A stretch of DNA of 52,632 bases from positions 1-52,632 of the IMG/VR virus record IMGVR_UViG_3300048014_000039. One strand, given 5' to 3'. The DNA comes from a virus. Below are positions 1 to 52,632 of this stretch, piece by piece; the first letter of the stretch is position 1; each line of letters starts with the position of its first letter. The translations under genes and the position numbers were made by a program. The notes under the pieces are model-generated. The model did no database searches. It saw only the letters and a program-made list of their open reading frames with translations, and had not been told where the DNA came from.

Positions 1-6
1 TTTGTC

Positions 7-35
7 TTGACAGGGACGGGCTCGCTGCACACAAT
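7..35 (+). promoter_or_regulatory. tRNA-Met promoter (sigma70-like)
   Basis: A perfect -35 box TTGACA (7-12) is followed after 17 bp by CACAAT (30-35). A GC-rich stretch follows before the tRNA at 50, as is common in stable-RNA promoters. This is host DNA upstream of the integration site. Confidence 0.6.
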
Positions 36-49
36 CCGCGGCTCGCTGT

Positions 50-126
50 GGTGAAGTAGCTCAGACGGTTAGAGCACGGCATTCATAACGCCGGGGTCGA
101 GGGTTCGATTCCCTCCTTCACCACCA
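50..126 (+). tRNA. tRNA-Met (CAT), prophage integration site
   Basis: The acceptor arms GGTGAAG (50-56) and CTTCACC (116-122) pair perfectly, followed by discriminator A and an encoded CCA. The anticodon loop TTCATAA carries CAT, and the T arm holds GGTTCGATTCC. The tRNA looks like the elongator type. The last pair of the anticodon stem (A31-C39) is a mismatch. From the anticodon loop onward the sequence is identical to the copy at the right end, so the phage supplied this 3' half and restored an intact gene. Confidence 0.95.
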
Positions 127-127
127 A
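81..127 (+). other. attL: attL, left attachment site (47-bp direct repeat)
   Basis: The stretch from the anticodon loop of tRNA-Met to one base past CCA is repeated exactly at 52454-52500. The integrase gene begins 2 bp to the right. This is the usual arrangement of a tyrosine-recombinase prophage using a tRNA 3' end as its core site. Confidence 0.95.
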
Positions 128-128
128 T

Positions 129-1196
129 TCAAGCACTTAGCCGCGCCATTTTCGGCGTCTCCTCGACCGTGTCACTTTTCGTGCTCACCTCACCAGGCGC
201 GGGCCCCAGCGCCGACCTCTCCGCGTATTGTGCAAGGTGCCCGGGCGCGAGGTGTGCATAGCGCATCACCATCTCCATCGTCGCCCAGCCGCCGAGCTCC
301 TGCAGGTGCTTGAGCGGCGTCTCGGCTTGAACCTGCCACGATGCCCATGTGTGGCGTAGGTCGTGGAACCGAAAGCCCGGCAGTCCCGCCGCGGTGCGCG
401 CGCGGCGCCAGACCTTGGTTGAGATCTGCTTGATCGGCGCGCGTCGGCGGAAGCTGAACACGTACTCAGCGTGATGCTTGTCCGCCTCGATCCATTTGGT
501 GAGCACCGCGATCGCATCGGAGTTGAGCGGCACGACGCGGGAATTGTTCGCCTTCGCGTTGCTAGCCGGCACGAAGGCGGTCGCGCGCTTCAGGTCCACG
601 TGCGCGCGCTTCAGGCCCGAAACCTCCGACTTTCGCATGCCGGTTGCGCAGGCGACGATCGCCATGTCGCGCGAATGACCGGGGAGCTTGCCGAGCAACT
701 CGTGGATCCGATCGCGCGGCTCCCACCGTGGTTCGACCTTGTCCAGCCTGTACATGGGAACCTTGGGCGCCGCATCGAGCATCTTCCAGTCGCGTGCCGC
801 ACGATTCAGGATCGTACGCAGCTCGGAGAAATCTCGGTTGACGCTTGAGGCCCCGACCTGGCGTCGACGGATAGTCCGAAGCCTGGCGATGTTGTCGGCG
901 TCGATCTCCGCGAGGGGCGCGCCAGCGAGTAAGCGATTAAACCAATCGATCGAGCGCTGCGATCGCTCCCAGCTGCGAAGGTGCGAGTTCTCGGCCGTGT
1001 AGCGCTCGACTGCCTGTTCCCAGGTGTAGTGCTTCTCGCCTAGTTTGATTTGCCGCCAGAGAGCACGGCGAAGTTTCTCTTCGTGCTCCTCGGCGGCGGT
1101 TCGGTCTGCTGTGCCAGATGAGCGTCTAACCGTGCGGCCAGCGATTTTGAACCGTATTTGCCAATGTTCGGAGTCGGGACGTTTGTGGACAGGCAT
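129..1196 (-). CDS. int: Site-specific tyrosine recombinase (phage integrase)
   Basis: Catalyses integration and excision between attP and the tRNA-Met attB. Counting from the longer possible start at 1232, the catalytic set is visible: Arg200 in ATGMRKSE, HDLRHTW (His290, Arg293), Trp316 in LGGWA, and nucleophile Tyr325 in MRYAHL. The N-terminal part has the arm-binding and SAM-like core-binding layout of this family. I chose the start at 1196 (MPVHKRPD) because a GGGAG sequence lies upstream of it. ATG at 1232 is an alternative. The gene abuts attL and is the last gene of the leftward operon. Its 5' end overlaps the excisionase-like gene by about 157 bp in another frame. Confidence 0.95.
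   Translation of the reverse strand: MPVHKRPDSEHWQIRFKIAGRTVRRSSGTADRTAAEEHEEKLRRALWRQIKLGEKHYTWEQAVERYTAENSHLRSWERSQRSIDWFNRLLAGAPLAEIDADNIARLRTIRRRQVGASSVNRDFSELRTILNRAARDWKMLDAAPKVPMYRLDKVEPRWEPRDRIHELLGKLPGHSRDMAIVACATGMRKSEVSGLKRAHVDLKRATAFVPASNAKANNSRVVPLNSDAIAVLTKWIEADKHHAEYVFSFRRRAPIKQISTKVWRRARTAAGLPGFRFHDLRHTWASWQVQAETPLKHLQELGGWATMEMVMRYAHLAPGHLAQYAERSALGPAPGEVSTKSDTVEETPKMARLSA
166..192 (+). repeat. Imperfect 27-bp repeat near the left prophage end
   Basis: This segment lies inside the 3' end of the integrase gene and matches 52329-52355 at 24 of 27 positions in the same orientation. Both copies lie just inside the att repeats. They may be integrase arm-binding sites or leftovers of an integrase 3' end. 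Confidence 0.5.
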
Positions 1197-1378
1197 TGCT
1201 TTACGTTCTCCCTTGACCTGGCCGCGAGCCATTCCCGAAGCAGAGTTTCATCGAAACGCCACGGCTTGCCAACCTTCACGGCGGGGATGACGCCGCCGGC
1301 CGCCAGCGCCCGAACCGTTTTCGGCTTCACCTTCAACAGCTTGGCCGCGTCTTCGACGGTGAGGATCGCGCTTATCAT
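1040..1378 (-). CDS. Excisionase-like HTH/MerR-type DNA-binding protein
   Basis: The N-terminal 55 residues (TVEDAAKLLKVKPKTVRAL ... GKPWRFDETLLREWL) match the excisionase-type winged-helix domain that reads 'DAAxxLxVxxxTVRxxxxxGxIPAxKxGxxWRF'. The remaining 55 residues are low in recognisable motifs and overlap the integrase gene in another frame. The ATG overlaps the stop of the GIY-YIG gene (ATGA). Position next to int suggests a role in controlling excision. This is inferred from family and context. Confidence 0.8.
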   Translation of the reverse strand: MISAILTVEDAAKLLKVKPKTVRALAAGGVIPAVKVGKPWRFDETLLREWLAARSRENVKQCLSTNVPTPNIGKYGSKSLAARLDAHLAQQTEPPPRSTKRNFAVLSGGKSN

Positions 1379-1692
1379 TTGCGGTTGTACGGCGGCCGGT
1401 ACCGCCGGATATAGGCTTGCTCAAGTTCTTCGCGATATAGCAGCGTCATGTCGTCACGCCCAACGTCTGGGCAAGCAATGCACGACCAGGCGTCAAACGG
1501 AATGCGCTCCGCGTACCAATGCTCCTCGATGCGATTCTGCAGACCCTTGGTTTGTCCGATATATAGCAACTCATCGCCGCGCCACAGGAAATAGACGCTG
1601 CCTTGGCGGTGCGGGTATGCGCCCGACAGCTTGAGCAGCTGGTCCATTATCAGCAAATCAGGAAGCACGAATGCCAGGTGCGCGTCGACCAT
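1375..1692 (-). CDS. GIY-YIG domain protein
   Basis: A 105-residue protein with the GIY-YIG nuclease core: GSVYFLWRGDELLYIGQT, then NRIEEHW, and a glutamate-rich helix ending YIRRYRPPYNRK. Such small free-standing domains occur in phages and may cut branched or foreign DNA. The open frame continues upstream to 1989, but that part overlaps a better gene. The start at 1692 overlaps the preceding stop by one base (TGATG). Confidence 0.75.
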   Translation of the reverse strand: MVDAHLAFVLPDLLIMDQLLKLSGAYPHRQGSVYFLWRGDELLYIGQTKGLQNRIEEHWYAERIPFDAWSCIACPDVGRDDMTLLYREELEQAYIRRYRPPYNRK

Positions 1693-1955
1693 CACGACAA
1701 CTTGACCCCAAAGCCCCTGACGCCCTCCAACGGATGCAGCACGCGACCAACCGGCGCGATCGCCAGCCTCGCCTCCTGACCGTCCGCCGACATCGTCGCG
1801 CCGGCCAAATTGACGCCGAGCGGCAGCCCTAAAAACTGCATCGGTCGCCCGCACTGGGCGCACTCGATTCGCACGTCCGCCATGAAGCCGCCGGTATCCT
1901 CGAAGCATTGGACGTCGACGCGGGCCTTGAAGGTGCCGTGCATGCAGCCGCTCAC
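1692..1955 (-). CDS. Conserved phage protein, unknown function
   Basis: An 87-residue protein starting MSGCMHGTFKARVDV and containing two Cys in CAQCG. It resembles a small phage family with the pattern C-x-H-x-x-F-x-A-x-V followed by ADVRIECAQCG and EARLAIAP. A GTG start at 1955 overlaps the previous stop (GTGA) and has AAGGAG 8 bp upstream, which decides the start over ATGs at 1976 and 1943. The two cysteines hint at metal binding. Confidence 0.7.
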   Translation of the reverse strand: MSGCMHGTFKARVDVQCFEDTGGFMADVRIECAQCGRPMQFLGLPLGVNLAGATMSADGQEARLAIAPVGRVLHPLEGVRGFGVKLS

Positions 1956-2122
1956 GCCGCACTCTCCTTGCCCCATTCATCGTTCTCATCCGTGGGCCAC
2001 GCCGTGAAGTCCGCTGGCGACAGGTCCCGCACCAGCTTCGCGAAGGCCTGCTCCTGAGCGCCCTCGACTGTTTCGGCCTCGACCTCGAGGAAGCGATCGC
2101 CGAGGAGCGCGCGGAACTTCAT
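1952..2122 (-). CDS. Small hypothetical phage protein
   Basis: A 56-residue protein beginning MKFRALLGDRFLEVEAETV. The start is chosen at 2122 because it overlaps the upstream stop (ATGA). The longer frame to 2203 runs into the neighbouring gene. It is acidic, has no motif I recognise, and sits between two overlapping operon members. Confidence 0.6.
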   Translation of the reverse strand: MKFRALLGDRFLEVEAETVEGAQEQAFAKLVRDLSPADFTAWPTDENDEWGKESAA

Positions 2123-2301
2123 GGCTGAATCACGCTCGTGCACGTCCCACCGTAGTATGGAATGGTCTGCCGCTTCTCCCATTCTGACTTCGGAACACCG
2201 CAACGCGCGCAGATGTGCTCCGTGTCAGCAGCGCCGCGGATAAACGAATGAGAGCAACCTTGCTGAGCAGCCAAAATTTTTGGATCAGTCTCGGCGTTCA
2301 T
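2119..2301 (-). CDS. Small Cys/His protein, possible zinc ribbon
   Basis: A 60-residue protein with CSHSF followed 15 residues later by HICARCG, a pattern suggesting one bound metal ion. It overlaps both neighbours by ATGA junctions. Its function is unknown. Such proteins are common among early genes of temperate phages. Confidence 0.6.
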   Translation of the reverse strand: MNAETDPKILAAQQGCSHSFIRGAADTEHICARCGVPKSEWEKRQTIPYYGGTCTSVIQP

Positions 2302-2594
2302 GACTCAGCGGAGACATCAGCATGAGTTAGGAGCGAGCGAGCGCCGTCATAGGCTTTGTTCGCCGATCCGAGCTCCATGAATCCCTCGCACACCCATTCC
2401 CCGTCTTTGGTGTAAGCGCGCACGTTGCCGGCACAGCTTCGCAATCTGTCGGCCATTCGGACTATCGCCTCAAGTTCGCTAATTCGCGCCTGCTGCGCCT
2501 CGCATAGCGCATGCACTTCCTCATCTGTCTCGCAATCGTCTATCGTTTTAAGCTCCCGCGCTGGCCCGCTTTCGCCCCAACCACTACTTGCCAT
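2298..2594 (-). CDS. Hypothetical protein with short coiled coil
   Basis: A 98-residue acidic protein. Residues 25-50 (EVHALCEAQQARISELEAIV) look like a short coiled coil. The second half (YTKDGEWVCEGFMELGSANKA) is not recognised. It overlaps the upstream gene by 11 bp and the downstream gene by an ATGA junction. Confidence 0.55.
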   Translation of the reverse strand: MASSGWGESGPARELKTIDDCETDEEVHALCEAQQARISELEAIVRMADRLRSCAGNVRAYTKDGEWVCEGFMELGSANKAYDGARSLLTHADVSAES

Positions 2595-2868
2595 TGCCGT
2601 CTGCCTCTTGGATTGATGCGGAGTCCACGGCAGCGGCTAGCGTGCGTACCATCTCGCGTGCGTCTTCGGTGGCGCACGTGCATGTACGCAAATGCCTGCC
2701 GATGTACCACCACTGATTCTCAGGGGCGCGCTTGTAATGTTCCTTCGCGTAAGCGGCAACCTTGATGAAGAAATCTGCCTGAGACTCGTCATCTAGTTCG
2801 GCGAAGCATTTCGCCATCATGTCAATATCCAATTCCCATTCTTGGCTGACGACGGCTTGGATTTTCAT
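2584..2868 (-). CDS. Hypothetical phage protein
   Basis: A 94-residue protein beginning MKIQAVVSQEWELDIDMMAKCFAEL. The middle (DDESQADFFIKVAAYAKEH) is helical and rich in aromatic residues. The ATG overlaps the stop of the zinc-ribbon gene upstream (ATGA). I do not recognise a family with confidence. Confidence 0.6.
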   Translation of the reverse strand: MKIQAVVSQEWELDIDMMAKCFAELDDESQADFFIKVAAYAKEHYKRAPENQWWYIGRHLRTCTCATEDAREMVRTLAAAVDSASIQEADGNGK

Positions 2869-3038
2869 TGGAGTAACCGATGGGGTACTGTCAAAACCCC
2901 TGTACCGCTACCAGCGGCTAATCTCTGCTCGGTTAACACAGAGGCGGGATTCGAACCCGCTTGGCTCTTTCCGCAGTCCCAACACTGCGCCCGATGCCAT
3001 AGCCATGCGCCACAATACTTGCAGGTTCCGGCGCTCAC
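2865..3038 (-). CDS. Small zinc-ribbon protein with tRNA-like 3' end
   Basis: A 57-residue protein starting at a GTG that overlaps the upstream stop (GTGA). Residues 6-9 and 19-22 form CKYC ... CWDC, a four-cysteine zinc ribbon. Beyond it the reading frame passes through a perfect tRNA T arm (2944-2960) translated as GSNPAS, a well-known signature of translated tRNA 3' ends. The zinc ribbon is probably real. The C-terminal part may have been acquired by insertion of a tRNA fragment. Confidence 0.6.
   Translation of the reverse strand: MSAGTCKYCGAWLWHRAQCWDCGKSQAGSNPASVLTEQRLAAGSGTGVLTVPHRLLQ
2944..2960 (-). other. tRNA T-arm-like sequence (relic)
   Basis: On the minus strand this reads a perfect 5-bp stem GCGGG/CCCGC around the loop TTCGAAT. 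No matching acceptor or normal D arm can be built around it, so it looks like a fragment and not a working tRNA. Confidence 0.45.
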
Positions 3039-3346
3039 GGCTTTGCTTTGCGCCCAAGCTCGAAAGCGGCGTTGAGCATTTGTGCGGTTTCCGTGGCATT
3101 GCACTCAGCGTCGGCGCCAACCCAGCTTTGCCCGATGCACGAACCGTCTGGACCCTTCACTGTCCACGATTCGCCTTCACCGCAGCGCCGGCACGGCTCC
3201 GTCTCCCGGAAGGCCACATAGGCGTTATCAACTGGCGTTTGCTCGTCGGGAACTTGCCCAATATTCGGCATACAGACCGGGCAGTCGGCATTGATGCCTG
3301 GCAGTGGGCCGAGACAGACGGCGCACTGTGGATCTACTTCGTTCAT
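3035..3346 (-). CDS. Multi-cysteine phage protein (Lar-like)
   Basis: A 103-residue protein with CAVC, CPVC and CRRC pairs. The C-terminal half (CIGQSWVGADAECNATETAQMLNAAFELG) resembles the end of the Lar-type restriction-alleviation family, where a tryptophan/glycine stretch follows CxxC knuckles. The function is inferred only from this resemblance. It is joined to both neighbours by 4-bp overlaps. Confidence 0.55.
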   Translation of the reverse strand: MNEVDPQCAVCLGPLPGINADCPVCMPNIGQVPDEQTPVDNAYVAFRETEPCRRCGEGESWTVKGPDGSCIGQSWVGADAECNATETAQMLNAAFELGRKAKP

Positions 3347-3648
3347 TGTGATTCCCCAAGGTCGTCGTCATCATCTTCATCGAGATCAACGGGCATCGCC
3401 GGCCTGCCTGCGAGATCCCGCGGCGCTACGCGCAACTCAATCGACTTCCCGTAAGCCTTGGCATAGGCCTCTGCGTAGGTCATTTGAGAATCGTAGAATG
3501 GCTCGACCTGGCGCTTGTTGCGCCAGATCTCGACGCGGATGCGTTCGCGGCGCTGCTCGCTCGAGACGGAACCCGCGAGCTGCACGCCGTGCACGCTGAA
3601 TTCTCTGATCATGGCGAGATCGATGGCTTCCCGGGTCCAATCGGTCAT
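3343..3648 (-). CDS. Hypothetical protein with acidic tail
   Basis: A 101-residue protein starting MTDWTREAIDLAMIREF. The last 15 residues are very acidic (DLDEDDDDDLGE). The start at 3648 overlaps the acetyltransferase stop (ATGA). The longer frame to 3726 is not used. No family recognised. Confidence 0.55.
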   Translation of the reverse strand: MTDWTREAIDLAMIREFSVHGVQLAGSVSSEQRRERIRVEIWRNKRQVEPFYDSQMTYAEAYAKAYGKSIELRVAPRDLAGRPAMPVDLDEDDDDDLGESQ

Positions 3649-4082
3649 TTCGCGGCCGCCTTTGCCGGCGGCACAACGAATCGGGTCGTAATGGAAATCG
3701 GCCTCCGGCCCAAGCGCTTGACGCATTCGAGCATCGCGACGTTATCGACATGCGTGCCGCCGTGGATCTCAACAGCTCCGAGCTTCTGCGCAGACTTGAT
3801 CACGCGATCCCAGAGCATCCGATAGATACCGTGGCGACGCAGTTCGGGAATCACATACCCGAGATGAACCCACACAAGGCGACGCCATTTCTCGTGCGTG
3901 TAGGTGATGACGCCAACCGGCAGCTCTGCGCTGAACGCGACGATGGCCTGGTGATCCCAAGATGAGATGCCCTCGTTAGGCGCGATGCCCTGCGCGATCA
4001 TCTCGGGCCACGCGCGCGCGATCAGGCAGATCGCGGGCGTCTGATTGATCCCGTCGAATTCTCGAAATTGGTAGATTGCCAT
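3645..4082 (-). CDS. GNAT-family N-acetyltransferase
   Basis: A 145-residue protein with the GNAT fold signature. The strand-helix VWVHLGYVIPELRRHGIYRM corresponds to the acetyl-CoA pyrophosphate-binding motif (V.P..R..GI...L), followed by a helix and HVDNVAMLECVKRLG, typical of the C-terminal acceptor part. The substrate is unknown. In phages such enzymes can modify host proteins or small molecules. It belongs to the leftward operon. Confidence 0.8.
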   Translation of the reverse strand: MAIYQFREFDGINQTPAICLIARAWPEMIAQGIAPNEGISSWDHQAIVAFSAELPVGVITYTHEKWRRLVWVHLGYVIPELRRHGIYRMLWDRVIKSAQKLGAVEIHGGTHVDNVAMLECVKRLGRRPISITTRFVVPPAKAAAK

Positions 4083-4094
4083 CAGAGCGTGCGG

Positions 4095-4442
4095 TTACGC
4101 GCTGAGCTTCGATTTTAAGAGATAGCCCTCAAGCGGCCAGATCTTGCTCATCGCATTTCGAAGCGCGACCGCTTTTCCGATTTCCCAGTCGAAATTAGCT
4201 GGCGATGCGCAGGCGGACTCGCCCGATACGGTGAAGCCGTTTTTGAGCACCAGCACGCAAATGGTCAAGCATTGCAGCGAGGCGAGATCTGCGGGCTCAA
4301 TCGGTCCATGAGTGTTTGCGCCCTGAGCGGCGGTGAAGTAGTACTCGCCGACGATCACCGACTCTATATGTTCCGGGGTGACTCGCGGTGCCGTCAGGCG
4401 CTTATCCTGAATTTGCTGTTCAATCTCTGCATCCGTCGTCAT
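4095..4442 (-). CDS. Gp49/Sf6 gene 66-family protein
   Basis: A 115-residue protein matching the N4 Gp49/Sf6 gene 66 family. Key parts are LTICVLVLKNGFTVSGESAC, NFDWEIGKAVALRNAM, and the ending WPLEGYLL. The function of the family is unknown, but it is widespread in the early region of temperate phages. The start overlaps the next stop (ATGA at 4442/4439). Confidence 0.85.
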   Translation of the reverse strand: MTTDAEIEQQIQDKRLTAPRVTPEHIESVIVGEYYFTAAQGANTHGPIEPADLASLQCLTICVLVLKNGFTVSGESACASPANFDWEIGKAVALRNAMSKIWPLEGYLLKSKLSA

Positions 4443-4693
4443 CGTGACCCCCTCAACGTTGTATTGAACTCCGGATCGCCCGGCAAAATCAGGCCGCTGC
4501 CATCCATATCATCGTCATCTTCCCACCGAGGCACGCGACCCTGCGCGGCCTCCTCGAGGTGCGTTTGCGGATTGTCGAAAGACTCGACGCAGTTCGAGCA
4601 AATGCCGAACGCGCCTTGTACCAGCGCCCAGGAGCAGCCACCGTCGCAGGCCTCGTTATCAGTGCAGCCACACCCGATGCACTCGCGATTCAC
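4439..4693 (-). CDS. Cysteine-rich phage protein
   Basis: An 84-residue protein with CIGCGCTDNEACDGGCSWA near the N-terminus and CSNC at residue 32, a metal-binding pattern common to small phage proteins. The acidic middle (WEDDDDMDGS) is likely disordered. Its GTG start overlaps the upstream stop (GTGA). Confidence 0.7.
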   Translation of the reverse strand: MNRECIGCGCTDNEACDGGCSWALVQGAFGICSNCVESFDNPQTHLEEAAQGRVPRWEDDDDMDGSGLILPGDPEFNTTLRGSR

Positions 4694-4908
4694 GATGCGG
4701 TCCAGCTCTGAAATGCTTGGAACAACCGCCGCGCCTCGGCTTTGGTGAGCACCAGGGTGTCAGTCAGATCTCCATCCTGGTTCGCCTGCTGGATCTGCAG
4801 GAAACCGTCTTCCGTGACCTCGGCCGTAAAACCAAAGCCGGCCGGGATCTCAAGCTTGAGCGCGAGCGCAAACTTAGAAACCGAGGCGGTCTTCGTTTTG
4901 GCTTTCAC
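4690..4908 (-). CDS. Hypothetical phage protein
   Basis: A 72-residue protein starting at GTG 4908. The alternating strand pattern (FGFTAEVTEDGFLQIQQ) and final helix (KAEARRLFQAFQSW) suggest a small alpha/beta fold. The longer frame reaching 5004 overlaps another small gene, so the shorter start is preferred. No family recognised. Confidence 0.6.
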   Translation of the reverse strand: MKAKTKTASVSKFALALKLEIPAGFGFTAEVTEDGFLQIQQANQDGDLTDTLVLTKAEARRLFQAFQSWTAS

Positions 4909-4912
4909 GCGG

Positions 4913-5023
4913 CTACCCCCCCGCGGCCTTCGCCTTGTACGCAACGTTCGAAGCCTTTTTGCACGGCCGGCAGTTGCCGCCCGGCGTGAAATCCATGGAT
5001 CCACATTTCCCGCAGGTGCTCAT
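4913..5023 (-). CDS. Small zinc-ribbon protein, 36 residues
   Basis: A short gene whose ATG overlaps the stop of the ParB-like gene (ATGA). The product reads [20 protein letters not shown] and continues CKKASN. The pairs CGKC and CRPC make a four-cysteine zinc ribbon, and the layout 'CxKCGSxDFTPGGNCxxC' is typical of very small phage proteins. Confidence 0.7.
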   Translation of the reverse strand: MSTCGKCGSMDFTPGGNCRPCKKASNVAYKAKAAGG

Positions 5024-6555
5024 TTCTTCCCCTTAGGTTTCTTCTTGGTTTTCGGGATCGTCGCGGCGTTCAAGTTCCGGCGCACCTGCTCGGCGTTGAC
5101 CTTGAAGCGCTTGGCGGCCGCGAAGAGCTTCTCGGGTTTCCGATCGCCCCAGGTCGACACCTGCAGGTCGCTCACAAAGATGCAATCGAACATGAGCTTC
5201 GACATGTCCGTGCCGGAGAGCTTCTTGATGTAGGCCGCCGCGGCCGCGCGATAGTCACCGTTTCCGTATTTCTCCTTCACCGGCTCCCAGCCCCACAGCG
5301 CAAACAGCTGCTTGACCGTCTCCTGCTGCATTTCGTGCACCATTGCCGTCACCAGGTCGTTCCAATCGGCGCGCTCCAAGGCCTTCGGATAGCTCTCGCG
5401 CACCCTGGCGAATAGAGCCTTACGGAACTCGCGCTCGGCCTTGGCTTTCTTCTCGGCCGCGCTCTGCGGGTTCGACGGGGCGCCCGTCTTGACACCAGCG
5501 CTCTTCAGCGCCGCAGCTACGTCCGACTTCTTGGCGAGCTTTAAGACCTTGCCGCTTTCCGGATCCTGCACCAGCGTCGGCTCGTAGTCCTTGCCGAGCA
5601 GCTGCGCGGCGGTCCGATTCTTCGGATCCTCGTACGGCCGACTCTCAAGCTCGACGAACCCTGAATCGTATTTCGCGCGATCATTGCTCACGATCTTCTC
5701 GGCGGGCTTGCCCTGGATCACCTTGGCGCCCTCGGCGGCCAGCCGCGCCGCCGCGGCGTCACGCTTCGCCCGAAAGCAGACGGGGTCTGTGCATACATCT
5801 GCACGCTTGATGTCGCCGAACAGCTCCGGCTGGTTGCCGGTGCGCTTCGGGCACGCGCCGCAGGCGCCGGCGGCCGGCAGCAGCGTCTCATCCTCGGTCT
5901 TGAAGCCCGCATCGTCCAAGCGGCAGGTGTATTCCTGCTGGATGATTTCCTGGGCCTCGCGAAAGGATAGGGGGCTCGCATAATTACTGTTGTGATCGAG
6001 GATGTCCTCGAGCGCCCTTACCTGCAGCGCTTCAACTGGAATGCGCGCGAGCAGCAGTGCGATCGATGCGTTGATCTTGTCCTCGTAAAAAGCCTTGCGC
6101 GCCTTCGGGCTGAGCGCGATCAGCTTCATCCGCGCGTAGATGTAGGCTTTGGACTTTCCGACCTTGTCGGCAATCTCCTCGGCCGAGTGGCCGAGCTTGT
6201 GAAGTGCCTCGTATCCTTCCGCCTCGGCGAGCTCGTGCAGGCCTTCCCGCTGCAGGTTCTCGATCAGCTGGATCTCGAGGACCTGCTCGTCGGTGAGGGC
6301 ACGCACCGAAACATTGATTGCGGTGAGGCCTGCCTTCTGCGCGGCCAGAAACCGCCGTTCGCCGGCGACCACCTCGAAGTGGCCGTTGACCGGCCTCGCG
6401 ACGATGGGTGAGAGCAGTCCCACCGTTTTGATGCTCTCGGCGAGCTCGGCGATCGCGTTCTTGTCGAAGTGCTTGCGGCGCTCGGCCTGGCTGCCGGTGT
6501 TCGAGACCTGCAGCTGCCCGAGCTCGATCGCGCGAAGTCCCTCGGCCGCGCTCAT
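5020..6555 (-). CDS. ParB/RepB/Spo0J-family protein
   Basis: A 511-residue ParB-like protein. The N-terminal ParB/sulfiredoxin-like domain has [21 protein letters not shown] and [19 protein letters not shown]. It is followed by the KorB/ParB HTH ([20 protein letters not shown]). The middle carries a CGACPKR ... CTDPVCF cysteine cluster, and the C-terminus is lysine-rich. No ParA-like gene is visible nearby, so a role in transcription control or DNA handling is as likely as partition. It is preceded by csrA with a 4-bp overlap. It is larger than chromosomal ParB (about 300 residues). Confidence 0.85.
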
Positions 6556-6731
6556 GCGGCAGGCCTCTGCTCGGCAGCTCTCCGCGCCGCGACCTCCTCG
6601 CGGTCGACGACGACGTCTTTTGGTGCAGTGACGCCGATGCGCACCTGGCTGCCCTTAACCCCCAGGACTGTGACCTGGACGTTGTTTCCGATCATGAGCG
6701 TCTCGCCGACGCGGCGCGTGAGAATGAGCAT
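6552..6731 (-). CDS. csrA: CsrA-family RNA-binding regulator
   Basis: A 59-residue protein clearly of the CsrA/RsmA family: [15 protein letters not shown], then [15 protein letters not shown] and DVVVDREEV. CsrA dimers bind GGA motifs in mRNA leaders and repress or activate translation. The start at 6731 follows a strong AGGAGG ribosome site. The frame reaching 6761 is not needed. Finding it in a phage early operon suggests control of host or phage mRNAs during infection. It lies between a HerA-like ATPase and a ParB-like protein. Confidence 0.93.
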
Positions 6732-6757
6732 GGTCCTTCCTCCTTTGAAATGAGTGA

Positions 6758-8464
6758 TCACGGTACGATTTCCGGCGAGATCCGCATCCGGCCGGTATTG
6801 GCGCCGACAAGCACCCCGGCGGTTCGAAGCTCCGAGAGCGCGTTTCTGAACCCGCCCGAGTACTCGTAGCCGGTTGCTTTCGAGAGCTGCTCGGCCGTCA
6901 GCTCATCGCCGCCGGCGAGTTCGGCCAAGATTGCCTTCGCGGCTTTGCCAAACGACGGGTGGTTCAGCCAGTAATCGATGAGCGCCTGACCCTGGGGCAG
7001 CGTCGGGAACGGGCCGTATGTCTCGCCTTCGGGCGTGATGCGCATGACGCCCTCGTTCGGCCCGTCGATGCAGCCGTTGGTGCGCAGCTCCGAGAGCATG
7101 TTGCGAAAGCCGCCGCTGTATCGGTAACCGGTAAGGAGCGTGAGCTTGCCCTTCTCGCAGCCTTCCGGGAATTGCGACAGCACGCCCAGGATCTTCCGGG
7201 CGCCGGCACTCAGTTTGGTGTTGAGCTCGCTCGATACGTGCAGGCCGCTGGACTTGCGCGCAGCTGCCATCATCGGCGGCTCCCGTTGCGGCGGTGTCGC
7301 TGCCGGGCGCGAAGCCGGTTCAGGATCGCTGCGGTCGATTGCTGCGGTGAGCCGCTGAAGCTGCACCATGAATTCGTTGCCGGCCTTCACGACGCCATTC
7401 ACGATGCCGGCGATCGCCGCGGTGGCTGCCTTGTAGCCTTTTTCGAAGGCCTTGTCCTCAAGGCCTCGAATTGCTTCTTCGCTGACAGGTTTGTACTTAC
7501 GACTGCCCGCTTCCTTCTCAAGCTCCGCTATGCGTTTTTTGAGAGTCGCCGGGTCGTTGGCCTTTGCCTCCTCCTCGATCTTGCCCAGCGACGCGCGCAT
7601 GGTGGACACGAAAGAGCCGACATCCACCGCTGCCTTCGCCTTGACCTCGCCATCGCCGCGCATCTGGCGGCGATCCGGATGCAAGGAGTTCTTTTGCGGC
7701 ACCTTGATGAGGATCGGGCGCTCGGTGCCGGCGAGCCAGGCCCAGCATTCGCCGGTGGGCAGCGTCGAGAGGCTGCCGATGATTTCCTTGCCGTCCTTGA
7801 CGTTGCCCACGTCCAGCCATTTGGACAGCGCTGTGAGCGAATTGCGGCCCTTCTGTCGGTGCAGGAACAGGTTGTCGCATAACTCGAGGACGGCCTTGTT
7901 GACCTCCTCGGCGCGCTGGTTGATGAGCGTGTACCCCAAGCGAGAATTGCCGCCCATACGTGCGAGCTTCTCGATCTCGGCGTACACCTGGCCTTGGTCG
8001 GGCCCGACGCGCTGCGGCGCGAACTCAGCCGCCTCCTCGATGAAGACGTGGCGTAGGCCATGCTTGGAGTTCTCGTGCAGCAGCACTCGGACGCATTGCA
8101 TGACGATGCGCTTCCAATCTGCTTTCGACAGATTTATGTCGAAGAGATCGATGACCAGCGAGACGCCGTCGCGCATCGCCGCGCGGACGTACTCCGGAGC
8201 GCTCGCTACAGTCAGCGGCAGATCTCCCGCCTGGCCGCCGGCGACAACGACCGGATAACCGCGGCCGTGACCGGGCACGCGCAGGAATCGCCAGATGCCG
8301 ATGGGATCAAAGGCGATGAACGGAATGCCTGCCTCGAACAGCCTTTCCGCGAGCTCGGTCGCCGTGTAGGTCTTGCCGCTATCGCGAATGCCGAGTACTG
8401 CAGAACCCTGGCTGCCGTAGGCAACCGGATCGATCTTGATGGCGCCGAACTTGAACTCGGTCAT
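6758..8464 (-). CDS. HerA/FtsK-like P-loop ATPase with duplicated winged-helix end
   Basis: A 568-residue protein. Walker A is GIRDSGKT (25-32), and a Walker B-like stretch reads [11 protein letters not shown]. The ATPase domain resembles HerA/VirB4-type motors that move DNA. A lysine/glutamate-rich coiled region follows (about 290-330). The C-terminal 130 residues hold two tandem winged-helix repeats, recognised by [20 protein letters not shown] and [20 protein letters not shown]. The role is unknown. DNA pumping or protection is an inference. Its stop precedes csrA by 26 bp. Confidence 0.8.
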
Positions 8465-8766
8465 CCGTTGACCTCCGCCCGGTCGAGTCGCTCGATCTCA
8501 GCGACCAGGAGCGCCGCGGCGTTCAGCAGCAGCTCGCGCTTCGTATCGGTCGGCGCCGGCTTGAACGAATCTCCCTCCCATGGCCAATAGACCTGCAGCT
8601 CGTCGGGCGTGAGTTGACACCAGGCCGCCTGGATGTACGGAATCGCTGCCATCGCCAGCTCGCCCCGATCGTGCTCATCGTCGTGCCGGAACGAATATCC
8701 GTGGTGGCCGATCTGCCGCACACGCTTCGCACGAACTTCAGCGAGAACGGTGTCGATACTGCTCAC
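8461..8766 (-). CDS. Conserved phage protein
   Basis: A 101-residue protein starting at GTG 8766 (VSSIDTVLAEVRAKRVRQIG) behind GGAGG. It contains HHGYSFRHDDEHDRGELAMA and ends with a helix NAAALLVAEIERLDRAE. The pattern is typical of a small phage family of unknown function. The long frame to 8904 overlaps another gene and is not used. It overlaps the HerA-like gene by ATGA. Confidence 0.7.
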   Translation of the reverse strand: MSSIDTVLAEVRAKRVRQIGHHGYSFRHDDEHDRGELAMAAIPYIQAAWCQLTPDELQVYWPWEGDSFKPAPTDTKRELLLNAAALLVAEIERLDRAEVNG

Positions 8767-8782
8767 GGTTGCGCCTCCGGCG

Positions 8783-9043
8783 TCATAACCGCACCACTTG
8801 CGCTTTGGCCACCACAAAGACGCCGAGATCCCGGCGCCAGAAACTACCGGGCCGGTCATGCAGTTCGTGTGTCGGCGACCCGAGACGCAGCGGCAGCGCG
8901 TCATCTGGAAAAGCGTTGACGCCGACCTTGATCGGGCCGTTGGCCCTCACGACGATCGCGCCTTCGACCTCGAACAGGTCCGCGCAAAAGATGATCCCGT
9001 GCGGGATGTCATGAACGACAGCGCCGGTTTCGATGCAAGTCAT
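8783..9043 (-). CDS. Hypothetical protein
   Basis: An 86-residue, mostly beta-strand protein (IIFCADLFEVEGAIVVRAN). It starts at 9043, overlapping the upstream stop (ATGA), and ends 16 bp before the next gene. No family recognised. Confidence 0.55.
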   Translation of the reverse strand: MTCIETGAVVHDIPHGIIFCADLFEVEGAIVVRANGPIKVGVNAFPDDALPLRLGSPTHELHDRPGSFWRRDLGVFVVAKAQVVRL

Positions 9044-9306
9044 GCAGGCACCTCTCTGGCGGTCTCGTCCTCGAGCTCATTGAAGTCATCCGGCGGCGAG
9101 ATCTTGCGCAGGCAATCCTCGCGCAAGCATTCGGCCCGCGGCCGGATGCCGACGCGATAGAAAGGCTTGCCGGTGATGGCATAGAGCGCGCAGCCTTGCA
9201 GGCAGGCGCAGACATGTAGCACCTCTCCGCTCTTCCCGATGAGCGAAAGATCGCGTTGGTTGCGCATTCGTACGACGATGACCAGATCTCCAGGTTTGAA
9301 TTGCAT
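9040..9306 (-). CDS. Hypothetical protein with SH3-like N-terminus
   Basis: An 88-residue protein starting MQFKPGDLVIVVRMRNQRDL, an SH3/KOW-like beta pattern (FKPGDLVIVV ... GKSGEVLHV). It holds several cysteines (CACLQGC, CLREDC) that could bind metal. It begins 3 bp after the reverse transcriptase gene ends, so it is likely co-transcribed with the DGR. Function unknown. Confidence 0.6.
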   Translation of the reverse strand: MQFKPGDLVIVVRMRNQRDLSLIGKSGEVLHVCACLQGCALYAITGKPFYRVGIRPRAECLREDCLRKISPPDDFNELEDETAREVPA

Positions 9307-9309
9307 CGC

Positions 9310-10605
9310 TTACCTCTTGGATAGCGCTTCACGAAGCCAAGGAAACTCTCGACCGAACCGGGATCGCAGCCGCCAGCTATTGGCGTGCGAGAAATGGCCC
9401 CCGTAGCTTGAGCACACCGATCGCAGCTGCTCGAGGTCTGATCGGTGTGCAACGATGCGGGCGTCACGCACGTGGCGACGCCGCCAGGCGTGCAGCTTCG
9501 TCCGGCAATGTCCGATGACGCGGCGGCGCACCAGCTTGTGCGTCGGGAAAATGACGTAGCCCAGAAAGTCAGCGCCGGCGGTGAGAGGGCGCAGCTTGAC
9601 GTCGGCCTTCAGTTCGAGGCGCAGATCCTCCCGCAGGAAGGTCTCGATCGACGCCTGCCAGGCCTCGAGCTGCTCGCGGCTCCGATGGACCAACACGAAG
9701 TCGTCGACGTATCTCAAAAAGCGCGGGGCGCTCAGCGTGCGCTTGACGAACTGATCCAGTCGATCGAGATACACGTTCGCAAAGAACTGACTCGACAGAT
9801 TGCCGATCGGGATGCCGCAGCCGGCCGGTGCCTGGTCCAGGCGCTTGTGGTTCGGTACGCGAGCCCGCTCCGCCGTCGTGCAGGCGAAAGTAACACCGGC
9901 CTCGAGCGGTGAGCGGCGCAGCAGCGCGTGCACGGTGTGGCGACATTCTACTGGCAGACCGCGGCGCTCCATTCGGGCTTTCAGCATCGCGTAGAGCGTC
10001 GGCCGATGGATGCGGTTGAAGAAGTTCTTGATGTCGAGCTGTAGATAAAATCCGCCACCTTGGCCGCTATCGACCTCCCTCATGAACCCCTGCAGGCGTG
10101 TCACTGCGGCGTGGGTGCCCTTGCCACGGCGGTTCGAGAAGCTGTCGAAGATAAACCCGGGCTCGTAGATCGCCTCGAGCTGCGGCACGATCCAGTGATG
10201 CACGATGCGGTCGGCAAAGTCGGGCGCGTGGATCTCGCGAGCCTTCGGCGCCGTGGCGATAAAGCAGGTGGTGGGTCCGGGCTGCCAGGTGCCGATCGTC
10301 AGTTCGCGCTCAAGGCGCAGCAGCCCGTCGATCCATTGGCTGTCGAAAGATAGTTGATTCGGGCTCGGCTTCTTGCCGCGCCGCGCGCGGCGCCAAGCCG
10401 CGTGGAGGGCGCGAAAGTTCGGAGCAGAATCTTGATACTCACTGGCGCGCACCGCCCGAACAAAGTAGTCGTTGTCCTGGTTGAGCCAGTTGGCGTTGCC
10501 GTTGTCGAAATTGACATTCCAGGCGTAATCGCCAGGCGAATACGCTGTTATCCCGGACACTTGTGACCCAGCCGAGCGGCCAGAGGGGCGGCGCGGCGTT
10601 GTCAT
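9310..10605 (-). CDS. DGR reverse transcriptase (frame begins with the template repeat)
   Basis: A 431-residue frame. Residues from about 63 match DGR-type reverse transcriptases: DIKNFF (191-196) holds the first catalytic Asp, GIPIGNLSSQ (264-273) is the DGR form of motif 4, and YVDD (299-302) is the active site. FLGY and FPTHKL then give the thumb start. It copies template-repeat RNA with adenine errors into cDNA that replaces variable repeats. The ATG at 10605 overlaps the avd stop (ATGA). From this start, residues about 20-54 are the translated template repeat, in frame and without stops. An internal start after the template is possible, for example GTG in VRAS. Confidence 0.93.
   Translation of the reverse strand: MTTPRRPSGRSAGSQVSGITAYSPGDYAWNVNFDNGNANWLNQDNDYFVRAVRASEYQDSAPNFRALHAAWRRARRGKKPSPNQLSFDSQWIDGLLRLERELTIGTWQPGPTTCFIATAPKAREIHAPDFADRIVHHWIVPQLEAIYEPGFIFDSFSNRRGKGTHAAVTRLQGFMREVDSGQGGGFYLQLDIKNFFNRIHRPTLYAMLKARMERRGLPVECRHTVHALLRRSPLEAGVTFACTTAERARVPNHKRLDQAPAGCGIPIGNLSSQFFANVYLDRLDQFVKRTLSAPRFLRYVDDFVLVHRSREQLEAWQASIETFLREDLRLELKADVKLRPLTAGADFLGYVIFPTHKLVRRRVIGHCRTKLHAWRRRHVRDARIVAHRSDLEQLRSVCSSYGGHFSHANSWRLRSRFGREFPWLREALSKR
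10441..10547 (-). repeat. TR: DGR template repeat (TR)
   Basis: This 107-bp segment is the invariant template. It has 24 adenines on the coding strand, mostly in AAC/AAT and GAC codons for Asn and Asp, which gives wide amino-acid choice when A is changed. It aligns without gaps to three variable repeats. Fifty of 52 substitutions fall on these adenines. The 3' side differs from all three variable repeats by one base (plus-strand C at 10440 against G), which would separate IMH* from IMH. Confidence 0.95.
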
Positions 10606-11033
10606 GGATTTGCCTCGGAGGCGTTCCGGGAACTCAGTATCTCAGCGCGCTGCGGGGGAGGCTTATCCGCTCCCGCATTCTGGCTGTCTCGATGCTGCTG
10701 CTTTCGCCACCCTCCACACTGCTTGCCCAGGTCGGAGCACAACCGCGCCAGCATATCGAACTGCGCGAAGCTCACGAATGCTTCAATTTGCTTCCCCAGC
10801 TGCAGGCTGAGCTTCAGATCATCGACCGCCCAAATCAGCTTCGTGGTCCACGTCCCGCGATGCTGATGATCGCGCCAGGCTCGGTGGGCCAGCCGCGCGA
10901 TGCCCATCGCCTGTTCGCGAAGTTGCGTCCCGTGCGTATACTTGTGATACCGCGGGAAGCGGCGAACTGCCTGCTCAATCTCGAGCAAGAGACGTTCCGC
11001 AGCCTTTACGATTGGCGGGAGACTAAAGCTCAT
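10602..11033 (-). CDS. avd: DGR accessory variability protein (Avd)
   Basis: A 143-residue protein matching the Avd four-helix-bundle family: helices beginning IVKAAERLLLEIEQAVRRFP, REQAMGIARLAHRAWRD, WTTKLIWAVDDLKLSLQLGK and FAQFDMLARLCSDLGKQCGG. Avd forms a pentameric barrel that binds the reverse transcriptase and the template RNA. The C-terminal 30 residues are polar and probably disordered. It overlaps the target gene before it (ATGA at 11033/11030) and the RT frame after it (ATGA at 10605/10602), so the three are translationally coupled. Confidence 0.9.
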   Translation of the reverse strand: MSFSLPPIVKAAERLLLEIEQAVRRFPRYHKYTHGTQLREQAMGIARLAHRAWRDHQHRGTWTTKLIWAVDDLKLSLQLGKQIEAFVSFAQFDMLARLCSDLGKQCGGWRKQQHRDSQNAGADKPPPQRAEILSSRNASEANP

Positions 11034-11593
11034 CTAACGTGCCAAAGATCCAATGACTGACTGGCGCGCACCGCCCGAACAAAGCAGCCGTTGTCCCGGC
11101 TGAGCCAGCCGGCGCCGCCGTCGCCGAAACTGACACCCCAGGCGTAACCGCCCGGCGAACTATGAACAGGAGTCGAACTCCAGTAATAGCTCGAATCGCA
11201 CTTGAAGGCGTCCGTGTCGATCGACGGGTCATGTCGCTCATAATCGACCAACGTGAGCAGCTCGCGAATGGTCGGCAGACGCCAATCAGAAAAGCCGCCC
11301 AACGTGAGCTTGGCGCAGGCATCCTTCGCGTTCTTCCAGTTCATCCGGCCGCCTGGGACGTTCTCGCGCGACCAGACGAGCCCGGAAGCGCGGTCGAGCA
11401 CTGCATCGCCCGTGACTTCGAAACGGCCGCCTGGCTCGACGGTCTTGATACCTCCCGGATGCAGCGGCTGCGGCTGCGGTGCGGACGCGTTCCCGTTACA
11501 GAGCACGCTCGCGATCGCGAGTACTTCGCGCGAGCTCGCGGCTTCCAGGCGCTTCGCGATCACCGACTTCAATTCCTGTTCAAGCGTTTCCAT
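11030..11593 (-). CDS. DGR target protein 1 (DUF1566-like, VR1)
   Basis: A 187-residue protein. Residues 1-40 are helical (METLEQELKSVIAKRLEAAS). The DUF1566-type, C-type-lectin-like domain follows, with GLVWSRENV, NAKDACAKL and FSDWRLPTIRELLTLVDY. The C-terminal variable repeat reads GYAWGVSFGDGGAGWLSRDN and then CFVRAVRAS. Twelve extra residues follow the repeat. There is no signal peptide or membrane segment, so a cytoplasmic or virion-borne protein is likely. It is coupled to avd by an ATGA overlap. Confidence 0.88.
   Translation of the reverse strand: METLEQELKSVIAKRLEAASSREVLAIASVLCNGNASAPQPQPLHPGGIKTVEPGGRFEVTGDAVLDRASGLVWSRENVPGGRMNWKNAKDACAKLTLGGFSDWRLPTIRELLTLVDYERHDPSIDTDAFKCDSSYYWSSTPVHSSPGGYAWGVSFGDGGAGWLSRDNGCFVRAVRASQSLDLWHVR
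11060..11159 (-). repeat. VR1: DGR variable repeat VR1
   Basis: Aligned to the template without gaps it has 14 changes at template adenines, every one A to G on the coding strand, and one other change (plus-strand A to C at 11153). It sits at the 3' end of the target gene next to avd. Confidence 0.95.
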
Positions 11594-11614
11594 ATTGGTT
11601 CCCTGCCAAAAGAC

Positions 11615-12031
11615 CTAGTACTGACTGGCGCGCACCGCCCGAACAAAGTAGCCGCCGTCCTGGCCGAGCCAGTAGGCGCTGCCGAAGCCGAAAACGACAA
11701 CCCAGGCGCAAACGCCCGGCGAACACGCTGCTGGGGTGTTGGTCCAGTACCAATCAGAGTGGCAGCGGGGGAAGTAGCTCTTGTCGATCGCCGGCGAGTG
11801 CTTGGTGCGGTCCGCCAGCATGAAGAGCTCATCGACGGTCGGCAGGCGCCAGTCATCGAATCCCGCGACGCGCAGCTCGCCGACCGCTGACTGCGCCTTC
11901 TTCCAGGTCAGTCGCTTGGTCTCCTCGACGCTCCAGATGAGAGATGTCGTGTTGTCCAGCACGGCGACCCATTCGGTGGATTCATCGCTGAGTTTCGCGC
12001 CGTCGGCGCCGACCTTCGTAAATCGATTCAT
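11615..12031 (-). CDS. DGR target protein 2 (DUF1566-like, VR2)
   Basis: A 138-residue protein with a DUF1566/C-type-lectin-like fold: TSLIWSVEETKRLTWKKAQS, FDDWRLPTVDELFMLAD, WYWTNTPAA. The variable C-terminus reads CAWVVVFGFGSAYWLGQDGG and then YFVRAVRASQY, ending right after the repeat. The start at 12031 overlaps the stop of the upstream gene (ATGA). The frame could reach 12073. It lies 21 bp before target 1. No signal peptide is seen. The repeat encodes the likely ligand-binding face by analogy with other DGR targets. Confidence 0.88.
   Translation of the reverse strand: MNRFTKVGADGAKLSDESTEWVAVLDNTTSLIWSVEETKRLTWKKAQSAVGELRVAGFDDWRLPTVDELFMLADRTKHSPAIDKSYFPRCHSDWYWTNTPAACSPGVCAWVVVFGFGSAYWLGQDGGYFVRAVRASQY
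11624..11730 (-). repeat. VR2: DGR variable repeat VR2
   Basis: Gap-free alignment to the template gives 17 adenine-site changes (11 A to G and 6 A to T on the coding strand) and one other change, at the position that also differs in VR1. Confidence 0.95.
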
Positions 12032-12261
12032 GAGCCTGTTTTCCTTTTTCGGTGTTGGTCGCTGTTGGGACACGAAGCGAAATGAGATTTGTGGCGTGAA
12101 CTATCGAACTCAGTGTCGTCAGGCTCGACCGTATCCGCGTCGGTCGGCATGTTTCGGCCGGCCGCGGTCTTGAGCCAGATAATCCGAGCGCGACAGGAGC
12201 TACAGCGAACGACGCGGCGCTCGCTCTTTTCAGTTGTGTCACAGACGTCCTCGAAGCTCAC
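12028..12261 (-). CDS. Zinc-ribbon phage protein
   Basis: A 77-residue protein with VRCSSCRARIIWLKTAAGRN near the middle and HKSHFASCPNSDQHRKRK at the end. This matches a small phage family with an N-terminal CxxC knuckle, an ARIIW strand and a C-terminal HF..CP. It probably binds zinc. The function is unknown. It overlaps the start of DGR target 2 by ATGA, placing it as the cassette's immediate upstream gene. Confidence 0.75.
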   Translation of the reverse strand: MSFEDVCDTTEKSERRVVRCSSCRARIIWLKTAAGRNMPTDADTVEPDDTEFDSSRHKSHFASCPNSDQHRKRKTGS

Positions 12262-12263
12262 GA

Positions 12264-12578
12264 CTAAAACTCCAGGTCATCGCGCTCGTCACCCGAGCCG
12301 TGCCCTATGCTCGGCAACCGCTCCGATTCAAGCAGGTACGCGTAGGGCGGCTTCGTGCTCATCGCGGCCGCCGCCTTGCGTGCGACCTCTTCGCTCGTCA
12401 CATGCAGCGCGTAGATCGCGCTGCTGCCGTAGTAGGCGGTGCGGAACTCATGGGCATTGATCGGGATATCGACGCGCAGCAAATTGCTGCCGGCGATCTG
12501 TTCCTCGGACAGGCGGCCGGCGGCGCGCTGGCGGCCCATCAGCTCGAGGATTCCCCATTGTTCGAATTTATCGGCCAT
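12264..12578 (-). CDS. Conserved phage protein (MAxKFEQW family)
   Basis: A 104-residue protein starting MADKFEQWGILELMGRQRAA with the continuation GRLSEEQIAGSNLLRVDIP. The same layout recurs in many temperate phages next to recombination genes. Its function is unknown. The chosen start at 12578 fits the conserved N-terminus. The frame to 12650 overlaps the exonuclease gene. Confidence 0.75.
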   Translation of the reverse strand: MADKFEQWGILELMGRQRAAGRLSEEQIAGSNLLRVDIPINAHEFRTAYYGSSAIYALHVTSEEVARKAAAAMSTKPPYAYLLESERLPSIGHGSGDERDDLEF

Positions 12579-12583
12579 TGACC

Positions 12584-13285
12584 TCACCCCCTCCCGCCGC
12601 GCAACGCGATCGCCAGGTACGGATCCACATCCGGCTGATTCAGGAGCCAACGCTTGTAATCGCCCGGGATGTCGCCGATGTGGATGCCCTTGTGCTTACC
12701 CCACGGCATGATCGTTGGGACGCGGGCCTTTTCAGAAAGCGCCCAGAGCTCCTCCCAGGTGCCAACCATGGGTCCGTACGCCCTTAAGATCGCCGGGAGA
12801 ACGACCTTCAAGAGGAGCAGAACATCCGTCTCGGCGGAGTGCGCGTTACGCAGCAGCCCGCGGGCGACGTCGCGCCGCTCGTGCAGGTGATAGACCATGG
12901 CCGAGAGCGTGTGCGAATCGATCTGCGGCCAAAGGTTGCGGCAAAGCGCGAGCGTGCAGATGCGCTTCAACTTCGGCTGGCCGATCATCTTCCAGTCAAA
13001 GTCGACATTGTGCCCAATGATGTACGTAACATCGGGCGGCCAGTCGAAGCCGGGGAACGGCGGCAAACCTTCGAGGTCGTCCTCGATGATGTGATGCGCC
13101 GCCATGGCGCCTAACGCGATGGGCTGATCGCCGGGCGAGTAGCGATCGCAGGCGATGTTGACCGGCTTCGCGGCGACCATCAGACCCACAGGCGTGTCAA
13201 TCGGTTGCGAGCGCGCGAACTCGATGACTTTCGCGGTCTCACCGGTTCCCGTCGTTTCGGTGTCCAAGACGATGGCAGCGCTCAT
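12584..13285 (-). CDS. DnaQ-like 3'-5' exonuclease (ExoX type)
   Basis: A 233-residue exonuclease. The DEDD motifs are visible: VLDTETTG (Exo I), IIGHNVDFDW (Exo II), and a C-terminal AHSAETDVLLLL (Exo III). Like ExoX it ends in a DUF3820-type tail (MPWGKHKGIHIGDIPGDYKR). It likely degrades DNA ends in recombination or repair. The start MSAAIVLDTE at 13285 overlaps the ATPase stop by one base (TGATG). It groups with the Sak4-like ATPase and RecE-like nuclease as a recombination module. Confidence 0.87.
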   Translation of the reverse strand: MSAAIVLDTETTGTGETAKVIEFARSQPIDTPVGLMVAAKPVNIACDRYSPGDQPIALGAMAAHHIIEDDLEGLPPFPGFDWPPDVTYIIGHNVDFDWKMIGQPKLKRICTLALCRNLWPQIDSHTLSAMVYHLHERRDVARGLLRNAHSAETDVLLLLKVVLPAILRAYGPMVGTWEELWALSEKARVPTIMPWGKHKGIHIGDIPGDYKRWLLNQPDVDPYLAIALRGGRG

Positions 13286-14397
13286 CACGCGTTCGTCGCA
13301 TGGTCGAGCCACTCGTTCGCGAGCTGGTGCTTAGATGCCGGCAGATCCTCGATCGCGCCGACCTCAAGATTGGCAAGGAACAGGCTTTCGGGAATTCCCT
13401 CGGTATTGAGCCGATCCTTGAGCGCCGTCGCCTGGTCGATCGAGATGCGCGGTTCCAGGCGCCGCTGAGCAGCGTCCGACGCCTCCTTGAGGCGCTGCTT
13501 ATCGGCGCCTGGCTTGAGCGCTTTCCAGAGAGCCGCGCGGCGCTCCTCGAGGGGCTTCAATCCCTCGAAGGCCTCGCACTTGGCGTAGTCCGCGATCAGG
13601 TTATCGATGGTCGGATCGACCTTGACGCCGCCGGCAGCCCATGTCGCCAGTCGCTCGCCGATCGCCTCATCGAACTGCGCCGGCTTCTCTCGATCGAAGA
13701 TGTCGCTGAACTGCGAGGGCAGCTTCATGATCGCGCGCTCACTCTCCATGCCGGAGTTCCAAACCGGGCGCCCTTCGGAGCCGGGAAGCAGGAGCGCCTG
13801 GAGCACCATCTCGTACATGAATTCGTCGCCGCAGATCGGCTGCCAGCCGAGCGGCTTAGGGTCCTTGCCTGGGACGACTTTAATCTTCTCTTTGGCGCGG
13901 AACGTCATAATCAGGTTGACGTTCAGCTGCAGCAGCTCGTTGATCAGCCGGCGACGCGCGGTCTTCGGCGGTCCCCACGCGGCCATGCCGGTCTTCTCGA
14001 CCGTGGATTTCCACTTGACGGCGAGCTCCGCCGCGAGCTTCTCATGCCATTCGAGGACGCCGCCGGGGCCTTCGTGCTCGTGGCTCATGGAGTCGATGAT
14101 GATGGTCTTCGATCCTCGTCGCGCGCAAAAGCGCACAGCCTCGAGGTAGTCATCGGGCGAGAAGGGCGCACCAAAGCGCAGGTGATTGAACTTGAACTTG
14201 TCGGCGTAGTAGAGCGCGCGGCCGTTTTCGGTATCGATGAAGTCAATCTCGCCACCGCAGATCCGCTGAATGCCGGTCGCGAGGCGCAGCGCCGAATAAG
14301 TTTTGCCACTCGAAGATGGGCCGACTAGGCCGATTAGGAGGCCGACCGCTTTGCGGACGGCGTGCGCGATCTCAAACTGTCGTACTTGTGCATTCAT
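13285..14397 (-). CDS. P-loop ATPase, Sak4-like recombination protein
   Basis: A 370-residue protein. Walker A is GLVGPSSSGKTYSALRL (about 24-40), and the Walker B region is SKTIIIDSMSHEHEGPGG. It resembles the AAA/RecA-like phage nucleotide-binding proteins called Sak4, which assist single-strand annealing. The C-terminal 100 residues are helical. Neighbouring exonucleases on both sides support a role in phage homologous recombination. The gene follows the RecE-like gene by 24 bp, with GGAGGGA upstream. Confidence 0.8.
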   Translation of the reverse strand: MNAQVRQFEIAHAVRKAVGLLIGLVGPSSSGKTYSALRLATGIQRICGGEIDFIDTENGRALYYADKFKFNHLRFGAPFSPDDYLEAVRFCARRGSKTIIIDSMSHEHEGPGGVLEWHEKLAAELAVKWKSTVEKTGMAAWGPPKTARRRLINELLQLNVNLIMTFRAKEKIKVVPGKDPKPLGWQPICGDEFMYEMVLQALLLPGSEGRPVWNSGMESERAIMKLPSQFSDIFDREKPAQFDEAIGERLATWAAGGVKVDPTIDNLIADYAKCEAFEGLKPLEERRAALWKALKPGADKQRLKEASDAAQRRLEPRISIDQATALKDRLNTEGIPESLFLANLEVGAIEDLPASKHQLANEWLDHATNA

Positions 14398-14421
14398 GAA
14401 TGAATCCCTCCGAAAAATGAC

Positions 14422-15294
14422 TTACGCGTATTCCTCGTCCGGCAACTCTTGCGACAGGACCCAGGCCGGCGGCGACAGCGTGATCGCGCCGTCCGCATAG
14501 CCGGGCCAGGGGAAACTGCCTTCTGTCATGAGTCGATCCCACTCGAAGAGCGCCTTGTTCCACCGGCGTTTGCCAATCTCGCGGTGAGCGCCGTCCAGAC
14601 GCGCGCCGACCACTTCGTATGGCGGCTCGATCTCGCAGAACAGGAACACGTAGTCCGTGCGGCCGAGCGCCTCAGGTTTCAGCTGCTCATATGCCGTGGT
14701 ATACGCGTGATCCTGGATGTCGTAGCCGTACTCGACGATCTTCTTCGCTAAATCAGACGGATGGGCGGAAGCGACCTTCTTGAGGTCGTACAGCCGGTGA
14801 TCTGGCGCGATCATGTCGATGCGGCAACGGCACAGAACCTCGCGTTCGCGATTTCGCTGATCGGCGAAGTCCGTAAATTCGATCGCGACTTCCGGGTGGC
14901 CCTGAAGTGGAAACCCCTGGTCCGCCGCATTCTTGAAAATGCGCTCGGCCGCTTTGTTGAGTTTCTCGAACTGGTGCGCAAGGATCGGAATCTTGCGCGC
15001 CTCGAGGATGGCCTCTTTTGCTTCGCGAGCCGCTTTCGTGCGCCAGTCGTCCGCGACGACCATCTCGAAGGCGGCGCCGGCGCCCAGGAGGAGCTTATGC
15101 AGGATCGAGCCTTCATCCATCGCTCGCGTGCTGACACGTGCGCGGTTGGCGCCGCCTAAGCGCGGGTGCTCAAGCCACGCGTGCCGCGGCGACTGCGTGA
15201 TGAGTGTATGCGCGATCGAGTGCGATAGGGACGGTGACGGACACGGGTCGGCGTGATATTCGTCCTCGGTCACACTGAGAATTCGTGCTGCCAT
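14422..15294 (-). CDS. PD-(D/E)XK exonuclease, RecE/exo VIII type
   Basis: A 290-residue protein of the RecE-like, PDDEXK family. The N-terminus has the family entry SPSLSHSIAHTLITQSPRHA. The region RIDMIAPDHRLYDLKKVASA contains the catalytic Asp and the DxK element, followed by the QxxxY motif-like IQDHAYTTAYEQ. The enzyme would resect double-stranded DNA ends to give 3' single strands for annealing. It is the first gene of the recombination module. Confidence 0.85.
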   Translation of the reverse strand: MAARILSVTEDEYHADPCPSPSLSHSIAHTLITQSPRHAWLEHPRLGGANRARVSTRAMDEGSILHKLLLGAGAAFEMVVADDWRTKAAREAKEAILEARKIPILAHQFEKLNKAAERIFKNAADQGFPLQGHPEVAIEFTDFADQRNREREVLCRCRIDMIAPDHRLYDLKKVASAHPSDLAKKIVEYGYDIQDHAYTTAYEQLKPEALGRTDYVFLFCEIEPPYEVVGARLDGAHREIGKRRWNKALFEWDRLMTEGSFPWPGYADGAITLSPPAWVLSQELPDEEYA

Positions 15295-15321
15295 CCTGAG
15301 CGCCTCCTCTGCGGGTGCGGA

Positions 15322-15528
15322 TTATTTGAAATCGCGCCGCGAATACGGCGCGTGGAATTGCTTCGTCGTCCAGGCGCTATCGAGTTTCGAATTCGCGATC
15401 CGTCTGGCGTTCCGCATGTGTTCGTCGTACAGATGCCAGAACAGCGACCAGCACACCCAACCCAAAAACGCGATGCTGATGAAGAGCGAACCGACTATGA
15501 ACAGGATTTTGAAGGTGAAAAAGCTCAC
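15322..15528 (-). CDS. Small membrane protein
   Basis: A 68-residue protein with one long hydrophobic segment (residues 7-32, ILFIVGSLFISIAFLGWVCW) and a charged C-terminal tail. It likely spans the inner membrane once. Function unknown. Its ATG overlaps the upstream stop (ATGA). Confidence 0.6.
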   Translation of the reverse strand: MSFFTFKILFIVGSLFISIAFLGWVCWSLFWHLYDEHMRNARRIANSKLDSAWTTKQFHAPYSRRDFK

Positions 15529-15806
15529 AGGAACTCGCTTGGACGTCTCACCGCCCGCAATGTTTGAAGTGGCGCTTCACCATCGACAACCACGACCGGC
15601 TCGTGCATTACCAACTGCATTTCAAGGAGTTTTTGTCCGATCCGATGCTCTGGCAGTGAGGGGTGAATTACGCGCAGCAAAATGGCGTCCGGCCAGCGCG
15701 GATCGATCGAGACGCTGTGTATACAGGCGTCCGTCGGCAAGCACAGTATTTCCTTGAGTCTCGGGAGGGCGATCGGTACCAGCGCCGCCCGGGGGGTCTC
15801 GCTCAT
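15525..15806 (-). CDS. Hypothetical phage protein
   Basis: A 93-residue protein (MSETPRAALVPIALPRLKEI) with predicted strands and helices and no recognised motif. It is linked by 4-bp overlaps on both sides (15806/15803 and 15528/15525). Confidence 0.6.
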   Translation of the reverse strand: MSETPRAALVPIALPRLKEILCLPTDACIHSVSIDPRWPDAILLRVIHPSLPEHRIGQKLLEMQLVMHEPVVVVDGEAPLQTLRAVRRPSEFL

Positions 15807-16078
15807 GACTTCACCAATTGCATTAGCTTGCGCGAGCGGATCAGCAGCGCGTCAAGATTCTCGAGGAGATCGTCGGGAAAGAGCGGCCGCGCCACCTCGA
15901 GCATCGAGACGCAGCCCTCCGCGATCGCGTACAAGCCCTCGATCTGTGTCTGCTTGACGTCGATGGTCGCTTGCCCGGCTTCGATGATGCGTTCCAGCCG
16001 GATGATGCTGCTGGAGGCGGCGAGCAGCTTCTCGAGCGTGCTTGCGTAGCGTGTGTTGATGTCCGCGATGGCGTTCAT
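15803..16078 (-). CDS. Hypothetical helical protein
   Basis: A 91-residue protein beginning MNAIADINTRYASTLEKLLA, almost entirely helical with heptad-like spacing. The start at 16078 overlaps the upstream stop (ATGA). The frame to 16354 is a run-through of the neighbour. Function unknown. Confidence 0.6.
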   Translation of the reverse strand: MNAIADINTRYASTLEKLLAASSSIIRLERIIEAGQATIDVKQTQIEGLYAIAEGCVSMLEVARPLFPDDLLENLDALLIRSRKLMQLVKS

Positions 16079-16347
16079 AGCACGCCCTCCAACGGCGGAT
16101 CCGGCAGGCCGTGATAAGCGATCAGCCCATCGCGCAACGCGATCGACGAGATGCCGTACCCGCAGTCCGAATATTTTTGGATATTTCCGTGAGTAACGAT
16201 CACCCATTCGTAACAGGCGTCGCTGGGCTGGCCGACGAGCAGCAGCTCTGATTCCATGTCGATGTCGATCGTCATGAGAACCCTTGAATCGGCCGTGTAC
16301 TTGAAGCGCGGCAGGTTCACGAACGATGCTGCGTTGGCTGCGTTCAC
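16075..16347 (-). CDS. Hypothetical phage protein
   Basis: A 90-residue protein with a strand-rich middle (SRVLMTIDIDMESELLLVGQ, YEWVIVTHGNIQKYSDCGYG). No recognised family. It overlaps both neighbours by ATGA junctions. Confidence 0.6.
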   Translation of the reverse strand: MNAANAASFVNLPRFKYTADSRVLMTIDIDMESELLLVGQPSDACYEWVIVTHGNIQKYSDCGYGISSIALRDGLIAYHGLPDPPLEGVL

Positions 16348-16553
16348 GCGGCACCTCGAATCGCGATGGCCGCTGCTGCTCGAATACCGTCGATCAGCGC
16401 CTGTTGCTCACGTTCCGCGCGGTGGTCCGCGTGCCAGCGCGCGCGCACGTCGTCGTGTTCGGCTTGGTGCGCTGCGCAGAAGCGAACCCACTCGTGACCC
16501 TGTTGATTCGTTCCCGATTGGCAGCCGCAAATCTCGCGTGTTTTCTTGCTCAT
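16344..16553 (-). CDS. Small His/Cys-containing protein
   Basis: A 69-residue protein starting MSKKTREICGCQSGTNQQGH. It has CGC, and CAAHQAEHDDVRARWHADH, which could bind metal, followed by an alanine-rich helix. The ATG overlaps the stop of DGR target 3 (ATGA), so the two are coupled. Confidence 0.6.
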   Translation of the reverse strand: MSKKTREICGCQSGTNQQGHEWVRFCAAHQAEHDDVRARWHADHRAEREQQALIDGIRAAAAIAIRGAA

Positions 16554-17014
16554 CCGGAATGCCCAATGGCCAATGACTGACTGGCGCGCACCGCCCGAAC
16601 AAAGCAGTCGCCGCCCTGGCCGAGCCAGCCGGCGAAGCCGAGAGCGAAACCGACAAACCAGGCGCAAACGCCAGGCGAATACGCTGCTGCGACTCCGGTC
16701 CAATACCAGTCCGACTTGCAATTCGGAAAGGCGGTGGTGTCGATCGCCGGATTGCACCTGCAATAGTCGACCAGCGCGACGAGCTCAGCCACGGTGGGTA
16801 ATCTCCAGTCATCGAACCCGGCGGCGCGCAGCTGTTCGCAGTGTGTTTTGGCAGCGCTCCAAGTCATCCGTGCGGTCTCTCCGGCATCCCACATCAGCCC
16901 GGTCGTGTTATCCACTACGGCAACGTGAGCGCCGCGTGTGGCTTGGCCTTTCGCATTCAGCTTTGTGAAGCGAACCTGCGTACGAGCGCTTCGCTTTTGC
17001 CGGGCGCTGCTCAT
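16550..17014 (-). CDS. DGR target protein 3 (DUF1566-like, VR3), remote from the cassette
   Basis: A 154-residue protein with the DUF1566 pattern TTGLMWDAGETARMTWSAAK, FDDWRLPTVAELVALVDY, SDWYWTG. The C-terminal repeat reads CAWFVGFALGFAGWLGQGGD and then CFVRAVRAS, with nine residues after it. It resembles target 2 more than target 1 in the constant part (FDDWRLPTV). It lies about 4.5 kb upstream of the cassette on the same operon strand, and is the third gene from PL. No signal peptide is visible. Confidence 0.88.
   Translation of the reverse strand: MSSARQKRSARTQVRFTKLNAKGQATRGAHVAVVDNTTGLMWDAGETARMTWSAAKTHCEQLRAAGFDDWRLPTVAELVALVDYCRCNPAIDTTAFPNCKSDWYWTGVAAAYSPGVCAWFVGFALGFAGWLGQGGDCFVRAVRASQSLAIGHSG
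16580..16686 (-). repeat. VR3: DGR variable repeat VR3
   Basis: Gap-free alignment to the template gives 19 changes, all at template adenines (11 A to G, 7 A to T, 1 A to C on the coding strand). It is the cleanest and most diverged of the three repeats and the farthest from the RT. Confidence 0.95.
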
Positions 17015-17145
17015 GCCGCTGCTCCTTGCGGACGAGCGGCCTCAGGCACCATCTCGATCGCGCGTTCATAGCTAGCAAAGCTCACGATCGGCGCACCGTC
17101 GACGCACGCGGTCCAATAGCCCGCCAAGAATTCCAGCGTGATCAC
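17011..17145 (-). CDS. Small hypothetical protein, 44 residues
   Basis: Begins at a GTG that overlaps the previous stop (GTGA at 17145/17142) and ends overlapping the DGR target 3 start (ATGA). The product reads MITLEFLAGYWTACVDGAPI and continues with a short helix. Its two linked overlaps support it. Function unknown. Confidence 0.6.
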   Translation of the reverse strand: MITLEFLAGYWTACVDGAPIVSFASYERAIEMVPEAARPQGAAA

Positions 17146-17288
17146 AGGTCGCGCCCCGGAACGCCGTGCGTGTCGCGCATGGAAGGATCTTGCGAGCAGC
17201 AGAAGCTGTCGGCAATCCAGGGGCCGGGTGTGTACCTAGCGATCGCGGAGGAATCCGCTCGATCGGTCGTTTCGGTTGCAGCTGACAT
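17142..17288 (-). CDS. First gene of the leftward operon, 48 residues
   Basis: The ATG at 17288 lies about 28 bp downstream of the PL -10 box. The product contains YTPGPWIADSF, a short motif seen in small phage proteins. It ends with a GTGA overlap to the next gene. Function unknown. Confidence 0.55.
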   Translation of the reverse strand: MSAATETTDRADSSAIARYTPGPWIADSFCCSQDPSMRDTHGVPGRDL

Positions 17289-17316
17289 GTCCCGTCCCGT
17301 TTGCATGGGAGCGGAC

Positions 17317-17343
17317 ACTATACCCGTAAATGGGTAGTGTCAA
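17317..17343 (-). promoter_or_regulatory. Early leftward promoter PL
   Basis: On the minus strand, TTGACA (17343-17338) and TATAGT (17322-17317) are separated by 15 bp. One operator fills the spacer and another covers the upstream side. The promoter faces the long left operon. The same geometry occurs at PR. Confidence 0.75.
17322..17335. promoter_or_regulatory. Operator OL1
   Basis: ACCCGTAAATGGGT, a near-perfect match to the palindrome ACCCATNNATGGGT, sits within the PL spacer. A bound repressor would block polymerase. Confidence 0.8.
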
Positions 17344-17356
17344 CCCATAAATGGGT
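17343..17356. promoter_or_regulatory. Operator OL2
   Basis: ACCCATAAATGGGT, a perfect palindrome around two bases, starts exactly 21 bp from OL1, two helical turns, fitting cooperative binding by repressor dimers. Confidence 0.8.
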
Positions 17357-17404
17357 ATTACGCGGCGCAAGTAGCGGGCATCCCGTAAACGCCTTGAAAT
17401 TTAT

Positions 17405-17911
17405 CTATCGCAAATTGCCAACCAAACTTCCTTCGTCGAGGTTGTCCGTGACCCCTTCAAATGCTACGTCGCCCCATTTTAGGACCCATGTAGCGTCAAT
17501 TTTCTCGAATTTTGCGCCGAAGCGGTTCTGTATTGGCGAGCGCTTCAGAGACGCTGGCTTCCCGTACATGCTGATGAGCTCCTTGAGCAGCTCGTCTTGC
17601 ACCTCGATGCCCTTCGTTTCGGAAACCACAGCGATGATTTTGCCGGTCGCGTCTACGCTGACGAAGGGCGCCGTGAGAGCCCAATGCGGAAACTCCGGTT
17701 GGTATGTGAGAACGTACTGATCACCCAGCTTCAAACCGACGCAGATCTTGTCCGCGGATTCCGGCGCGTCGCAGCTAGGATACGAGGATAGTTGCCTGCC
17801 GAGCACGATTCCAGCCACGGCCGGAAACTCGCCCGGCTTGAATGGCTCATTCGCAAGCGACGCCGCGCCGATCAACTGCGAGAGTGCAAACCCAATGATG
17901 GTCTTTTTCAT
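17405..17911 (-). CDS. Secreted/periplasmic protein, lysogeny-expressed moron candidate
   Basis: A 168-residue protein with a typical signal peptide (MKKTIIGFALSQLIGAASLA, cut before NEPF). The mature part has two cysteines and strands such as YVLTYQPEF, but no recognised domain. The gene lies 51 bp after the repressor on the same strand, before the PL operators, with AGGGAGAGG as ribosome site. It should therefore be transcribed with the repressor in the lysogen, the usual position of a lysogenic-conversion gene. Its effect on the host is unknown. Confidence 0.75.
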   Translation of the reverse strand: MKKTIIGFALSQLIGAASLANEPFKPGEFPAVAGIVLGRQLSSYPSCDAPESADKICVGLKLGDQYVLTYQPEFPHWALTAPFVSVDATGKIIAVVSETKGIEVQDELLKELISMYGKPASLKRSPIQNRFGAKFEKIDATWVLKWGDVAFEGVTDNLDEGSLVGNLR

Positions 17912-17962
17912 ATTTTCGGCCTCTCCCTTGTATTTGGATCGATCTCGCCTTTGCTCAACAGA

Positions 17963-18376
17963 TCATCCGCTTGATCGTCGTTGAAGTTCGCCTTCTTCCG
18001 GTGGCGGTCTTGGAGCAGGATTGATGAGTTCGTAAGCAAAGTTCGGGGTGAGCAGTTCGGCTGGCCGAACGCCAAAGACGGATGCCAGATCCGCAATCGT
18101 GTCGATGCGCGTTCCGGTGCCGTCCTTCGCGTCAATGTCCTCGACAGTCCTTCGTCTTGATCGTTGGGTAGCCTTGAGAGGGGCGAGCACACGCTGGATG
18201 GTCGACCATGAGACCCCAGCCTCTTTGGCCAACTTACGCTCGCGTGCACTTGATGTAGAAAACCTCGACGGTGGGAAATCTCTTGCCATGAGCAGCGAGA
18301 CATTTTCGGCAACTTGTTTCCGCAAGCGTAAAGCTTCTTTGGACGCCGGCTTGTGTGCTTTTGGCTTTTTTGCCAT
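17963..18376 (-). CDS. Phage repressor (HTH, CI-like without peptidase)
   Basis: A 137-residue protein starting MAKKPKAHKPASKEALRLRK. An XRE-like HTH is seen at RKLAKEAGVSWSTIQRVLAP, then TIADLASVFGVRPAELLTPN, a typical end of that domain. There is no S24 self-cleavage domain, so induction must work differently from lambda. It is divergent from the Cro-like gene, with two operators between them, and is the best candidate for the immunity repressor. The frame to 18466 is longer, but the start at 18376 leaves room for the operators. Confidence 0.8.
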   Translation of the reverse strand: MAKKPKAHKPASKEALRLRKQVAENVSLLMARDFPPSRFSTSSARERKLAKEAGVSWSTIQRVLAPLKATQRSRRRTVEDIDAKDGTGTRIDTIADLASVFGVRPAELLTPNFAYELINPAPRPPPEEGELQRRSSG

Positions 18377-18402
18377 TTGCGTGAAGCGTATGGCGTTATT
18401 GC

Positions 18403-18416
18403 CCCCATCTCTGGGT
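18403..18416. promoter_or_regulatory. Operator OR2 (degenerate)
   Basis: CCCCATCTCTGGGT matches ACCCATNNATGGGT at 10 of 12 defined positions and starts exactly 21 bp before OR1, copying the OL1-OL2 spacing. It touches the PR -35 box. Confidence 0.65.
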
Positions 18417-18442
18417 TGCATATACCCATCTATGGGTATACA
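18416..18442 (+). promoter_or_regulatory. Early rightward promoter PR
   Basis: TTGCAT (18416-18421) and TATACA (18437-18442) are separated by 15 bp filled by OR1, a mirror image of PL. Transcription would begin only a few bases before the Cro-like ATG at 18453. Confidence 0.7.
18424..18437. promoter_or_regulatory. Operator OR1
   Basis: ACCCATCTATGGGT, a perfect palindrome that extends further as TATACCCAT/ATGGGTATA, lies in the PR spacer. Confidence 0.8.
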
Positions 18443-18452
18443 TTTCGCGGCC

Positions 18453-18647
18453 ATGAGCGAGTCCATGCTTGATTACGTCCTAGACCAACTGAGTCGGTGC
18501 AAGGGGCAATGGCCTAAGGTCGCGGAAGACACAGGCGTCTCTAAGCGTACGCTCGAAAAGATCGCCGACGGTTCCATCGAGGATCCGGGCGTACTGAAGA
18601 TTCAAAAGCTGGCTGAGTATTTCCGCCGGCAGTCCGCGGCGGCGTAA
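18453..18647 (+). CDS. Cro-like HTH regulator
   Basis: A 64-residue protein with one HTH: GQWPKVAEDTGVSKRTLEKI, then ADGSIEDPGVLKIQKLAEYF. Size and position (first gene of the rightward operon, divergent from the repressor) fit Cro. A start at 18465 is an alternative. The ATG at 18453 lies about 10 bp past the -10 box, so the mRNA may be nearly leaderless. Confidence 0.8.
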   Translation: MSESMLDYVLDQLSRCKGQWPKVAEDTGVSKRTLEKIADGSIEDPGVLKIQKLAEYFRRQSAAA

Positions 18648-18663
18648 TCGCATCCCGTCATTC

Positions 18664-19131
18664 ATGCCGTCATTCCGCCAAAAAATCGTCCCTCAAAGCG
18701 ACTCAACAAATTTGAAGGACGTTGCGGCTAGACAAATCGATTTTCTCGAACCGCGCGCCGCAGCCGACAGAGTAGTCGTGGATATCAGCACAGTCAGACG
18801 CCAGAGCTCGCTACAGGCCGCCATCGGTTTATGCATTGCCGCGTCAGGACGCGATCGAAAGCAGATTTACGGCGCGCTCGATATCGACGCTGCGACATTC
18901 TCCAGGATCGAGTCGGGACAGGCGCATTTCCCACCGAACAAGCTCGTCGCCCTGATGCATCTGTGCGGCAATGAAGCCCCGCTCATCTGGCTGTGCGAGT
19001 CGAGCGGCTACGACTTCACCTCGATGCGCAAGCATCGCAGTAACCAGGAGAAGCGCGTCGCCGAGCTCGAGCAGGAAAATCACGACTTGAAGCGACTGCT
19101 GCGGCTCAAAGCCGACATCGAGGCGCGGTAG
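18664..19131 (+). CDS. Phage regulatory protein (HTH plus coiled coil)
   Basis: A 155-residue protein. The central part (GRDRKQIYGALDIDAATFSR IESGQ) is HTH-like, followed by a conserved WLCESSGYD segment. The C-terminus (EKRVAELEQENHDLKRLL) is a coiled coil, probably for oligomers. Position after the Cro-like gene suggests a CII-like activator or early regulator. This is inference. Confidence 0.65.
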   Translation: MPSFRQKIVPQSDSTNLKDVAARQIDFLEPRAAADRVVVDISTVRRQSSLQAAIGLCIAASGRDRKQIYGALDIDAATFSRIESGQAHFPPNKLVALMHLCGNEAPLIWLCESSGYDFTSMRKHRSNQEKRVAELEQENHDLKRLLRLKADIEAR

Positions 19132-19255
19132 TGACGCGCGCATTTTTGAATCTTTTACAAACGCCAGGGCTGCAACACTGCAGTTGGCACCCTAGCGCCA
19201 AGCGCGCTGTGACTCTGTGCGCAACCGTACATATAACGCGCCGGGGTTTTCTCGC

Positions 19256-19600
19256 ATGACGGCCTCTCCGGCGAAGTCTCCCCCGTACGCGGCTCAGATC
19301 GACCGCGACGGTGATCTCGTCATGATCTATTGCGGTCGATCCGCGTGGGAGCTCGCCAAACCAGTTGGCGCGGAGCGCGTCGCCTCGCTGGTATTTCCAA
19401 GAAATCGCGATCCGGCCGATTTTAATTGGCCGGTCATTGGTAAGCAGGTGCTGGTGCTTGCCCAGGATGAGGAGGACGCCGCCGTGGATTTACTCGCGAT
19501 CGAGCTGCTGCGCGCTGGCGGCGACCTGGTTCATGTCAGATATGCCGACGAACGACTGGAAACCTATGACCCGAAAGCAGAACGTCGAAAGGGCGCGTAG
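19256..19600 (+). CDS. Hypothetical protein before the replication ATPase
   Basis: A 114-residue protein starting MTASPAKSPPYAAQIDRDGD. It is alpha/beta (LVMIYCGRSAWELAKPVGAE, QVLVLAQDEEDAAVDLLAIE). A GTG at 19217 is an alternative start. It ends on the TAG that overlaps the GTG of the next gene, so the two are coupled and may work together. No family recognised. The 124 bp before it hold no gene that I see. Confidence 0.6.
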   Translation: MTASPAKSPPYAAQIDRDGDLVMIYCGRSAWELAKPVGAERVASLVFPRNRDPADFNWPVIGKQVLVLAQDEEDAAVDLLAIELLRAGGDLVHVRYADERLETYDPKAERRKGA

Positions 19601-20760
19601 TGGCTGCGGACGACAATGTGATGCTTCTCGAGAAGCGGACCGGTCGCACCGTCTTGCCAATCCAGCCTCGACCGCGCTCGCCCATGCTCTGGAAGGAACT
19701 GCAGGGACACGAACCGCCAGCTCGCATTTGGCAGGTCTCGCATTGGCTCGGATTGGGCACGACGCTGCTCGCCGGCCGCGGCGGCGTCGGCAAAACGCTG
19801 CTCGCGCAGACGGTCGCCACCGCGCTCGCGCTCGGCAGGAACTTCCTCGATGTCATCGACAACCCGAAAACCGTGCTCTTCTGGGCGTGCGAGGACGATC
19901 GCGACGAGCTCTGGCGTCGACAAATCGCCATCTGTCGGTACCTCAAATGCGAGCTGTCGGATTTGGAGGGCAAGCTCGTGATTGAGCCGAGATCTGGTTT
20001 GGATAACACGCTGTTCTACGCGGAATACGGCGCACCGAAGTGGACGCAGTTGTTCTACGAGCTTGGTTCCCAGGTCAACGACTATGCGGCCGACGTGACC
20101 TTCATCGACAACATCGGCCAGACATTCGGCGGCAAAGAAAATGATCGGCATCACGTCACGACGTTCGTGAACGGCCTCACCGGTTTGGGTGCCGGGCGCT
20201 CGCATAGCACTGTACTGCTGGCGCACCCCGGCAAACAGGAAGACTCAGAGTTCTCGGGTTCAACCGCTTGGGAAAATAGCGTCCGCATGCGCTGGTACAT
20301 GGGGACCAAGCTACCCGATCAGGAAACGCAGGAAGGGGATGACGAGGAGGATCCTGACGTGCGCTATATCGCCAAGCGCAAGACCAATTACACGGTCAAG
20401 GACTACCGGAAGCTCATCTATCGCGATGGCGTTTTCGAGACACACTCAGCACCGGTTGCCTTTAGCGACAGATACAACGCCGGACGACGCGAAGAAGGCG
20501 CTGAGCAGCTGGTACTCAAGGCCTTGGACCGTTTCGCCGAATCGGGCGTGCGCTGCACGGAGGGCAAGACCTCGCCGGACTACCTCCCGAAGAAGATCCG
20601 CGATATGCGCCTGGCTCAGGATTTCTCCCCTAAGGAGATCACGGACGCCATGAATCGGCTGCGCCTGTCTGGGCTGATCGAGGAAGGGGTGATCGGTAAA
20701 TACGGTAATCGCGGCCACAAATTTGGCCTCGTGAGGGCTTCAAAAAGTGCACAAACTTAG
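19600..20760 (+). CDS. RepA-like AAA ATPase, replication helicase/loader
   Basis: A 386-residue ATPase. Walker A is GRGGVGKTLLAQ (about 58-69), Walker B is ADVTFIDNIGQTFGG, and an arginine/serine-rich HPGKQEDSEFSGSTAWENS segment follows, as in RepA/RSF1010-type hexameric helicases (AAA_25). The C-terminal part, from about 290, looks like a winged helix (FSPKEITDAMNRLRLSGLIE). It is followed directly by an iteron/hairpin region, so it likely starts or drives phage DNA replication. GTG start. Confidence 0.83.
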   Translation: MAADDNVMLLEKRTGRTVLPIQPRPRSPMLWKELQGHEPPARIWQVSHWLGLGTTLLAGRGGVGKTLLAQTVATALALGRNFLDVIDNPKTVLFWACEDDRDELWRRQIAICRYLKCELSDLEGKLVIEPRSGLDNTLFYAEYGAPKWTQLFYELGSQVNDYAADVTFIDNIGQTFGGKENDRHHVTTFVNGLTGLGAGRSHSTVLLAHPGKQEDSEFSGSTAWENSVRMRWYMGTKLPDQETQEGDDEEDPDVRYIAKRKTNYTVKDYRKLIYRDGVFETHSAPVAFSDRYNAGRREEGAEQLVLKALDRFAESGVRCTEGKTSPDYLPKKIRDMRLAQDFSPKEITDAMNRLRLSGLIEEGVIGKYGNRGHKFGLVRASKSAQT

Positions 20761-20824
20761 CGCCCAATCTTTCGGGCTTTCTGCCCAAACTGCTCAAACT
20801 GCTGCACAAACTTGTGCACAAACT
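20748..20824 (-). repeat. Iterons, left arm of the putative origin
   Basis: The 11-mer AAGTTTGTGCA occurs on the minus strand at 20748-20758 and 20803-20813, and with one change at 20815-20824. Two weaker copies (TGCCCAAACT, TGCTCAAACT) lie at 20782-20800. The first copy overlaps the stop codon of the ATPase gene. Confidence 0.75.
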
Positions 20825-20825
20825 A

Positions 20826-20853
20826 CCCCTATGGGGGCTTTAGCCCCCAGGGG
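20826..20853. other. ori: Large hairpin between iteron arrays (origin)
   Basis: CCCCT/AGGGG and GGGGGCT/AGCCCCC form a 12-bp stem with a 2-base bulge and a 2-base loop. It lies between iterons pointing in opposite directions. It could be the origin's structured element. A transcription terminator without a T-run is an alternative. Confidence 0.65.
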
Positions 20854-20872
20854 TTGTGTGTGTGCAAGGGCT

Positions 20873-20931
20873 AAGTTTGTGCAAATTGCTTTTAAGTTTG
20901 TGCAGGAAGTTTGTGCATCGAAGTTTGTGCA
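20873..20931 (+). repeat. Iterons, right arm of the putative origin
   Basis: Four exact copies of AAGTTTGTGCA at 20873-20883, 20894-20904, 20907-20917 and 20921-20931. They run opposite to the left array, around the hairpin. Iterons next to a RepA-like ATPase are typical initiator-binding sites. Confidence 0.8.
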
Positions 20932-20940
20932 GTCCCCCGC

Positions 20941-21207
20941 ATGAGCTCCCAAAACTCACTGGGATTCAGGGAACTGGATGCCGAGATCTGGTTTGCCAAG
21001 CGTCTGGTGCAGATCCTGACGCCGGTGTTCGTCGGCACTACGGACAGGGACACCCGGCGCGAGCGATTTCGGAAGGCGATCATTGCGGGAGGCCTCGATA
21101 ACGTCGTATGCGGCAAGCGATCTGACGGCAAGACAGAGACGTTCGCGGAAGCGTTCGAACGTCTCTACGGCGAACCGCTCGAGCCGAAGCGCAAAAAGGC
21201 GGGCTGA
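20941..21207 (+). CDS. Hypothetical phage protein
   Basis: An 88-residue protein starting MSSQNSLGFRELDAEIWFAK right after the origin. It is charged and helical at the end (ERLYGEPLEPKRKKAG). The chosen ATG at 20941 avoids the repeat-rich frame before it. No family recognised. Confidence 0.6.
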   Translation: MSSQNSLGFRELDAEIWFAKRLVQILTPVFVGTTDRDTRRERFRKAIIAGGLDNVVCGKRSDGKTETFAEAFERLYGEPLEPKRKKAG

Positions 21208-21210
21208 TCC

Positions 21211-21456
21211 TTGGACAAAACCCATTACCCCAAACCGACCCACACTTGCTCGCAATGCAGGTTCTGCGACTCATACGGTAACGGCGCGAGTGTCTGCCGC
21301 TTGAAACCGCCAGGCGTTATCGGTGCACCGATCATCGCCCCAACTCCACAAGGTCCGCAGGTCGCGTTTCCCACGCAGGCCTGCTGGCCCGTTGTAAACC
21401 CGATCACCGATTGGTGCGGATCTTTCACCTCACGCCTCGTTGGAGAAAATCCATGA
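21211..21456 (+). CDS. Small cysteine-rich protein
   Basis: An 81-residue protein with CSQCRFCD near the N-terminus and a later CRLKPPG and CWPVV. It likely binds zinc. It starts at TTG 21211 just after the previous gene ends. Overlaps the next start by 4 bp (ATGA at 21453). Function unknown. Confidence 0.6.
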   Translation: MDKTHYPKPTHTCSQCRFCDSYGNGASVCRLKPPGVIGAPIIAPTPQGPQVAFPTQACWPVVNPITDWCGSFTSRLVGENP

Positions 21457-22076
21457 CTCTCGAAAATCGCTCTCTCGACAAGCGCCCCTGTCAGCTCGGC
21501 GTTTACTTAAACACCCCAACCCAAAAGCACGGCGAGGAACGCGTGCCGGCCAAGGTCTTGGGCGTCAAGAATCTCATGCTGAGCAAAGAGGAATTGAACG
21601 CGCTATTCGATGACGCGCACGCGTGGGATATGCTCTACGTCGAGCACAAGGGAAAACCCTCGACACCGTTCTGGCATGGCAAGCTCGGCGTCCTATCGCA
21701 CGCGGTTTCGAAGTTCGCGAACAGCGCAGTGAACCTCTCGTTTGGGCTCAAACCCTACGAAGTGCAGTTCACCGGCGCCACAATCAAGACCCTCAAGTTT
21801 GAACCGACCGTGGGCGGACTCACGTCGCTATCGTTCACGCTGGTATGCCTGAAGTCCAATGTCAGCGGTGATCTTGCGCGACTCGATGAGCACCTGAACG
21901 GCGCCGCTGACGCGAGCGTCCTATTTGGGGATCCGGAGGATGACGACGAGAAGGACGAGGACCAGGAGGAACTCGATCTCAAGCACGAGACGGTAAACGG
22001 CACGCCGGTGAAGCACGAGAAGGTCGACACGAAAACACGACGGCGCAAGCCGTCTGTGGACGCTACGCTCAACTAG
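21453..22076 (+). CDS. Hypothetical phage protein, acidic C-terminus
   Basis: A 207-residue protein starting MTLENRSLDKRPCQLGVYLN. The core (GVKNLMLSKEELNALFDDAH, FGLKPYEVQFTGATIKTLKF) looks like a strand-rich domain, and residues 170-190 are very acidic (DDDEKDEDQEELD). An acidic tail after a beta domain is also seen in single-strand DNA-binding proteins. That role is only a suggestion. Confidence 0.6.
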   Translation: MTLENRSLDKRPCQLGVYLNTPTQKHGEERVPAKVLGVKNLMLSKEELNALFDDAHAWDMLYVEHKGKPSTPFWHGKLGVLSHAVSKFANSAVNLSFGLKPYEVQFTGATIKTLKFEPTVGGLTSLSFTLVCLKSNVSGDLARLDEHLNGAADASVLFGDPEDDDEKDEDQEELDLKHETVNGTPVKHEKVDTKTRRRKPSVDATLN

Positions 22077-22106
22077 CACGCGCGGATTCTGACGGAGGGA
22101 TGCGGG

Positions 22107-22289
22107 ATGCTCACGAAATCAAAGCCGGATCGCGATGCGCTGGTCGTGCAGCGGCGAAAGGCCGGGGTCTCGATGGTCGATATTGCGAAAGAGTTCGGCA
22201 TATCGCATTCGCGGATCTCGCAGATCTGCACCGCCGCGGCGCTTGCCGAATCGAAGGCAGCAACCACGCCGAAGCCGGGGCAACGATGA
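22107..22289 (+). CDS. Small HTH protein
   Basis: A 60-residue protein with a clear HTH: VQRRKAGVSMVDIAKEFGIS, then HSRISQICTAA, similar to sigma-70 region 4 or resolvase HTH units. It may regulate or bind DNA. It overlaps the next start by ATGA. Confidence 0.65.
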   Translation: MLTKSKPDRDALVVQRRKAGVSMVDIAKEFGISHSRISQICTAAALAESKAATTPKPGQR

Positions 22290-22633
22290 GCAGTCCGACA
22301 CAACGCACGCTAAAATTCCTGCGCAAAGGCGGGTGCCAACTGGTGGCGATCACGGAGCGCTGGAACGGGCATGCAAAAATACGGCAGGATTTGTTTGGCA
22401 TCATCGACGTACTTGCTGTCCGCGGCAAGGAAGTAATCGCCGTGCAGACGACCTCGACCAACGTTTCCGAGCGAATCAACAAAATCTCGGAGGCAGAATT
22501 TAAGAATCCGGAAACCGGGGAAACTGGACTCGTATTGCCTACGTTGATTTCGGCGGGCATCAAGGTTTTCGTACACGGATGGCGCAAGGGCGCCAATGGG
22601 CGATGGGTTTTGCGAGAGGTGGAGCTGTCGTGA
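22286..22633 (+). CDS. Predicted PD-(D/E)XK nuclease
   Basis: A 115-residue protein. RQDLFGIIDVLAVRGKEVIA followed by VQTTS fits the archaeal-Holliday-resolvase/VRR-NUC-like core: F..iD......i.vQ.ts. The Lys/Gln variant and small size match phage members of this fold. It may process recombination or replication intermediates. Start is set by the 4-bp overlap with the HTH gene. The frame reaching 22100 is not used. Confidence 0.65.
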   Translation: MSSPTQRTLKFLRKGGCQLVAITERWNGHAKIRQDLFGIIDVLAVRGKEVIAVQTTSTNVSERINKISEAEFKNPETGETGLVLPTLISAGIKVFVHGWRKGANGRWVLREVELS

Positions 22634-23079
22634 GCCGTCAAAATAATCGCGCCTCAGGAAAAATCGAGCCCGTCCATGTCGGGTTCAGCGCGCCCGAAGC
22701 GATACGTCGGATCACGCGACAGAATTCACTTGACGTGCGATTTGTTCCCACCGATCGACATATGCAACGGTGGGCCCAATCTCAAGGCGCTGATCTCCCG
22801 CTTGATGCCGAACTAGGGGACGCCATCCCGAAGGTGAAGTTGCCGCCGTTGCCTGACGACCAGGCCGTGATCACCGACCAAATCGTGCTCGACGCGCCCG
22901 AATACTGGCGGGATTTAATTTTCAGCTGGTATCGAAGTCCGAAACCGACGGACGTCATTGCGACAGAACTCGGCTGCAAAAAGACTCAGATTTACTTCGA
23001 ATGGAAGCTGGTTTTGGCGTATCTGCTTGGCCGACTGACCGAAGCAGGAGTGAGACTTCCGTCATATCGTTTCAAATAA
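22630..23079 (+). CDS. Possible late regulator (Q-like) or DNA-binding protein
   Basis: A 149-residue protein starting at GTG 22630 (GTGA overlap). The C-terminal part DLIFSWYRSPKPTDVIATEL, then GCKKTQIYFEWKLVLAYLLGRL, has an HTH-like layout reminiscent of some antitermination Q proteins. Its position just before the late operon supports that idea. The similarity is weak. Confidence 0.55.
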   Translation: MSRQNNRASGKIEPVHVGFSAPEAIRRITRQNSLDVRFVPTDRHMQRWAQSQGADLPLDAELGDAIPKVKLPPLPDDQAVITDQIVLDAPEYWRDLIFSWYRSPKPTDVIATELGCKKTQIYFEWKLVLAYLLGRLTEAGVRLPSYRFK

Positions 23080-23115
23080 ACCTTGATTTTGTGAACAGAA
23101 CCATCTAGAAGGAAA

Positions 23116-23607
23116 TTGAAATTGGGCATCCCAACCGCGACGCACGACGCAAGCGGCAGGCTGAGAGGATCCTACCTCTACATGCTCCTGTGCCAGCGAA
23201 ATGAAATCTTCGTCAAAATAGGAATTTCCGATGATCCGCTAAAGCGACTAACGAGCATCCTTGTTGGCTGTCCTTTGACGCCGGGAATCTTGGCTGCCAC
23301 CAGGCTGGCAAACCGGAGAATCGCTCAGCAGGCCGAAACGGCTGTCCACGAAGCGCTTTTCGGTTTTCGGGTTCGGGGCGAGTGGTTTTGTTTTAAGCCG
23401 ACTGACAAGCCGGAATTCAATCGGCTCCTGCAAAGCGCGCTAGCGGAATTTTCTTCGCCATCGCTGCCGGTCGAATGGGCGAAAATCAACGTTGAACAAA
23501 TGATGGCCCAGAAGAGGCAGGCCGTTTACGTCGCGCGTAAGCGCACCGAGCAGAACAGGCGACTCGCCAAGCGCTACGGTGCAGACGAGCGATTTGCTCA
23601 GTGCTAG
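23116..23607 (+). CDS. T5orf172/GIY-YIG-like protein
   Basis: A 163-residue protein. GSYLYMLLCQRNEIFVKIGI, then SDDPLKRLTSILVGCPL, followed by a helix with RIAQQAETAVHEAL, FGFRVRGEWF. This order is typical of T5orf172, a GIY-YIG relative. A TTG start at 23116 or 23122 is needed. The second fits the AAGGA site better. Role unknown, nuclease activity uncertain. Confidence 0.65.
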   Translation: MKLGIPTATHDASGRLRGSYLYMLLCQRNEIFVKIGISDDPLKRLTSILVGCPLTPGILAATRLANRRIAQQAETAVHEALFGFRVRGEWFCFKPTDKPEFNRLLQSALAEFSSPSLPVEWAKINVEQMMAQKRQAVYVARKRTEQNRRLAKRYGADERFAQC

Positions 23608-24197
23608 TCGTCAACGTCAAGACGAACATCGATCAGGCGCTTCGTTCCTTCGAGATCCTCGAGGAAGACGCCGGCAAAGCCATCGCCCGGGCTTTGAACA
23701 AGACTGCGACGAGCGCTAGGGCTCAGGCGGCTCGTGAGATTCGAAACGTTGGTTATGGCATCAAAGTAGGCGCCATCAAGAAGGCGATATCGATTCGTAA
23801 GGCCAACCGCTCTGAGCTTACTGCCGTTGTTCGCGCAGTGGGTCGCCCGATACCGCTGATCAACTACCAGGCACGCCAGACCAAGGCAGGCGTCACCGTC
23901 GCAGTGCTCAATGGTCGTAAGACGATAACGCACGCGTTTATCGCGACGATGAAGAGCGGCCACAAAGGTGTGTTCATTCGTGCTGATGCACGCACGTCCG
24001 GTGTTGGCCGCAAAGGATTCAAGATCCAGCGGCGCAAGGCTATGGGCAGGAGACACGGTCTGCCCATTGACGAGCTATTTGGGCCAGCCGTGCCGAGCGC
24101 GTTCGCCAATCAGATTGTGCAGGATGCGTTGACGCAGGCAGTACAGGAACGCTTTCCTGTGGTACTTGAGCAAGAACTTAAGTTCCTGCGATTGTGA
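23601..24197 (+). CDS. Minor tail protein Z-like
   Basis: A 198-residue protein. It matches the lambda gpZ-type family: ALNKTATSARAQAAREIRN, VGAIKKAISIRKANRSEL, and HGLPIDELFGPAVPSAF. gpZ is a minor tail or tail-completion protein. It begins at GTG 23601 with a small overlap with the previous gene and lies ahead of the terminase, away from the other tail genes, which is unusual but known. Confidence 0.8.
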   Translation: MLVVNVKTNIDQALRSFEILEEDAGKAIARALNKTATSARAQAAREIRNVGYGIKVGAIKKAISIRKANRSELTAVVRAVGRPIPLINYQARQTKAGVTVAVLNGRKTITHAFIATMKSGHKGVFIRADARTSGVGRKGFKIQRRKAMGRRHGLPIDELFGPAVPSAFANQIVQDALTQAVQERFPVVLEQELKFLRL

Positions 24198-24392
24198 TGA
24201 TGAGTAGGTATATGCGCATGCCTATACATGCAACACATCACATGCAAAGAGTTTGTTTTGTTCGGCTTCGCGCGGCGCGAGCGGCGACCCATAAACCCCG
24301 GCCCTCTCTGAATGGCGGGTCCTTACCCAGGCCACGCCATCCGCGGGTGCTAACGACCGCGATTTTCGCGCGTATTTGAACGAAATACTTGC

Positions 24393-25082
24393 TTGACATT
24401 TGACGCCAAACTGACGGCTCAGCAGGTAGCGGATCTGACCGGGAAGAGCCGGCAGACCATCCAGGCCTGGTACAACGAGGGATTGCCGCGATCGCCGACG
24501 ACGCGCCAGCTGATCGCCTTTGTCATTGGGCGCGACGAACAGCGTTCCACCGGCTCGAAGCGCCAGCAGCTCGCCGCCGCGCAAGCCGAGAAGTTCGAGC
24601 TGGAGAACGCCCGCCGCCGCGGCGAACTGGTGTTGGCCGCCGACGCTGACGCGCGCCTGGCGCAGATCGGCGCCGACCTGATTGGACAACTAGAGGGCCT
24701 GCCGGGCCGGCTCGCCAATGAACTTGCAGGAATCACCGACGCCGGCATCATTCGAGAGCGACTTCTCGCGGAATGCCGGGCCATCCGGGTCGTCCTTGCT
24801 GACTCGCCGGGAAAGGTTGAGCTCGAAGCGGAGGATGGACCTCAACTGGCAGCGGCTGATGACGCCGCCGCGCCGGCGGACGCCGATCGAGTGGGCGGAG
24901 GAGAACTACCGCATCCCAAAGGGAAGCGCCGAACCCGGTCTCTTCCGAAGCGCAAGGACGCCGTACCTCGAGCCCATGCTCGCGGCGCTCCCAAGGTATC
25001 GAAAGCTCGTGGTCATCATGGGCAGCCAGATGGCCAAGACGACCGCGTTCTTCCTCGTCATAGGCCAAAAACTCGACGATGA
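24393..25082 (+). CDS. Terminase small subunit (Nu1-like)
   Basis: A 229-residue frame from TTG 24393. The N-terminus (KLTAQQVADLTGKSRQTIQA WYNEGLP) is the winged-helix DNA-binding domain of Nu1-type small terminases, and the middle is a helical oligomer region (RQQLAAAQAEKFELENARRR). It recognises cos/pac DNA. The last ~80 residues overlap the large terminase in another frame for 248 bp and are Arg/Pro/His-rich, so the true end may differ. The 195-bp gap before it has ATGC repeats but no gene I see. Confidence 0.75.
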   Translation: MTFDAKLTAQQVADLTGKSRQTIQAWYNEGLPRSPTTRQLIAFVIGRDEQRSTGSKRQQLAAAQAEKFELENARRRGELVLAADADARLAQIGADLIGQLEGLPGRLANELAGITDAGIIRERLLAECRAIRVVLADSPGKVELEAEDGPQLAAADDAAAPADADRVGGGELPHPKGKRRTRSLPKRKDAVPRAHARGAPKVSKARGHHGQPDGQDDRVLPRHRPKTRR

Positions 25083-26793
25083 TCCAGCGCCGATTCTCTA
25101 CGTTGGACCGACAAAATCGAACGTAGATAGCGCGATCGAGCCGCGGATCGCGCAAATGCTGCGATCAAGCGAGTCGCTCTGGTCGAAGACTGAAAAAGGT
25201 CGCAGCGCCAAGAAATTGGTCAAGCGCGTCGCCGGTGTGACGCTGAGCCTGGCCTGGGCAGGGAGCCCGACGGAGCTGGCCTCGAGGCCTGCGCACACGG
25301 TGCTCATCGACGAGCTCGATCGCATGGAGCCGATCGCTGGCGAGGGCGATCCGGTCACGCTCGCTTCGGCGCGCATGTCGACGTTCCCGGACGGGCGTCT
25401 CTTGATCACCTCTACGCCGCTCGAGGGCACCGTCGCCGTGGAGCGGAACGAGAAAACCGGCATTGAGCACTGGAAGGTGGCCGAGCCGAAAGATGTATTG
25501 AGCCCGATCTGGAAGCTCTGGCAGGAAGGCACGCGTTTCGAGTGGGCGGTGCCGTGTCCTGACTGTCATCAGTATTTTGTGCCGCGGTTCAGGCTGCTGC
25601 GGTGGCCGAAGAAATGCACGGCACGCGAGGCGCAAACCGCGGCGCGACTCACATGCCAGCGGTGCGGCACGCTGATCGAGGAGTCGGCCAAAGCCGAAAT
25701 GAATGCTAAGGGCGAGTTCATTGCGCCGGGCCAGGACGTGGTCGACGGCGTGGTGGTCGGCGATCTGCCTGACACGGATACGGCGAGCTTCTGGGCTTCG
25801 GGGCTGATGAGCCCCTGGCGCACCTGGGGCGGCTGTGCGTCGGAGTGGATCCGCGCGAACGCGAGCGGCGACCAGGAGCGGATCCGCGGCATCATCAACA
25901 CGGACTTCGGAGAGCTCTACGCCTTCAAGGGCGAGGCGACGCCGGCCGAGGCGGTGAGAGCCTGTGTCGGTGCCTACGCATTCGGCGAGTACCCGGGCGG
26001 CGGGGACATCGAGTGCATAACCTGCGGCGTCGATGTGCAGAAGCGCCGGCTCATCTACGCGGTGCGCGGCTGGGGCTACTCGATGGAGTCGTGGCTGCTC
26101 GAGGCAGGCGACCTGTGGGGCGAGACCGAGAATCCGCAAGTTTGGGCGGAGCTCGAGGGCTTGCTCGATCGCGAGTGGGGCGGCAAACCGATCAAGCGGA
26201 TGGGCATCGACTCAGGCTATCGCCCTGGTGACGTGTACCGCCGGCCGGATAACCTGGTCTATGACTTTTGCATTCGCCATCGCGGCCGGGCGGTGCCAAC
26301 GAAGGGTCGCGACTGGCTGAATAAGCCGCTCGTGTCCTCGCTCATCGATGTGACCTTTCGTGGTCAGACGTTGAAGGCCGGCCTGCAGCTCTGGCACTTA
26401 GACAGCGATTATTTCAAGCAGTGGCTGGTCTCGCGTCTGACCTGGCCCGCCGAGCAGCCTGGGCGCTTCTGGGTGCCGCGGGACGTCACGGATGATTACT
26501 GCGAGCAACTGACGGCAGAGACGCGCATCGCCAAACCGTCAGGTCGAGCGGTGTGGGTTCGCGTGCGACCTGAGAATCACTTCATGGACTGTGAGGTGAT
26601 CAACGTCGCCATGGCGCAGTCGATGGGATTTCACCGGCGGTTGCGCAGACCGGAAGACAACGCGACCGCGCCGCCGCCGCGCGGAAACTCAGCGGTCGAG
26701 CTGCAGCCGCCCCCAACGCGACAGCCTGAACGCGGGCCGGCCCCGCGCGGACCGAGTGGCGCGCCCAACTGGATAACAGGATGGAGAAAGTAA
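24835..26793 (+). CDS. Terminase large subunit (GpA family)
   Basis: A 652-residue protein of the lambda GpA type. Walker A-like VVIMGSQMAKTTAF, Walker B TVLIDELDRM, an adenine/coupling region and the nuclease site GIDSGYRPGD are visible. It contains CPDCHQY...CQRC zinc-ribbon Cys pairs between the ATPase and nuclease halves. It packages DNA into proheads. I take the start MDLNWQRLM at 24835. An open frame extends up to 24718. It overlaps the small subunit. Confidence 0.95.
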   Translation: MDLNWQRLMTPPRRRTPIEWAEENYRIPKGSAEPGLFRSARTPYLEPMLAALPRYRKLVVIMGSQMAKTTAFFLVIGQKLDDDPAPILYVGPTKSNVDSAIEPRIAQMLRSSESLWSKTEKGRSAKKLVKRVAGVTLSLAWAGSPTELASRPAHTVLIDELDRMEPIAGEGDPVTLASARMSTFPDGRLLITSTPLEGTVAVERNEKTGIEHWKVAEPKDVLSPIWKLWQEGTRFEWAVPCPDCHQYFVPRFRLLRWPKKCTAREAQTAARLTCQRCGTLIEESAKAEMNAKGEFIAPGQDVVDGVVVGDLPDTDTASFWASGLMSPWRTWGGCASEWIRANASGDQERIRGIINTDFGELYAFKGEATPAEAVRACVGAYAFGEYPGGGDIECITCGVDVQKRRLIYAVRGWGYSMESWLLEAGDLWGETENPQVWAELEGLLDREWGGKPIKRMGIDSGYRPGDVYRRPDNLVYDFCIRHRGRAVPTKGRDWLNKPLVSSLIDVTFRGQTLKAGLQLWHLDSDYFKQWLVSRLTWPAEQPGRFWVPRDVTDDYCEQLTAETRIAKPSGRAVWVRVRPENHFMDCEVINVAMAQSMGFHRRLRRPEDNATAPPPRGNSAVELQPPPTRQPERGPAPRGPSGAPNWITGWRK

Positions 26794-27084
26794 ATGGCCA
26801 AAGATCAATCATCGGACGCGACAGGCATAGCCGGATCGAGCACCAGTTCGGCTGCCTCGGCGTCTTCGAGCGCCAGCGCGGCACCCGCGACGATCGCTTC
26901 TGCGGTTAGCGTCGGATCAACAGCACCGGCACCGGCCGTCTCCGCGGACGCGCGCCTTGAGATCGCGACGGCTCTGCTTGCGGGTCTGGTCGCGCACCAA
27001 GGCCTCTTCACCAACGAGCAGGCAGCTGCTGAGAAAGCGGTGCGGCTCACCGACAAGCTGATCGCCGCGCTCGGAGCAAGCTGA
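26794..27084 (+). CDS. Hypothetical protein, low-complexity N-terminus
   Basis: A 96-residue protein. The first half is almost only Ala, Ser and Thr (disordered), the second half a helix (LEIATALLAGLVAHQGLFTN). The start follows GGAG and directly follows the terminase stop. Function unknown; it may help assemble the head. Confidence 0.6.
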   Translation: MAKDQSSDATGIAGSSTSSAASASSSASAAPATIASAVSVGSTAPAPAVSADARLEIATALLAGLVAHQGLFTNEQAAAEKAVRLTDKLIAALGAS

Positions 27085-27347
27085 TGAGCGGTGGCCACCA
27101 ACCGGTGGAAGAAAATAACCCGAACTCGAACGACAGCTCGCCGCTGACCGATCCCGGGAAGTCTTACGCGCCGGTCGATGATGCAGTGACCGGCGGCAGC
27201 CCAGGCGGCGCTGAGCAAGACCCTATCGGCATGGTTCGCTGTCGGTCCTGTGGCATGCAGACGCCTGCCAATGGCGCGCGCTGCCAACGTTGCAATACGC
27301 CGGTACGCGCGAGCGCCTCGACGACGAAACAGTACAACGGTCAGTAG
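27084..27347 (+). CDS. Zinc-ribbon protein in the packaging region
   Basis: An 87-residue protein whose C-terminus has CRSCGMQTPANGARCQRCNT, a classic four-cysteine ribbon. The N-terminal half is polar and disordered. The start overlaps the stop before it by one base (TGATG). Confidence 0.65.
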   Translation: MSGGHQPVEENNPNSNDSSPLTDPGKSYAPVDDAVTGGSPGGAEQDPIGMVRCRSCGMQTPANGARCQRCNTPVRASASTTKQYNGQ

Positions 27348-27356
27348 AGAACTGCC

Positions 27357-28013
27357 GTGGATTGGCAGACGCCGTTCTACTATAGGGATCCCGATGAGCT
27401 GCCGACGCCGCTCAACATCCCGACGACGATTCGTCAGAACGAAACGCCGAGCTGGGACGATGACATGTACGAGGATGTCAACGGCAACCTCTACCCGTCG
27501 GGCACCTGGACGCTGACCTACATTCTGGCTGGTCCATCTTCGTCGCCGGTCGCGATCGTCGGCGTGCCATCGAGCACGGGTTCGTCGGGCTGGACGAGTA
27601 CGATCACGCCGGCGCTCGCCGCGCAGCTGCTCCCGGGCACTTACTGGTGGCAGGGCGTGCTCACGGCCACCGCAGGTGCGGCGCCGTTATTGCCAACAGC
27701 ACAACGCATCGTTGCGGGCGAGGGCGAGCTCACCGTCCAGGTCGACTATGGCGCCGTCGCTGGCATCTATGACGGCCGTTCGACCGCGGAGAAGGCGCTT
27801 GCGGCATGGGAAAATTGCTTCCTTGCGCTTGCCGGCACCACGGGGCCGCCAGTCAAGTCGTACAAGATCGGGGATCGCGAGATGACGTACGCCGATCTGC
27901 CATCGATTAAAACGGCGGTCGACTACTGGCGAGCCCGCGTCGCATCTGACAAGGATCTAGCGGACGGCGGCCGCTCGCGCAAGCTCCTCGTGAGGTGGTC
28001 GCATGAGCACTGA
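27357..28013 (+). CDS. Ig-like protein with gpW-like end, head-tail region
   Basis: A 218-residue protein. The first 130 residues are beta-rich (TWTLTYILAGPSSSPVAIVG), similar to Ig-like phage domains, and the last 90 (GDREMTYADLPSIKTAVDYW) resemble the gpW-type head-tail joining protein, which is usually separate. This looks like a fusion. It starts at GTG 27357. Position before the portal fits gpW. Confidence 0.6.
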   Translation: MDWQTPFYYRDPDELPTPLNIPTTIRQNETPSWDDDMYEDVNGNLYPSGTWTLTYILAGPSSSPVAIVGVPSSTGSSGWTSTITPALAAQLLPGTYWWQGVLTATAGAAPLLPTAQRIVAGEGELTVQVDYGAVAGIYDGRSTAEKALAAWENCFLALAGTTGPPVKSYKIGDREMTYADLPSIKTAVDYWRARVASDKDLADGGRSRKLLVRWSHEH

Positions 28014-28122
28014 GGTTACGATCACGGTGCGCGGTCCCGGCGTGGTTCGTTGCTGGATCGCTACACTGCTCATGAAAGCGGCCGCGTGGATATTGGCGCG
28101 CGGGTTCCGGGTCGACGCGTGA
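28003..28122 (+). CDS. Small protein preceding the portal, 39 residues
   Basis: ATG 28003 overlaps the end of the preceding gene, and its TGA overlaps the portal GTG (GTGA). The product reads MSTEVTITVRGPGVVRCWIA and continues TLLMKAAAWILARGF, an amphipathic or membrane-touching segment. Small genes of this sort are common before lambda-type portals. Confidence 0.6.
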   Translation: MSTEVTITVRGPGVVRCWIATLLMKAAAWILARGFRVDA

Positions 28123-29939
28123 ACAGCACTGACGGCTTCCATTTCGATTCGCCGCTCTGGAAGGCGCTCGACGTGCCCCCGGATCCCGCAGCTCCGGAGC
28201 CCGGCAGGGTGACGCCGGTACCGGTGGCCGGCCAGCGCATGTATGCGTCGGCGATCCCGAACCGGTTCAATCAGGGGTTCCCGAGCTACAACCTCTCCGC
28301 CGATGCGGAGATGGTCACGAGCCTGCGGAACCTCCGCTCGCGCTCGCGACAGCTGGTGCGCGATGCGGCGTATGCCAAATCGGCAAAGCGCACGGTCACC
28401 AACAACGTCATCGGTACCGGCGTCAAGATCCAGCCGGCGGTGAAGACGACGCGCGACACGGTCAACGTGCGCATCAACAGGGCTATCCGCGAGGCCTTCG
28501 ATCATTGGTCGAATGAGCATCGCTGCCACACTGGCGGCGAGCTGCACTTCCACGACCTCGAGCGTCAGCTCATGGGCCAGGTGTTCGAGGCTGGCGAGAT
28601 TTTCGTGCGCATCTGGCGCCAGCCCTTCGGTGACTCGACAGTGCCTCTGGGACTCGAGATCGTGGAGCCCGAACGCATCGCGGACGGCTACGCGCAGCCC
28701 GCCGGTGCACATTGGGAAAATTTGATTCGCATGGGAATCGAGGTCGATTCCTTCAAGCGGCCGGTCGCGTACTGGATCCGGGATCTGCACCCGGGCGACA
28801 TTCGGTTGAACGTCGATCGCACGGATCATTTCACGCGCGTGCCGGCGGCGGACATCATCCACCTGAAGATCGTGGACCGTTGGCCGCAGACCCGCGGTGA
28901 GCCCTGGTTGCACGCAGTCGCGCAGAAGCTTGCGGATATCAACGGCTACTCGGAAGCCGAGATCATCGGCGCGCGCGGCCGCGCATCCTACATGGGCACG
29001 ATCGAGACGCCGGAATCCCCAGACGTCTTTGCGCAGCGCGCCGCTGACCAGACACTGCAGTTCGCGCTCGAGCCAGGCACGGTGCACAAGCTGGCGCCGG
29101 GTGAGAAGTTCAACCTGCAGTCGCCGAACGCCTCGAGCCAGGGCGTCGAACCGTTCATGCGCCTGATGCTGCGCGAGATCGCGGCGGGTTTAGGCACGAG
29201 CTACATGGCGATCTCCGAGGACTACTCGCAGTCGAACTACTCGAGCTCGCGCCTGGCGCTCTTGAACGAGCGCGACACGTGGAAGGCGCTGCAACTTTGG
29301 TTCATCCGCAAATTCCGCTACCGGGTCCACAAAGAGTTCATGCAGGCGGCGGTGCTCTCGCGGACGATTACGGAAATAGATCTCGTCGATTACGCGACGG
29401 ATCCGCAGAAATTCGAGCGCGTGTTCTTCCGGCCGCGCGGCTGGCAATGGATCGACCCGACCAAGGAAGTCGCGGCATTCAAGGAAGCCGAGAAGGCCGG
29501 CTACATGACCAAGGGTCAGGTCATCGCGCAGACCGCCGGCGGCGATGACATCGAGGACATGCTCACCTCGCGCGCCGCGGAACTCGAGTTCATGGAGGAG
29601 CTCAAGCTCGTGTTCGACACGAACCCGGATGTCTACGTGCCGGCAGAATCCCGCGGCCAGGTGCTGCTCGACAAGGACGGCATCCCGGCGCCCGCGGCGA
29701 TGGTCGCGGCGCAAGCCATGAAGGATGCAGGCCTGAATGCGCCGGCCGCAGGGCCGCCAGGATCGCCCGCCGCACCAGGAGGCCAGGGTGCCACGCCGAC
29801 GCCGGCTCAGTCGGCGACGATGAATCCGAAAGCGGCGCCGAATGCCGATTCGGACGCCGACCACGAGGACGTGGACGAAGACGAATCGGACCGTTCGCGC
29901 AGGCGATTGCGCTTGATCAATTCCATGAGAGGTGATTAG
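28119..29939 (+). CDS. Portal protein (lambda gpB family)
   Basis: A 606-residue portal. The family pattern SLRNLRSRSRQLVRDAAYAK, then VTNNVIGTGVKIQP, and LGLEIVEPERI is clear. The C-terminal 80 residues are Pro/Ala-rich then acidic. It forms the ring through which DNA enters. I chose GTG 28119, which overlaps the small gene's stop, over TTG 28050. Confidence 0.93.
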   Translation: MNSTDGFHFDSPLWKALDVPPDPAAPEPGRVTPVPVAGQRMYASAIPNRFNQGFPSYNLSADAEMVTSLRNLRSRSRQLVRDAAYAKSAKRTVTNNVIGTGVKIQPAVKTTRDTVNVRINRAIREAFDHWSNEHRCHTGGELHFHDLERQLMGQVFEAGEIFVRIWRQPFGDSTVPLGLEIVEPERIADGYAQPAGAHWENLIRMGIEVDSFKRPVAYWIRDLHPGDIRLNVDRTDHFTRVPAADIIHLKIVDRWPQTRGEPWLHAVAQKLADINGYSEAEIIGARGRASYMGTIETPESPDVFAQRAADQTLQFALEPGTVHKLAPGEKFNLQSPNASSQGVEPFMRLMLREIAAGLGTSYMAISEDYSQSNYSSSRLALLNERDTWKALQLWFIRKFRYRVHKEFMQAAVLSRTITEIDLVDYATDPQKFERVFFRPRGWQWIDPTKEVAAFKEAEKAGYMTKGQVIAQTAGGDDIEDMLTSRAAELEFMEELKLVFDTNPDVYVPAESRGQVLLDKDGIPAPAAMVAAQAMKDAGLNAPAAGPPGSPAAPGGQGATPTPAQSATMNPKAAPNADSDADHEDVDEDESDRSRRRLRLINSMRGD

Positions 29940-29941
29940 TC

Positions 29942-30304
29942 ATGAAGACAATTTCTTTGCGAGGCTTCTCGAGCGGACAGCGCCTGGTTCCGGGCCAGCA
30001 AGAGCAACCTGTTCCGCAGATCGGCAAGCCGACGCAACCCGCGCCGCCGGCGAGCGACGTGCCTGCGCCGGCCCCGACGCTCTTCGGTAAGCCGATTCCG
30101 AAGGTCGCCTTTCCGCCGCAGAAGGCCTCAGTCGACTTGAAAACCGTGTCGGAAGCCATCGCGCAGGCAAAGGTGCAGACCGGCGAAATGGAACCGCCGC
30201 GCACCGAGCCCCGACCGGATCGATTCGAGGGGCACGATTTGAGCGAAGTGTCGCACGCGATCAATGATTCCATGGAAGAAAACGATCCGTCCGGCGAGGA
30301 CTGA
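29942..30304 (+). CDS. Hypothetical proline-rich protein
   Basis: A 120-residue protein rich in Pro, Gln and Ala (PTQPAPPASDVPAPAPTLFG), likely disordered, with an acidic end. It follows the portal by 2 bp and may be a scaffold or head accessory protein. That role is a guess. Confidence 0.55.
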   Translation: MKTISLRGFSSGQRLVPGQQEQPVPQIGKPTQPAPPASDVPAPAPTLFGKPIPKVAFPPQKASVDLKTVSEAIAQAKVQTGEMEPPRTEPRPDRFEGHDLSEVSHAINDSMEENDPSGED

Positions 30305-30319
30305 GACGTCGTCGCCCTC

Positions 30320-30520
30320 ATGGAAGACGTCAAACTGAAACTCCTCGGTGTGTTCGCGACACACGAGGAGGTCGCTGCGATTCTGGCCTTGCGCGATAGG
30401 CCAGAGGCCGTTCCCGCGGCCATCAATGCGGCCGCAGAGGTCCATGGACTGCCGCGAACTCAGAAAGGCTACGGGATCAACGCCGATTCGCGCGAATTCA
30501 TCGGACCCGAAGAGGAGTAA
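30320..30520 (+). CDS. Small hypothetical head-region protein
   Basis: A 66-residue protein with an N-terminal helical segment (VKLKLLGVFATHEEVAAILA) and an acidic tail. Start follows no strong ribosome site. No family recognised. Confidence 0.55.
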   Translation: MEDVKLKLLGVFATHEEVAAILALRDRPEAVPAAINAAAEVHGLPRTQKGYGINADSREFIGPEEE

Positions 30521-30523
30521 CGC

Positions 30524-30727
30524 GTGAGCATCAAGCTCGATTACGACGCCGCGACCAAGTCGGCGGTCTTCACGTTCAAGAACGGCCGCGCGATCACGGT
30601 GCGTAACGTCACTGAAGCCAAAGCGAAACAGATGCTCGAGCGGGACATGCCCGAGTTCGAACGACGCGACTGCTGCCTCGCCTCCGTCGACGGTCAGTTC
30701 ACGCGGGACGACGCCCATGGCCGATAA
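30524..30727 (+). CDS. Small hypothetical head-region protein
   Basis: A 67-residue protein beginning (GTG) MSIKLDYDAATKSAVFTFKN, a strand-rich unit, and overlapping the capsid gene by 11 bp. It contains CCLASVDGQF. Function unknown. Confidence 0.55.
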   Translation: MSIKLDYDAATKSAVFTFKNGRAITVRNVTEAKAKQMLERDMPEFERRDCCLASVDGQFTRDDAHGR

Positions 30728-32666
30728 AGCCGATAACCGCACGCGGAGCCTCTCGTTCTCATCCGAGACCGATCAGGTCGATCGCTGGTTCGGGACCGAG
30801 ATCCTGGATCACTCGCCGAAGTCGATTCGCTCGGATTTCATCAAGTCGGGGCGCGCGCCGCTGCTTTTGAATCACGACACCCGCAACCAGGTGGGCGTGA
30901 TCGACAAGGCTTCGTTCGACCAGCGCAAGGGTAAAGGCGACGTGCGCTTCGGTCGCACAGGCGCTGCGAGTGATGCGCTGCAGAACGTGGATGACGGCAT
31001 CCTCGTCAACACTTCCGTCGGCTATCGCGTGCACGAAATGGTGCTCGAGAAGCAAAGTGATGATGGAGACACCTTTCGAATCACCGACTGGGAGCCCTAC
31101 GAGGTTTCCCTGGTCGCGGTGCCGGCGGATTCGTCCGTCGGTGTCGGCCGTCATGTCGGCAAACCGAATTCAACCAATGCCGGCGCCGCCGGTTCATCGT
31201 CCCAGGAGGACAACATGTCAGATGGAAATGCGGCCACGGCAGATAGTGGCAACCAGACTCGCGACGCAGGCACCGGCACTGGCGACGGAGATTCGACCCG
31301 CGCAACCGGTGGCGAGTCAAACGCCATTGGCGCCGGCGGCGCCGCCGCGGCCGCCGCGCGCCGTGGTCAGGAGCAGGATGGCCTCGCGATCGAACAGTCG
31401 CGCATCAAAGCGATCCAGAACCTCTCGCGGGTGAACCGGATCGAGGAGCGCATGCAGCGCTATTGGATCTCCTCCGGCATGTCGGTCGAGCAGGTCTCGG
31501 AAGCGCTGCTCAAGCTCATGGAGGAGCGCGGTAAATCTGGCGCGATCAAGCCGGTCACGCATCTCGATCTCACGCGCGAGGAGACGCAAACCTTCTCGGT
31601 ACGCAAGGCGATTCTCGCCGCGCACTCGGGTAACTGGTCGGGCGCCAAATTCGAAGCGGAATGCTCCGAAGAGCTGTCCCGGCGCTTAAAGCTCATCCCG
31701 GACGGCAAGAAGTTCCTGGTGCCGTACGATGTGCAGCAGCGCGGCATCGCCCACTCGGATATCAGCCGACGTGACTTGATGTTTGGAAGCCGCAACGGCA
31801 TGGGCGCCATGACCCGCGCCGACACGGTCGGTGCGGGCAACGCGGGCGGCTACCTGGTCGCCACCGAGCTGGTGAGCTTCATCGATCTCCTGCGCAACCG
31901 GACGGTCGCCTTCCGTTTGGGGGCACGGTCGCTCGCGGGCCTGGTCGGCAATGTCACCATTCCGAAACTGACCGGCGCTGCAACCGCCTACTGGCTGGGC
32001 TCGGAAACCACGCAGATCACGGAAGCCAACCAGGTGTTCAGCCAGTTGGCGCTGTCCCCGAAAAACGTCGGTGGGTACACCGAAATGTCGCGTCAGCTGC
32101 TCATGCAGTCGACTCCCGACATCGAGGGCATCGTGAACGCGGACCTCGCGATCATCACGGCGCTTGCCGTGGACTTAGGAGCCCTCTCCGGAACCGGCAC
32201 CGCCGGCCAGCCGGTTGGCATAACCAACACGACCGGTATCGGCGCGGCGACGTCGGGCGATATGGCCACGATCGGCTACCAGGGGTGCTTGGACTTCCAG
32301 TACCAGGTGTGGAACGCGAACGTGATCCCGGTGCGCGGCGGCTACGCCACGAACGGCAACGTCGCCGAGCTCCTGATGACTCGTACCAAGTTCGCAAACA
32401 CGTATTCGCCGCTGTGGGACGGCACGATGTGGGACGCGGATTGCTGCGGTTTCCCCGGCATGAGCTCCAAGCAGATCGCGGCGTCAACCATGATCTTCGG
32501 CGACTGGGATCAGCTGATCATCGCCGAGTGGGGCGTGCTCGAGCTCGAGGTCAATCCGTACGCGAACTTCCAGGCAGGCATCATCGGCGTGCGTTCGTTC
32601 ATGACCTGCGATGTGGGTCTGCGCTACCCGGGCGCCTTCTGCCAGAACGGCGCGACGATCACCTGA
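30717..32666 (+). CDS. Prohead protease-major capsid protein fusion
   Basis: A 649-residue protein. Residues 1-150 are an HK97-type prohead protease (LLLNHDTRNQVGVIDKASFD, then YEVSLVAVPAD). A Gly/Ser/Thr-rich linker and a coiled 'delta' region follow, then from about 355 the HK97-fold capsid (GAMTRADTVGAGNAGGYLVA, PKLTGAATAYWLGSETTQIT). A second start at 31215, residue 167, has a perfect AGGAGG site (31204-31209), so capsid can probably also be made without the protease. The protease normally cuts off the scaffold. Confidence 0.9.
   Translation: MADKADNRTRSLSFSSETDQVDRWFGTEILDHSPKSIRSDFIKSGRAPLLLNHDTRNQVGVIDKASFDQRKGKGDVRFGRTGAASDALQNVDDGILVNTSVGYRVHEMVLEKQSDDGDTFRITDWEPYEVSLVAVPADSSVGVGRHVGKPNSTNAGAAGSSSQEDNMSDGNAATADSGNQTRDAGTGTGDGDSTRATGGESNAIGAGGAAAAAARRGQEQDGLAIEQSRIKAIQNLSRVNRIEERMQRYWISSGMSVEQVSEALLKLMEERGKSGAIKPVTHLDLTREETQTFSVRKAILAAHSGNWSGAKFEAECSEELSRRLKLIPDGKKFLVPYDVQQRGIAHSDISRRDLMFGSRNGMGAMTRADTVGAGNAGGYLVATELVSFIDLLRNRTVAFRLGARSLAGLVGNVTIPKLTGAATAYWLGSETTQITEANQVFSQLALSPKNVGGYTEMSRQLLMQSTPDIEGIVNADLAIITALAVDLGALSGTGTAGQPVGITNTTGIGAATSGDMATIGYQGCLDFQYQVWNANVIPVRGGYATNGNVAELLMTRTKFANTYSPLWDGTMWDADCCGFPGMSSKQIAASTMIFGDWDQLIIAEWGVLELEVNPYANFQAGIIGVRSFMTCDVGLRYPGAFCQNGATIT
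31204..31217 (+). promoter_or_regulatory. Internal ribosome site and start for capsid
   Basis: AGGAGG (31204-31209), five bases, and ATG (31215-31217) in the same frame as the protease-capsid fusion. It would yield a 483-residue capsid precursor beginning MSDGNAATADSG. Confidence 0.65.
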
Positions 32667-32709
32667 TCGCCATTCTCCACAACCACCAATTCTCGTAGGA
32701 GCTATTTCA

Positions 32710-33096
32710 ATGGCTGAAGGTCAAAAGTACGTCCGTTGCCTCAATGCATTTTTCGTGAAGGACCGCGGCCCCTTAGGGGGTGCCGGGATCGTCAACCCCG
32801 GAGAGATCGTGACGCTGCTGCGCGGGGAGGCCATGGACGTGGTCTCCGCCAACCGAGCCGAGTACGTCACGCAGCAGGAAGCGAAAGAAGGCCCGATGGC
32901 GGATTTCAAGCCGAAAGACGGGGAAGGCAACGTCATCAAGCCGGTGACGCTGACCCGGGCGCAGCAGCATGCGGCATTCCGTGAGCAGATGAAGCGACAG
33001 CAGGATGCCGCGAATGCGGAGCAGCAAGCGCGCATCTCCGCGGGCCTCAATGCGGCGGCCAATGCGAAGTCGAAAGGCGCCGAAGCTCGAGCCTGA
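32710..33096 (+). CDS. Head-region protein, helical
   Basis: A 128-residue protein starting MAEGQKYVRCLNAFFVKDRG after TAGGAGC. The first half is beta-rich, and the second (RAQQHAAFREQMKRQQDAAN) is a long helix. Its place after the capsid gene suggests a head decoration or completion protein. Confidence 0.6.
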   Translation: MAEGQKYVRCLNAFFVKDRGPLGGAGIVNPGEIVTLLRGEAMDVVSANRAEYVTQQEAKEGPMADFKPKDGEGNVIKPVTLTRAQQHAAFREQMKRQQDAANAEQQARISAGLNAAANAKSKGAEARA

Positions 33097-33140
33097 GCCT
33101 TCAAGTTCACCCACTTTCTCGAATCAGAAGGAATTTACCA

Positions 33141-33536
33141 ATGTTAGATTCAGCGCAAGGGTCGTCCTTGAAAGCGATCTCGCTTTTGGACCCGCAGGTC
33201 ATCACCGCCACCGCATCGAGCCCCAGCGGTTACTGGGCAGACGCGACGCAATTCGAGGGTTACATCGAGTTCCTCGTATCGTTGGGTACGATCACGGCAA
33301 CGTCGGTCGCCGTGCAGCTGTACTCCTCGGCGAGCCCGACCGGATCATCGCCCGCTTCGGGCGGCTCCGCGGCGCTCTTTCCGACGGTCCTCGCAGCCGG
33401 CTCGCCGCAACAGCAAACCCTGCTGCTGCCGACCACGTTCTTCGCGAATCGCTATGTCGGCGCGACCGCAACAGTCGCCGGCGCAGGCAACGTGCCGATC
33501 TCGATCGTGGCGATCGGCGGCCTGCGCTCGCCGTAA
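33141..33536 (+). CDS. Head-region structural protein
   Basis: A 131-residue, beta-rich Ala/Ser/Thr protein (MLDSAQGSSLKAISLLDPQV) with no clear motif. It follows AAGGAAT and precedes the joining protein, typical for head-tail connector or decoration proteins. Confidence 0.6.
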   Translation: MLDSAQGSSLKAISLLDPQVITATASSPSGYWADATQFEGYIEFLVSLGTITATSVAVQLYSSASPTGSSPASGGSAALFPTVLAAGSPQQQTLLLPTTFFANRYVGATATVAGAGNVPISIVAIGGLRSP

Positions 33537-33561
33537 GTTTGAGAGAAAGTAAAGGTCCGCC

Positions 33562-33921
33562 GTGATTGAAGAGAACACGGCGGCCTTTCTCGCCGATTTT
33601 GGCGTGCCGGCGTCGCTGCTCTCAGCGGCGGGCACTTGGAACTTCGCCGACGCCACGATGAACTGGGCCAATGCGGCCTTCACGATGTCCGGCACGGCGA
33701 ATCCGGTTCTCTATCAGGGAACGGTAATCTTCGATCAGCCGGACTCCTCCTTGCTCGGCAACCGCGCGATCAGCACCGAGTATCAGATCACCTTCCGCAC
33801 CGGCGACTTTCCGCCGCTCACGCAAGGTATGGAAATCACCGTGAACGGCACCGTCTACGAAGTCATCGATTCGATGAAGATAAGCGACGGCGTGTTTTCG
33901 CGCGCGATGCTCGAACTCTGA
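33562..33921 (+). CDS. Head-tail joining protein
   Basis: A 119-residue protein beginning MIEENTAAFLADFGVPASLL and ending EITVNGTVYEVIDSMKISDG, which resembles the lambda FII/head-completion type (FGv.......g..y.V..i..i.dG...L.l). It starts at GTG 33562. It has an extra segment of about 30 residues compared with the smallest relatives. Confidence 0.75.
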   Translation: MIEENTAAFLADFGVPASLLSAAGTWNFADATMNWANAAFTMSGTANPVLYQGTVIFDQPDSSLLGNRAISTEYQITFRTGDFPPLTQGMEITVNGTVYEVIDSMKISDGVFSRAMLEL

Positions 33922-33923
33922 GC

Positions 33924-34355
33924 ATGGCCGCCTCAAGTGTCCGCGAGCAGATCCTCGCTTACCTTGTCACGCTCATTGCGAACGCCGGCGGCTTTACGAG
34001 CTTCGTCCGATCGCGCGAGGCGCCGATCGCGCGCAGCGAAGGCGTCGTCGGGACCTTGAAACCCGAAGAAGAAGAGAACGAATACAAGGCGAATCGCCAG
34101 CAACTGCTGCAGTTCGTCGTCGTCGTGACCGTCGTGGTTCGCGGCGATGTGCCCGACAGCGTCGCCGATCCGTACCTCGTGGCTACGCACAAGGCTGTGA
34201 TGGCGGATCTCACGCTCGGAGGGCTCGCCGCCCTCGTGATCTATGAATCCACGAAATGGGAATTCGAAGAAGCCGACAGGACTGCCGCGTCGGTGGAGGT
34301 GCGTTATCGCATCCGCTATTCGACCGCCGTGGGCGATTTGACGCAGCCGGCTTAG
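33924..34355 (+). CDS. Tail terminator/minor tail U-like protein
   Basis: A 143-residue alpha/beta protein (MAASSVREQILAYLVTLIAN, LLQFVVVVTVVVRGDVPDSV). N-terminal helix, long hydrophobic strand and final strand EVRYRIRYSTAVG fit the small tail-completion proteins (gpU type). Position between joining protein and tail tube agrees. Confidence 0.7.
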   Translation: MAASSVREQILAYLVTLIANAGGFTSFVRSREAPIARSEGVVGTLKPEEEENEYKANRQQLLQFVVVVTVVVRGDVPDSVADPYLVATHKAVMADLTLGGLAALVIYESTKWEFEEADRTAASVEVRYRIRYSTAVGDLTQPA

Positions 34356-34383
34356 AGCGCTGGGCTTAGTAAGGAGCATTTCC

Positions 34384-35202
34384 TTGGGACAACAGGTAGT
34401 CATCAATTCTGGCGGTACGCCGGACAGCGCTCCTCTCGGTGCGTTGAAGATCAATTCGGATATCACCGAGCTGTATTCTGGCGCCGATGTGGCGGCCCTG
34501 ACCGTCGCATCGCAAGTGAATGCGTCCGATCTGGTGGATGTCCTGCAGTCTCAAGGGTCGGTGGCATTCACGGCGTCCGTAGGCGGCGCGACGGGTGGTA
34601 CGCTGACCTCCGCGATCGCATCCGGAACTTATGTTTTCCTGTTCAGCGATGGCGAAACGCAAGTCGTCGCGGTGACAACCGGCGGTACGGCCTGTACGTG
34701 GCCCTTTGCACTGAATGCTGGAACAATCACCTCCGCTGTCGCGTATCTGCGCAAGCAGGCCACGGTGGGCAGTGGCTTCAAAGCGAACACATCTGCCGCG
34801 AACGTCGGTGCGACGCCCCAGTGGGTGCACGTCGGCAATAACATCGCCTACTCGGCTTTTTCCGCAGCCGCACTCACCGACCAGATCGCGCTGTTCACAT
34901 TGCCCGCTTGCGGGATCGTCGAGGACGTTCTGATTAAGCACAGCGCTGCCTTCGGCGGCGGTGCGGTAAGTGCCTGCACGATTTCTGTGGGTATTTCAGG
35001 GTCGCCTGCGGCCCTGGCGAGTGCGTTCAACGTCTTCCAGGCGCCTGGTTCCAGCGTGTACCAGGTCAGCAATGATTTATTGGGCGGAGATCGCGTCTCG
35101 ACGACGCAGATCTACGCGACCGCGACCTCGGTCGGCGCGAACTTGAGCGCGCTCACGACAGGCGCGGTGGACATCTGGGCGAAAATTTCGGTGGCACTAT
35201 GA
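34384..35202 (+). CDS. Structural protein, Ala/Ser/Thr-rich
   Basis: A 272-residue beta-rich protein starting at TTG 34384 after AAGGAGC. The C-terminal part (GIVEDVLIKHSAAFGGGAVS, DRVSTTQIYATATSVGANLS) resembles virion surface proteins. It overlaps the next gene's ATG, so the pair is coupled; the partner is a secreted-looking spike-like protein. Function unknown. Confidence 0.6.
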   Translation: MGQQVVINSGGTPDSAPLGALKINSDITELYSGADVAALTVASQVNASDLVDVLQSQGSVAFTASVGGATGGTLTSAIASGTYVFLFSDGETQVVAVTTGGTACTWPFALNAGTITSAVAYLRKQATVGSGFKANTSAANVGATPQWVHVGNNIAYSAFSAAALTDQIALFTLPACGIVEDVLIKHSAAFGGGAVSACTISVGISGSPAALASAFNVFQAPGSSVYQVSNDLLGGDRVSTTQIYATATSVGANLSALTTGAVDIWAKISVAL

Positions 35203-37688
35203 CTATGAGTAAGTGGATTCGTGGGTGGGTTTTCCTTCTTCTGGCGTTCATCTCGGCCGCCGCTTGGGCGCAGCCAACGTCCGAGCAGAAGATCCCACCG
35301 TATGCTGTCACTTCACTCGAGACAGCCGCCGGGATTACCGCTTCGCAGCTGAACCTCCTATGGCCTCCATACGAAGCGCGCCGCTACGGCGTCGATATGA
35401 CGGGTGCGACCGATTCGACCTCGGCGCTGACCTTGGCGCACTCCACTTGCGCGGTGATCAATTACCCGTCAGGCACGGTCAAGTATTCAACATTCACGCT
35501 TCCGTGTGGGGGCGGCATAAATGGTGCTGGCGAATACAGCACCATATTCTCGACCACCGAAACCGGGACCGCTAATTCCATTACGCTCTCAACGAGTGCC
35601 TTCGCGCCGATATTCAAGAACTTCACGATGCAGCTGGCAACCACCAAATCAGGTGGCTACGCCATTGCCTTCTCACCGGCGACGAGCGAGATCCAGAACG
35701 CCGAAATTTACAGGGTTTTCTTCAACCTATATCCGAACGCCGTCGATTTCGTCGCTGCCTCCGGCTGGCAAATGATTGCGTGTGATGTCTACGGCTATAC
35801 CGGCACCGGCGTACTCATCAACAATACGAACAATAGCGACAGCGGCGACTCGTCGATTACCGTCACCAACTTCAACTCCCCGGGCAACAACGCGGCCATA
35901 GCCGTCCAGCAACTGGCTTCTGGCGGCCTAAGGCTCACGTCAGATAAGTTCAATAACGGCGGCTACGGCTACCTATTGAACATGGGCGGCACGACGTCGA
36001 CCGGCGACATATTGATCGGGAATAACAGTTTTGAGAATCAGTACGTTGCCGGTATCGAAATGCAACGCGGCAGCGGGACGGCCACATTCAAGAATGCCGA
36101 GATCACGGGAAATCAGTTTCAGGTCAATAGCAGCAGCGGGACCTCAAGCGCTATCTACATCGCCGACACGTCGGGCTTTTTTTCGAACGTTTCAATAACC
36201 GGTAACGTCGCAAAGAACTACAACACCGGCAGCGCCAGCACGATCTACGTCGATTACGTCAATAGCGGAAATATCAGCGGCAACACGCTTCTCGGCAATG
36301 GCGGAACGTCCATTCCGATCACGCTTGGACCTCACAACACCAATTTCATTCGCGGTCAGAATCAGGCATCGGCGTTCGGCTCTTACAACTATGCGGACAT
36401 CAATGCTGCAACTGCGCCTATTACCCTAGCCGCGATCACGACACCGCTGGAGATCTACGGGTCAGGATCTTTAGCGACCGTCGCTTCCATCCCCGTGCCT
36501 CTCGATTTGCTCCAGCGCAGCGGCGTGATAGACGCAACGCTGCTGGTCAACCACGCGGGCGCGAACGGCGGGACCGGCGTCCAGCTCATGCTTGGCGGCA
36601 ACGTCGTTTCTCAGTGGTATCCGAGCACTACCCAGCTCGGCATGTCCTTCAAGACTCAGATCGTCATCACTCCTGATCTGGTTTCTGGAATAAACAACGG
36701 CAGCAGCGCCGCATCGCAGATTTACGTTCAATCGCAAAATCCCACTGTCACGACACCTTTCCTCACGTCTACTACGGCGAACTACGGTTTCGTAGGGCTC
36801 AGTCTGACCGGGACGCCTACCCTCAACGTGAATCTGCAAGCCGCTGTCGGTGACACCATCACGCTGGACGGCGCTTTCTTTACCTATCACCAAAACAGCG
36901 GCGCGAGCTTCGCCAACGCGAATGCGGTTGCCACGTGGGGAGATTCGCTGACCGCGGGTGTTGGCTCGAGCAACAGCGAGTTAACTTCCTATCCCGGAAA
37001 ACTTTTCAGCACCGGCTCCAACGTGGGTCGGGTGGTATACAACGGCGGCATCGCCGGGCAGACCTCCTCGCAGATCAATACTCGCGCGGTTCAGGACAAC
37101 GTCCGCAACAAGTGGACGACCATTTATTGGTACGGCCGCAACGATTGCTGTACCTCCGGATTTCAGTCCACTGTCCTGTCAGCGCTGGGCACCTCGATCG
37201 CCCACCTGACACACACCCGTTACCTGGTCCTGTCCGTGATGAACGAGGCCAACGAGGGTACGGGCAGCGGTAATCTCACCAATATTCTTGCGGCAAATGC
37301 AGCCCTTGCCGCGGCGTACCCCAATAATTATCTGGATATCCGCACGATTCTCTCGACGAGCGCCATCAACACGGTGCCCATCGTCAATCGGCGCGTGACG
37401 GCATCGACGACGGCGACTTATTCGAACGGAGCCACGTCTTTCACTGTGGCATCCGCGACGGGCATCACCAATGGCATGTACGTTACCGATACCACGGGGA
37501 CCAACATCCCGGATCAGACGACGATCACGATCTCTGGCACGACGGTAACTCTATCGGCCGCCACCACCGGTTCCGCGACTTCAGGCACGGTGAACTTCGT
37601 GTCTCCCACCGAAGTGCATTTGAACGATGCCGGCTACGCGATCGTGTATTCGAATGTGTCGTCCTTCTTGGCAGGCAAGAGCTGGTGA
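35199..37688 (+). CDS. Beta-helix/SGNH hydrolase protein with signal peptide
   Basis: An 829-residue protein. Residues 1-25 form a signal-peptide-like segment (KWIRGWVFLLLAFISAAAWA cut before QPT). A pectate-lyase-like right-handed beta-helix follows (about 60-400; repeated 'G N ... I ..N' turns). Residues about 570-829 are an SGNH/GDSL hydrolase: WGDSLTAGVG (Ser), YGRND (block III) and VHLNDAGYA (His). It may deacetylate surface polysaccharide. A signal peptide is unusual in a phage spike. Either it is exported, or the hydrophobic N-terminus anchors it. Confidence 0.8.
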   Translation: MTMSKWIRGWVFLLLAFISAAAWAQPTSEQKIPPYAVTSLETAAGITASQLNLLWPPYEARRYGVDMTGATDSTSALTLAHSTCAVINYPSGTVKYSTFTLPCGGGINGAGEYSTIFSTTETGTANSITLSTSAFAPIFKNFTMQLATTKSGGYAIAFSPATSEIQNAEIYRVFFNLYPNAVDFVAASGWQMIACDVYGYTGTGVLINNTNNSDSGDSSITVTNFNSPGNNAAIAVQQLASGGLRLTSDKFNNGGYGYLLNMGGTTSTGDILIGNNSFENQYVAGIEMQRGSGTATFKNAEITGNQFQVNSSSGTSSAIYIADTSGFFSNVSITGNVAKNYNTGSASTIYVDYVNSGNISGNTLLGNGGTSIPITLGPHNTNFIRGQNQASAFGSYNYADINAATAPITLAAITTPLEIYGSGSLATVASIPVPLDLLQRSGVIDATLLVNHAGANGGTGVQLMLGGNVVSQWYPSTTQLGMSFKTQIVITPDLVSGINNGSSAASQIYVQSQNPTVTTPFLTSTTANYGFVGLSLTGTPTLNVNLQAAVGDTITLDGAFFTYHQNSGASFANANAVATWGDSLTAGVGSSNSELTSYPGKLFSTGSNVGRVVYNGGIAGQTSSQINTRAVQDNVRNKWTTIYWYGRNDCCTSGFQSTVLSALGTSIAHLTHTRYLVLSVMNEANEGTGSGNLTNILAANAALAAAYPNNYLDIRTILSTSAINTVPIVNRRVTASTTATYSNGATSFTVASATGITNGMYVTDTTGTNIPDQTTITISGTTVTLSAATTGSATSGTVNFVSPTEVHLNDAGYAIVYSNVSSFLAGKSW

Positions 37689-37731
37689 TTTGATCGACCT
37701 GCGCACGCCTTGTCGCTGAAGGAGCATTCCC

Positions 37732-38874
37732 GTGTGGAATCTCGCTGACACCTCCGTCACCCTCGACAACCCGAACTTCTTCTGGGACGGCTCGGCGGAT
37801 TGGTGGGCCGGCAGCCCAGGCCTGTCCGTGGGCGCGATCGGCAGCAGCTCCGCGGTGCTCTCATGGGCGGCTGACACCAACGAGGCAACCACGGGCTACA
37901 GGCTGCTGCTGAACGGTACGACGCCCTTAAACGTGGGCAATGTCACCTCGTTCATGCTGACGGGATTGCTCTCGTCAACTTATTACCAGGTTCAAATCGC
38001 TGCGTTCGACGCATTTGGCGACAGCTCCGGGTATCTCCCGGCGACGCCGCTTTCTTTCACCACGACGGCAGGAGTATTCAGGATGCTACCGCAATTTGTT
38101 TTTGGCCCTGGCATAGGGTGGATCACCCCAGTGTCCGACGCGTATGGAAACGCCATCTCGAACCCGGCGCCGATCTTGATCGCGGCCATGCAGGACATCG
38201 GTATCGACATGTCGGCCGAGCTCAAAGAACTCTACGGCGGCAACTCCTACGCAATCGCGATCGGCCGCGGCAAACAGAAGCTCGGCATCAAGGCTAAGAA
38301 CGCCCAGGTGCACGGGCACCTCTGGAACTCGCTCTTCTTTGGGCAGCCGGCACAGCTCACCAGTGCGGTCTACACTGCGTATTACGACGCTGTCGGTACG
38401 GTGGTCCCGGGGACGCCCTTCACGGTGACGCCGGCGACCGCGTATGCGGCGAGCTTGAAAGGCACTTCACCGACGTTCGGCTACAGCCTGGGCGTCCGAG
38501 ACGTCAACAACCTGCCGCTGCAGCGCGTGGCCTCATCGCCTGCGACCCGGCAGTACTCGGTATCGGGAGGGGTCTATACGTTTGCCGCGGCAGATGTCGG
38601 CATCACGTACTACTTCGACTTCAACTACACAGCGACGTCGCTCACCGCTCAGCAGTTGAATATCCTGAATCTGCCGATGGGCTACGCGCCGACCTTCCAG
38701 TTCGATCTGATCATTCCCTACCAGGGGAATGTGTTCTCGGCCACCTTCCCGAACTGCATGTCGACGAAGGCCGGGCTTGCGACAAAACTCGATGACTTCG
38801 CTTATCCGGAATTCGATTTCAGCGCCTTCGCGCCCGGATCCGCCGGCGTCGGCACCTTGTCCTGGAGCCAATAA
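37732..38874 (+). CDS. Major tail tube protein with N-terminal Fn3-like domain
   Basis: A 380-residue protein starting at GTG 37732 after GAAGGAG. Residues about 28-115 look like a fibronectin-III/Ig-like domain (SSAVLSWAADTNEATTGYRL, TGLLSSTYYQVQIAAFDAFG). The rest (DIGIDMSAELKELYGGNSYA, GKQKLGIKAKNAQVHGHLWN) fits tail tube proteins. Such add-on domains usually sit at the C-terminus, so the N-terminal place is unusual. Confidence 0.8.
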   Translation: MWNLADTSVTLDNPNFFWDGSADWWAGSPGLSVGAIGSSSAVLSWAADTNEATTGYRLLLNGTTPLNVGNVTSFMLTGLLSSTYYQVQIAAFDAFGDSSGYLPATPLSFTTTAGVFRMLPQFVFGPGIGWITPVSDAYGNAISNPAPILIAAMQDIGIDMSAELKELYGGNSYAIAIGRGKQKLGIKAKNAQVHGHLWNSLFFGQPAQLTSAVYTAYYDAVGTVVPGTPFTVTPATAYAASLKGTSPTFGYSLGVRDVNNLPLQRVASSPATRQYSVSGGVYTFAAADVGITYYFDFNYTATSLTAQQLNILNLPMGYAPTFQFDLIIPYQGNVFSATFPNCMSTKAGLATKLDDFAYPEFDFSAFAPGSAGVGTLSWSQ

Positions 38875-38877
38875 TTC

Positions 38878-39342
38878 ATGAGCGCGGGGGCACCACAAAA
38901 AACCGGAAGCGAGAAGGCGAAGCCGGTCAACATCGTTCCGTTCTCGACCCTTGATCTAGGCATCGAGTTCAGATTTCGGGGCATCGAGCGAGACAGGAAC
39001 GGCGAGCCGATCGGCGAAATGGTCGACATGGAGCTGATCGTCCCGCCGCTGAACCTCTACAACCTGAAGCGTTTGGAAAAACATTTCAAGGCGTTGAGTA
39101 CGGCCGGTGCCGATATCGCGGCCATGCACGATCTCATCGAACTGCTGCTTGCGGCGCTCTCGCAAAACTACACGGGCGTGCCGCGCTGGCTGGTCGAGCA
39201 ATCGATGAATCCGGGCAACTTTCCCGACATGGCGGTTTCGCTGATGGATGTGTCGGGCTTGAAGCGCAAGGAAATCGAAGAAAAAAAAGCGAAGGCGGGG
39301 ACGCCACCACCGTCGACCCCGCCGGCATCATCGACGGAATAA
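38878..39342 (+). CDS. Tail assembly chaperone G-like, frame 0
   Basis: A 154-residue protein. It starts MSAGAPQKTGSEKAKPVNIV and has the helical layout ELIVPPLNLYNLKRLEKHFK, FPDMAVSLMDVSGLKRKEIE of tail assembly chaperones. It ends after a Pro/Ser-rich tail. It contains an A8 run (39281-39288) that permits a -1 frameshift to make a longer GT-like protein. Confidence 0.8.
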   Translation: MSAGAPQKTGSEKAKPVNIVPFSTLDLGIEFRFRGIERDRNGEPIGEMVDMELIVPPLNLYNLKRLEKHFKALSTAGADIAAMHDLIELLLAALSQNYTGVPRWLVEQSMNPGNFPDMAVSLMDVSGLKRKEIEEKKAKAGTPPPSTPPASSTE

Positions 39343-39575
39343 TCGCCCACATCTGTCTGACTGTCGGCGACGGTGACTGGAACAAAGTCGCTGCACAGTG
39401 GACCATCCCCCGCTACCGAATGCTCACACGGCTCACGAATGGCTACCCGCCGCTCGAATTCATGGTCGGACATTATCTTGGGTTCACGCCGGCTGCGGAT
39501 GATGAACCAGCGCGCCGAGAAACCAACGAAGAAGCGGCTGAACGGCTCATGGGCAGCCTGTTCAACATGAAGTGA
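38878..39575 (+). CDS. Tail assembly chaperone GT, -1 frameshift product
   Basis: Slippage on A AAA AAG (39283-39289) moves ribosomes to the -1 frame, which stays open to TGA 39573-39575. The added part reads IIAHICLTVGDGDWNKVAAQ, WTIPRYRMLTRLTNGYPPLE, ending SLFNMK. Most of this frame has no good start of its own, and the slip lies at the end of the G gene exactly as in lambda G/GT. The product keeps tape measure protein soluble and helps tail assembly. Confidence 0.8.
39283..39289 (+). promoter_or_regulatory. Programmed -1 frameshift slippery site
   Basis: The heptamer AAAAAAG, inside an 8-A run and in the zero frame read as A AAA AAG, has the standard X XXY YYZ form. Any downstream stimulating structure is not obvious to me. 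Confidence 0.75.
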
Positions 39576-39587
39576 GGAGATTGATTC

Positions 39588-42020
39588 GTGTCTGAAACGA
39601 AGATGAAAATCACCGCTGACCCCAGCGGCTTCGAAGCAGGCATCAAACGCGCCCAGGAGGCGCTGGCCGAGGGCGTCGAGCAGATGAAGGCCTCGCTCGA
39701 GAGCCTGAACGGTGCCTTCGAGACGATCAATTTGGCCGCTGAGGCCTTCACTGCGGTGCTCGCCGGCGGCGCCGCGTTCAAAGAAGCCATCCAGGCCTCC
39801 ATCGGTGCCGCGACTGGCGCGAGGTCGCTCGGCCGAGAGCTCGGCATCACCGCGACGCAGGCCTCGATCCTCAAAGTCGCGATGGATGAGAACTTCGTCC
39901 CTATGGAGGCGGTGAGCGGCGCCGCCAACAAGATCGCGGCCGCGATCAAGAAAAATCCCGAAGAGTTCGACCGCTTAGGCGTCGCGATCCGCGACTCGAG
40001 CGGCAACATGCGCAACTCCTTCGACATCATGACGGATGTCAACGAGAAGCTCGCCGAGCTCAAGGAAGGCACAGCGCGCAACGTCGAAGGTCAGCGCATC
40101 TACGGCAAGGCGTGGGAGACGATCGCGCCATCCATTCGCATTACCGAGGCGGCCATGGAGGAGGCGAAAGAGAAGGCGCAGTCCCTGCATCTGATCGTCG
40201 GCCAGGAAGGCATCGCGCAGTCCACGGCCTACCGCAAAGCCATGGAAGGCGTCCATACGGTCTTTGAAGGCATCGAGAAGGCCATCGGCGACGCGCTCAT
40301 TCCAGCGCTCACGAGTTTAGGCGAGTGGTTCACCAGCATTGGCCCGCAGGCGATCGACGTCATCAAGGGGTCCATAGTCGCCCTTTACGCCGTTTTCGAG
40401 CGTCTGATGGCGGTCGGTGTCACCGTCACGGAAACCCTTGTGGGCCTCTGGGAAGGCCTCGCCGGCTCCATCCAGCTCGTGTTCGAGGTCATGAACGCCT
40501 TCTTGCTCAAAGGGCCGGCGGGCGCCAAGGAAGCGTGGGATAAGAATTTCAAGGAAATCGAGGACAACGCGAAGCAGCACGCGGCCAACATCGCCAACGC
40601 CTGGAAGGAGACCTCTGAGAACATCGACCAGTTTGCTGAAAAGCAGGTCAAGCAGGACACGCCGGACCAGGAGAAGACCGGCAAAAACACAATCGAGGAG
40701 GACGATGCGGGCAAGTCGCGCGTCGGGGACTGGCAGACAGGCCTCGATGAGAAAAAGGCTGCGTATGCGGAAGAGGCCGCAGCAGAGGGGCAGTTGCGCG
40801 AATTCTCAAAGCAACAGGAGATCGAGTACTGGCGCTCGATCCTGCAGACCGTCAAGGCCACGTCCGAGGAGCGCAAGGCGATCGCGGCCAAGATCGCCGC
40901 AGACGAGCTCGCCATCAGCAAAGCGCAGCTCGAGGGCTCGCTCGAACAGCTGAAAAACGACGAATCTGCGCACGGCGCGAACCTCGCCGCACGCCTGGCG
41001 GCCGATATGAAATACGCCGCGGAGGTCGCGCGTATCCACGGCGCGGGCTCCAAGGAGTACGCCCAGGCGCAGAAGGAGATCACCGCGACCCTGGAGGCTC
41101 AGGTCAAACAGCGCGAGGAGATCGCGCAGATCGAGCTGCAGGGTGCGCGCACGCAGGCGCTGCAGGACGTCGACAACGCGGAAGAGGCTGCCAAGAAGAA
41201 GTTCGACCTGATGCAGATCAATCTGCAGCAGCTGGTCGCGCTTGAGAAACAATACGCCGCACAGCGATATGCGATTCACCAGGAGCAGCTCGCCCAGGAC
41301 TTGGCGATCTTGCAGCAGAACCCGAATTACGATCCGGTCAAGTTCGCGCAGATTCAGCAGCAGGTGCTACAGGCCTCGTCGCAATACAATCAGCAGTTGC
41401 TGAAAATTGATACGCAGGCGGCGCAGCAACAGATCGCGGTCCAGAAGCAGCTCACCAGCAGCATGGAGCAGGGCTTCGCCAACGCGTTCTCCAGCGTGCT
41501 CAAGGGCAGCCAAACCGTGGGCCAGGCCTTCACGAAGATGATGCAACAAATGTTGAGTTCTGTCATCGACGTGGTCGCGAAGATCATTGCGCAGTGGGCC
41601 GTGCAAACCGCGACAAATTTGCTGCTTAACCGGCAGCAGGCACTCGCGAATGCCGGCGTGGCTGCGACCGGCGCCATGGCATCGGCGGCCGCCATACCAT
41701 ACGTCGGTTTCTTGTTAGCACCACTCGAAGGCGCCGCGGTCTACGCATCTGCGCTGGGATTTGCGGAGAAAGGGTGGGATATCCCGGCGGGCGTAAACCC
41801 ACTAGCGCAACTGCATCAGAAGGAAATGGTGCTGCCGGCGAAGTATGCTGAGCCCCTGCGCGAGAACCTGGCGAACGGTGGGGGCGCCACGGGCGGCGGC
41901 GGCTCGTTCCATACCCATATCAACGCCATCGATCCGCACAGCTTCCAGCGGGCCATGATGAAGAACGGCGCGCTCGAGAAGGCGATGCGCAACCTCTATC
42001 GGCGCGGCCGGTATCGATGA
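39588..42020 (+). CDS. Tape measure protein
   Basis: An 810-residue protein from GTG 39588 after GAGGAG. Long helices and coiled coil (about 380-610), two hydrophobic stretches (about 250-300 and 700-720) and a C-terminus with QLHQKEMVLPAKYAEPL, typical of tape measures (lambda gpH type). The length predicts a tail of about 120 nm. It is placed after the G/GT genes as expected. Confidence 0.9.
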   Translation: MSETKMKITADPSGFEAGIKRAQEALAEGVEQMKASLESLNGAFETINLAAEAFTAVLAGGAAFKEAIQASIGAATGARSLGRELGITATQASILKVAMDENFVPMEAVSGAANKIAAAIKKNPEEFDRLGVAIRDSSGNMRNSFDIMTDVNEKLAELKEGTARNVEGQRIYGKAWETIAPSIRITEAAMEEAKEKAQSLHLIVGQEGIAQSTAYRKAMEGVHTVFEGIEKAIGDALIPALTSLGEWFTSIGPQAIDVIKGSIVALYAVFERLMAVGVTVTETLVGLWEGLAGSIQLVFEVMNAFLLKGPAGAKEAWDKNFKEIEDNAKQHAANIANAWKETSENIDQFAEKQVKQDTPDQEKTGKNTIEEDDAGKSRVGDWQTGLDEKKAAYAEEAAAEGQLREFSKQQEIEYWRSILQTVKATSEERKAIAAKIAADELAISKAQLEGSLEQLKNDESAHGANLAARLAADMKYAAEVARIHGAGSKEYAQAQKEITATLEAQVKQREEIAQIELQGARTQALQDVDNAEEAAKKKFDLMQINLQQLVALEKQYAAQRYAIHQEQLAQDLAILQQNPNYDPVKFAQIQQQVLQASSQYNQQLLKIDTQAAQQQIAVQKQLTSSMEQGFANAFSSVLKGSQTVGQAFTKMMQQMLSSVIDVVAKIIAQWAVQTATNLLLNRQQALANAGVAATGAMASAAAIPYVGFLLAPLEGAAVYASALGFAEKGWDIPAGVNPLAQLHQKEMVLPAKYAEPLRENLANGGGATGGGGSFHTHINAIDPHSFQRAMMKNGALEKAMRNLYRRGRYR

Positions 42021-43285
42021 GCAATAGCGTCTTCCCGGCTTCCCTTCCCGGTCTCACCTACAACAGCATCCGCCGGCCGACGTTCAACACGGGCCTGCAG
42101 CAAGCGCTGACCGGCAAGGAATCGCGCATTGCGTACCAGCAGTACTCGCTCATGGAGTGGGAGCTGCAGTACGAACTGCTGCGCGATTACGTGACGCCGA
42201 GCGATCTCAAGGCCTTGGTCGGACTCTTCATCGCGTCGAAGGGAAAGTGGGACAGCTTTCTCTATGTCGACCCGGTGTTCAATTCCGCAGTGAGCATGCC
42301 GTTTGGCGTGACTGATGGCACGACGCTCAGCTTTCCGGTGACGGCAACGTACGGGAATTCCGGCGGCCCCGGCGCGCCCGAGTTCATCCAGAATTTCAGC
42401 GGGACGCCCATCTTTGCGATCAATCGCTATTCACAGCTGATCGAATATTTGGTGGAAAGCGATCGCACGCAATTCTTTGAGCAGAGCAATAACTTCAGCG
42501 ATTCTTACCAAGAAAACTGCACGTTGTCGTCGTCAGGATTTGTGGCGCCTGACGGCGTAAACACGGTTACCGCGCTGATCGCTAACACAAGCGCGAACGT
42601 TCAGCATTATCTTGGCCAGAATTTCGGTGCGCTCGGTGCCGGCGTATATACCTTCTCGATATTCGTGCTCGCCTATGGAGTCAGCGGTGGCGGCGACGCG
42701 CGTTATTTTTATATGCAGATCAGCGACGGCGGCGGGGGAAGTCTCTCGGCGTTTTTCGATATCAGCGAAGGCGCCGGCAGAGTAGTCCAAACGTATGTCG
42801 GCACCGCTGGTAACCTTACCGGGCCGGTTGCTGCGATATCGCCTTGTGGCAATTATTTTAGGGTTTCGCTGTCTTGCACAAAAACGGGAACGCTGGCAGC
42901 CAGCGTCTTTGTGTCGCCAGCGCAATCAGGTTCGGGTTACGACTACGCAGGCACATCAGGAATCGCTGGCGCGTTCGTCTGGGGCGCTCAGTTCGAAAAT
43001 TGCGCGGCGTATCCAGCCTACGGTCCAGGAGCAGGCGGGGCGTTCCCTACGATGTACCTGCCGACGACCACAGCGACGATCACGCAACCCGACTACAGCC
43101 TGGGGCCGACTGGCATCGTCACCATCACCAGCGCTCATTTCGGCGCGATCGCCGGAATCCCGCTGCAGTGGTCCGGCGCTTTCTACTACCGCGTGCGCTT
43201 CGACGACGACAGTCTGGATTTCTCGCAGTTCATGCAAAATTTTTGGGAGCTCAAGAAGCTGAAATTGCGTCAGGTCAAGCTGTGA
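42017..43285 (+). CDS. Distal tail protein (DUF2460-type) with carbohydrate-binding-like insert
   Basis: A 422-residue protein. The N-terminus (MSNSVFPASLPGLTYNSIRR, KGKWDSFLYVDPVFN) and C-terminus (GALSGAFYYRVRFDDDSLD-like LQWSGAFYYRVRFDDDSLDF) are the DUF2460 type. Between about 150 and 335 an insert looks like a jelly-roll, lectin-like module (NNFSDSYQENCTLSSSGFVA, FVWGAQFEN). It may add sugar binding to the tail tip. Overlaps the tape measure gene by ATGA. Confidence 0.75.
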   Translation: MSNSVFPASLPGLTYNSIRRPTFNTGLQQALTGKESRIAYQQYSLMEWELQYELLRDYVTPSDLKALVGLFIASKGKWDSFLYVDPVFNSAVSMPFGVTDGTTLSFPVTATYGNSGGPGAPEFIQNFSGTPIFAINRYSQLIEYLVESDRTQFFEQSNNFSDSYQENCTLSSSGFVAPDGVNTVTALIANTSANVQHYLGQNFGALGAGVYTFSIFVLAYGVSGGGDARYFYMQISDGGGGSLSAFFDISEGAGRVVQTYVGTAGNLTGPVAAISPCGNYFRVSLSCTKTGTLAASVFVSPAQSGSGYDYAGTSGIAGAFVWGAQFENCAAYPAYGPGAGGAFPTMYLPTTTATITQPDYSLGPTGIVTITSAHFGAIAGIPLQWSGAFYYRVRFDDDSLDFSQFMQNFWELKKLKLRQVKL

Positions 43286-44349
43286 AAGTGGCAAGCCAGG
43301 CGACGCTGGCGATTCTGGCAAGTGGGCAGTACATCAAAATAGAGTTCTGGCAGATTACACTCGCCAATGGCACGCCGTATTACTTCACTTCCGGCGATCT
43401 AGCCCCGCTCGTAGTGGGCGGCAATACCTACGTCGGCGGTCTTATATTCGTGCGCGACCAGCTCACGACGAAGGCCGGCGTGACGGTTGGCTCTCTTGAG
43501 ATGACGATCGAGCCGCAGTTCGATTATCCCGGCGGCCAGCCGAACATTGCTGGCGGTACCTTCCTCTCGCAGCTTCGCGCCGGCGTCTTTGACAACGCGG
43601 TGTGGCTCATGTCGAAAGGATTCTTCCTGCCTTCCGGCTCCGACCCAGTCACGGCGAACGGCTACACCTACACGCCGCCGGCGTCACCCTATTCCCCGAT
43701 GGACACCTCCCCAGGCCTCGTGCCCTGGTGGGCCGGCATCACCAGCAAGGTCCAAGCGGGGCGCTTCTCGGCGGACGTGACGCTCGACGAGGCCACCGCG
43801 ATCCTCGACAACCAGCAGATGCCGCGCAACATGATCCAGGCCGGTTGCGTGCACCAGTTGTTCGATGCGGGCTGCACGCTCAACAAATCGCAGAATACCT
43901 ACACGGGCGCGCTGACCGGATCGATCGCCGGCAATTCGGCTGCGACAAATCTCACCGCGGCCGCGTTCGTCAACGGCTACTTCAATCTCGGCATCATCAC
44001 TTTCACGTCCGGTGTCCTGAATGGTGCGAGCTTCACCGTTTCGACGTCGACTGGACCGAGCAGCGCGAGCATCACGACGATCCTACCGTTCCCGAGCGCG
44101 CCTAGCGTTGGCGATACGTTCTCGATCGTGCCGGGTTGCGACAAGACCTTTCCCACGTGCGGATCGAACAAGTTCAAGTTGCCCAGCGGCTCGTTCGGGT
44201 CGAACGCCGCGCATTACCGCGGCTGCCCATTCGTGCCGCAGCCGGAAACGCTATACGACGGCGGCACCGGGTCGCAGACCTTGAGCTCGATCGGCACGCA
44301 GGGCAAGCCCGGCGCCGGATCGCCGTTCACAGGAACTGGCAATCGATGA
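43282..44349 (+). CDS. Phage BR0599/DUF2163-family tail protein
   Basis: A 355-residue protein starting at GTG 43282 (GTGA overlap). N-terminal beta domain (IKIEFWQITLANGTPYYFTS) and a C-terminal CDKTFPTCGSNKFKLPSG with NAAHYRGCPFVPQPE match DUF2163/BR0599. This family is found at the baseplate/tail tip of siphoviruses between the distal tail protein and the NlpC/P60 peptidase, as here. Confidence 0.85.
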   Translation: MKVASQATLAILASGQYIKIEFWQITLANGTPYYFTSGDLAPLVVGGNTYVGGLIFVRDQLTTKAGVTVGSLEMTIEPQFDYPGGQPNIAGGTFLSQLRAGVFDNAVWLMSKGFFLPSGSDPVTANGYTYTPPASPYSPMDTSPGLVPWWAGITSKVQAGRFSADVTLDEATAILDNQQMPRNMIQAGCVHQLFDAGCTLNKSQNTYTGALTGSIAGNSAATNLTAAAFVNGYFNLGIITFTSGVLNGASFTVSTSTGPSSASITTILPFPSAPSVGDTFSIVPGCDKTFPTCGSNKFKLPSGSFGSNAAHYRGCPFVPQPETLYDGGTGSQTLSSIGTQGKPGAGSPFTGTGNR

Positions 44350-44792
44350 GCCAAAACGTTGCGGAGCTTCGCGCCCGAGTGGTTGCTACTGCTCGCGATT
44401 TTATTTTCACGCCCTATCACCACCAGGGTATGTTGAAAGGCATAGGTGTGGACTGCCTCACAATTCTCATTTTGGTTTACCGCGAGGTCGGTGTCGTCCC
44501 GCTGGACTTCAATCCGGGAAATTATTCCCGCGAGTGGTACATGCACAAGTCCGAAGAACTGTACCTGGCCGGCGTGCAGAAGTTCGCGCGACGCATACCC
44601 GATGGCGATCCGGTTTTGCCAGGCGACGTCGCGCTCTACAAGGTCGGCAAGTGCGTTTCGCACGGCGCAATCATCGTCGATGAAAATCTCTTGATTCACG
44701 CGAACCGCAAAGCTGGCCAAGTCGAGATTATCGAGCGTCGCAACATCGACCTGGTTACGCATTTGCATTCCTACTGGACGCCGTTCCCGTGA
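44346..44792 (+). CDS. NlpC/P60 tail peptidase (gpK-like)
   Basis: A 148-residue protein. GVDCLTILILVYREVGV carries the catalytic Cys, SHGAIIVDENLLIHAN the His. This fits NlpC/P60 cell-wall peptidases associated with tail tips, which open peptidoglycan during DNA entry. The ATG overlaps the stop before it, and its stop overlaps the next start. Confidence 0.85.
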   Translation: MSQNVAELRARVVATARDFIFTPYHHQGMLKGIGVDCLTILILVYREVGVVPLDFNPGNYSREWYMHKSEELYLAGVQKFARRIPDGDPVLPGDVALYKVGKCVSHGAIIVDENLLIHANRKAGQVEIIERRNIDLVTHLHSYWTPFP

Positions 44793-47700
44793 GCTTTTTG
44801 ATGGGCAAGACGCCGGCGGCCGCGACGCCGACGCAACTGAACTCCATCAACGTCGACCAATCGCGCTACGGCGACCCCGTACCGCTCGTCTACGGCGTGC
44901 AGCGCATTCCGATGACGCTGCTTTGGTACGGCGCATTCAACGCGACTGCGCAATACAATTCCGGAGGCGGCAAGGGCGGCCGCGGGCCGCCGTCCGGGTA
45001 TGCCTACCAGGCGAGCTGTGTTATGGGCCTGTGCGAAGGTCCAATCGTACAGGTCCTGCAAGTCTGGAAGGACAAGGACTTAACGACGCTCTCGACCGAA
45101 GGGTTGACGCTCTTCACTGGCGCCGGCGGTCAGGCGCCATGGAGCTATTTGAGCTCCAACTTCCCAGGCCAAGCAGTCCCTTACGATCACACGGCCTACG
45201 TGGCCGAGGCGAATCTCGCGCTCGGCAACTCCGCGGCGCTGCCGAACTACACCTTCGAGGTGCAGGGCTTCCTCGCGCGGCCTGGCACTCCCTTCAGCTT
45301 CGTGAGCGGCCTCGCCGCAAATTCCTATCAGGGTCAGGTCTCATCCACCGGCGTCATACCGGATGGCGTCTGGGATGTGACGTTCTCGGACAACGAATCG
45401 CGCACCGCGACCTTTGTCACCACCGGCGGCGTGCAGGTCGCCAGCTGGGACTCGACGCTCGGCCTCGTGAACGGCGTAACCGCGAACGCCATCGCCGGCG
45501 GGTACGACGCGGAGATGTCCGCGGTGCTGGTCGATTACTGCACGAACGTCAATCACGGCGCCAATTTCAATTACCTGAACACGAGCCAGATCCAGACGCA
45601 TAGCTGGAGCTCTGGCGCCACGACCTACTACGACAGCTATAAGACCTACGTCACGGCGTTGGGACTTTTCGTCTCGCCCTACGAGGACACGCAGCGCAAG
45701 GCCACCGACTTCGTGTCGGATCTCCTCGAGATGGGGAACTCCAATGCGGTGATGTCGGCAGGCTACTTGAAGATCGTTCCATATGGCGACTCGCCGATCA
45801 CGGGCAATGGCGTGACTTACACGCCGAACCTGCAGCCGCTGTTCGCCTTCACAGACGATGACTTGATGTCCAACAATCAGGGCACGAACAACGATCCGAT
45901 CGTCGTCACCCGCAAGTCGCTCACCGAGACCTACAACGTGGTCCGCGTCGAGTTCCTGGACCGCGGCAACTCCTACAACACCGCACTCGCCGAGTGGACC
46001 GACCCGCTCGACATCGCGGTGAACGGCATCCGAGTGATGCCGAATAAGACTTTCCACCAGATCTGCGATGCGCGCGTCGCCGGCGTGGTCGCGGCGCTCA
46101 TCGGTCAGCGCCAGCTCTATATCCGCAATACCTACCAGTTCACGGTGCGCGCGGATTACTCGCTGCTCGAGCCGATGGATTTGATATCGATCACGGATGC
46201 GAATCTCGGCATCACCGATCTTTTGGTGCGGATCACCGAGATCGAGGATGACCAGAACGACATCTTCACGATCACCGCGGAAGATACCCTGGTCGGCACG
46301 GCGAGTGCGCCCAAGTACAACTTTCAACTGGCGCAAGGGTACGCTGCAAACTTTGCGACGCTGCCGCTTTCGGTAGCGGCGCCCGTCATCTTCTCGGCAC
46401 CTCCGGGTCTCATCGGCGCGGGCGGCGGATATGAGCTCTGGATTGCGGTGGGCCAAGGGAGCGATACCTACGCGGGCTCGACCAACGGCACCTACGGCGG
46501 CTGCGATGTGTACGCATCGCTCGACACGACGACTTACAACTACGTGGGGCGCATCAGCGGCGAGGCGCGTTACGGCACGATCCCCTCGAACGTGGGCGCC
46601 ACGAACTCATCGATCACCGTCACGCTGAACGCGGGCGGGATCGCGGCGAACCTGCAGCTCTCAAGCGCGAGCGCGAGCGACTACGCTAACAACCGAGCGC
46701 TCATTTACTTAGACGGCGAGATCATCGGTTTCGAGAGCGCCACTCTGATCGGAACCGGGGAGTACACCCTGTCACCGGTGACGCGAGGCCTCTTCGGTAC
46801 GGGCCCCTCGACCGGCGTGGGCGTGACGCACTCCGCCGGCGCCTCCTGGGCACGGCTCGATGAGTCGATATTTAGCTTTCCGTTCGATGCCGGCATGGTC
46901 GGCGACACGATCAATCTGAAATTCACCTCGTACAATTCGGTAGGCCGCGCAGAGCAGACGCTGGCAGAGGCGACCGCCTATCCGTACCTGATCGAATCCC
47001 AGAGCGTGAATCAGCTACTGGGCGGACCACTCACGCTGCAGGGCTACGGTGTGTCGATTTCCGGTACGAGCGTGTTCAAGACCGGCACTGCAAGTGCATA
47101 CGATTCTGGCTGCTGGTCGCTTCAAGGCTACACCAACGGAGCATTTGCCTCCTTCTCACCATCCTCGACGAGCGGCTACGTCATGCTCGGCTTGCACTCC
47201 GCACCAGGCTTGGTGTCTCACACAGCGCTCGACTATGCGCTGGAAACGCATGTGGGAGACGGTACCCTTTGGGTTTGGGAATCTGGAACAGGATTTTCGA
47301 CCGGCGCCGCCTTCAACCCAGGCGACACGCTCGTCATCACGTATGACGGCGCCAACGTTTATTACTACCAGAACGGCGCGCTACTGCGGAAAGTGGCGGC
47401 CGCGGCTGACCTCACCTTCTATCTGAATTCCTCGTTCTACACGCCGCAGGTCCTAGTAACCAACCTTCAGTTCGGGCCATACGGCTCTGGAGGGGCTCAG
47501 ATCTACACCGTCGCCTCGGCGCCGGCCATCGTGTTGCCGGCGAACTCGAGCGGCGTTGTCACGAGCTACGCCAATGCGAATGGCGTGCTGAAGGTCTACC
47601 AGAACACGACCGATATCACCTCGCTCTGTACGCTCTCGATATTTTCCGCCGTCAATTGCACGGGCACGGTTAACTCGGCGGCCAACACGCCGGTGGGCGG

Positions 47701-48427
47701 GGAGCCCATCGGCTTCTACGAAATTACCGCGATGTCGGCGAGCACCGCAACGCTCACCATTCAGGCGACCTATGGCGGCACGAACTACGAGACGGTAATC
47801 ACGTTGGCGCTGTCGATCGCCGGAGCAACCGGCGCGACCGGCCCCGCAGGGCCTCCAGGATCGGGCGCCGCGACACCGGCCTCCACGACGTACACAGGGA
47901 CTGGATCTCCCAGTACCGCGACGGCGACGGTCCCGCCGGGCTACGACACCATGACGGTGGAGTTGTGGGCCGACCCCGGCAGCGGCGCGGCCTCGAGCAG
48001 CTTAGGCAACGTCATCGGTGCGGGCGGCGCATCCGGGGGTTATTGCCGCAGCGTCTACCCTTGTTCATCGCAAGTCGGCAACACGCTGAATATAAGCCTG
48101 TATTCAGGCGCCTCCACTTTTGAATCCACGGTCACTGCGGGCTCCTTCACCGGATTCACGACCATGGGCGCCTACGGCGGTGCTTCTGGCACTGGCACGG
48201 GGGTGGGCGTCGGCGGCGCACCCGGTCCAAGCCCGGTGGGTGGGAATGTCGCGAACATCGACGGAAACCCCGGCATGGCGGGTTCAAACGATGGCTCGCT
48301 CACACTCGGCTATGGCGGCGCCGTCGTGCCGGGGATTTACGGCGCGGGCAATCCGGGCGCGCGCGGCAGTGTCACCTCGAGTGCGCGCCCGGGTAGGCCT
48401 GCGGTTTGTGTGGTCACCTTCAGCTAG
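44789..48427 (+). CDS. Tail tip attachment protein (J-like), host specificity
   Basis: A 1212-residue protein from GTG 44789. N-terminal SINVDQSRYGDPVPLVYGVQ, RIPMTLLWYGAF is the common start of tail tip/J-like proteins. Residues about 360-700 are the hub/baseplate part. Later parts are beta-sandwich and carry a short collagen-like stretch GATGATGPAGPPGSG (about 1013). The end is Gly-rich. It likely binds the receptor and may set host range. No VR repeat is present. Confidence 0.85.
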   Translation: MSFLMGKTPAAATPTQLNSINVDQSRYGDPVPLVYGVQRIPMTLLWYGAFNATAQYNSGGGKGGRGPPSGYAYQASCVMGLCEGPIVQVLQVWKDKDLTTLSTEGLTLFTGAGGQAPWSYLSSNFPGQAVPYDHTAYVAEANLALGNSAALPNYTFEVQGFLARPGTPFSFVSGLAANSYQGQVSSTGVIPDGVWDVTFSDNESRTATFVTTGGVQVASWDSTLGLVNGVTANAIAGGYDAEMSAVLVDYCTNVNHGANFNYLNTSQIQTHSWSSGATTYYDSYKTYVTALGLFVSPYEDTQRKATDFVSDLLEMGNSNAVMSAGYLKIVPYGDSPITGNGVTYTPNLQPLFAFTDDDLMSNNQGTNNDPIVVTRKSLTETYNVVRVEFLDRGNSYNTALAEWTDPLDIAVNGIRVMPNKTFHQICDARVAGVVAALIGQRQLYIRNTYQFTVRADYSLLEPMDLISITDANLGITDLLVRITEIEDDQNDIFTITAEDTLVGTASAPKYNFQLAQGYAANFATLPLSVAAPVIFSAPPGLIGAGGGYELWIAVGQGSDTYAGSTNGTYGGCDVYASLDTTTYNYVGRISGEARYGTIPSNVGATNSSITVTLNAGGIAANLQLSSASASDYANNRALIYLDGEIIGFESATLIGTGEYTLSPVTRGLFGTGPSTGVGVTHSAGASWARLDESIFSFPFDAGMVGDTINLKFTSYNSVGRAEQTLAEATAYPYLIESQSVNQLLGGPLTLQGYGVSISGTSVFKTGTASAYDSGCWSLQGYTNGAFASFSPSSTSGYVMLGLHSAPGLVSHTALDYALETHVGDGTLWVWESGTGFSTGAAFNPGDTLVITYDGANVYYYQNGALLRKVAAAADLTFYLNSSFYTPQVLVTNLQFGPYGSGGAQIYTVASAPAIVLPANSSGVVTSYANANGVLKVYQNTTDITSLCTLSIFSAVNCTGTVNSAANTPVGGEPIGFYEITAMSASTATLTIQATYGGTNYETVITLALSIAGATGATGPAGPPGSGAATPASTTYTGTGSPSTATATVPPGYDTMTVELWADPGSGAASSSLGNVIGAGGASGGYCRSVYPCSSQVGNTLNISLYSGASTFESTVTAGSFTGFTTMGAYGGASGTGTGVGVGGAPGPSPVGGNVANIDGNPGMAGSNDGSLTLGYGGAVVPGIYGAGNPGARGSVTSSARPGRPAVCVVTFS

Positions 48428-48567
48428 AGCCGCCGATCGCCGGCGCGCGTTTTTGAAATTCGATGCAAGTGCGAACTGCGCCTCCGCTTTAACTGCGCCG
48501 CGACCGTATACCGCTATCCAGTTTCTGAAGGTATCACCCTTTAATTTAATTAACGGGGAAGGCACGA

Positions 48568-48678
48568 ATGAGCAATACCGAACTGAAGCCTGCGAACGTG
48601 TATCAATCGCACGTTCTCTACGCCGTCGCTTTCGTGGCCCTGGTGCTCGGCATCGTGCTGGGGCACGTGTTCACGTGA
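48568..48678 (+). CDS. Small membrane protein, 36 residues
   Basis: ATG 48568 follows GGGGAAGG. The product has one membrane helix (VLYAVAFVALVLGIVLGHVF). Its TGA overlaps the endolysin GTG (GTGA), so it may act in lysis, for instance as a holin or pinholin. The 140 bp before it contain no gene I recognise. Confidence 0.65.
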   Translation: MSNTELKPANVYQSHVLYAVAFVALVLGIVLGHVFT

Positions 48679-49163
48679 CCACGCAAAACCAAGCCGCGTT
48701 TCTCGCAGTCATTCGTCACAGCGAAGGAACGGCGCTCGCAGCTGATCCGTGGCGCGTGTGCTTTGGCGGATACCTCATCAAGGATCTGTCCGAACACCCG
48801 GCCGTATCCGGCGAGTGGCGCGGCGAGCGGCTGCCGGATCACCTTTGCATTGCCGCCGGGATGCTGCCGGGCTGCGTGAGCACGGCGGCGGGGGCATACC
48901 AGTTCATCAAGCCCACCTGGCTGCGCCTAAAGGCGAAGCTCGGCCTCACGAGCTTTGACGCCCAGGCGCAGGACGATGCCTGCCTTGAGGAGATCAAGTC
49001 CGTGGGCGCGCTCGATCTCGTGAATGCTGGCGAGATCGTCAAGGCCATCGAGGCCTGCCGCTACGTCTGGGCGAGCCTCCCCGGCAACGCGGCTGGCCAG
49101 CCGCAGAAGACCATGGCGGATTTGATCGGCGCATACGGCGGTGCGGGTGGGGTATTTGCTTGA
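48675..49163 (+). CDS. Endolysin, lambda R-type lytic transglycosylase (GH104)
   Basis: A 162-residue protein close to lambda R in order of motifs: NQAAFLAVIRHSEGT holds the catalytic Glu, STAAGAYQFIKPTW the substrate groove, and AIEACRYVWASLPGNAAGQP the end. It breaks the peptidoglycan glycan chain without water. No signal peptide is seen, so it needs a holin. GTG 48675 overlaps the small membrane gene. Confidence 0.92.
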   Translation: MTTQNQAAFLAVIRHSEGTALAADPWRVCFGGYLIKDLSEHPAVSGEWRGERLPDHLCIAAGMLPGCVSTAAGAYQFIKPTWLRLKAKLGLTSFDAQAQDDACLEEIKSVGALDLVNAGEIVKAIEACRYVWASLPGNAAGQPQKTMADLIGAYGGAGGVFA

Positions 49164-49486
49164 GCAAGTACGACATCACGAGTCGCCTGCGCGCTGCGGT
49201 CGATCGCGAGGTCGACCCATATCTGCACATCGACATGGTGCGCGAGGAGCAGGAACAGCACCTGCAGCGCATCAAGACGCTCGAGCGCGAGCTTCGGGCG
49301 CTCAAGGTGACGGTGCAGGGCATGCGCGAGTGGACATCTACTGGCGTCTGGAACGCGGTCAAGGTTCGACTCGACGCAAAGACCGTGAGCTGGGTGACCT
49401 GGGCCACGCGGGCAGCGCTCTGCGGCGTAGGCGCCGCCGCATTGTCGGCACTCGGCTGGCTTGTGTGGAGGGGGATGAAGACGTGA
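49160..49486 (+). CDS. Coiled coil-membrane protein, lysis region
   Basis: A 108-residue protein. The helical region with HIDMVREEQEQHLQRIKTLE is a coiled coil, and the C-terminus is a membrane segment (RAALCGVGAAALSALGWLVW). Starts at TTG overlapping the endolysin stop (TTGA). It may be a holin or spanin-related factor. Confidence 0.65.
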   Translation: MSKYDITSRLRAAVDREVDPYLHIDMVREEQEQHLQRIKTLERELRALKVTVQGMREWTSTGVWNAVKVRLDAKTVSWVTWATRAALCGVGAAALSALGWLVWRGMKT

Positions 49487-49848
49487 TAGATGACTCGCTC
49501 ACGCCGGAGCTGATCCTCGCCGCCATGCTGGTGCTGATCGGGCTCGTTGCCTGGATTGTCAGGATCCTGCGCTCGTCGCCGCTCCCCCGGCCGTCGCTCG
49601 AGCAGCTGCGCGCCGACATCAACGGCGTGCGCGAGCACATTGCCGCGATCCGCGAGGACAACCAGCTCGATCACGAAACGATGGAGCGAATGCTCGAGAA
49701 GGCGAACGGTCGTCTGCAGTTCCTGATGGCCAAGGAGATCGCCATGGAGCTTGAGATCGAGCGCGAAGCCAAAAGCAAACCACAACCCATGCAGCGGACC
49801 AAAGAGCCGCCGGATGACAGCAATTCAAACACAGGAGATTCCCTATGA
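49483..49848 (+). CDS. Rz-like spanin candidate
   Basis: A 121-residue protein with an N-terminal membrane segment (LILAAMLVLIGLVAWIVRIL), then a long coiled coil (RADINGVREHIAAIREDNQL). This is the i-spanin (Rz) layout. GTG start overlaps the previous stop. No clear sequence match to Rz was identified. Confidence 0.6.
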   Translation: MIDDSLTPELILAAMLVLIGLVAWIVRILRSSPLPRPSLEQLRADINGVREHIAAIREDNQLDHETMERMLEKANGRLQFLMAKEIAMELEIEREAKSKPQPMQRTKEPPDDSNSNTGDSL

Positions 49849-50564
49849 ACCCGAGCGTGACTGGAGCGTTTAAGAGCAAGACCATGTGGGTGGCTTTCTT
49901 GATTTTGATCTCCTCAGGGTTGCAGCCCATCTGGCCGCAGATCGGCGCCGCGCTGCATTTGGACCCCAAGACCTGGGCGCTCGTCGGCACGATCGCCGCG
50001 CTCTTCATGGCTGCACTGCGCACCGTCACGAATGGCTCGCTCGCCGACAAGGCCACGGCACCCACGCCGCCAGTCATCCCGCCGGCCGCCGCGCCGCTCC
50101 TGTTGCTTGCGATGCTGCTCCCAACAGTCCTGTTCATGAGCGGCTGCAAAAACGCCACGGCTTTCCTCGCGTCGCCGACCGGTGCTGCCGTGGTCGCAGA
50201 CGCGGGTAAGGTCGTCGACAGCGCCGTGGCGATCGCCACCACCTACGAGCTGACCAAAGACCCGTCCACCACTAAAGCCAAAGCGGTTGCCTTCAAGGCC
50301 ATTGCACAGCAGATCGTAGCTGACACCGCAAATCCGACCACCACTGTAGCGACACTCGAGGCGACCTTAACTGCAAGGATCGCGGCCCTGTCGCCGAACC
50401 CTGTGATAGCCGCGTCCGCGGTTAGCCTCGCGGGCGGCATTCAAGGCGCTCTCAACAACGTCATCGGCACGAGCGTGGGCGGCCCGCTGGCGCAGACCAC
50501 GCTCGTGGATTTAGGCGCGCTTGCCCAGCAGGTTGTAACGGTCTGTACCTTCTACGGAGCCTGA
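49845..50564 (+). CDS. Holin-like protein fused to lipoprotein-like segment
   Basis: A 239-residue protein. Residues 1-75 resemble small phage holins (SKTMWVAFLILISSGLQPIW, then LVGTIAALFMAALRTVTNGS). After a Pro/Ala linker comes a lipoprotein-type signal (PLLLLAMLLPTVLFMSGCKN) with a lipobox Cys, then a soluble helical part. An in-frame start for a separate lipoprotein is not clear, so a fusion of two lysis functions is possible. Confidence 0.65.
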   Translation: MNPSVTGAFKSKTMWVAFLILISSGLQPIWPQIGAALHLDPKTWALVGTIAALFMAALRTVTNGSLADKATAPTPPVIPPAAAPLLLLAMLLPTVLFMSGCKNATAFLASPTGAAVVADAGKVVDSAVAIATTYELTKDPSTTKAKAVAFKAIAQQIVADTANPTTTVATLEATLTARIAALSPNPVIAASAVSLAGGIQGALNNVIGTSVGGPLAQTTLVDLGALAQQVVTVCTFYGA

Positions 50565-50567
50565 ATC

Positions 50568-50780
50568 GTGAGTGCTGCGCTCATCATTGCGCTGATCAAC
50601 GCCTCTCCGGCCGTCATCGCAGCAGTGGAGAAGATCATCGCCGACATCACGGCATCAGGGCATCCGGATACCGCGGACCTAAAGCCGGAGCACGTGGCGG
50701 CGATCAGCGCGGCGTTGCGGCAGGCCGCGCCCTCGACCGACGTTCCGGCGCCGCTCGCCAATCCGGACGGCCCAGAGTAG
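50568..50780 (+). CDS. Small hypothetical protein
   Basis: A 70-residue protein starting at GTG 50568. MSAALIIALINASPAVIAAV is hydrophobic, and the end is Pro/Ala-rich. It follows the holin-like gene by 3 bp. Function unknown. Confidence 0.6.
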   Translation: MSAALIIALINASPAVIAAVEKIIADITASGHPDTADLKPEHVAAISAALRQAAPSTDVPAPLANPDGPE

Positions 50781-50785
50781 CGCCA

Positions 50786-51268
50786 ATGTTTCATTCGCCG
50801 CTGGTGCTGGTCGAGCTCGACACCCCGGATCTCTGGGTGCTCAACCAACCGCTCATGTTCAGCGGCAGCTGCGGCGTCATTACCGTGCCGGAAGGCTTTA
50901 TCACGGATCTCGCGAGCATTCCCCACGTCGTGGACTGGATACCGTTCTTGGATCGCACAGGGGCTTCCAGGCGCCCTGGGGCGCTCCATGACTGGCTGTA
51001 CGCCGGGATGCGATCAAAGGGCAAGGACTGGTGCGACGCGCTGCTGCGCGAGGCTCTGATGTCCGAGGGGCTATCGCATTTCGAGGCCACCGCCTACTAC
51101 AAGGCCGTGCAGTGGTTCGGCAAGCGCGCCTGGGAGTTCGACGGCAACCGCCATCCGTATGTCAACACCGGTACCTCGAATCTTGAGAGTTGCGACTTCA
51201 TCAGTGAAGCGGCATGGCAGGCATGGCTCGCAACTTCTCCCACGCCAAACGAAGTGCACGCGCCGTGA
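50786..51268 (+). CDS. DUF1353 family protein
   Basis: A 160-residue protein with the DUF1353 signature: VPEGFITDLASIPHVVDWIP, then RPGALHDWLYAG, and DALLREALMSEGLSHFEATAYY. Found in many tailed phages near lysis or tail genes. Function unknown, perhaps a peptidase-like fold with the HDWLY motif. Confidence 0.85.
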   Translation: MFHSPLVLVELDTPDLWVLNQPLMFSGSCGVITVPEGFITDLASIPHVVDWIPFLDRTGASRRPGALHDWLYAGMRSKGKDWCDALLREALMSEGLSHFEATAYYKAVQWFGKRAWEFDGNRHPYVNTGTSNLESCDFISEAAWQAWLATSPTPNEVHAP

Positions 51269-51603
51269 GCGAAGCGCGCGTCGAATTCCTTTCCATCACC
51301 GGCGATGAGCTTAAAGCCGGAGAGGCGCCCCAGCGATTCACGTTTCGTTGCGTCGGCCATAACCGCGGCCGCCATCCGGCGCTCGAGCAAATGAACTGCG
51401 GCAACCTGTTGATCGCCAATTCGGGCCACGGCATCAAGCGGGACGGGCAGGGGCAGAACGGCGGCCGCCCGCAGTGGGACTGGGACGGAAACCGTGAGGC
51501 GCCGACCTTCTCACCTTCGATCAATTGCGAGAAGCACTGTGGCTGGCATGGGTACATCCGCGGCGGCCGCTGCGTCAATACCGCAGGGCAGGACGAGCCG
51601 TGA
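51265..51603 (+). CDS. DUF6527-like protein A
   Basis: A 112-residue protein from GTG 51265 (GTGA overlap). NREAPTFSPSINCEKHCGWH, then GYIRGGRCV contains the conserved PTFSPS and Cys/His ligands of the DUF6527 type, likely metal-binding. It is followed by a second, related protein, so the pair arose by duplication. Confidence 0.75.
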   Translation: MSEARVEFLSITGDELKAGEAPQRFTFRCVGHNRGRHPALEQMNCGNLLIANSGHGIKRDGQGQNGGRPQWDWDGNREAPTFSPSINCEKHCGWHGYIRGGRCVNTAGQDEP

Positions 51604-51935
51604 GCGCGCGCGGCGTGCTTCGGATCATCGAGGGCGGCCAGGTCGGCTTCTGGTGCCAGGGCTGCAACCATGTGCACGTCATCCCGATATCCTCCGGCGT
51701 CAATGACTGGCAGTTCAACGGCGACTACGACAAGCCGACGTTCAACCCAAGCGTGCTCGTCAGATACCGTCACCCGAAGGGTCACACAAACGAGAATCCG
51801 GCGCCGCTCGGCTACGAGGGTGAATACGTCGAGGATATTTGTCACTCATTTGTGCGCGACGGGCAGATCCAATTCCTCGCGGATTGCAAACACGCGCTCG
51901 CCGGGCAGACGGTCGCGCTCAAGCCGTTCGGATGA
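51600..51935 (+). CDS. DUF6527-like protein B
   Basis: A 111-residue protein from GTG 51600 (GTGA overlap). FWCQGCNHVHVIPIS carries Cys/His, and YDKPTFNPSVLVRYRH repeats the PTFxPS signature of protein A. CHSFVRDGQIQFLADCKHAL ends it. Function unknown. Confidence 0.75.
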   Translation: MSARGVLRIIEGGQVGFWCQGCNHVHVIPISSGVNDWQFNGDYDKPTFNPSVLVRYRHPKGHTNENPAPLGYEGEYVEDICHSFVRDGQIQFLADCKHALAGQTVALKPFG

Positions 51936-51945
51936 GCGCGCGGGC

Positions 51946-52329
51946 GTGCAATTCCTGACTCAATCGAACCTCGACCCAGGCAACTGCCTGCAGACCTGCG
52001 TCGCCTGCATCCTCGACATGCCACCGGCTGACGTTCCCGATCAGCTCCTTCACCCCAATCCCCTGAGCTACCTCCTCGAGTTGCGCGAATTCCTTCGCCG
52101 GCGCCTGCACATGACGATCACCCTCGTGATGCCAGCGCATCATCTCCATGCTTACCCTCTCGCGGTGCGCGAGTACATTCTGTTCGGTCAAATGGTGGGA
52201 CCGTTCGGCGGCGTCTGCGAGGAGCATTGCGTCGTGGGGCGCAGCGGGGATGTGTTTTGGGATCCTTATCCTGGGCGGCCGGGGCTCACGCGCGTCGATG
52301 CGGCGTGGCTGTTCCAGACGATTCCATAA
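51946..52329 (+). CDS. Cysteine-peptidase-like phage protein
   Basis: A 127-residue protein from GTG 51946. GNCLQTCVACILDMP and EHCVVGRSGDVFWDPYPG show the spacing of a papain/C39-like fold with Cys and His active residues. Whether it is an enzyme is unclear. It is the last phage gene before attR. The 124 bp after it contain no gene, only an imperfect repeat. Confidence 0.6.
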   Translation: MQFLTQSNLDPGNCLQTCVACILDMPPADVPDQLLHPNPLSYLLELREFLRRRLHMTITLVMPAHHLHAYPLAVREYILFGQMVGPFGGVCEEHCVVGRSGDVFWDPYPGRPGLTRVDAAWLFQTIP

Positions 52330-52355
52330 CCGTGTCACTTTCCGTGCGCACTTCA
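52329..52355 (+). repeat. Imperfect 27-bp repeat near the right prophage end
   Basis: Copy of 166-192 with 24 of 27 identical bases, in the same orientation, close to attR. Confidence 0.5.
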
Positions 52356-52453
52356 GCTGGAACTGGCGAATAAATGCGGGCAAAAGCGGATATCGCCGGC
52401 ACGCTGGTTTCGATAAGTCGTTGAATTCGCATAGTCTTCGGCTTGCCCACTGA

Positions 52454-52500
52454 ATTCATAACGCCGGGGTCGAGGGTTCGATTCCCTCCTTCACCACCAA
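52454..52500 (+). other. attR: attR, right attachment site (truncated tRNA-Met 3' half)
   Basis: Exact 47-bp repeat of 81-127. It holds only the tRNA part from the anticodon loop to CCA, so it is the displaced host half and not a working tRNA. Confidence 0.95.
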
Positions 52501-52507
52501 CTTTAAC

Positions 52508-52530
52508 TGTGCCTTCCGGGCACATGGGTA
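52508..52530 (-). mobile_element. IS481-family element, terminal end (partial)
   Basis: The sequence starting TGTGCCTTCCGGGCAC (52508) resembles the tip of IS481-type elements, and GTTACC-type sequence recurs near 52540-52560. The element starts about 8 bp right of attR and runs out of the window. Confidence 0.6.
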
Positions 52531-52535
52531 ACGGT

Positions 52536-52632
52536 TTATACCGGAGACATAGGTAACACTTTAGCACCGAACGGATTTTCGGCGCATTCGACTCGACCGG
52601 TCTCGTGATCGAAGAACCCTAAGTCGTACTTC
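52536..52632 (-). CDS. IS481-family transposase, C-terminal end (partial)
   Basis: Only the last 31 codons are present. The peptide KYDLGFFDHETGRVECAENP, continuing FGAKVLPMSPV, fits the conserved end of IS481 transposases (YDLG.FD ... ENPFG.KVLPMSPV). It is cut by the window edge and belongs to host DNA flanking the prophage. Confidence 0.8.
   Translation of the reverse strand, partial: KYDLGFFDHETGRVECAENPFGAKVLPMSPV

Follow-up and report, generated by a model that had tools for sequence, protein, structure and literature searches.

The 52,632-nucleotide stretch of DNA that we analyzed (the window) is a complete prophage, with attL and attR in tRNA-Met, and carries a diversity-generating retroelement (DGR) in which one reverse transcriptase (RT), one Avd accessory protein and one template repeat (TR) serve three Lcl_C/DUF1566 genes. 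Taken as a whole, this is likely a functional DGR cassette that temperate phages of Xanthomonadales-type hosts carry in the early arm as a portable module and that acts on non-virion targets, with the timing of expression, a switch between translation and template use, and the targets' role and site of action being inferred.

Three targets of one retroelement in the leftward arm

The assignment of the components was supported by profile searches. The RT matched RVT_1 (E 3e-16), its family profile matched the BPP-1 DGR RT structures 8ub7-8ube (E 1.4e-51), and YVDD and IGNLSSQ (GxxxSSQ) are invariant in RT alignment A4. Avd was matched by phrog_3206 (E 1.1e-20) and by NF033474 (E 1e-10), the latter yet below its curated cut-off; a bAvd profile match was also below cut-off. 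All three targets matched Lcl_C above cut-off (E 3e-28 to 2e-32), and both this match and a structure model place the variable repeat (VR) C-terminally in a C-type lectin fold. The components are:

9310..10605, minus strand: DGR RT CDS, 431 aa; its start codon (ATG at 10605) shares the ATGA with the Avd stop
10602..11033, minus strand: Avd accessory protein; its own ATG overlaps the target 1 stop
11030..11593, minus strand: target 1, 187 aa, N-terminal helices and a C-type lectin (Lcl_C) domain
11615..12073, minus strand: target 2, 152 aa, or 138 aa from ATG 12031, Lcl_C
16550..17014, minus strand: target 3, 154 aa, Lcl_C, about 4.5 kb off on the repressor side
10441..10549, minus strand: TR, full match (core 10441-10541); lies within the RT CDS and shares the targets' frame
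11060-11160, minus strand: VR1, from TR/VR comparison
11624-11724, minus strand: VR2, from TR/VR comparison
16580-16680, minus strand: VR3, from TR/VR comparison
11042..11059, minus strand: IMH-like motif after VR1, CAGTCATTGGATCTTTGG
11606..11623, minus strand: IMH-like motif after VR2, CAGTACTAGGTCTTTTGG
16562..16579, minus strand: IMH-like motif after VR3, CAGTCATTGGCCATTGGG

Adjoining target 3 is a gene (17405-17911) that encodes a signal peptide.

TR-VR mismatches fall on template adenines in 15/16 cases for VR1, 17/18 for VR2 and 19/20 for VR3 (51/54 pooled; hypergeometric p 2e-11 to 1e-15), and all 15 adenine changes in VR1 are A to G. Simple duplication, which had been named beforehand as a refuting condition, is excluded because the mismatches are adenine-specific and the TR and VR flanks show no match. 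The first-pass annotation had claimed one RT, one Avd and one TR for three DUF1566-like targets, which held by profiles and TR/VR comparison, and its VR coordinates (11060-11159, 11624-11730 and 16580-16686) were correct within a few bases. Across the whole record, Lcl_C matched the three targets and the TR itself and nothing more; neither this search nor a scan for the VR 3' motif revealed a fourth target, or a further target or TR within the late genes. The motif, CAGTMATTGGNCTTTTGG, occurred 3 times with up to 3 mismatches allowed, always at VR ends, and its reversed control 0 times. The TR ended in GAGT in 88/92 locus-boundary calls and the VR in CAG in 181/184, with rare exceptions to this rule. 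Boundary and conserved downstream motif together meet the criterion that a directional 3' element (IMH/IMH*) differs between TR and VR.

Relatives of the phage provided evidence of activity. Between L064 and L080, L028 and L032, and L071 and L078, the TRs differ at 0/100, the VRs at 12-21/100 and the flanks by about 7-9%. Since the TRs are identical and the VRs more divergent than their flanks, these DGRs were recently active; mutagenic retrohoming by the DGR in the window is inferred, its support being only this indirect evidence of VR diversification among relatives.

All three targets are located in the leftward recombination/integration arm. That they lie beyond the late genes, and that the late tail frames lack the repeat signature, had been proposed from sequence alone; both held, the latter in the window and in 43 related records. 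In these 43 phage records Lcl_C genes occur solely near the RT, and the terminase is opposite in strand to the Lcl_C targets wherever one was found (25/25). The earlier term 'early operon' held for placement in the leftward arm, but 'early' itself is not shown: it is an inference from gene content, orientation and synteny, without transcription data, and a sigma-70 consensus scan, which gave 0 promoter-like sites, is uninformative. The arrangement is common to a large family of Xanthomonadales prophages, and the order CI-targets-Avd-RT-exo-xis-int is also present in Pseudomonas phage phPA-G. The RTs of relatives are 57-81% identical but the tail protein recurs in only 7/43 of the related records, and the cassette is therefore not bound to one virion type. 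The remaining early genes (exonuclease, HerA-like ATPase) are mostly not common to the relatives either, so phage mosaicism alone could explain this independence.

A structured, dual-coding template RNA

The TR is placed within the RT reading frame, and RT residues 1-57, which are coded by leader and TR, are predicted to be disordered. The RT start overlaps the Avd stop (ATGA/GTGA) in 89/89 of the relatives' loci tested. An open RT frame through the TR was rejected as sole proof of translation because BPP-1 is equally open there despite an RT that starts downstream; we argue translation of the TR region instead from the start/stop overlap, frame conservation and codon constraint. Statements about frame rest only on rows with a clear lectin frame; automated frame choice was wrong for some VRs.

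A covarying RNA of ~270 nt spans the Avd end and RT start, with pairing between the leader and the TR 3' flank making the TR a loop. Its parts are:

10551..10722, minus strand: template-leader RNA (model R1), overlapping the avd 3' end and RT 5' end
10636..10641, minus strand: LR1 leader strand GAUACU, pairing with AGUAUC at 10434-10439
10690..10695, minus strand: LR2 leader strand, pairing with 10427-10432; weaker
10601..10604, minus strand: start-codon helix, UGAC of the RT start/Avd stop, pairing with 10564-10567
10431..10440, minus strand: TR 3' flank, IMH*-like, GAGTATCAAG, pairing with the leader

In the final 32 codons of avd and in RT codons 1-60, synonymous-codon constraint is 1.3-2.3 times the expected level, against about 0.9-1.2 across most of the RT gene past codon 60, and this constraint stops about 15-20 nt beyond the TR. 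Compensatory changes were found in 23 of the 29 pairs, and covariation was 0.503 compared to 0.166 when shuffled and at most 0.115 when slid. In LR1, 99.4% is paired and double-change cells number 30, where shuffling gave no more than 14; in LR2 the figures are 83.3% and 40, with 21 as the shuffled maximum. The TR is dual-coding: the template RNA is folded from coding sequence, in a structure supported by covariation. How the RNA acts, in holding the priming site and in template use, is inferred from comparative evidence only.

The template RNA has no Rfam identity at gathering or relaxed threshold. RF03022, the BPP-1-type RNA between TR and RT, matched a BPP-1 control but had no hit in the window, not even with the threshold relaxed, and RF03018 (RT-15), at its curated score, matched Pseudomonas phages phPA-G and Cruim01 but neither the window nor relatives L064, L028, L027 and L006. 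The first-pass annotation had missed the position of the TR inside the RT frame, the structured dual-coding RNA and the wide Xanthomonadales prophage family.

Proposed mechanism and role of the targets

We propose that a target1-Avd-RT transcript is produced together with the leftward arm. The avd/RT junction would fold, and the leader would pair with the TR 3' flank (GAUACU/AGUAUC), looping the TR and keeping the TR's 3' end next to the 5' domain. This template RNA would be bound by the RT-Avd complex, which would copy the TR, erring at adenines, and the cDNA would replace the VR in any gene ending with the IMH-like motif CAGT.ATTGG..TTTTGG. Overwriting of the TR itself would be prevented by its flank, which reads GAGT, not CAGT, and is needed for leader pairing. 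Because the RT start codon lies within the RNA structure, RT translation and template use are probably alternatives, although this too is inferred. The resulting three diversified C-type lectin proteins would be soluble non-virion binders rather than tail fibres, possibly directed at competing phages, defence proteins of the host or molecules on its surface. A non-virion role is the most likely one, with function unproven in the absence of expression, proteomic or binding data. No defence or effector domain fused to the targets was found, and target 2 had no tblastn match in isolated phages. The three targets have no visible signal peptide, as had been claimed earlier. Phage virion proteins lack signal peptides too, so this does not exclude virions.

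Several alternatives were considered. First, it remains possible that the targets are minor receptor-binding lectins of the virion, expressed from the early arm and docked to the tail like BPP-1 Mtd but coded elsewhere. Tail proteins are the best-studied phage DGR targets. They also make up most viral DGR targets (PMC8144416), supporting this rival; the C-type lectin fold and missing signal peptide would fit a virion protein, and several BFVD matches of the targets are long S74-peptidase or tail-fibre proteins. Against it, the targets lie on the other strand from the late genes wherever the records allow a test, the same cassette occurs in phages with unrelated tails, family targets are small single domains with short, variable N-termini and no common docking domain, and no conserved partner gene adjoining the targets was found. 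An Mtd-like tail-fibre DGR would have its target within the late tail module, a criterion that is not met.

Second, the targets could be adhesins or surface lectins acting outside the lysogen (lysogenic conversion), exported non-classically or by lysis. Among solved folds, the target model is nearest to 8q4e, the C-terminal domain of secreted Legionella Lcl (Foldseek), surface proteins predominate among cellular DGR targets (PMC8144416), and the signal-peptide gene beside target 3 would also fit. However, none of 94 family targets has a convincing signal peptide, lipobox or membrane segment, and we consider this explanation unlikely. Third, constraint and structure at the avd-RT junction might serve only RT-Avd translational coupling and not the template, as the structure includes the start codon. 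This is similarly improbable: LR1 and LR2 bridge the TR from leader to 3' flank, a pairing that coupling does not need, and the R1 model also hits DGR loci in which the TR is not part of the RT frame, the match lying directly upstream of the TR. Lastly, it is very unlikely that the repeats are what is left of a DGR that is inactive and decaying: no part of the evidence of activity was obtained from this phage itself and VR1 changes solely from A to G, but the RT frame is open with invariant catalytic motifs, TRs are identical and VRs fast-changing among relatives, and the template RNA is under strong constraint.

The non-virion reading can be extended to a bolder one, which we consider less likely than not: that a temperate phage maintains an antibody-like repertoire of intracellular lectin-fold binders, from a template folded out of Avd and RT coding sequences, with the RT start codon in the fold making enzyme production and template use mutually exclusive. 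The general view of phage DGRs is one of tail-fibre switching, whereas in the widespread family described here two to four small proteins are diversified whose genes lie apart from those of the virion. This suggests that targeted hypermutation in phages may serve other ends, for example defence or counter-defence, or competition within the lysogen, and the targets are a concrete gene set open to testing. Pairing between leader and TR 3' flank gives a testable account of how the priming site could be held without BPP-1's 3' spacer, and may also explain the one fixed-base difference between TR and VR ends and how template use could be tied to RT translation.

Comparison with known systems

The DGR of Bordetella phage BPP-1 (mtd-avd-TR-brt) likewise belongs to a temperate phage and shares the target-Avd-TR-RT order, adenine mutagenesis, a C-type lectin target and a homologous RT, but it has one tail-protein target in place of three small ones. 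Its TR is intergenic, and a 3' spacer (Sp, Rfam RF03022) precedes the start of its RT (PMC12875486); here the TR is inside the RT CDS, RF03022 is unmatched and the structured RNA is 5' of the TR. Similar in layout are Pseudomonas phages VB_PaD_phPA-G (Detrevirus) and Cruim01, with two Lcl_C-like targets, Avd, RT and a structured RNA upstream of the TR, both in the early region (phPA-G in the repressor-to-integrase arm, Cruim01 in the recombination-gene arm). They differ in that the RT is about 37% identical, the RNA is Rfam RT-15 (RF03018), unmatched by R1, and there is no overlap between RT start and avd stop. A 9 bp leader/TR-flank pairing in Cruim01 could be chance, and we do not claim this pairing for the Pseudomonas phages.

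Stenotrophomonas sp. SKA14, also a Xanthomonadales host with several DUF1566 targets per RT, has a DGR with two TRs and six VRs that has served as an example of multiple VRs (PMC6642488). DGR-diversified conflict systems of multicellular bacteria (PMC10907252) similarly act on proteins other than phage tails, whereas the targets here have no effector or sensor domain besides the lectin domain. A 2012 survey had already noted the same cassette topology. It treated it as a class of annotated-ORF layout, and the sections bearing on it inferred that TR and RT are transcribed separately; in the present analysis one clade is shown to have start/stop coupling, covariation in the RNA and constraint from dual coding. 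The DGR itself is real and of a known kind.

Prophage, repeats and targets

Positions 81–52500 are flanked by a 47-bp repeat of the 3' end of tRNA-Met; the window is therefore an integrated prophage stored as an IMG/VR record, complete at ~52.4 kb.

Features of the prophage and its diversity-generating retroelement (DGR)
81–127 and 52454–52500: attL and attR, 47 bp, 3' end of the tRNA-Met gene, beside the integrase
10441–10541, minus strand: core of the template repeat (TR)
10551–10722, minus strand: structured template-leader RNA (covariance model R1)
11060–11160, minus strand: VR1, the first of three variable repeats (VRs)

The genes for head and tail point rightward. The leftward arm encodes a helix-turn-helix regulator, target 3, exonuclease VIII, an AAA ATPase and a DnaQ-like exonuclease, together with targets 2 and 1, Avd, the reverse transcriptase (RT), a HerA-like ATPase, CsrA, ParB and the integrase. 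The first-pass annotation had called this operon early, a term that rests on synteny alone, without expression data. The genes for the ParB-like protein, the CsrA homologue and the HerA-like ATPase form one leftward run (5020–8464), a combination unusual for a temperate phage. Directly downstream of the putative regulator, the gene at 17405–17911 has an apparent signal peptide and no family match; lysogenic-conversion genes are common at this position.

Pfam, PHROGs and structure identify the RT, Avd and all three targets, which are Lcl_C (DUF1566) proteins. One TR and three VRs lie on the minus strand, and 51 of the 54 TR-VR mismatches across the 101-nt core and three VRs fall at template adenines, which excludes duplication followed by drift as the origin of the repeats. 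VR1 differs from TR by A to G only (15/15), a bias without explanation, unlike VR2 and VR3, which carry G, T and C at changed sites. Since a search of the whole record found no Lcl_C beyond the DGR's own set, and the sequence 3' of each VR occurs in exactly three copies, the trio named in the first-pass annotation is complete and correct.

Family-wide gene neighborhood and target role

Relatives of the RT numbered 579 among the viral contigs matched; close relatives also occur among Dokdonella, Stenotrophomonas, Arenimonas, Rhodanobacter, Dyella, Xanthomonas, Lysobacter and Pseudoxanthomonas prophages. Nearly all loci examined were positive in an adenine-specific TR/VR scan, with 1–4 VRs each, always on the RT strand. 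Across 43 whole records, Lcl_C genes are grouped near the RT, and the terminase lies on the opposite strand in all 25 records where one was detectable. RT identity among relatives is 57–81%, in contrast to the window's tail protein, with a relative in only 7 of the 43 records, and its terminase, with relatives at only 25–34% identity. Recombination and HerA genes are likewise seldom shared, so the common unit is targets-Avd-RT. In pairs of loci with identical TRs (L064/L080, L028/L032 and L071/L078), VRs differ at 12–21 of 100 positions and flanks by ~7–9%. Retrohoming was thus likely functional recently in the family, although this natural-history evidence comes from relatives and none from this phage itself.

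The targets are single C-type lectin domains with a median length of 146 aa (range ~120–240 aa). Some carry a short N-terminal extension, and no convincing signal peptide was found in the family targets checked. No conserved partner gene lies beside them in the related loci compared, hence no hint to their role. On balance, the evidence leans toward a role that does not depend on the virion. The leading guess, a tentative one without binding data, is intracellular or lysogen-associated binding; its rivals are that the targets act in the virion or at the cell surface.

Template within the RT gene and its leader RNA

In 89/89 scored loci the avd stop and the start codon of RT overlap (ATGA, with GTGA in two), and the RT frame is open across leader, TR and RT proper. 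Most loci read TR in the frame used by the targets; in two (L038 and L094) the RT frame reads it in another phase, still without stops. RT residues 1–57 have pLDDT < 50 in AlphaFold, with order from ~residue 58. The sampled family forms a single clade (maximum-likelihood support 100/100) whose tree neighbors carry TR outside RT.

Synonymous codon conservation is 1.3–2.3 times expected over the last 32 avd codons and first 60 RT codons, and ~0.9–1.2 times across most of the remaining RT. The leader fold has 29 pairs, 23 with compensatory changes; covariation was 0.503, compared to 0.166 for shuffled alignments, which preserve column make-up but not relatedness, and ≤0.115 for slid ones, which do preserve relatedness. 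With TR included, leader GA(N)ACU and flank AGU(N)UC form a helix (99.4% paired) in which one pair varies (C-G, U-G, A-U, U-A); a second, weaker leader-flank helix is also present. The RT start codon sits within a leader helix, suggesting, without showing, a possible switch between translation and template use.

The covariance model has a single match in the window, and further matches precede TR in more distant DGRs; among these, pairing of the TR flank recurs with different letters in L105 (9 bp), L106 (8 bp) and L102 (6 bp). Loci with R1-like RNA upstream of TR, among them L105, L102, L111 and L112, are distant proteobacterial DGRs with TR outside the RT gene; several also have a VR downstream of RT.

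Past the shared repeat, TR continues GAGT in 88 of 92 locus-boundary calls and VR continues CAG in 181 of 184; after this CAG comes a conserved AATTGG..TTTTGG-like stretch, within which the stop codon lies. In the proposed mechanism, leader pairing would require the TR-type flank and could not be made by the VR-type flank, so that TR would serve only as donor.

Comparison with known DGRs

A DGR by itself is ordinary; what is distinctive and worth testing is a multi-target, tail-independent cassette, early by synteny only, with a dual-coding, covarying template RNA. The gene order recurs in phPA-G, an isolated phage of P. aeruginosa: CI repressor, two Lcl_C-like targets, Avd, RT, exonuclease, xis and int. 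TRs are mostly intergenic (Roux et al., PMC8144416), and TR overlapping an RT ORF end is layout group 3 of DiGReF (PMC3521204); the topology is therefore not new, and the novelty lies in its functional reading, which we infer from comparative evidence. In BPP-1, a structured spacer 3' of TR recruits the enzyme (PMC12875486), whereas here constraint does not extend far beyond TR; the 5' domain of the leader RNA may take over that role, with the TR 3' flank brought to it through leader pairing. The leader RNA matched no Rfam family. Rfam RT-15 RNA lies between avd and TR in early-region DGRs of Pseudomonas phages (L166, 5648–5840; L167, 5661–5837), the same place as R1, and the two may be distant homologues.

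What the first reader, a model, noticed from the sequence alone, without database searches (positions are those of the whole stretch)
10434..10605. Template repeat translated in frame at the start of the RT reading frame
The avd stop and an RT ATG overlap (ATGA at 10605-10602), and from that ATG the frame runs through the template without a stop into the RT. The template encodes the same peptide frame as the variable repeats. Ribosomes would then cross the template RNA, or the RT starts at an internal GTG/other codon. This could link RT production with template availability.
Basis: partly seen in the sequence, partly recalled or inferred. Interest (0 to 1): 0.75.

Follow-up and report, generated by a model that had tools for sequence, protein, structure and literature searches.

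The report
Reverse transcriptase translated through its template
In this phage mutation cassette the enzyme's own messenger is read straight through the RNA stretch that the enzyme copies, and both lie inside one conserved RNA fold, so a given RNA molecule probably cannot be messenger and template at the same time.

Summary
On the minus strand the avd stop and the RT ATG overlap (ATGA, 10605-10602). The RT frame is open through the template repeat (TR, 10549-10436) into an RT core that begins right after it. This is a fixed arrangement: in 80 of 80 sequences (79 IMG/VR relatives and the window) the RT frame is open from the upstream start through the TR, and 20 of 20 genome loci agree. One exception appeared among 20 further contigs. 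Six lineages carry a -1 shift before the TR and a +1 shift after it, so the continuous frame is kept while the peptide is not; AlphaFold2 leaves that segment unstructured. Unexpectedly, the same nucleotides form a strongly covarying RNA fold (97.4% of cells paired, 17 of 24 pairs with two-sided changes). A helix between the avd 3' end and the TR 3' edge brackets the template, and the RT Shine-Dalgarno sequence lies in a hairpin inside it. Translation and template folding should exclude each other on one RNA; whether this is a physiological switch is inferred. TR/RT-ORF overlap was already catalogued (DiGReF group 3, PMC3521204); the 5'-sided fold and conserved read-through were not found in the papers searched.

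The parts
10602..11033 (-). avd ORF (143 aa); its last codons are also the 5' strands of H1, H2 and H3
   Evidence: Pfam bAvd PF22296 E 3.8e-7, 31 bits, under the curated cut-off of 40
9310..10605 (-). RT ORF, 431 aa, start ATG overlapping the avd stop
   Evidence: RVT_1; best structural match is the BPP-1 DGR RT 8ub7
9313..10419 (-). RT core (query used for relatives); residues 1-59 upstream of it are predicted unstructured
10436..10549 (-). template repeat (TR), translated in frame
10603..10605 (-). RT start codon, inside the loop closed by H2
10613..10616 (-). RT Shine-Dalgarno-like GAGG, in the 3' arm of hairpin H3
10632..10641 (-). H1 5' strand (avd 3' end)
10434..10443 (-). H1 3' strand at the TR 3' edge (IMH*-like); brackets the TR
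10624..10630 (-). H2 5' strand
10552..10558 (-). H2 3' strand, just 5' of the TR
10612..10622 (-). H3 hairpin (GCCTC/GAGGC)
10571..10597 (-). H4 (10597-10591 with 10577-10571), within the first RT codons
11055..11168 (-). variable repeat in the Lcl_C target ORF 11593-11030
11619..11732 (-). variable repeat in the Lcl_C target ORF 12073-11615
16575..16688 (-). variable repeat in a third Lcl_C target, ORF 17014-16550

Best explanation
In this DGR lineage the RT is made as an N-terminally extended protein from the ATG that overlaps the avd stop (translational coupling), and ribosomes read the leader and the whole template repeat as the first ~57 codons (shown by comparative sequence evidence, not by experiment). 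The encoded peptide is a passive tail; what is selected is an unbroken frame and the RNA itself (shown comparatively). The same nucleotides fold into the template RNA: a 5' leader (H2-H4) plus a helix (H1) that pairs the avd 3' end with the TR 3' edge, bracketing the template (shown by covariation). The RT SD lies in H3 and its start inside H2, so a ribosome finishing avd would open the fold and start RT, while a folded RNA would not be translated and could serve as template for RT-Avd (inferred). The read-through rests on stronger evidence than this either/or use.
For: Open RT frame 80 of 80 and coupled in-frame start 20 of 20 genome loci. ATGA/GTGA with a purine-rich SD-like run 6-10 nt upstream in 69 of 69. 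Frame bookkeeping: 63 of 69 (0,0), 6 of 69 (-1 before, +1 after the TR), no other class, with six separate tree changes for the six shifted rows. Start relocated but still ATGA or TGATG and still upstream of the TR in 3 loci. RNA fold: 97.4% paired against 24-45.5% when slid, 0 of 500 shuffles as high on any measure. H1 extends to distant loci: 233 of 248 positions pair, permuted mean 206.9, 0 of 3000. SD P(unpaired) 0.12 against 0.36 in shuffles, lower in 63 of 69. N-terminal tail pLDDT about 41-51.
Against: No expression data. H1 alone is weak in thermodynamic folding: mean pair probability 0.15, over 0.5 in 9 of 69, and 0.03 in the window. L233, a contig with Ns, has the leader ATG out of frame. 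Many SDs are GGGG-type rather than GAGG. 72 of 78 loci do have some in-frame start between the TR start and core+45, so an internal start cannot be excluded in each single locus. No synonymous constraint was seen in the first 50 core codons, so no RNA element was found downstream of H1. The helices were derived from the alignment on which they were counted. A separate template transcript is possible.
Confidence: 0.78

Rival explanations
1. Expression plumbing only: RT lost a separate start because the bases after the TR are constrained, and now uses avd-coupled initiation; the RNA fold serves templating and has no regulatory role in translation.
For: All facts about frame and fold fit; relatives in the wider group start RT at the TR edge or inside the TR.
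Against: The SD sits in a covarying hairpin (H3) inside the fold and is predicted less accessible than in shuffles in 63 of 69 loci.
Confidence: 0.4
2. Template and messenger are different transcripts: a promoter inside avd makes a template RNA that is never translated, and the long mRNA never serves as template.
For: Not tested here; DiGReF (PMC3521204, section 13) assumed separately transcribed RT and TR RNAs.
Against: The fold's 5' strands lie in the avd 3' end, so such a transcript would still carry the leader and could still be translated from the ATG.
Confidence: 0.25
3. The RT starts inside or after the TR and the open frame upstream is accidental.
For: GTG 10452 in the window; 72 of 78 loci have some in-frame start between TR start and core+45. 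The +1 frame is also often open (44 of 80).
Against: 6 of 78 loci lack any ATG/GTG/TTG there and 4 of 78 also lack CTG/ATT/ATC/ATA. Six compensated frameshifts and the relocated overlapping starts have no reason to exist under this view.
Confidence: 0.05
4. The TR-encoded peptide has a function of its own in RT (for example contact with Avd or RNA).
For: The leader peptide (consensus MTxPRYPxGCAAGSQV) is conserved.
Against: The nucleotides stay conserved where the frame is shifted; six lineages encode an unrelated peptide there; pLDDT under 50 for residues 5-43.
Confidence: 0.06

Closest known systems
BPP-1 DGR of Bordetella phage
   Same: Order avd-TR-RT on one strand, Avd-like protein, A-specific TR/VR differences, RT closest to bRT.
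   Different: In BPP-1 the TR and a spacer lie between avd and brt and are not part of brt, and the structured spacer is 3' of the TR (PMC12875486, passages). Here there is no such spacer, the structured leader is 5', and RT is read through the TR. The leader models gave no plus-strand hit in BPP-1 (L162).
DiGReF structural group 3
   Different: That paper classed the arrangement and inferred that spatial arrangement is irrelevant; the section read does not describe frame conservation, coupling to avd or an RNA fold.
Burkholderia phage Magia and Pseudomonas phage LPPA56 DGRs
   Same: TR lies within the open RT frame (L165 TR -103..-12, frame open to -240; L164 TR -135..-31, open to -363). In Magia the annotated RT CDS covers the TR.
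   Different: Outside the clade in the tree and without a leader-model hit, so a separate lineage.
Retron msr-msd RNA
   Same: Works like it in one respect: a long-range helix brackets the copied RNA (a1/a2 inverted repeats; recalled, not from a call).
   Different: Not a retron: A-specific template/variable repeats, Avd, Lcl_C targets, DGR-type RT; no msr/msd was sought.

Membership tests
Diversity-generating retroelement | DGR-type reverse transcriptase | tested here: met
   RVT_1; bRT 8ub7 best by sequence and by fold, TM 0.89 on the target; YVDD in the translation
Diversity-generating retroelement | TR/VR pairs differing at template adenines | tested here: met
   14, 18 and 20 A mismatches against 2 others each
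Diversity-generating retroelement | VR at the C-terminus of a target protein gene | tested here: met
   three Lcl_C (PF07603) targets with the VR at their 3' ends
Diversity-generating retroelement | Accessory Avd | tested here: met
   bAvd PF22296 E 3.8e-7, below the curated cut-off (31 against 40 bits); position between target and RT
Diversity-generating retroelement | Mutagenic retrohoming | not testable with these tools
   needs experiment
BPP-1-type template RNA (structured 3' spacer) | structured spacer between TR and RT | tested here: not met
   TR-to-core gap about 8-29 nt in the first set; no synonymous constraint in the first 50 core codons; conserved structure is 5' of the TR
DiGReF group 3 | TR overlaps an end of the RT ORF | tested here: met
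   whole TR inside the RT ORF
Retron | msr/msd RNA and msDNA | not tested
   considered only as a functional parallel of H1

The most novel reading that the evidence does not exclude
Each avd-RT transcript of these DGRs is a one-RNA switch. RT-Avd binds the 5' leader, stabilises H1-H3, occludes the RT SD and so turns its own messenger into template; avd-coupled ribosomes do the reverse. In the wider group the RT SD (GGAG), and in some loci the start codon, sits in the H1 3' strand instead, a second way of placing RT initiation inside the template fold.
Probability: 0.35. Interest if true: 0.85.

Novelty: new variant of a known kind. Interest (0 to 1): 0.7.

Why it matters
The template RNA of DGRs is usually drawn as non-coding, with its structured part 3' of the TR. 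Here the template is coding, the structured part is 5', and a covarying helix brackets the template at its 3' (priming) edge. That gives a testable account of why the TR and VR 3' edges differ (the TR edge pairs with avd), a defined RNA model with which to look for DGRs, and a simple way in which a mutator could limit itself by making messenger and template compete.

Tried and rejected
Chance openness: rejected. Conserved internal start: rejected. RNA spacer inside the RT core coding region: sought by synonymous-codon conservation, not found. Known RNA family: only two sub-threshold Rfam matches, inside avd and a target gene. First frame assignment by longest VR ORF called 18 of 78 TRs out of frame; most of these were overprinted ORFs, and the alignment-based count replaced it, leaving 6 of 69. 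First H1 test in 9 distant loci (51 of 54 pair, shuffled mean 44.4, P 0.00015) used 3' hexamers chosen by eye; the window-maximum permutation test replaced it, and there L159 and L110 scored only 5 and 6 of 8. A narrow IMG/VR scan with L097 returned one contig and one with L102 eight; they were not used further, except that L166 shows L185 to be a copy of L097. Plasmid, E. coli and PADLOC searches were not run.

Rows dropped: L056 and L073 from the clade set (contig starts inside the element); L081 is the window itself. The 99 clade loci were thinned to 69 by k-mer overlap. L108 was left out of the tree. L225 and L250 of the 22 further contigs are truncated before the leader. Some of the 22 are not independent: L185 is the contig of L166, which matches L097 at 100%, and others resemble earlier loci. 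Near-identical rows (L076/L077) count once.

Full report
OBSERVATION. The window is one IMG/VR virus record of 52,632 bases. On its minus strand lie two Lcl_C target genes, avd and an RT, with a third Lcl_C target further upstream. The avd stop and the RT ATG share ATGA at 10605-10602. From that ATG the frame is open for 431 codons. The TR, found by comparison with three VRs, is 10549-10436, wholly inside the RT ORF. The last in-frame ATG/GTG/TTG before codon 110 is GTG 10452, inside the TR. The RT aligns to the BPP-1 RT (8ub7) from query residue 63 and bRT residue 14, so the core begins some seven codons after the TR. The finding is correct as written.

RELATIVES. With the RT core alone as query, 80 IMG/VR loci at 58-82% identity were fetched. 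A TR was found in 77 of the 80 loci plus the window (78 of 81 rows). In all 78 it ends just before the core, and the nearest upstream in-frame stop lies before the TR. In 76 of 81 rows the scripted check found an in-frame start that overlaps the avd stop. Of the other five, L042 has GTGA by inspection, L002 and L018 have ATGACG starts but no avd ORF was scored, and L056 and L073 are truncated. From start to core the RT frame is open in 80 of 80 (79 loci and the window), against 44 of 80 for the +1 frame and 6 of 80 for the +2 frame. Among GTDB genome contigs, 20 of 20 loci of the same clade have the coupled in-frame start; their titles name Arenimonas, Stenotrophomonas, Lysobacter, Xanthomonas, Rhodanobacter, Dyella, Dokdonella, Pseudoxanthomonas and Rudaea among others. 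No internal start is conserved: 6 of 78 loci have no ATG/GTG/TTG from TR start to core+45, and 46 of 78 have none after the TR.

FRAME EXPERIMENTS BY NATURE. In 69 dereplicated loci, counted from the aligned ATG column, the phase before and after a TR anchor is (0,0) in 63 and (2,1) in 6; no other class occurs. The six (L017, L031, L033, L068, L076, L087) read the TR in a different frame, Thr-rich in those shown, yet reach the RT core in frame. On an RT tree of 139 rows they need six changes, and the 76 'through' rows form one side of a branch with support 100 (quick method, SH-aLRT only). Their leader nucleotides still match the family model: L017, L031, L033, L068 and L076 score 103-113 bits (all five were in the alignment from which the model was built). 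So the RNA and the unbroken frame are kept and the peptide is not. AlphaFold2 (44 sequences) gives pLDDT 41-51 for the first ~60 residues and mostly over 85 for the core.

FURTHER CONTIGS. A scan with a profile of other members gave 80 loci, of which I tested 22 whose contig names were not among L001-L080. Two are truncated. In 16 of the other 20 the leader-anchored ATGA is in frame and open. In L206, L218 and L229 the avd ORF is longer and the overlap has moved to -141 (TGATG, ATGA, ATGA), still upstream of the TR and in frame. L233, whose sequence holds Ns, has the leader ATG out of frame; another ATG before the TR is in frame. Some of these loci resemble earlier ones (L185 equals L097).

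THE RNA FOLD. RNAalifold on the 69-locus alignment proposed four helices. Counting on that sequence-based alignment: 97.4% of 1649 cells pair; 17 of 24 pairs show two-sided change; 200 cells have two-sided change against 39 in shuffles; 0 of 500 shuffles reach any measure; sliding the partner by 1-3 columns drops pairing to 24-45.5%. H1 pairs the avd 3' end with the TR 3' edge, across the TR. H2 and H4 form the leader, and H3 is a hairpin whose 3' arm is the RT SD (window GAGG 10616-10613). The start is ATGA in 67 and GTGA in 2 of 69, with a purine-rich SD-like run 6-10 nt upstream in 69 of 69, often GGGG or GGGGG rather than GAGG. Predicted SD P(unpaired) is 0.12 against 0.36 in mononucleotide shuffles, lower in 63 of 69. 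H1 by itself is weak (mean 0.15), so if it forms it probably needs protein or tertiary help. Caveat: the structure was derived from the same alignment on which pairs were counted.

WIDER GROUP. A covariance model of the leader (R1), then a second one (R2), matched 36 of 64 more distant loci at E <= 0.05, ten of them used to build R2, all on the RT strand. By comparing coordinates, 31 of the 36 end within 10 nt of the TR; L104, L108, L111, L112 and L115 do not. H1 holds there too: 233 of 248 positions pair in 31 of 34 loci tested, permuted mean 206.9, sd 3.2, 0 of 3000 as high; three loci lacked the search motif and pair 8 of 8 when it is loosened. In that group the RT start is downstream of H1 only in 12 of 34, inside the TR only in 11, in H1 in 7, and in H1 or downstream in 4. 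Reading RT from upstream of the whole TR is thus a feature of the close clade, while the fold is older. No Rfam family matches.

MECHANISM. Shown by comparison: coupled upstream start, read-through, dispensable peptide, conserved fold. Inferred: ribosomes on avd or RT must open H1-H3, and a folded RNA must hide the RT SD, so one molecule is either messenger or template. Whether RT-Avd uses this to limit itself is untested.

KNOWN WORK. DiGReF group 3 already holds DGRs whose TR overlaps an end of the RT ORF; [quoted passage not shown] In BPP-1 the structured spacer lies between TR and brt, and an avd motif ends cDNA synthesis (PMC12875486, passages); a 2022 review describes the trailing RNA as the part predicted to be structured (PMC8867640, passages). 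The passages of PMC8144416 and PMC6642488 that I saw did not treat TR/RT-ORF overlap. The main papers on the BPP-1 RNA (Handa 2018 and 2025, Naorem 2017) and Wu 2018 are not held, so I could not check whether they describe a bracketing helix or TR-containing RT ORFs in this group. The searches behind 'not found in print' were made, listings only except for the papers named here.

VERDICT. Real, conserved and more interesting than the single locus suggests: a new variant of the DGR, with a known overlap class, a newly described fold as far as these searches go, and a testable either/or use of one RNA.

Noticed in passing
L101:3618-3991: The leader ATGA opens a frame through the TR for 91 codons and then stops. 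An inverted-repeat insert (GGATACAAAATCCA ... TGGATTTTGTATGG) lies between TR and RT core, and the RT appears to start near its end.
   Followed up: partly
L206, L218, L229, about -141 from the RT core: avd stop/RT start overlap re-created about 45 nt further downstream, with avd extended to about 160 codons.
   Followed up: yes
L117, L130, L137, L144 and others, TR 3' edge: The H1 3' strand carries a GGAG SD-like run and in some loci the RT ATG itself.
   Followed up: partly
window 10425-10455 and the VR copies: The TR edge reads AGTGAGTATC where the VRs read AGTCAGT(CAT/ACT). The invariant G in the TR would be opposite a G in H1, so the TR/VR difference falls inside the helix.
   Followed up: partly
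L099:3006-4000: Leader and TR lie about 750 nt upstream of the RT, with unrelated sequence between them.
   Followed up: no
L165 (phage Magia), L164 (phage LPPA56): TR inside an open RT frame in another lineage, without the leader.
   Followed up: no
window 16550-17014: Third Lcl_C target with a VR about 5 kb from the cassette.
   Followed up: no
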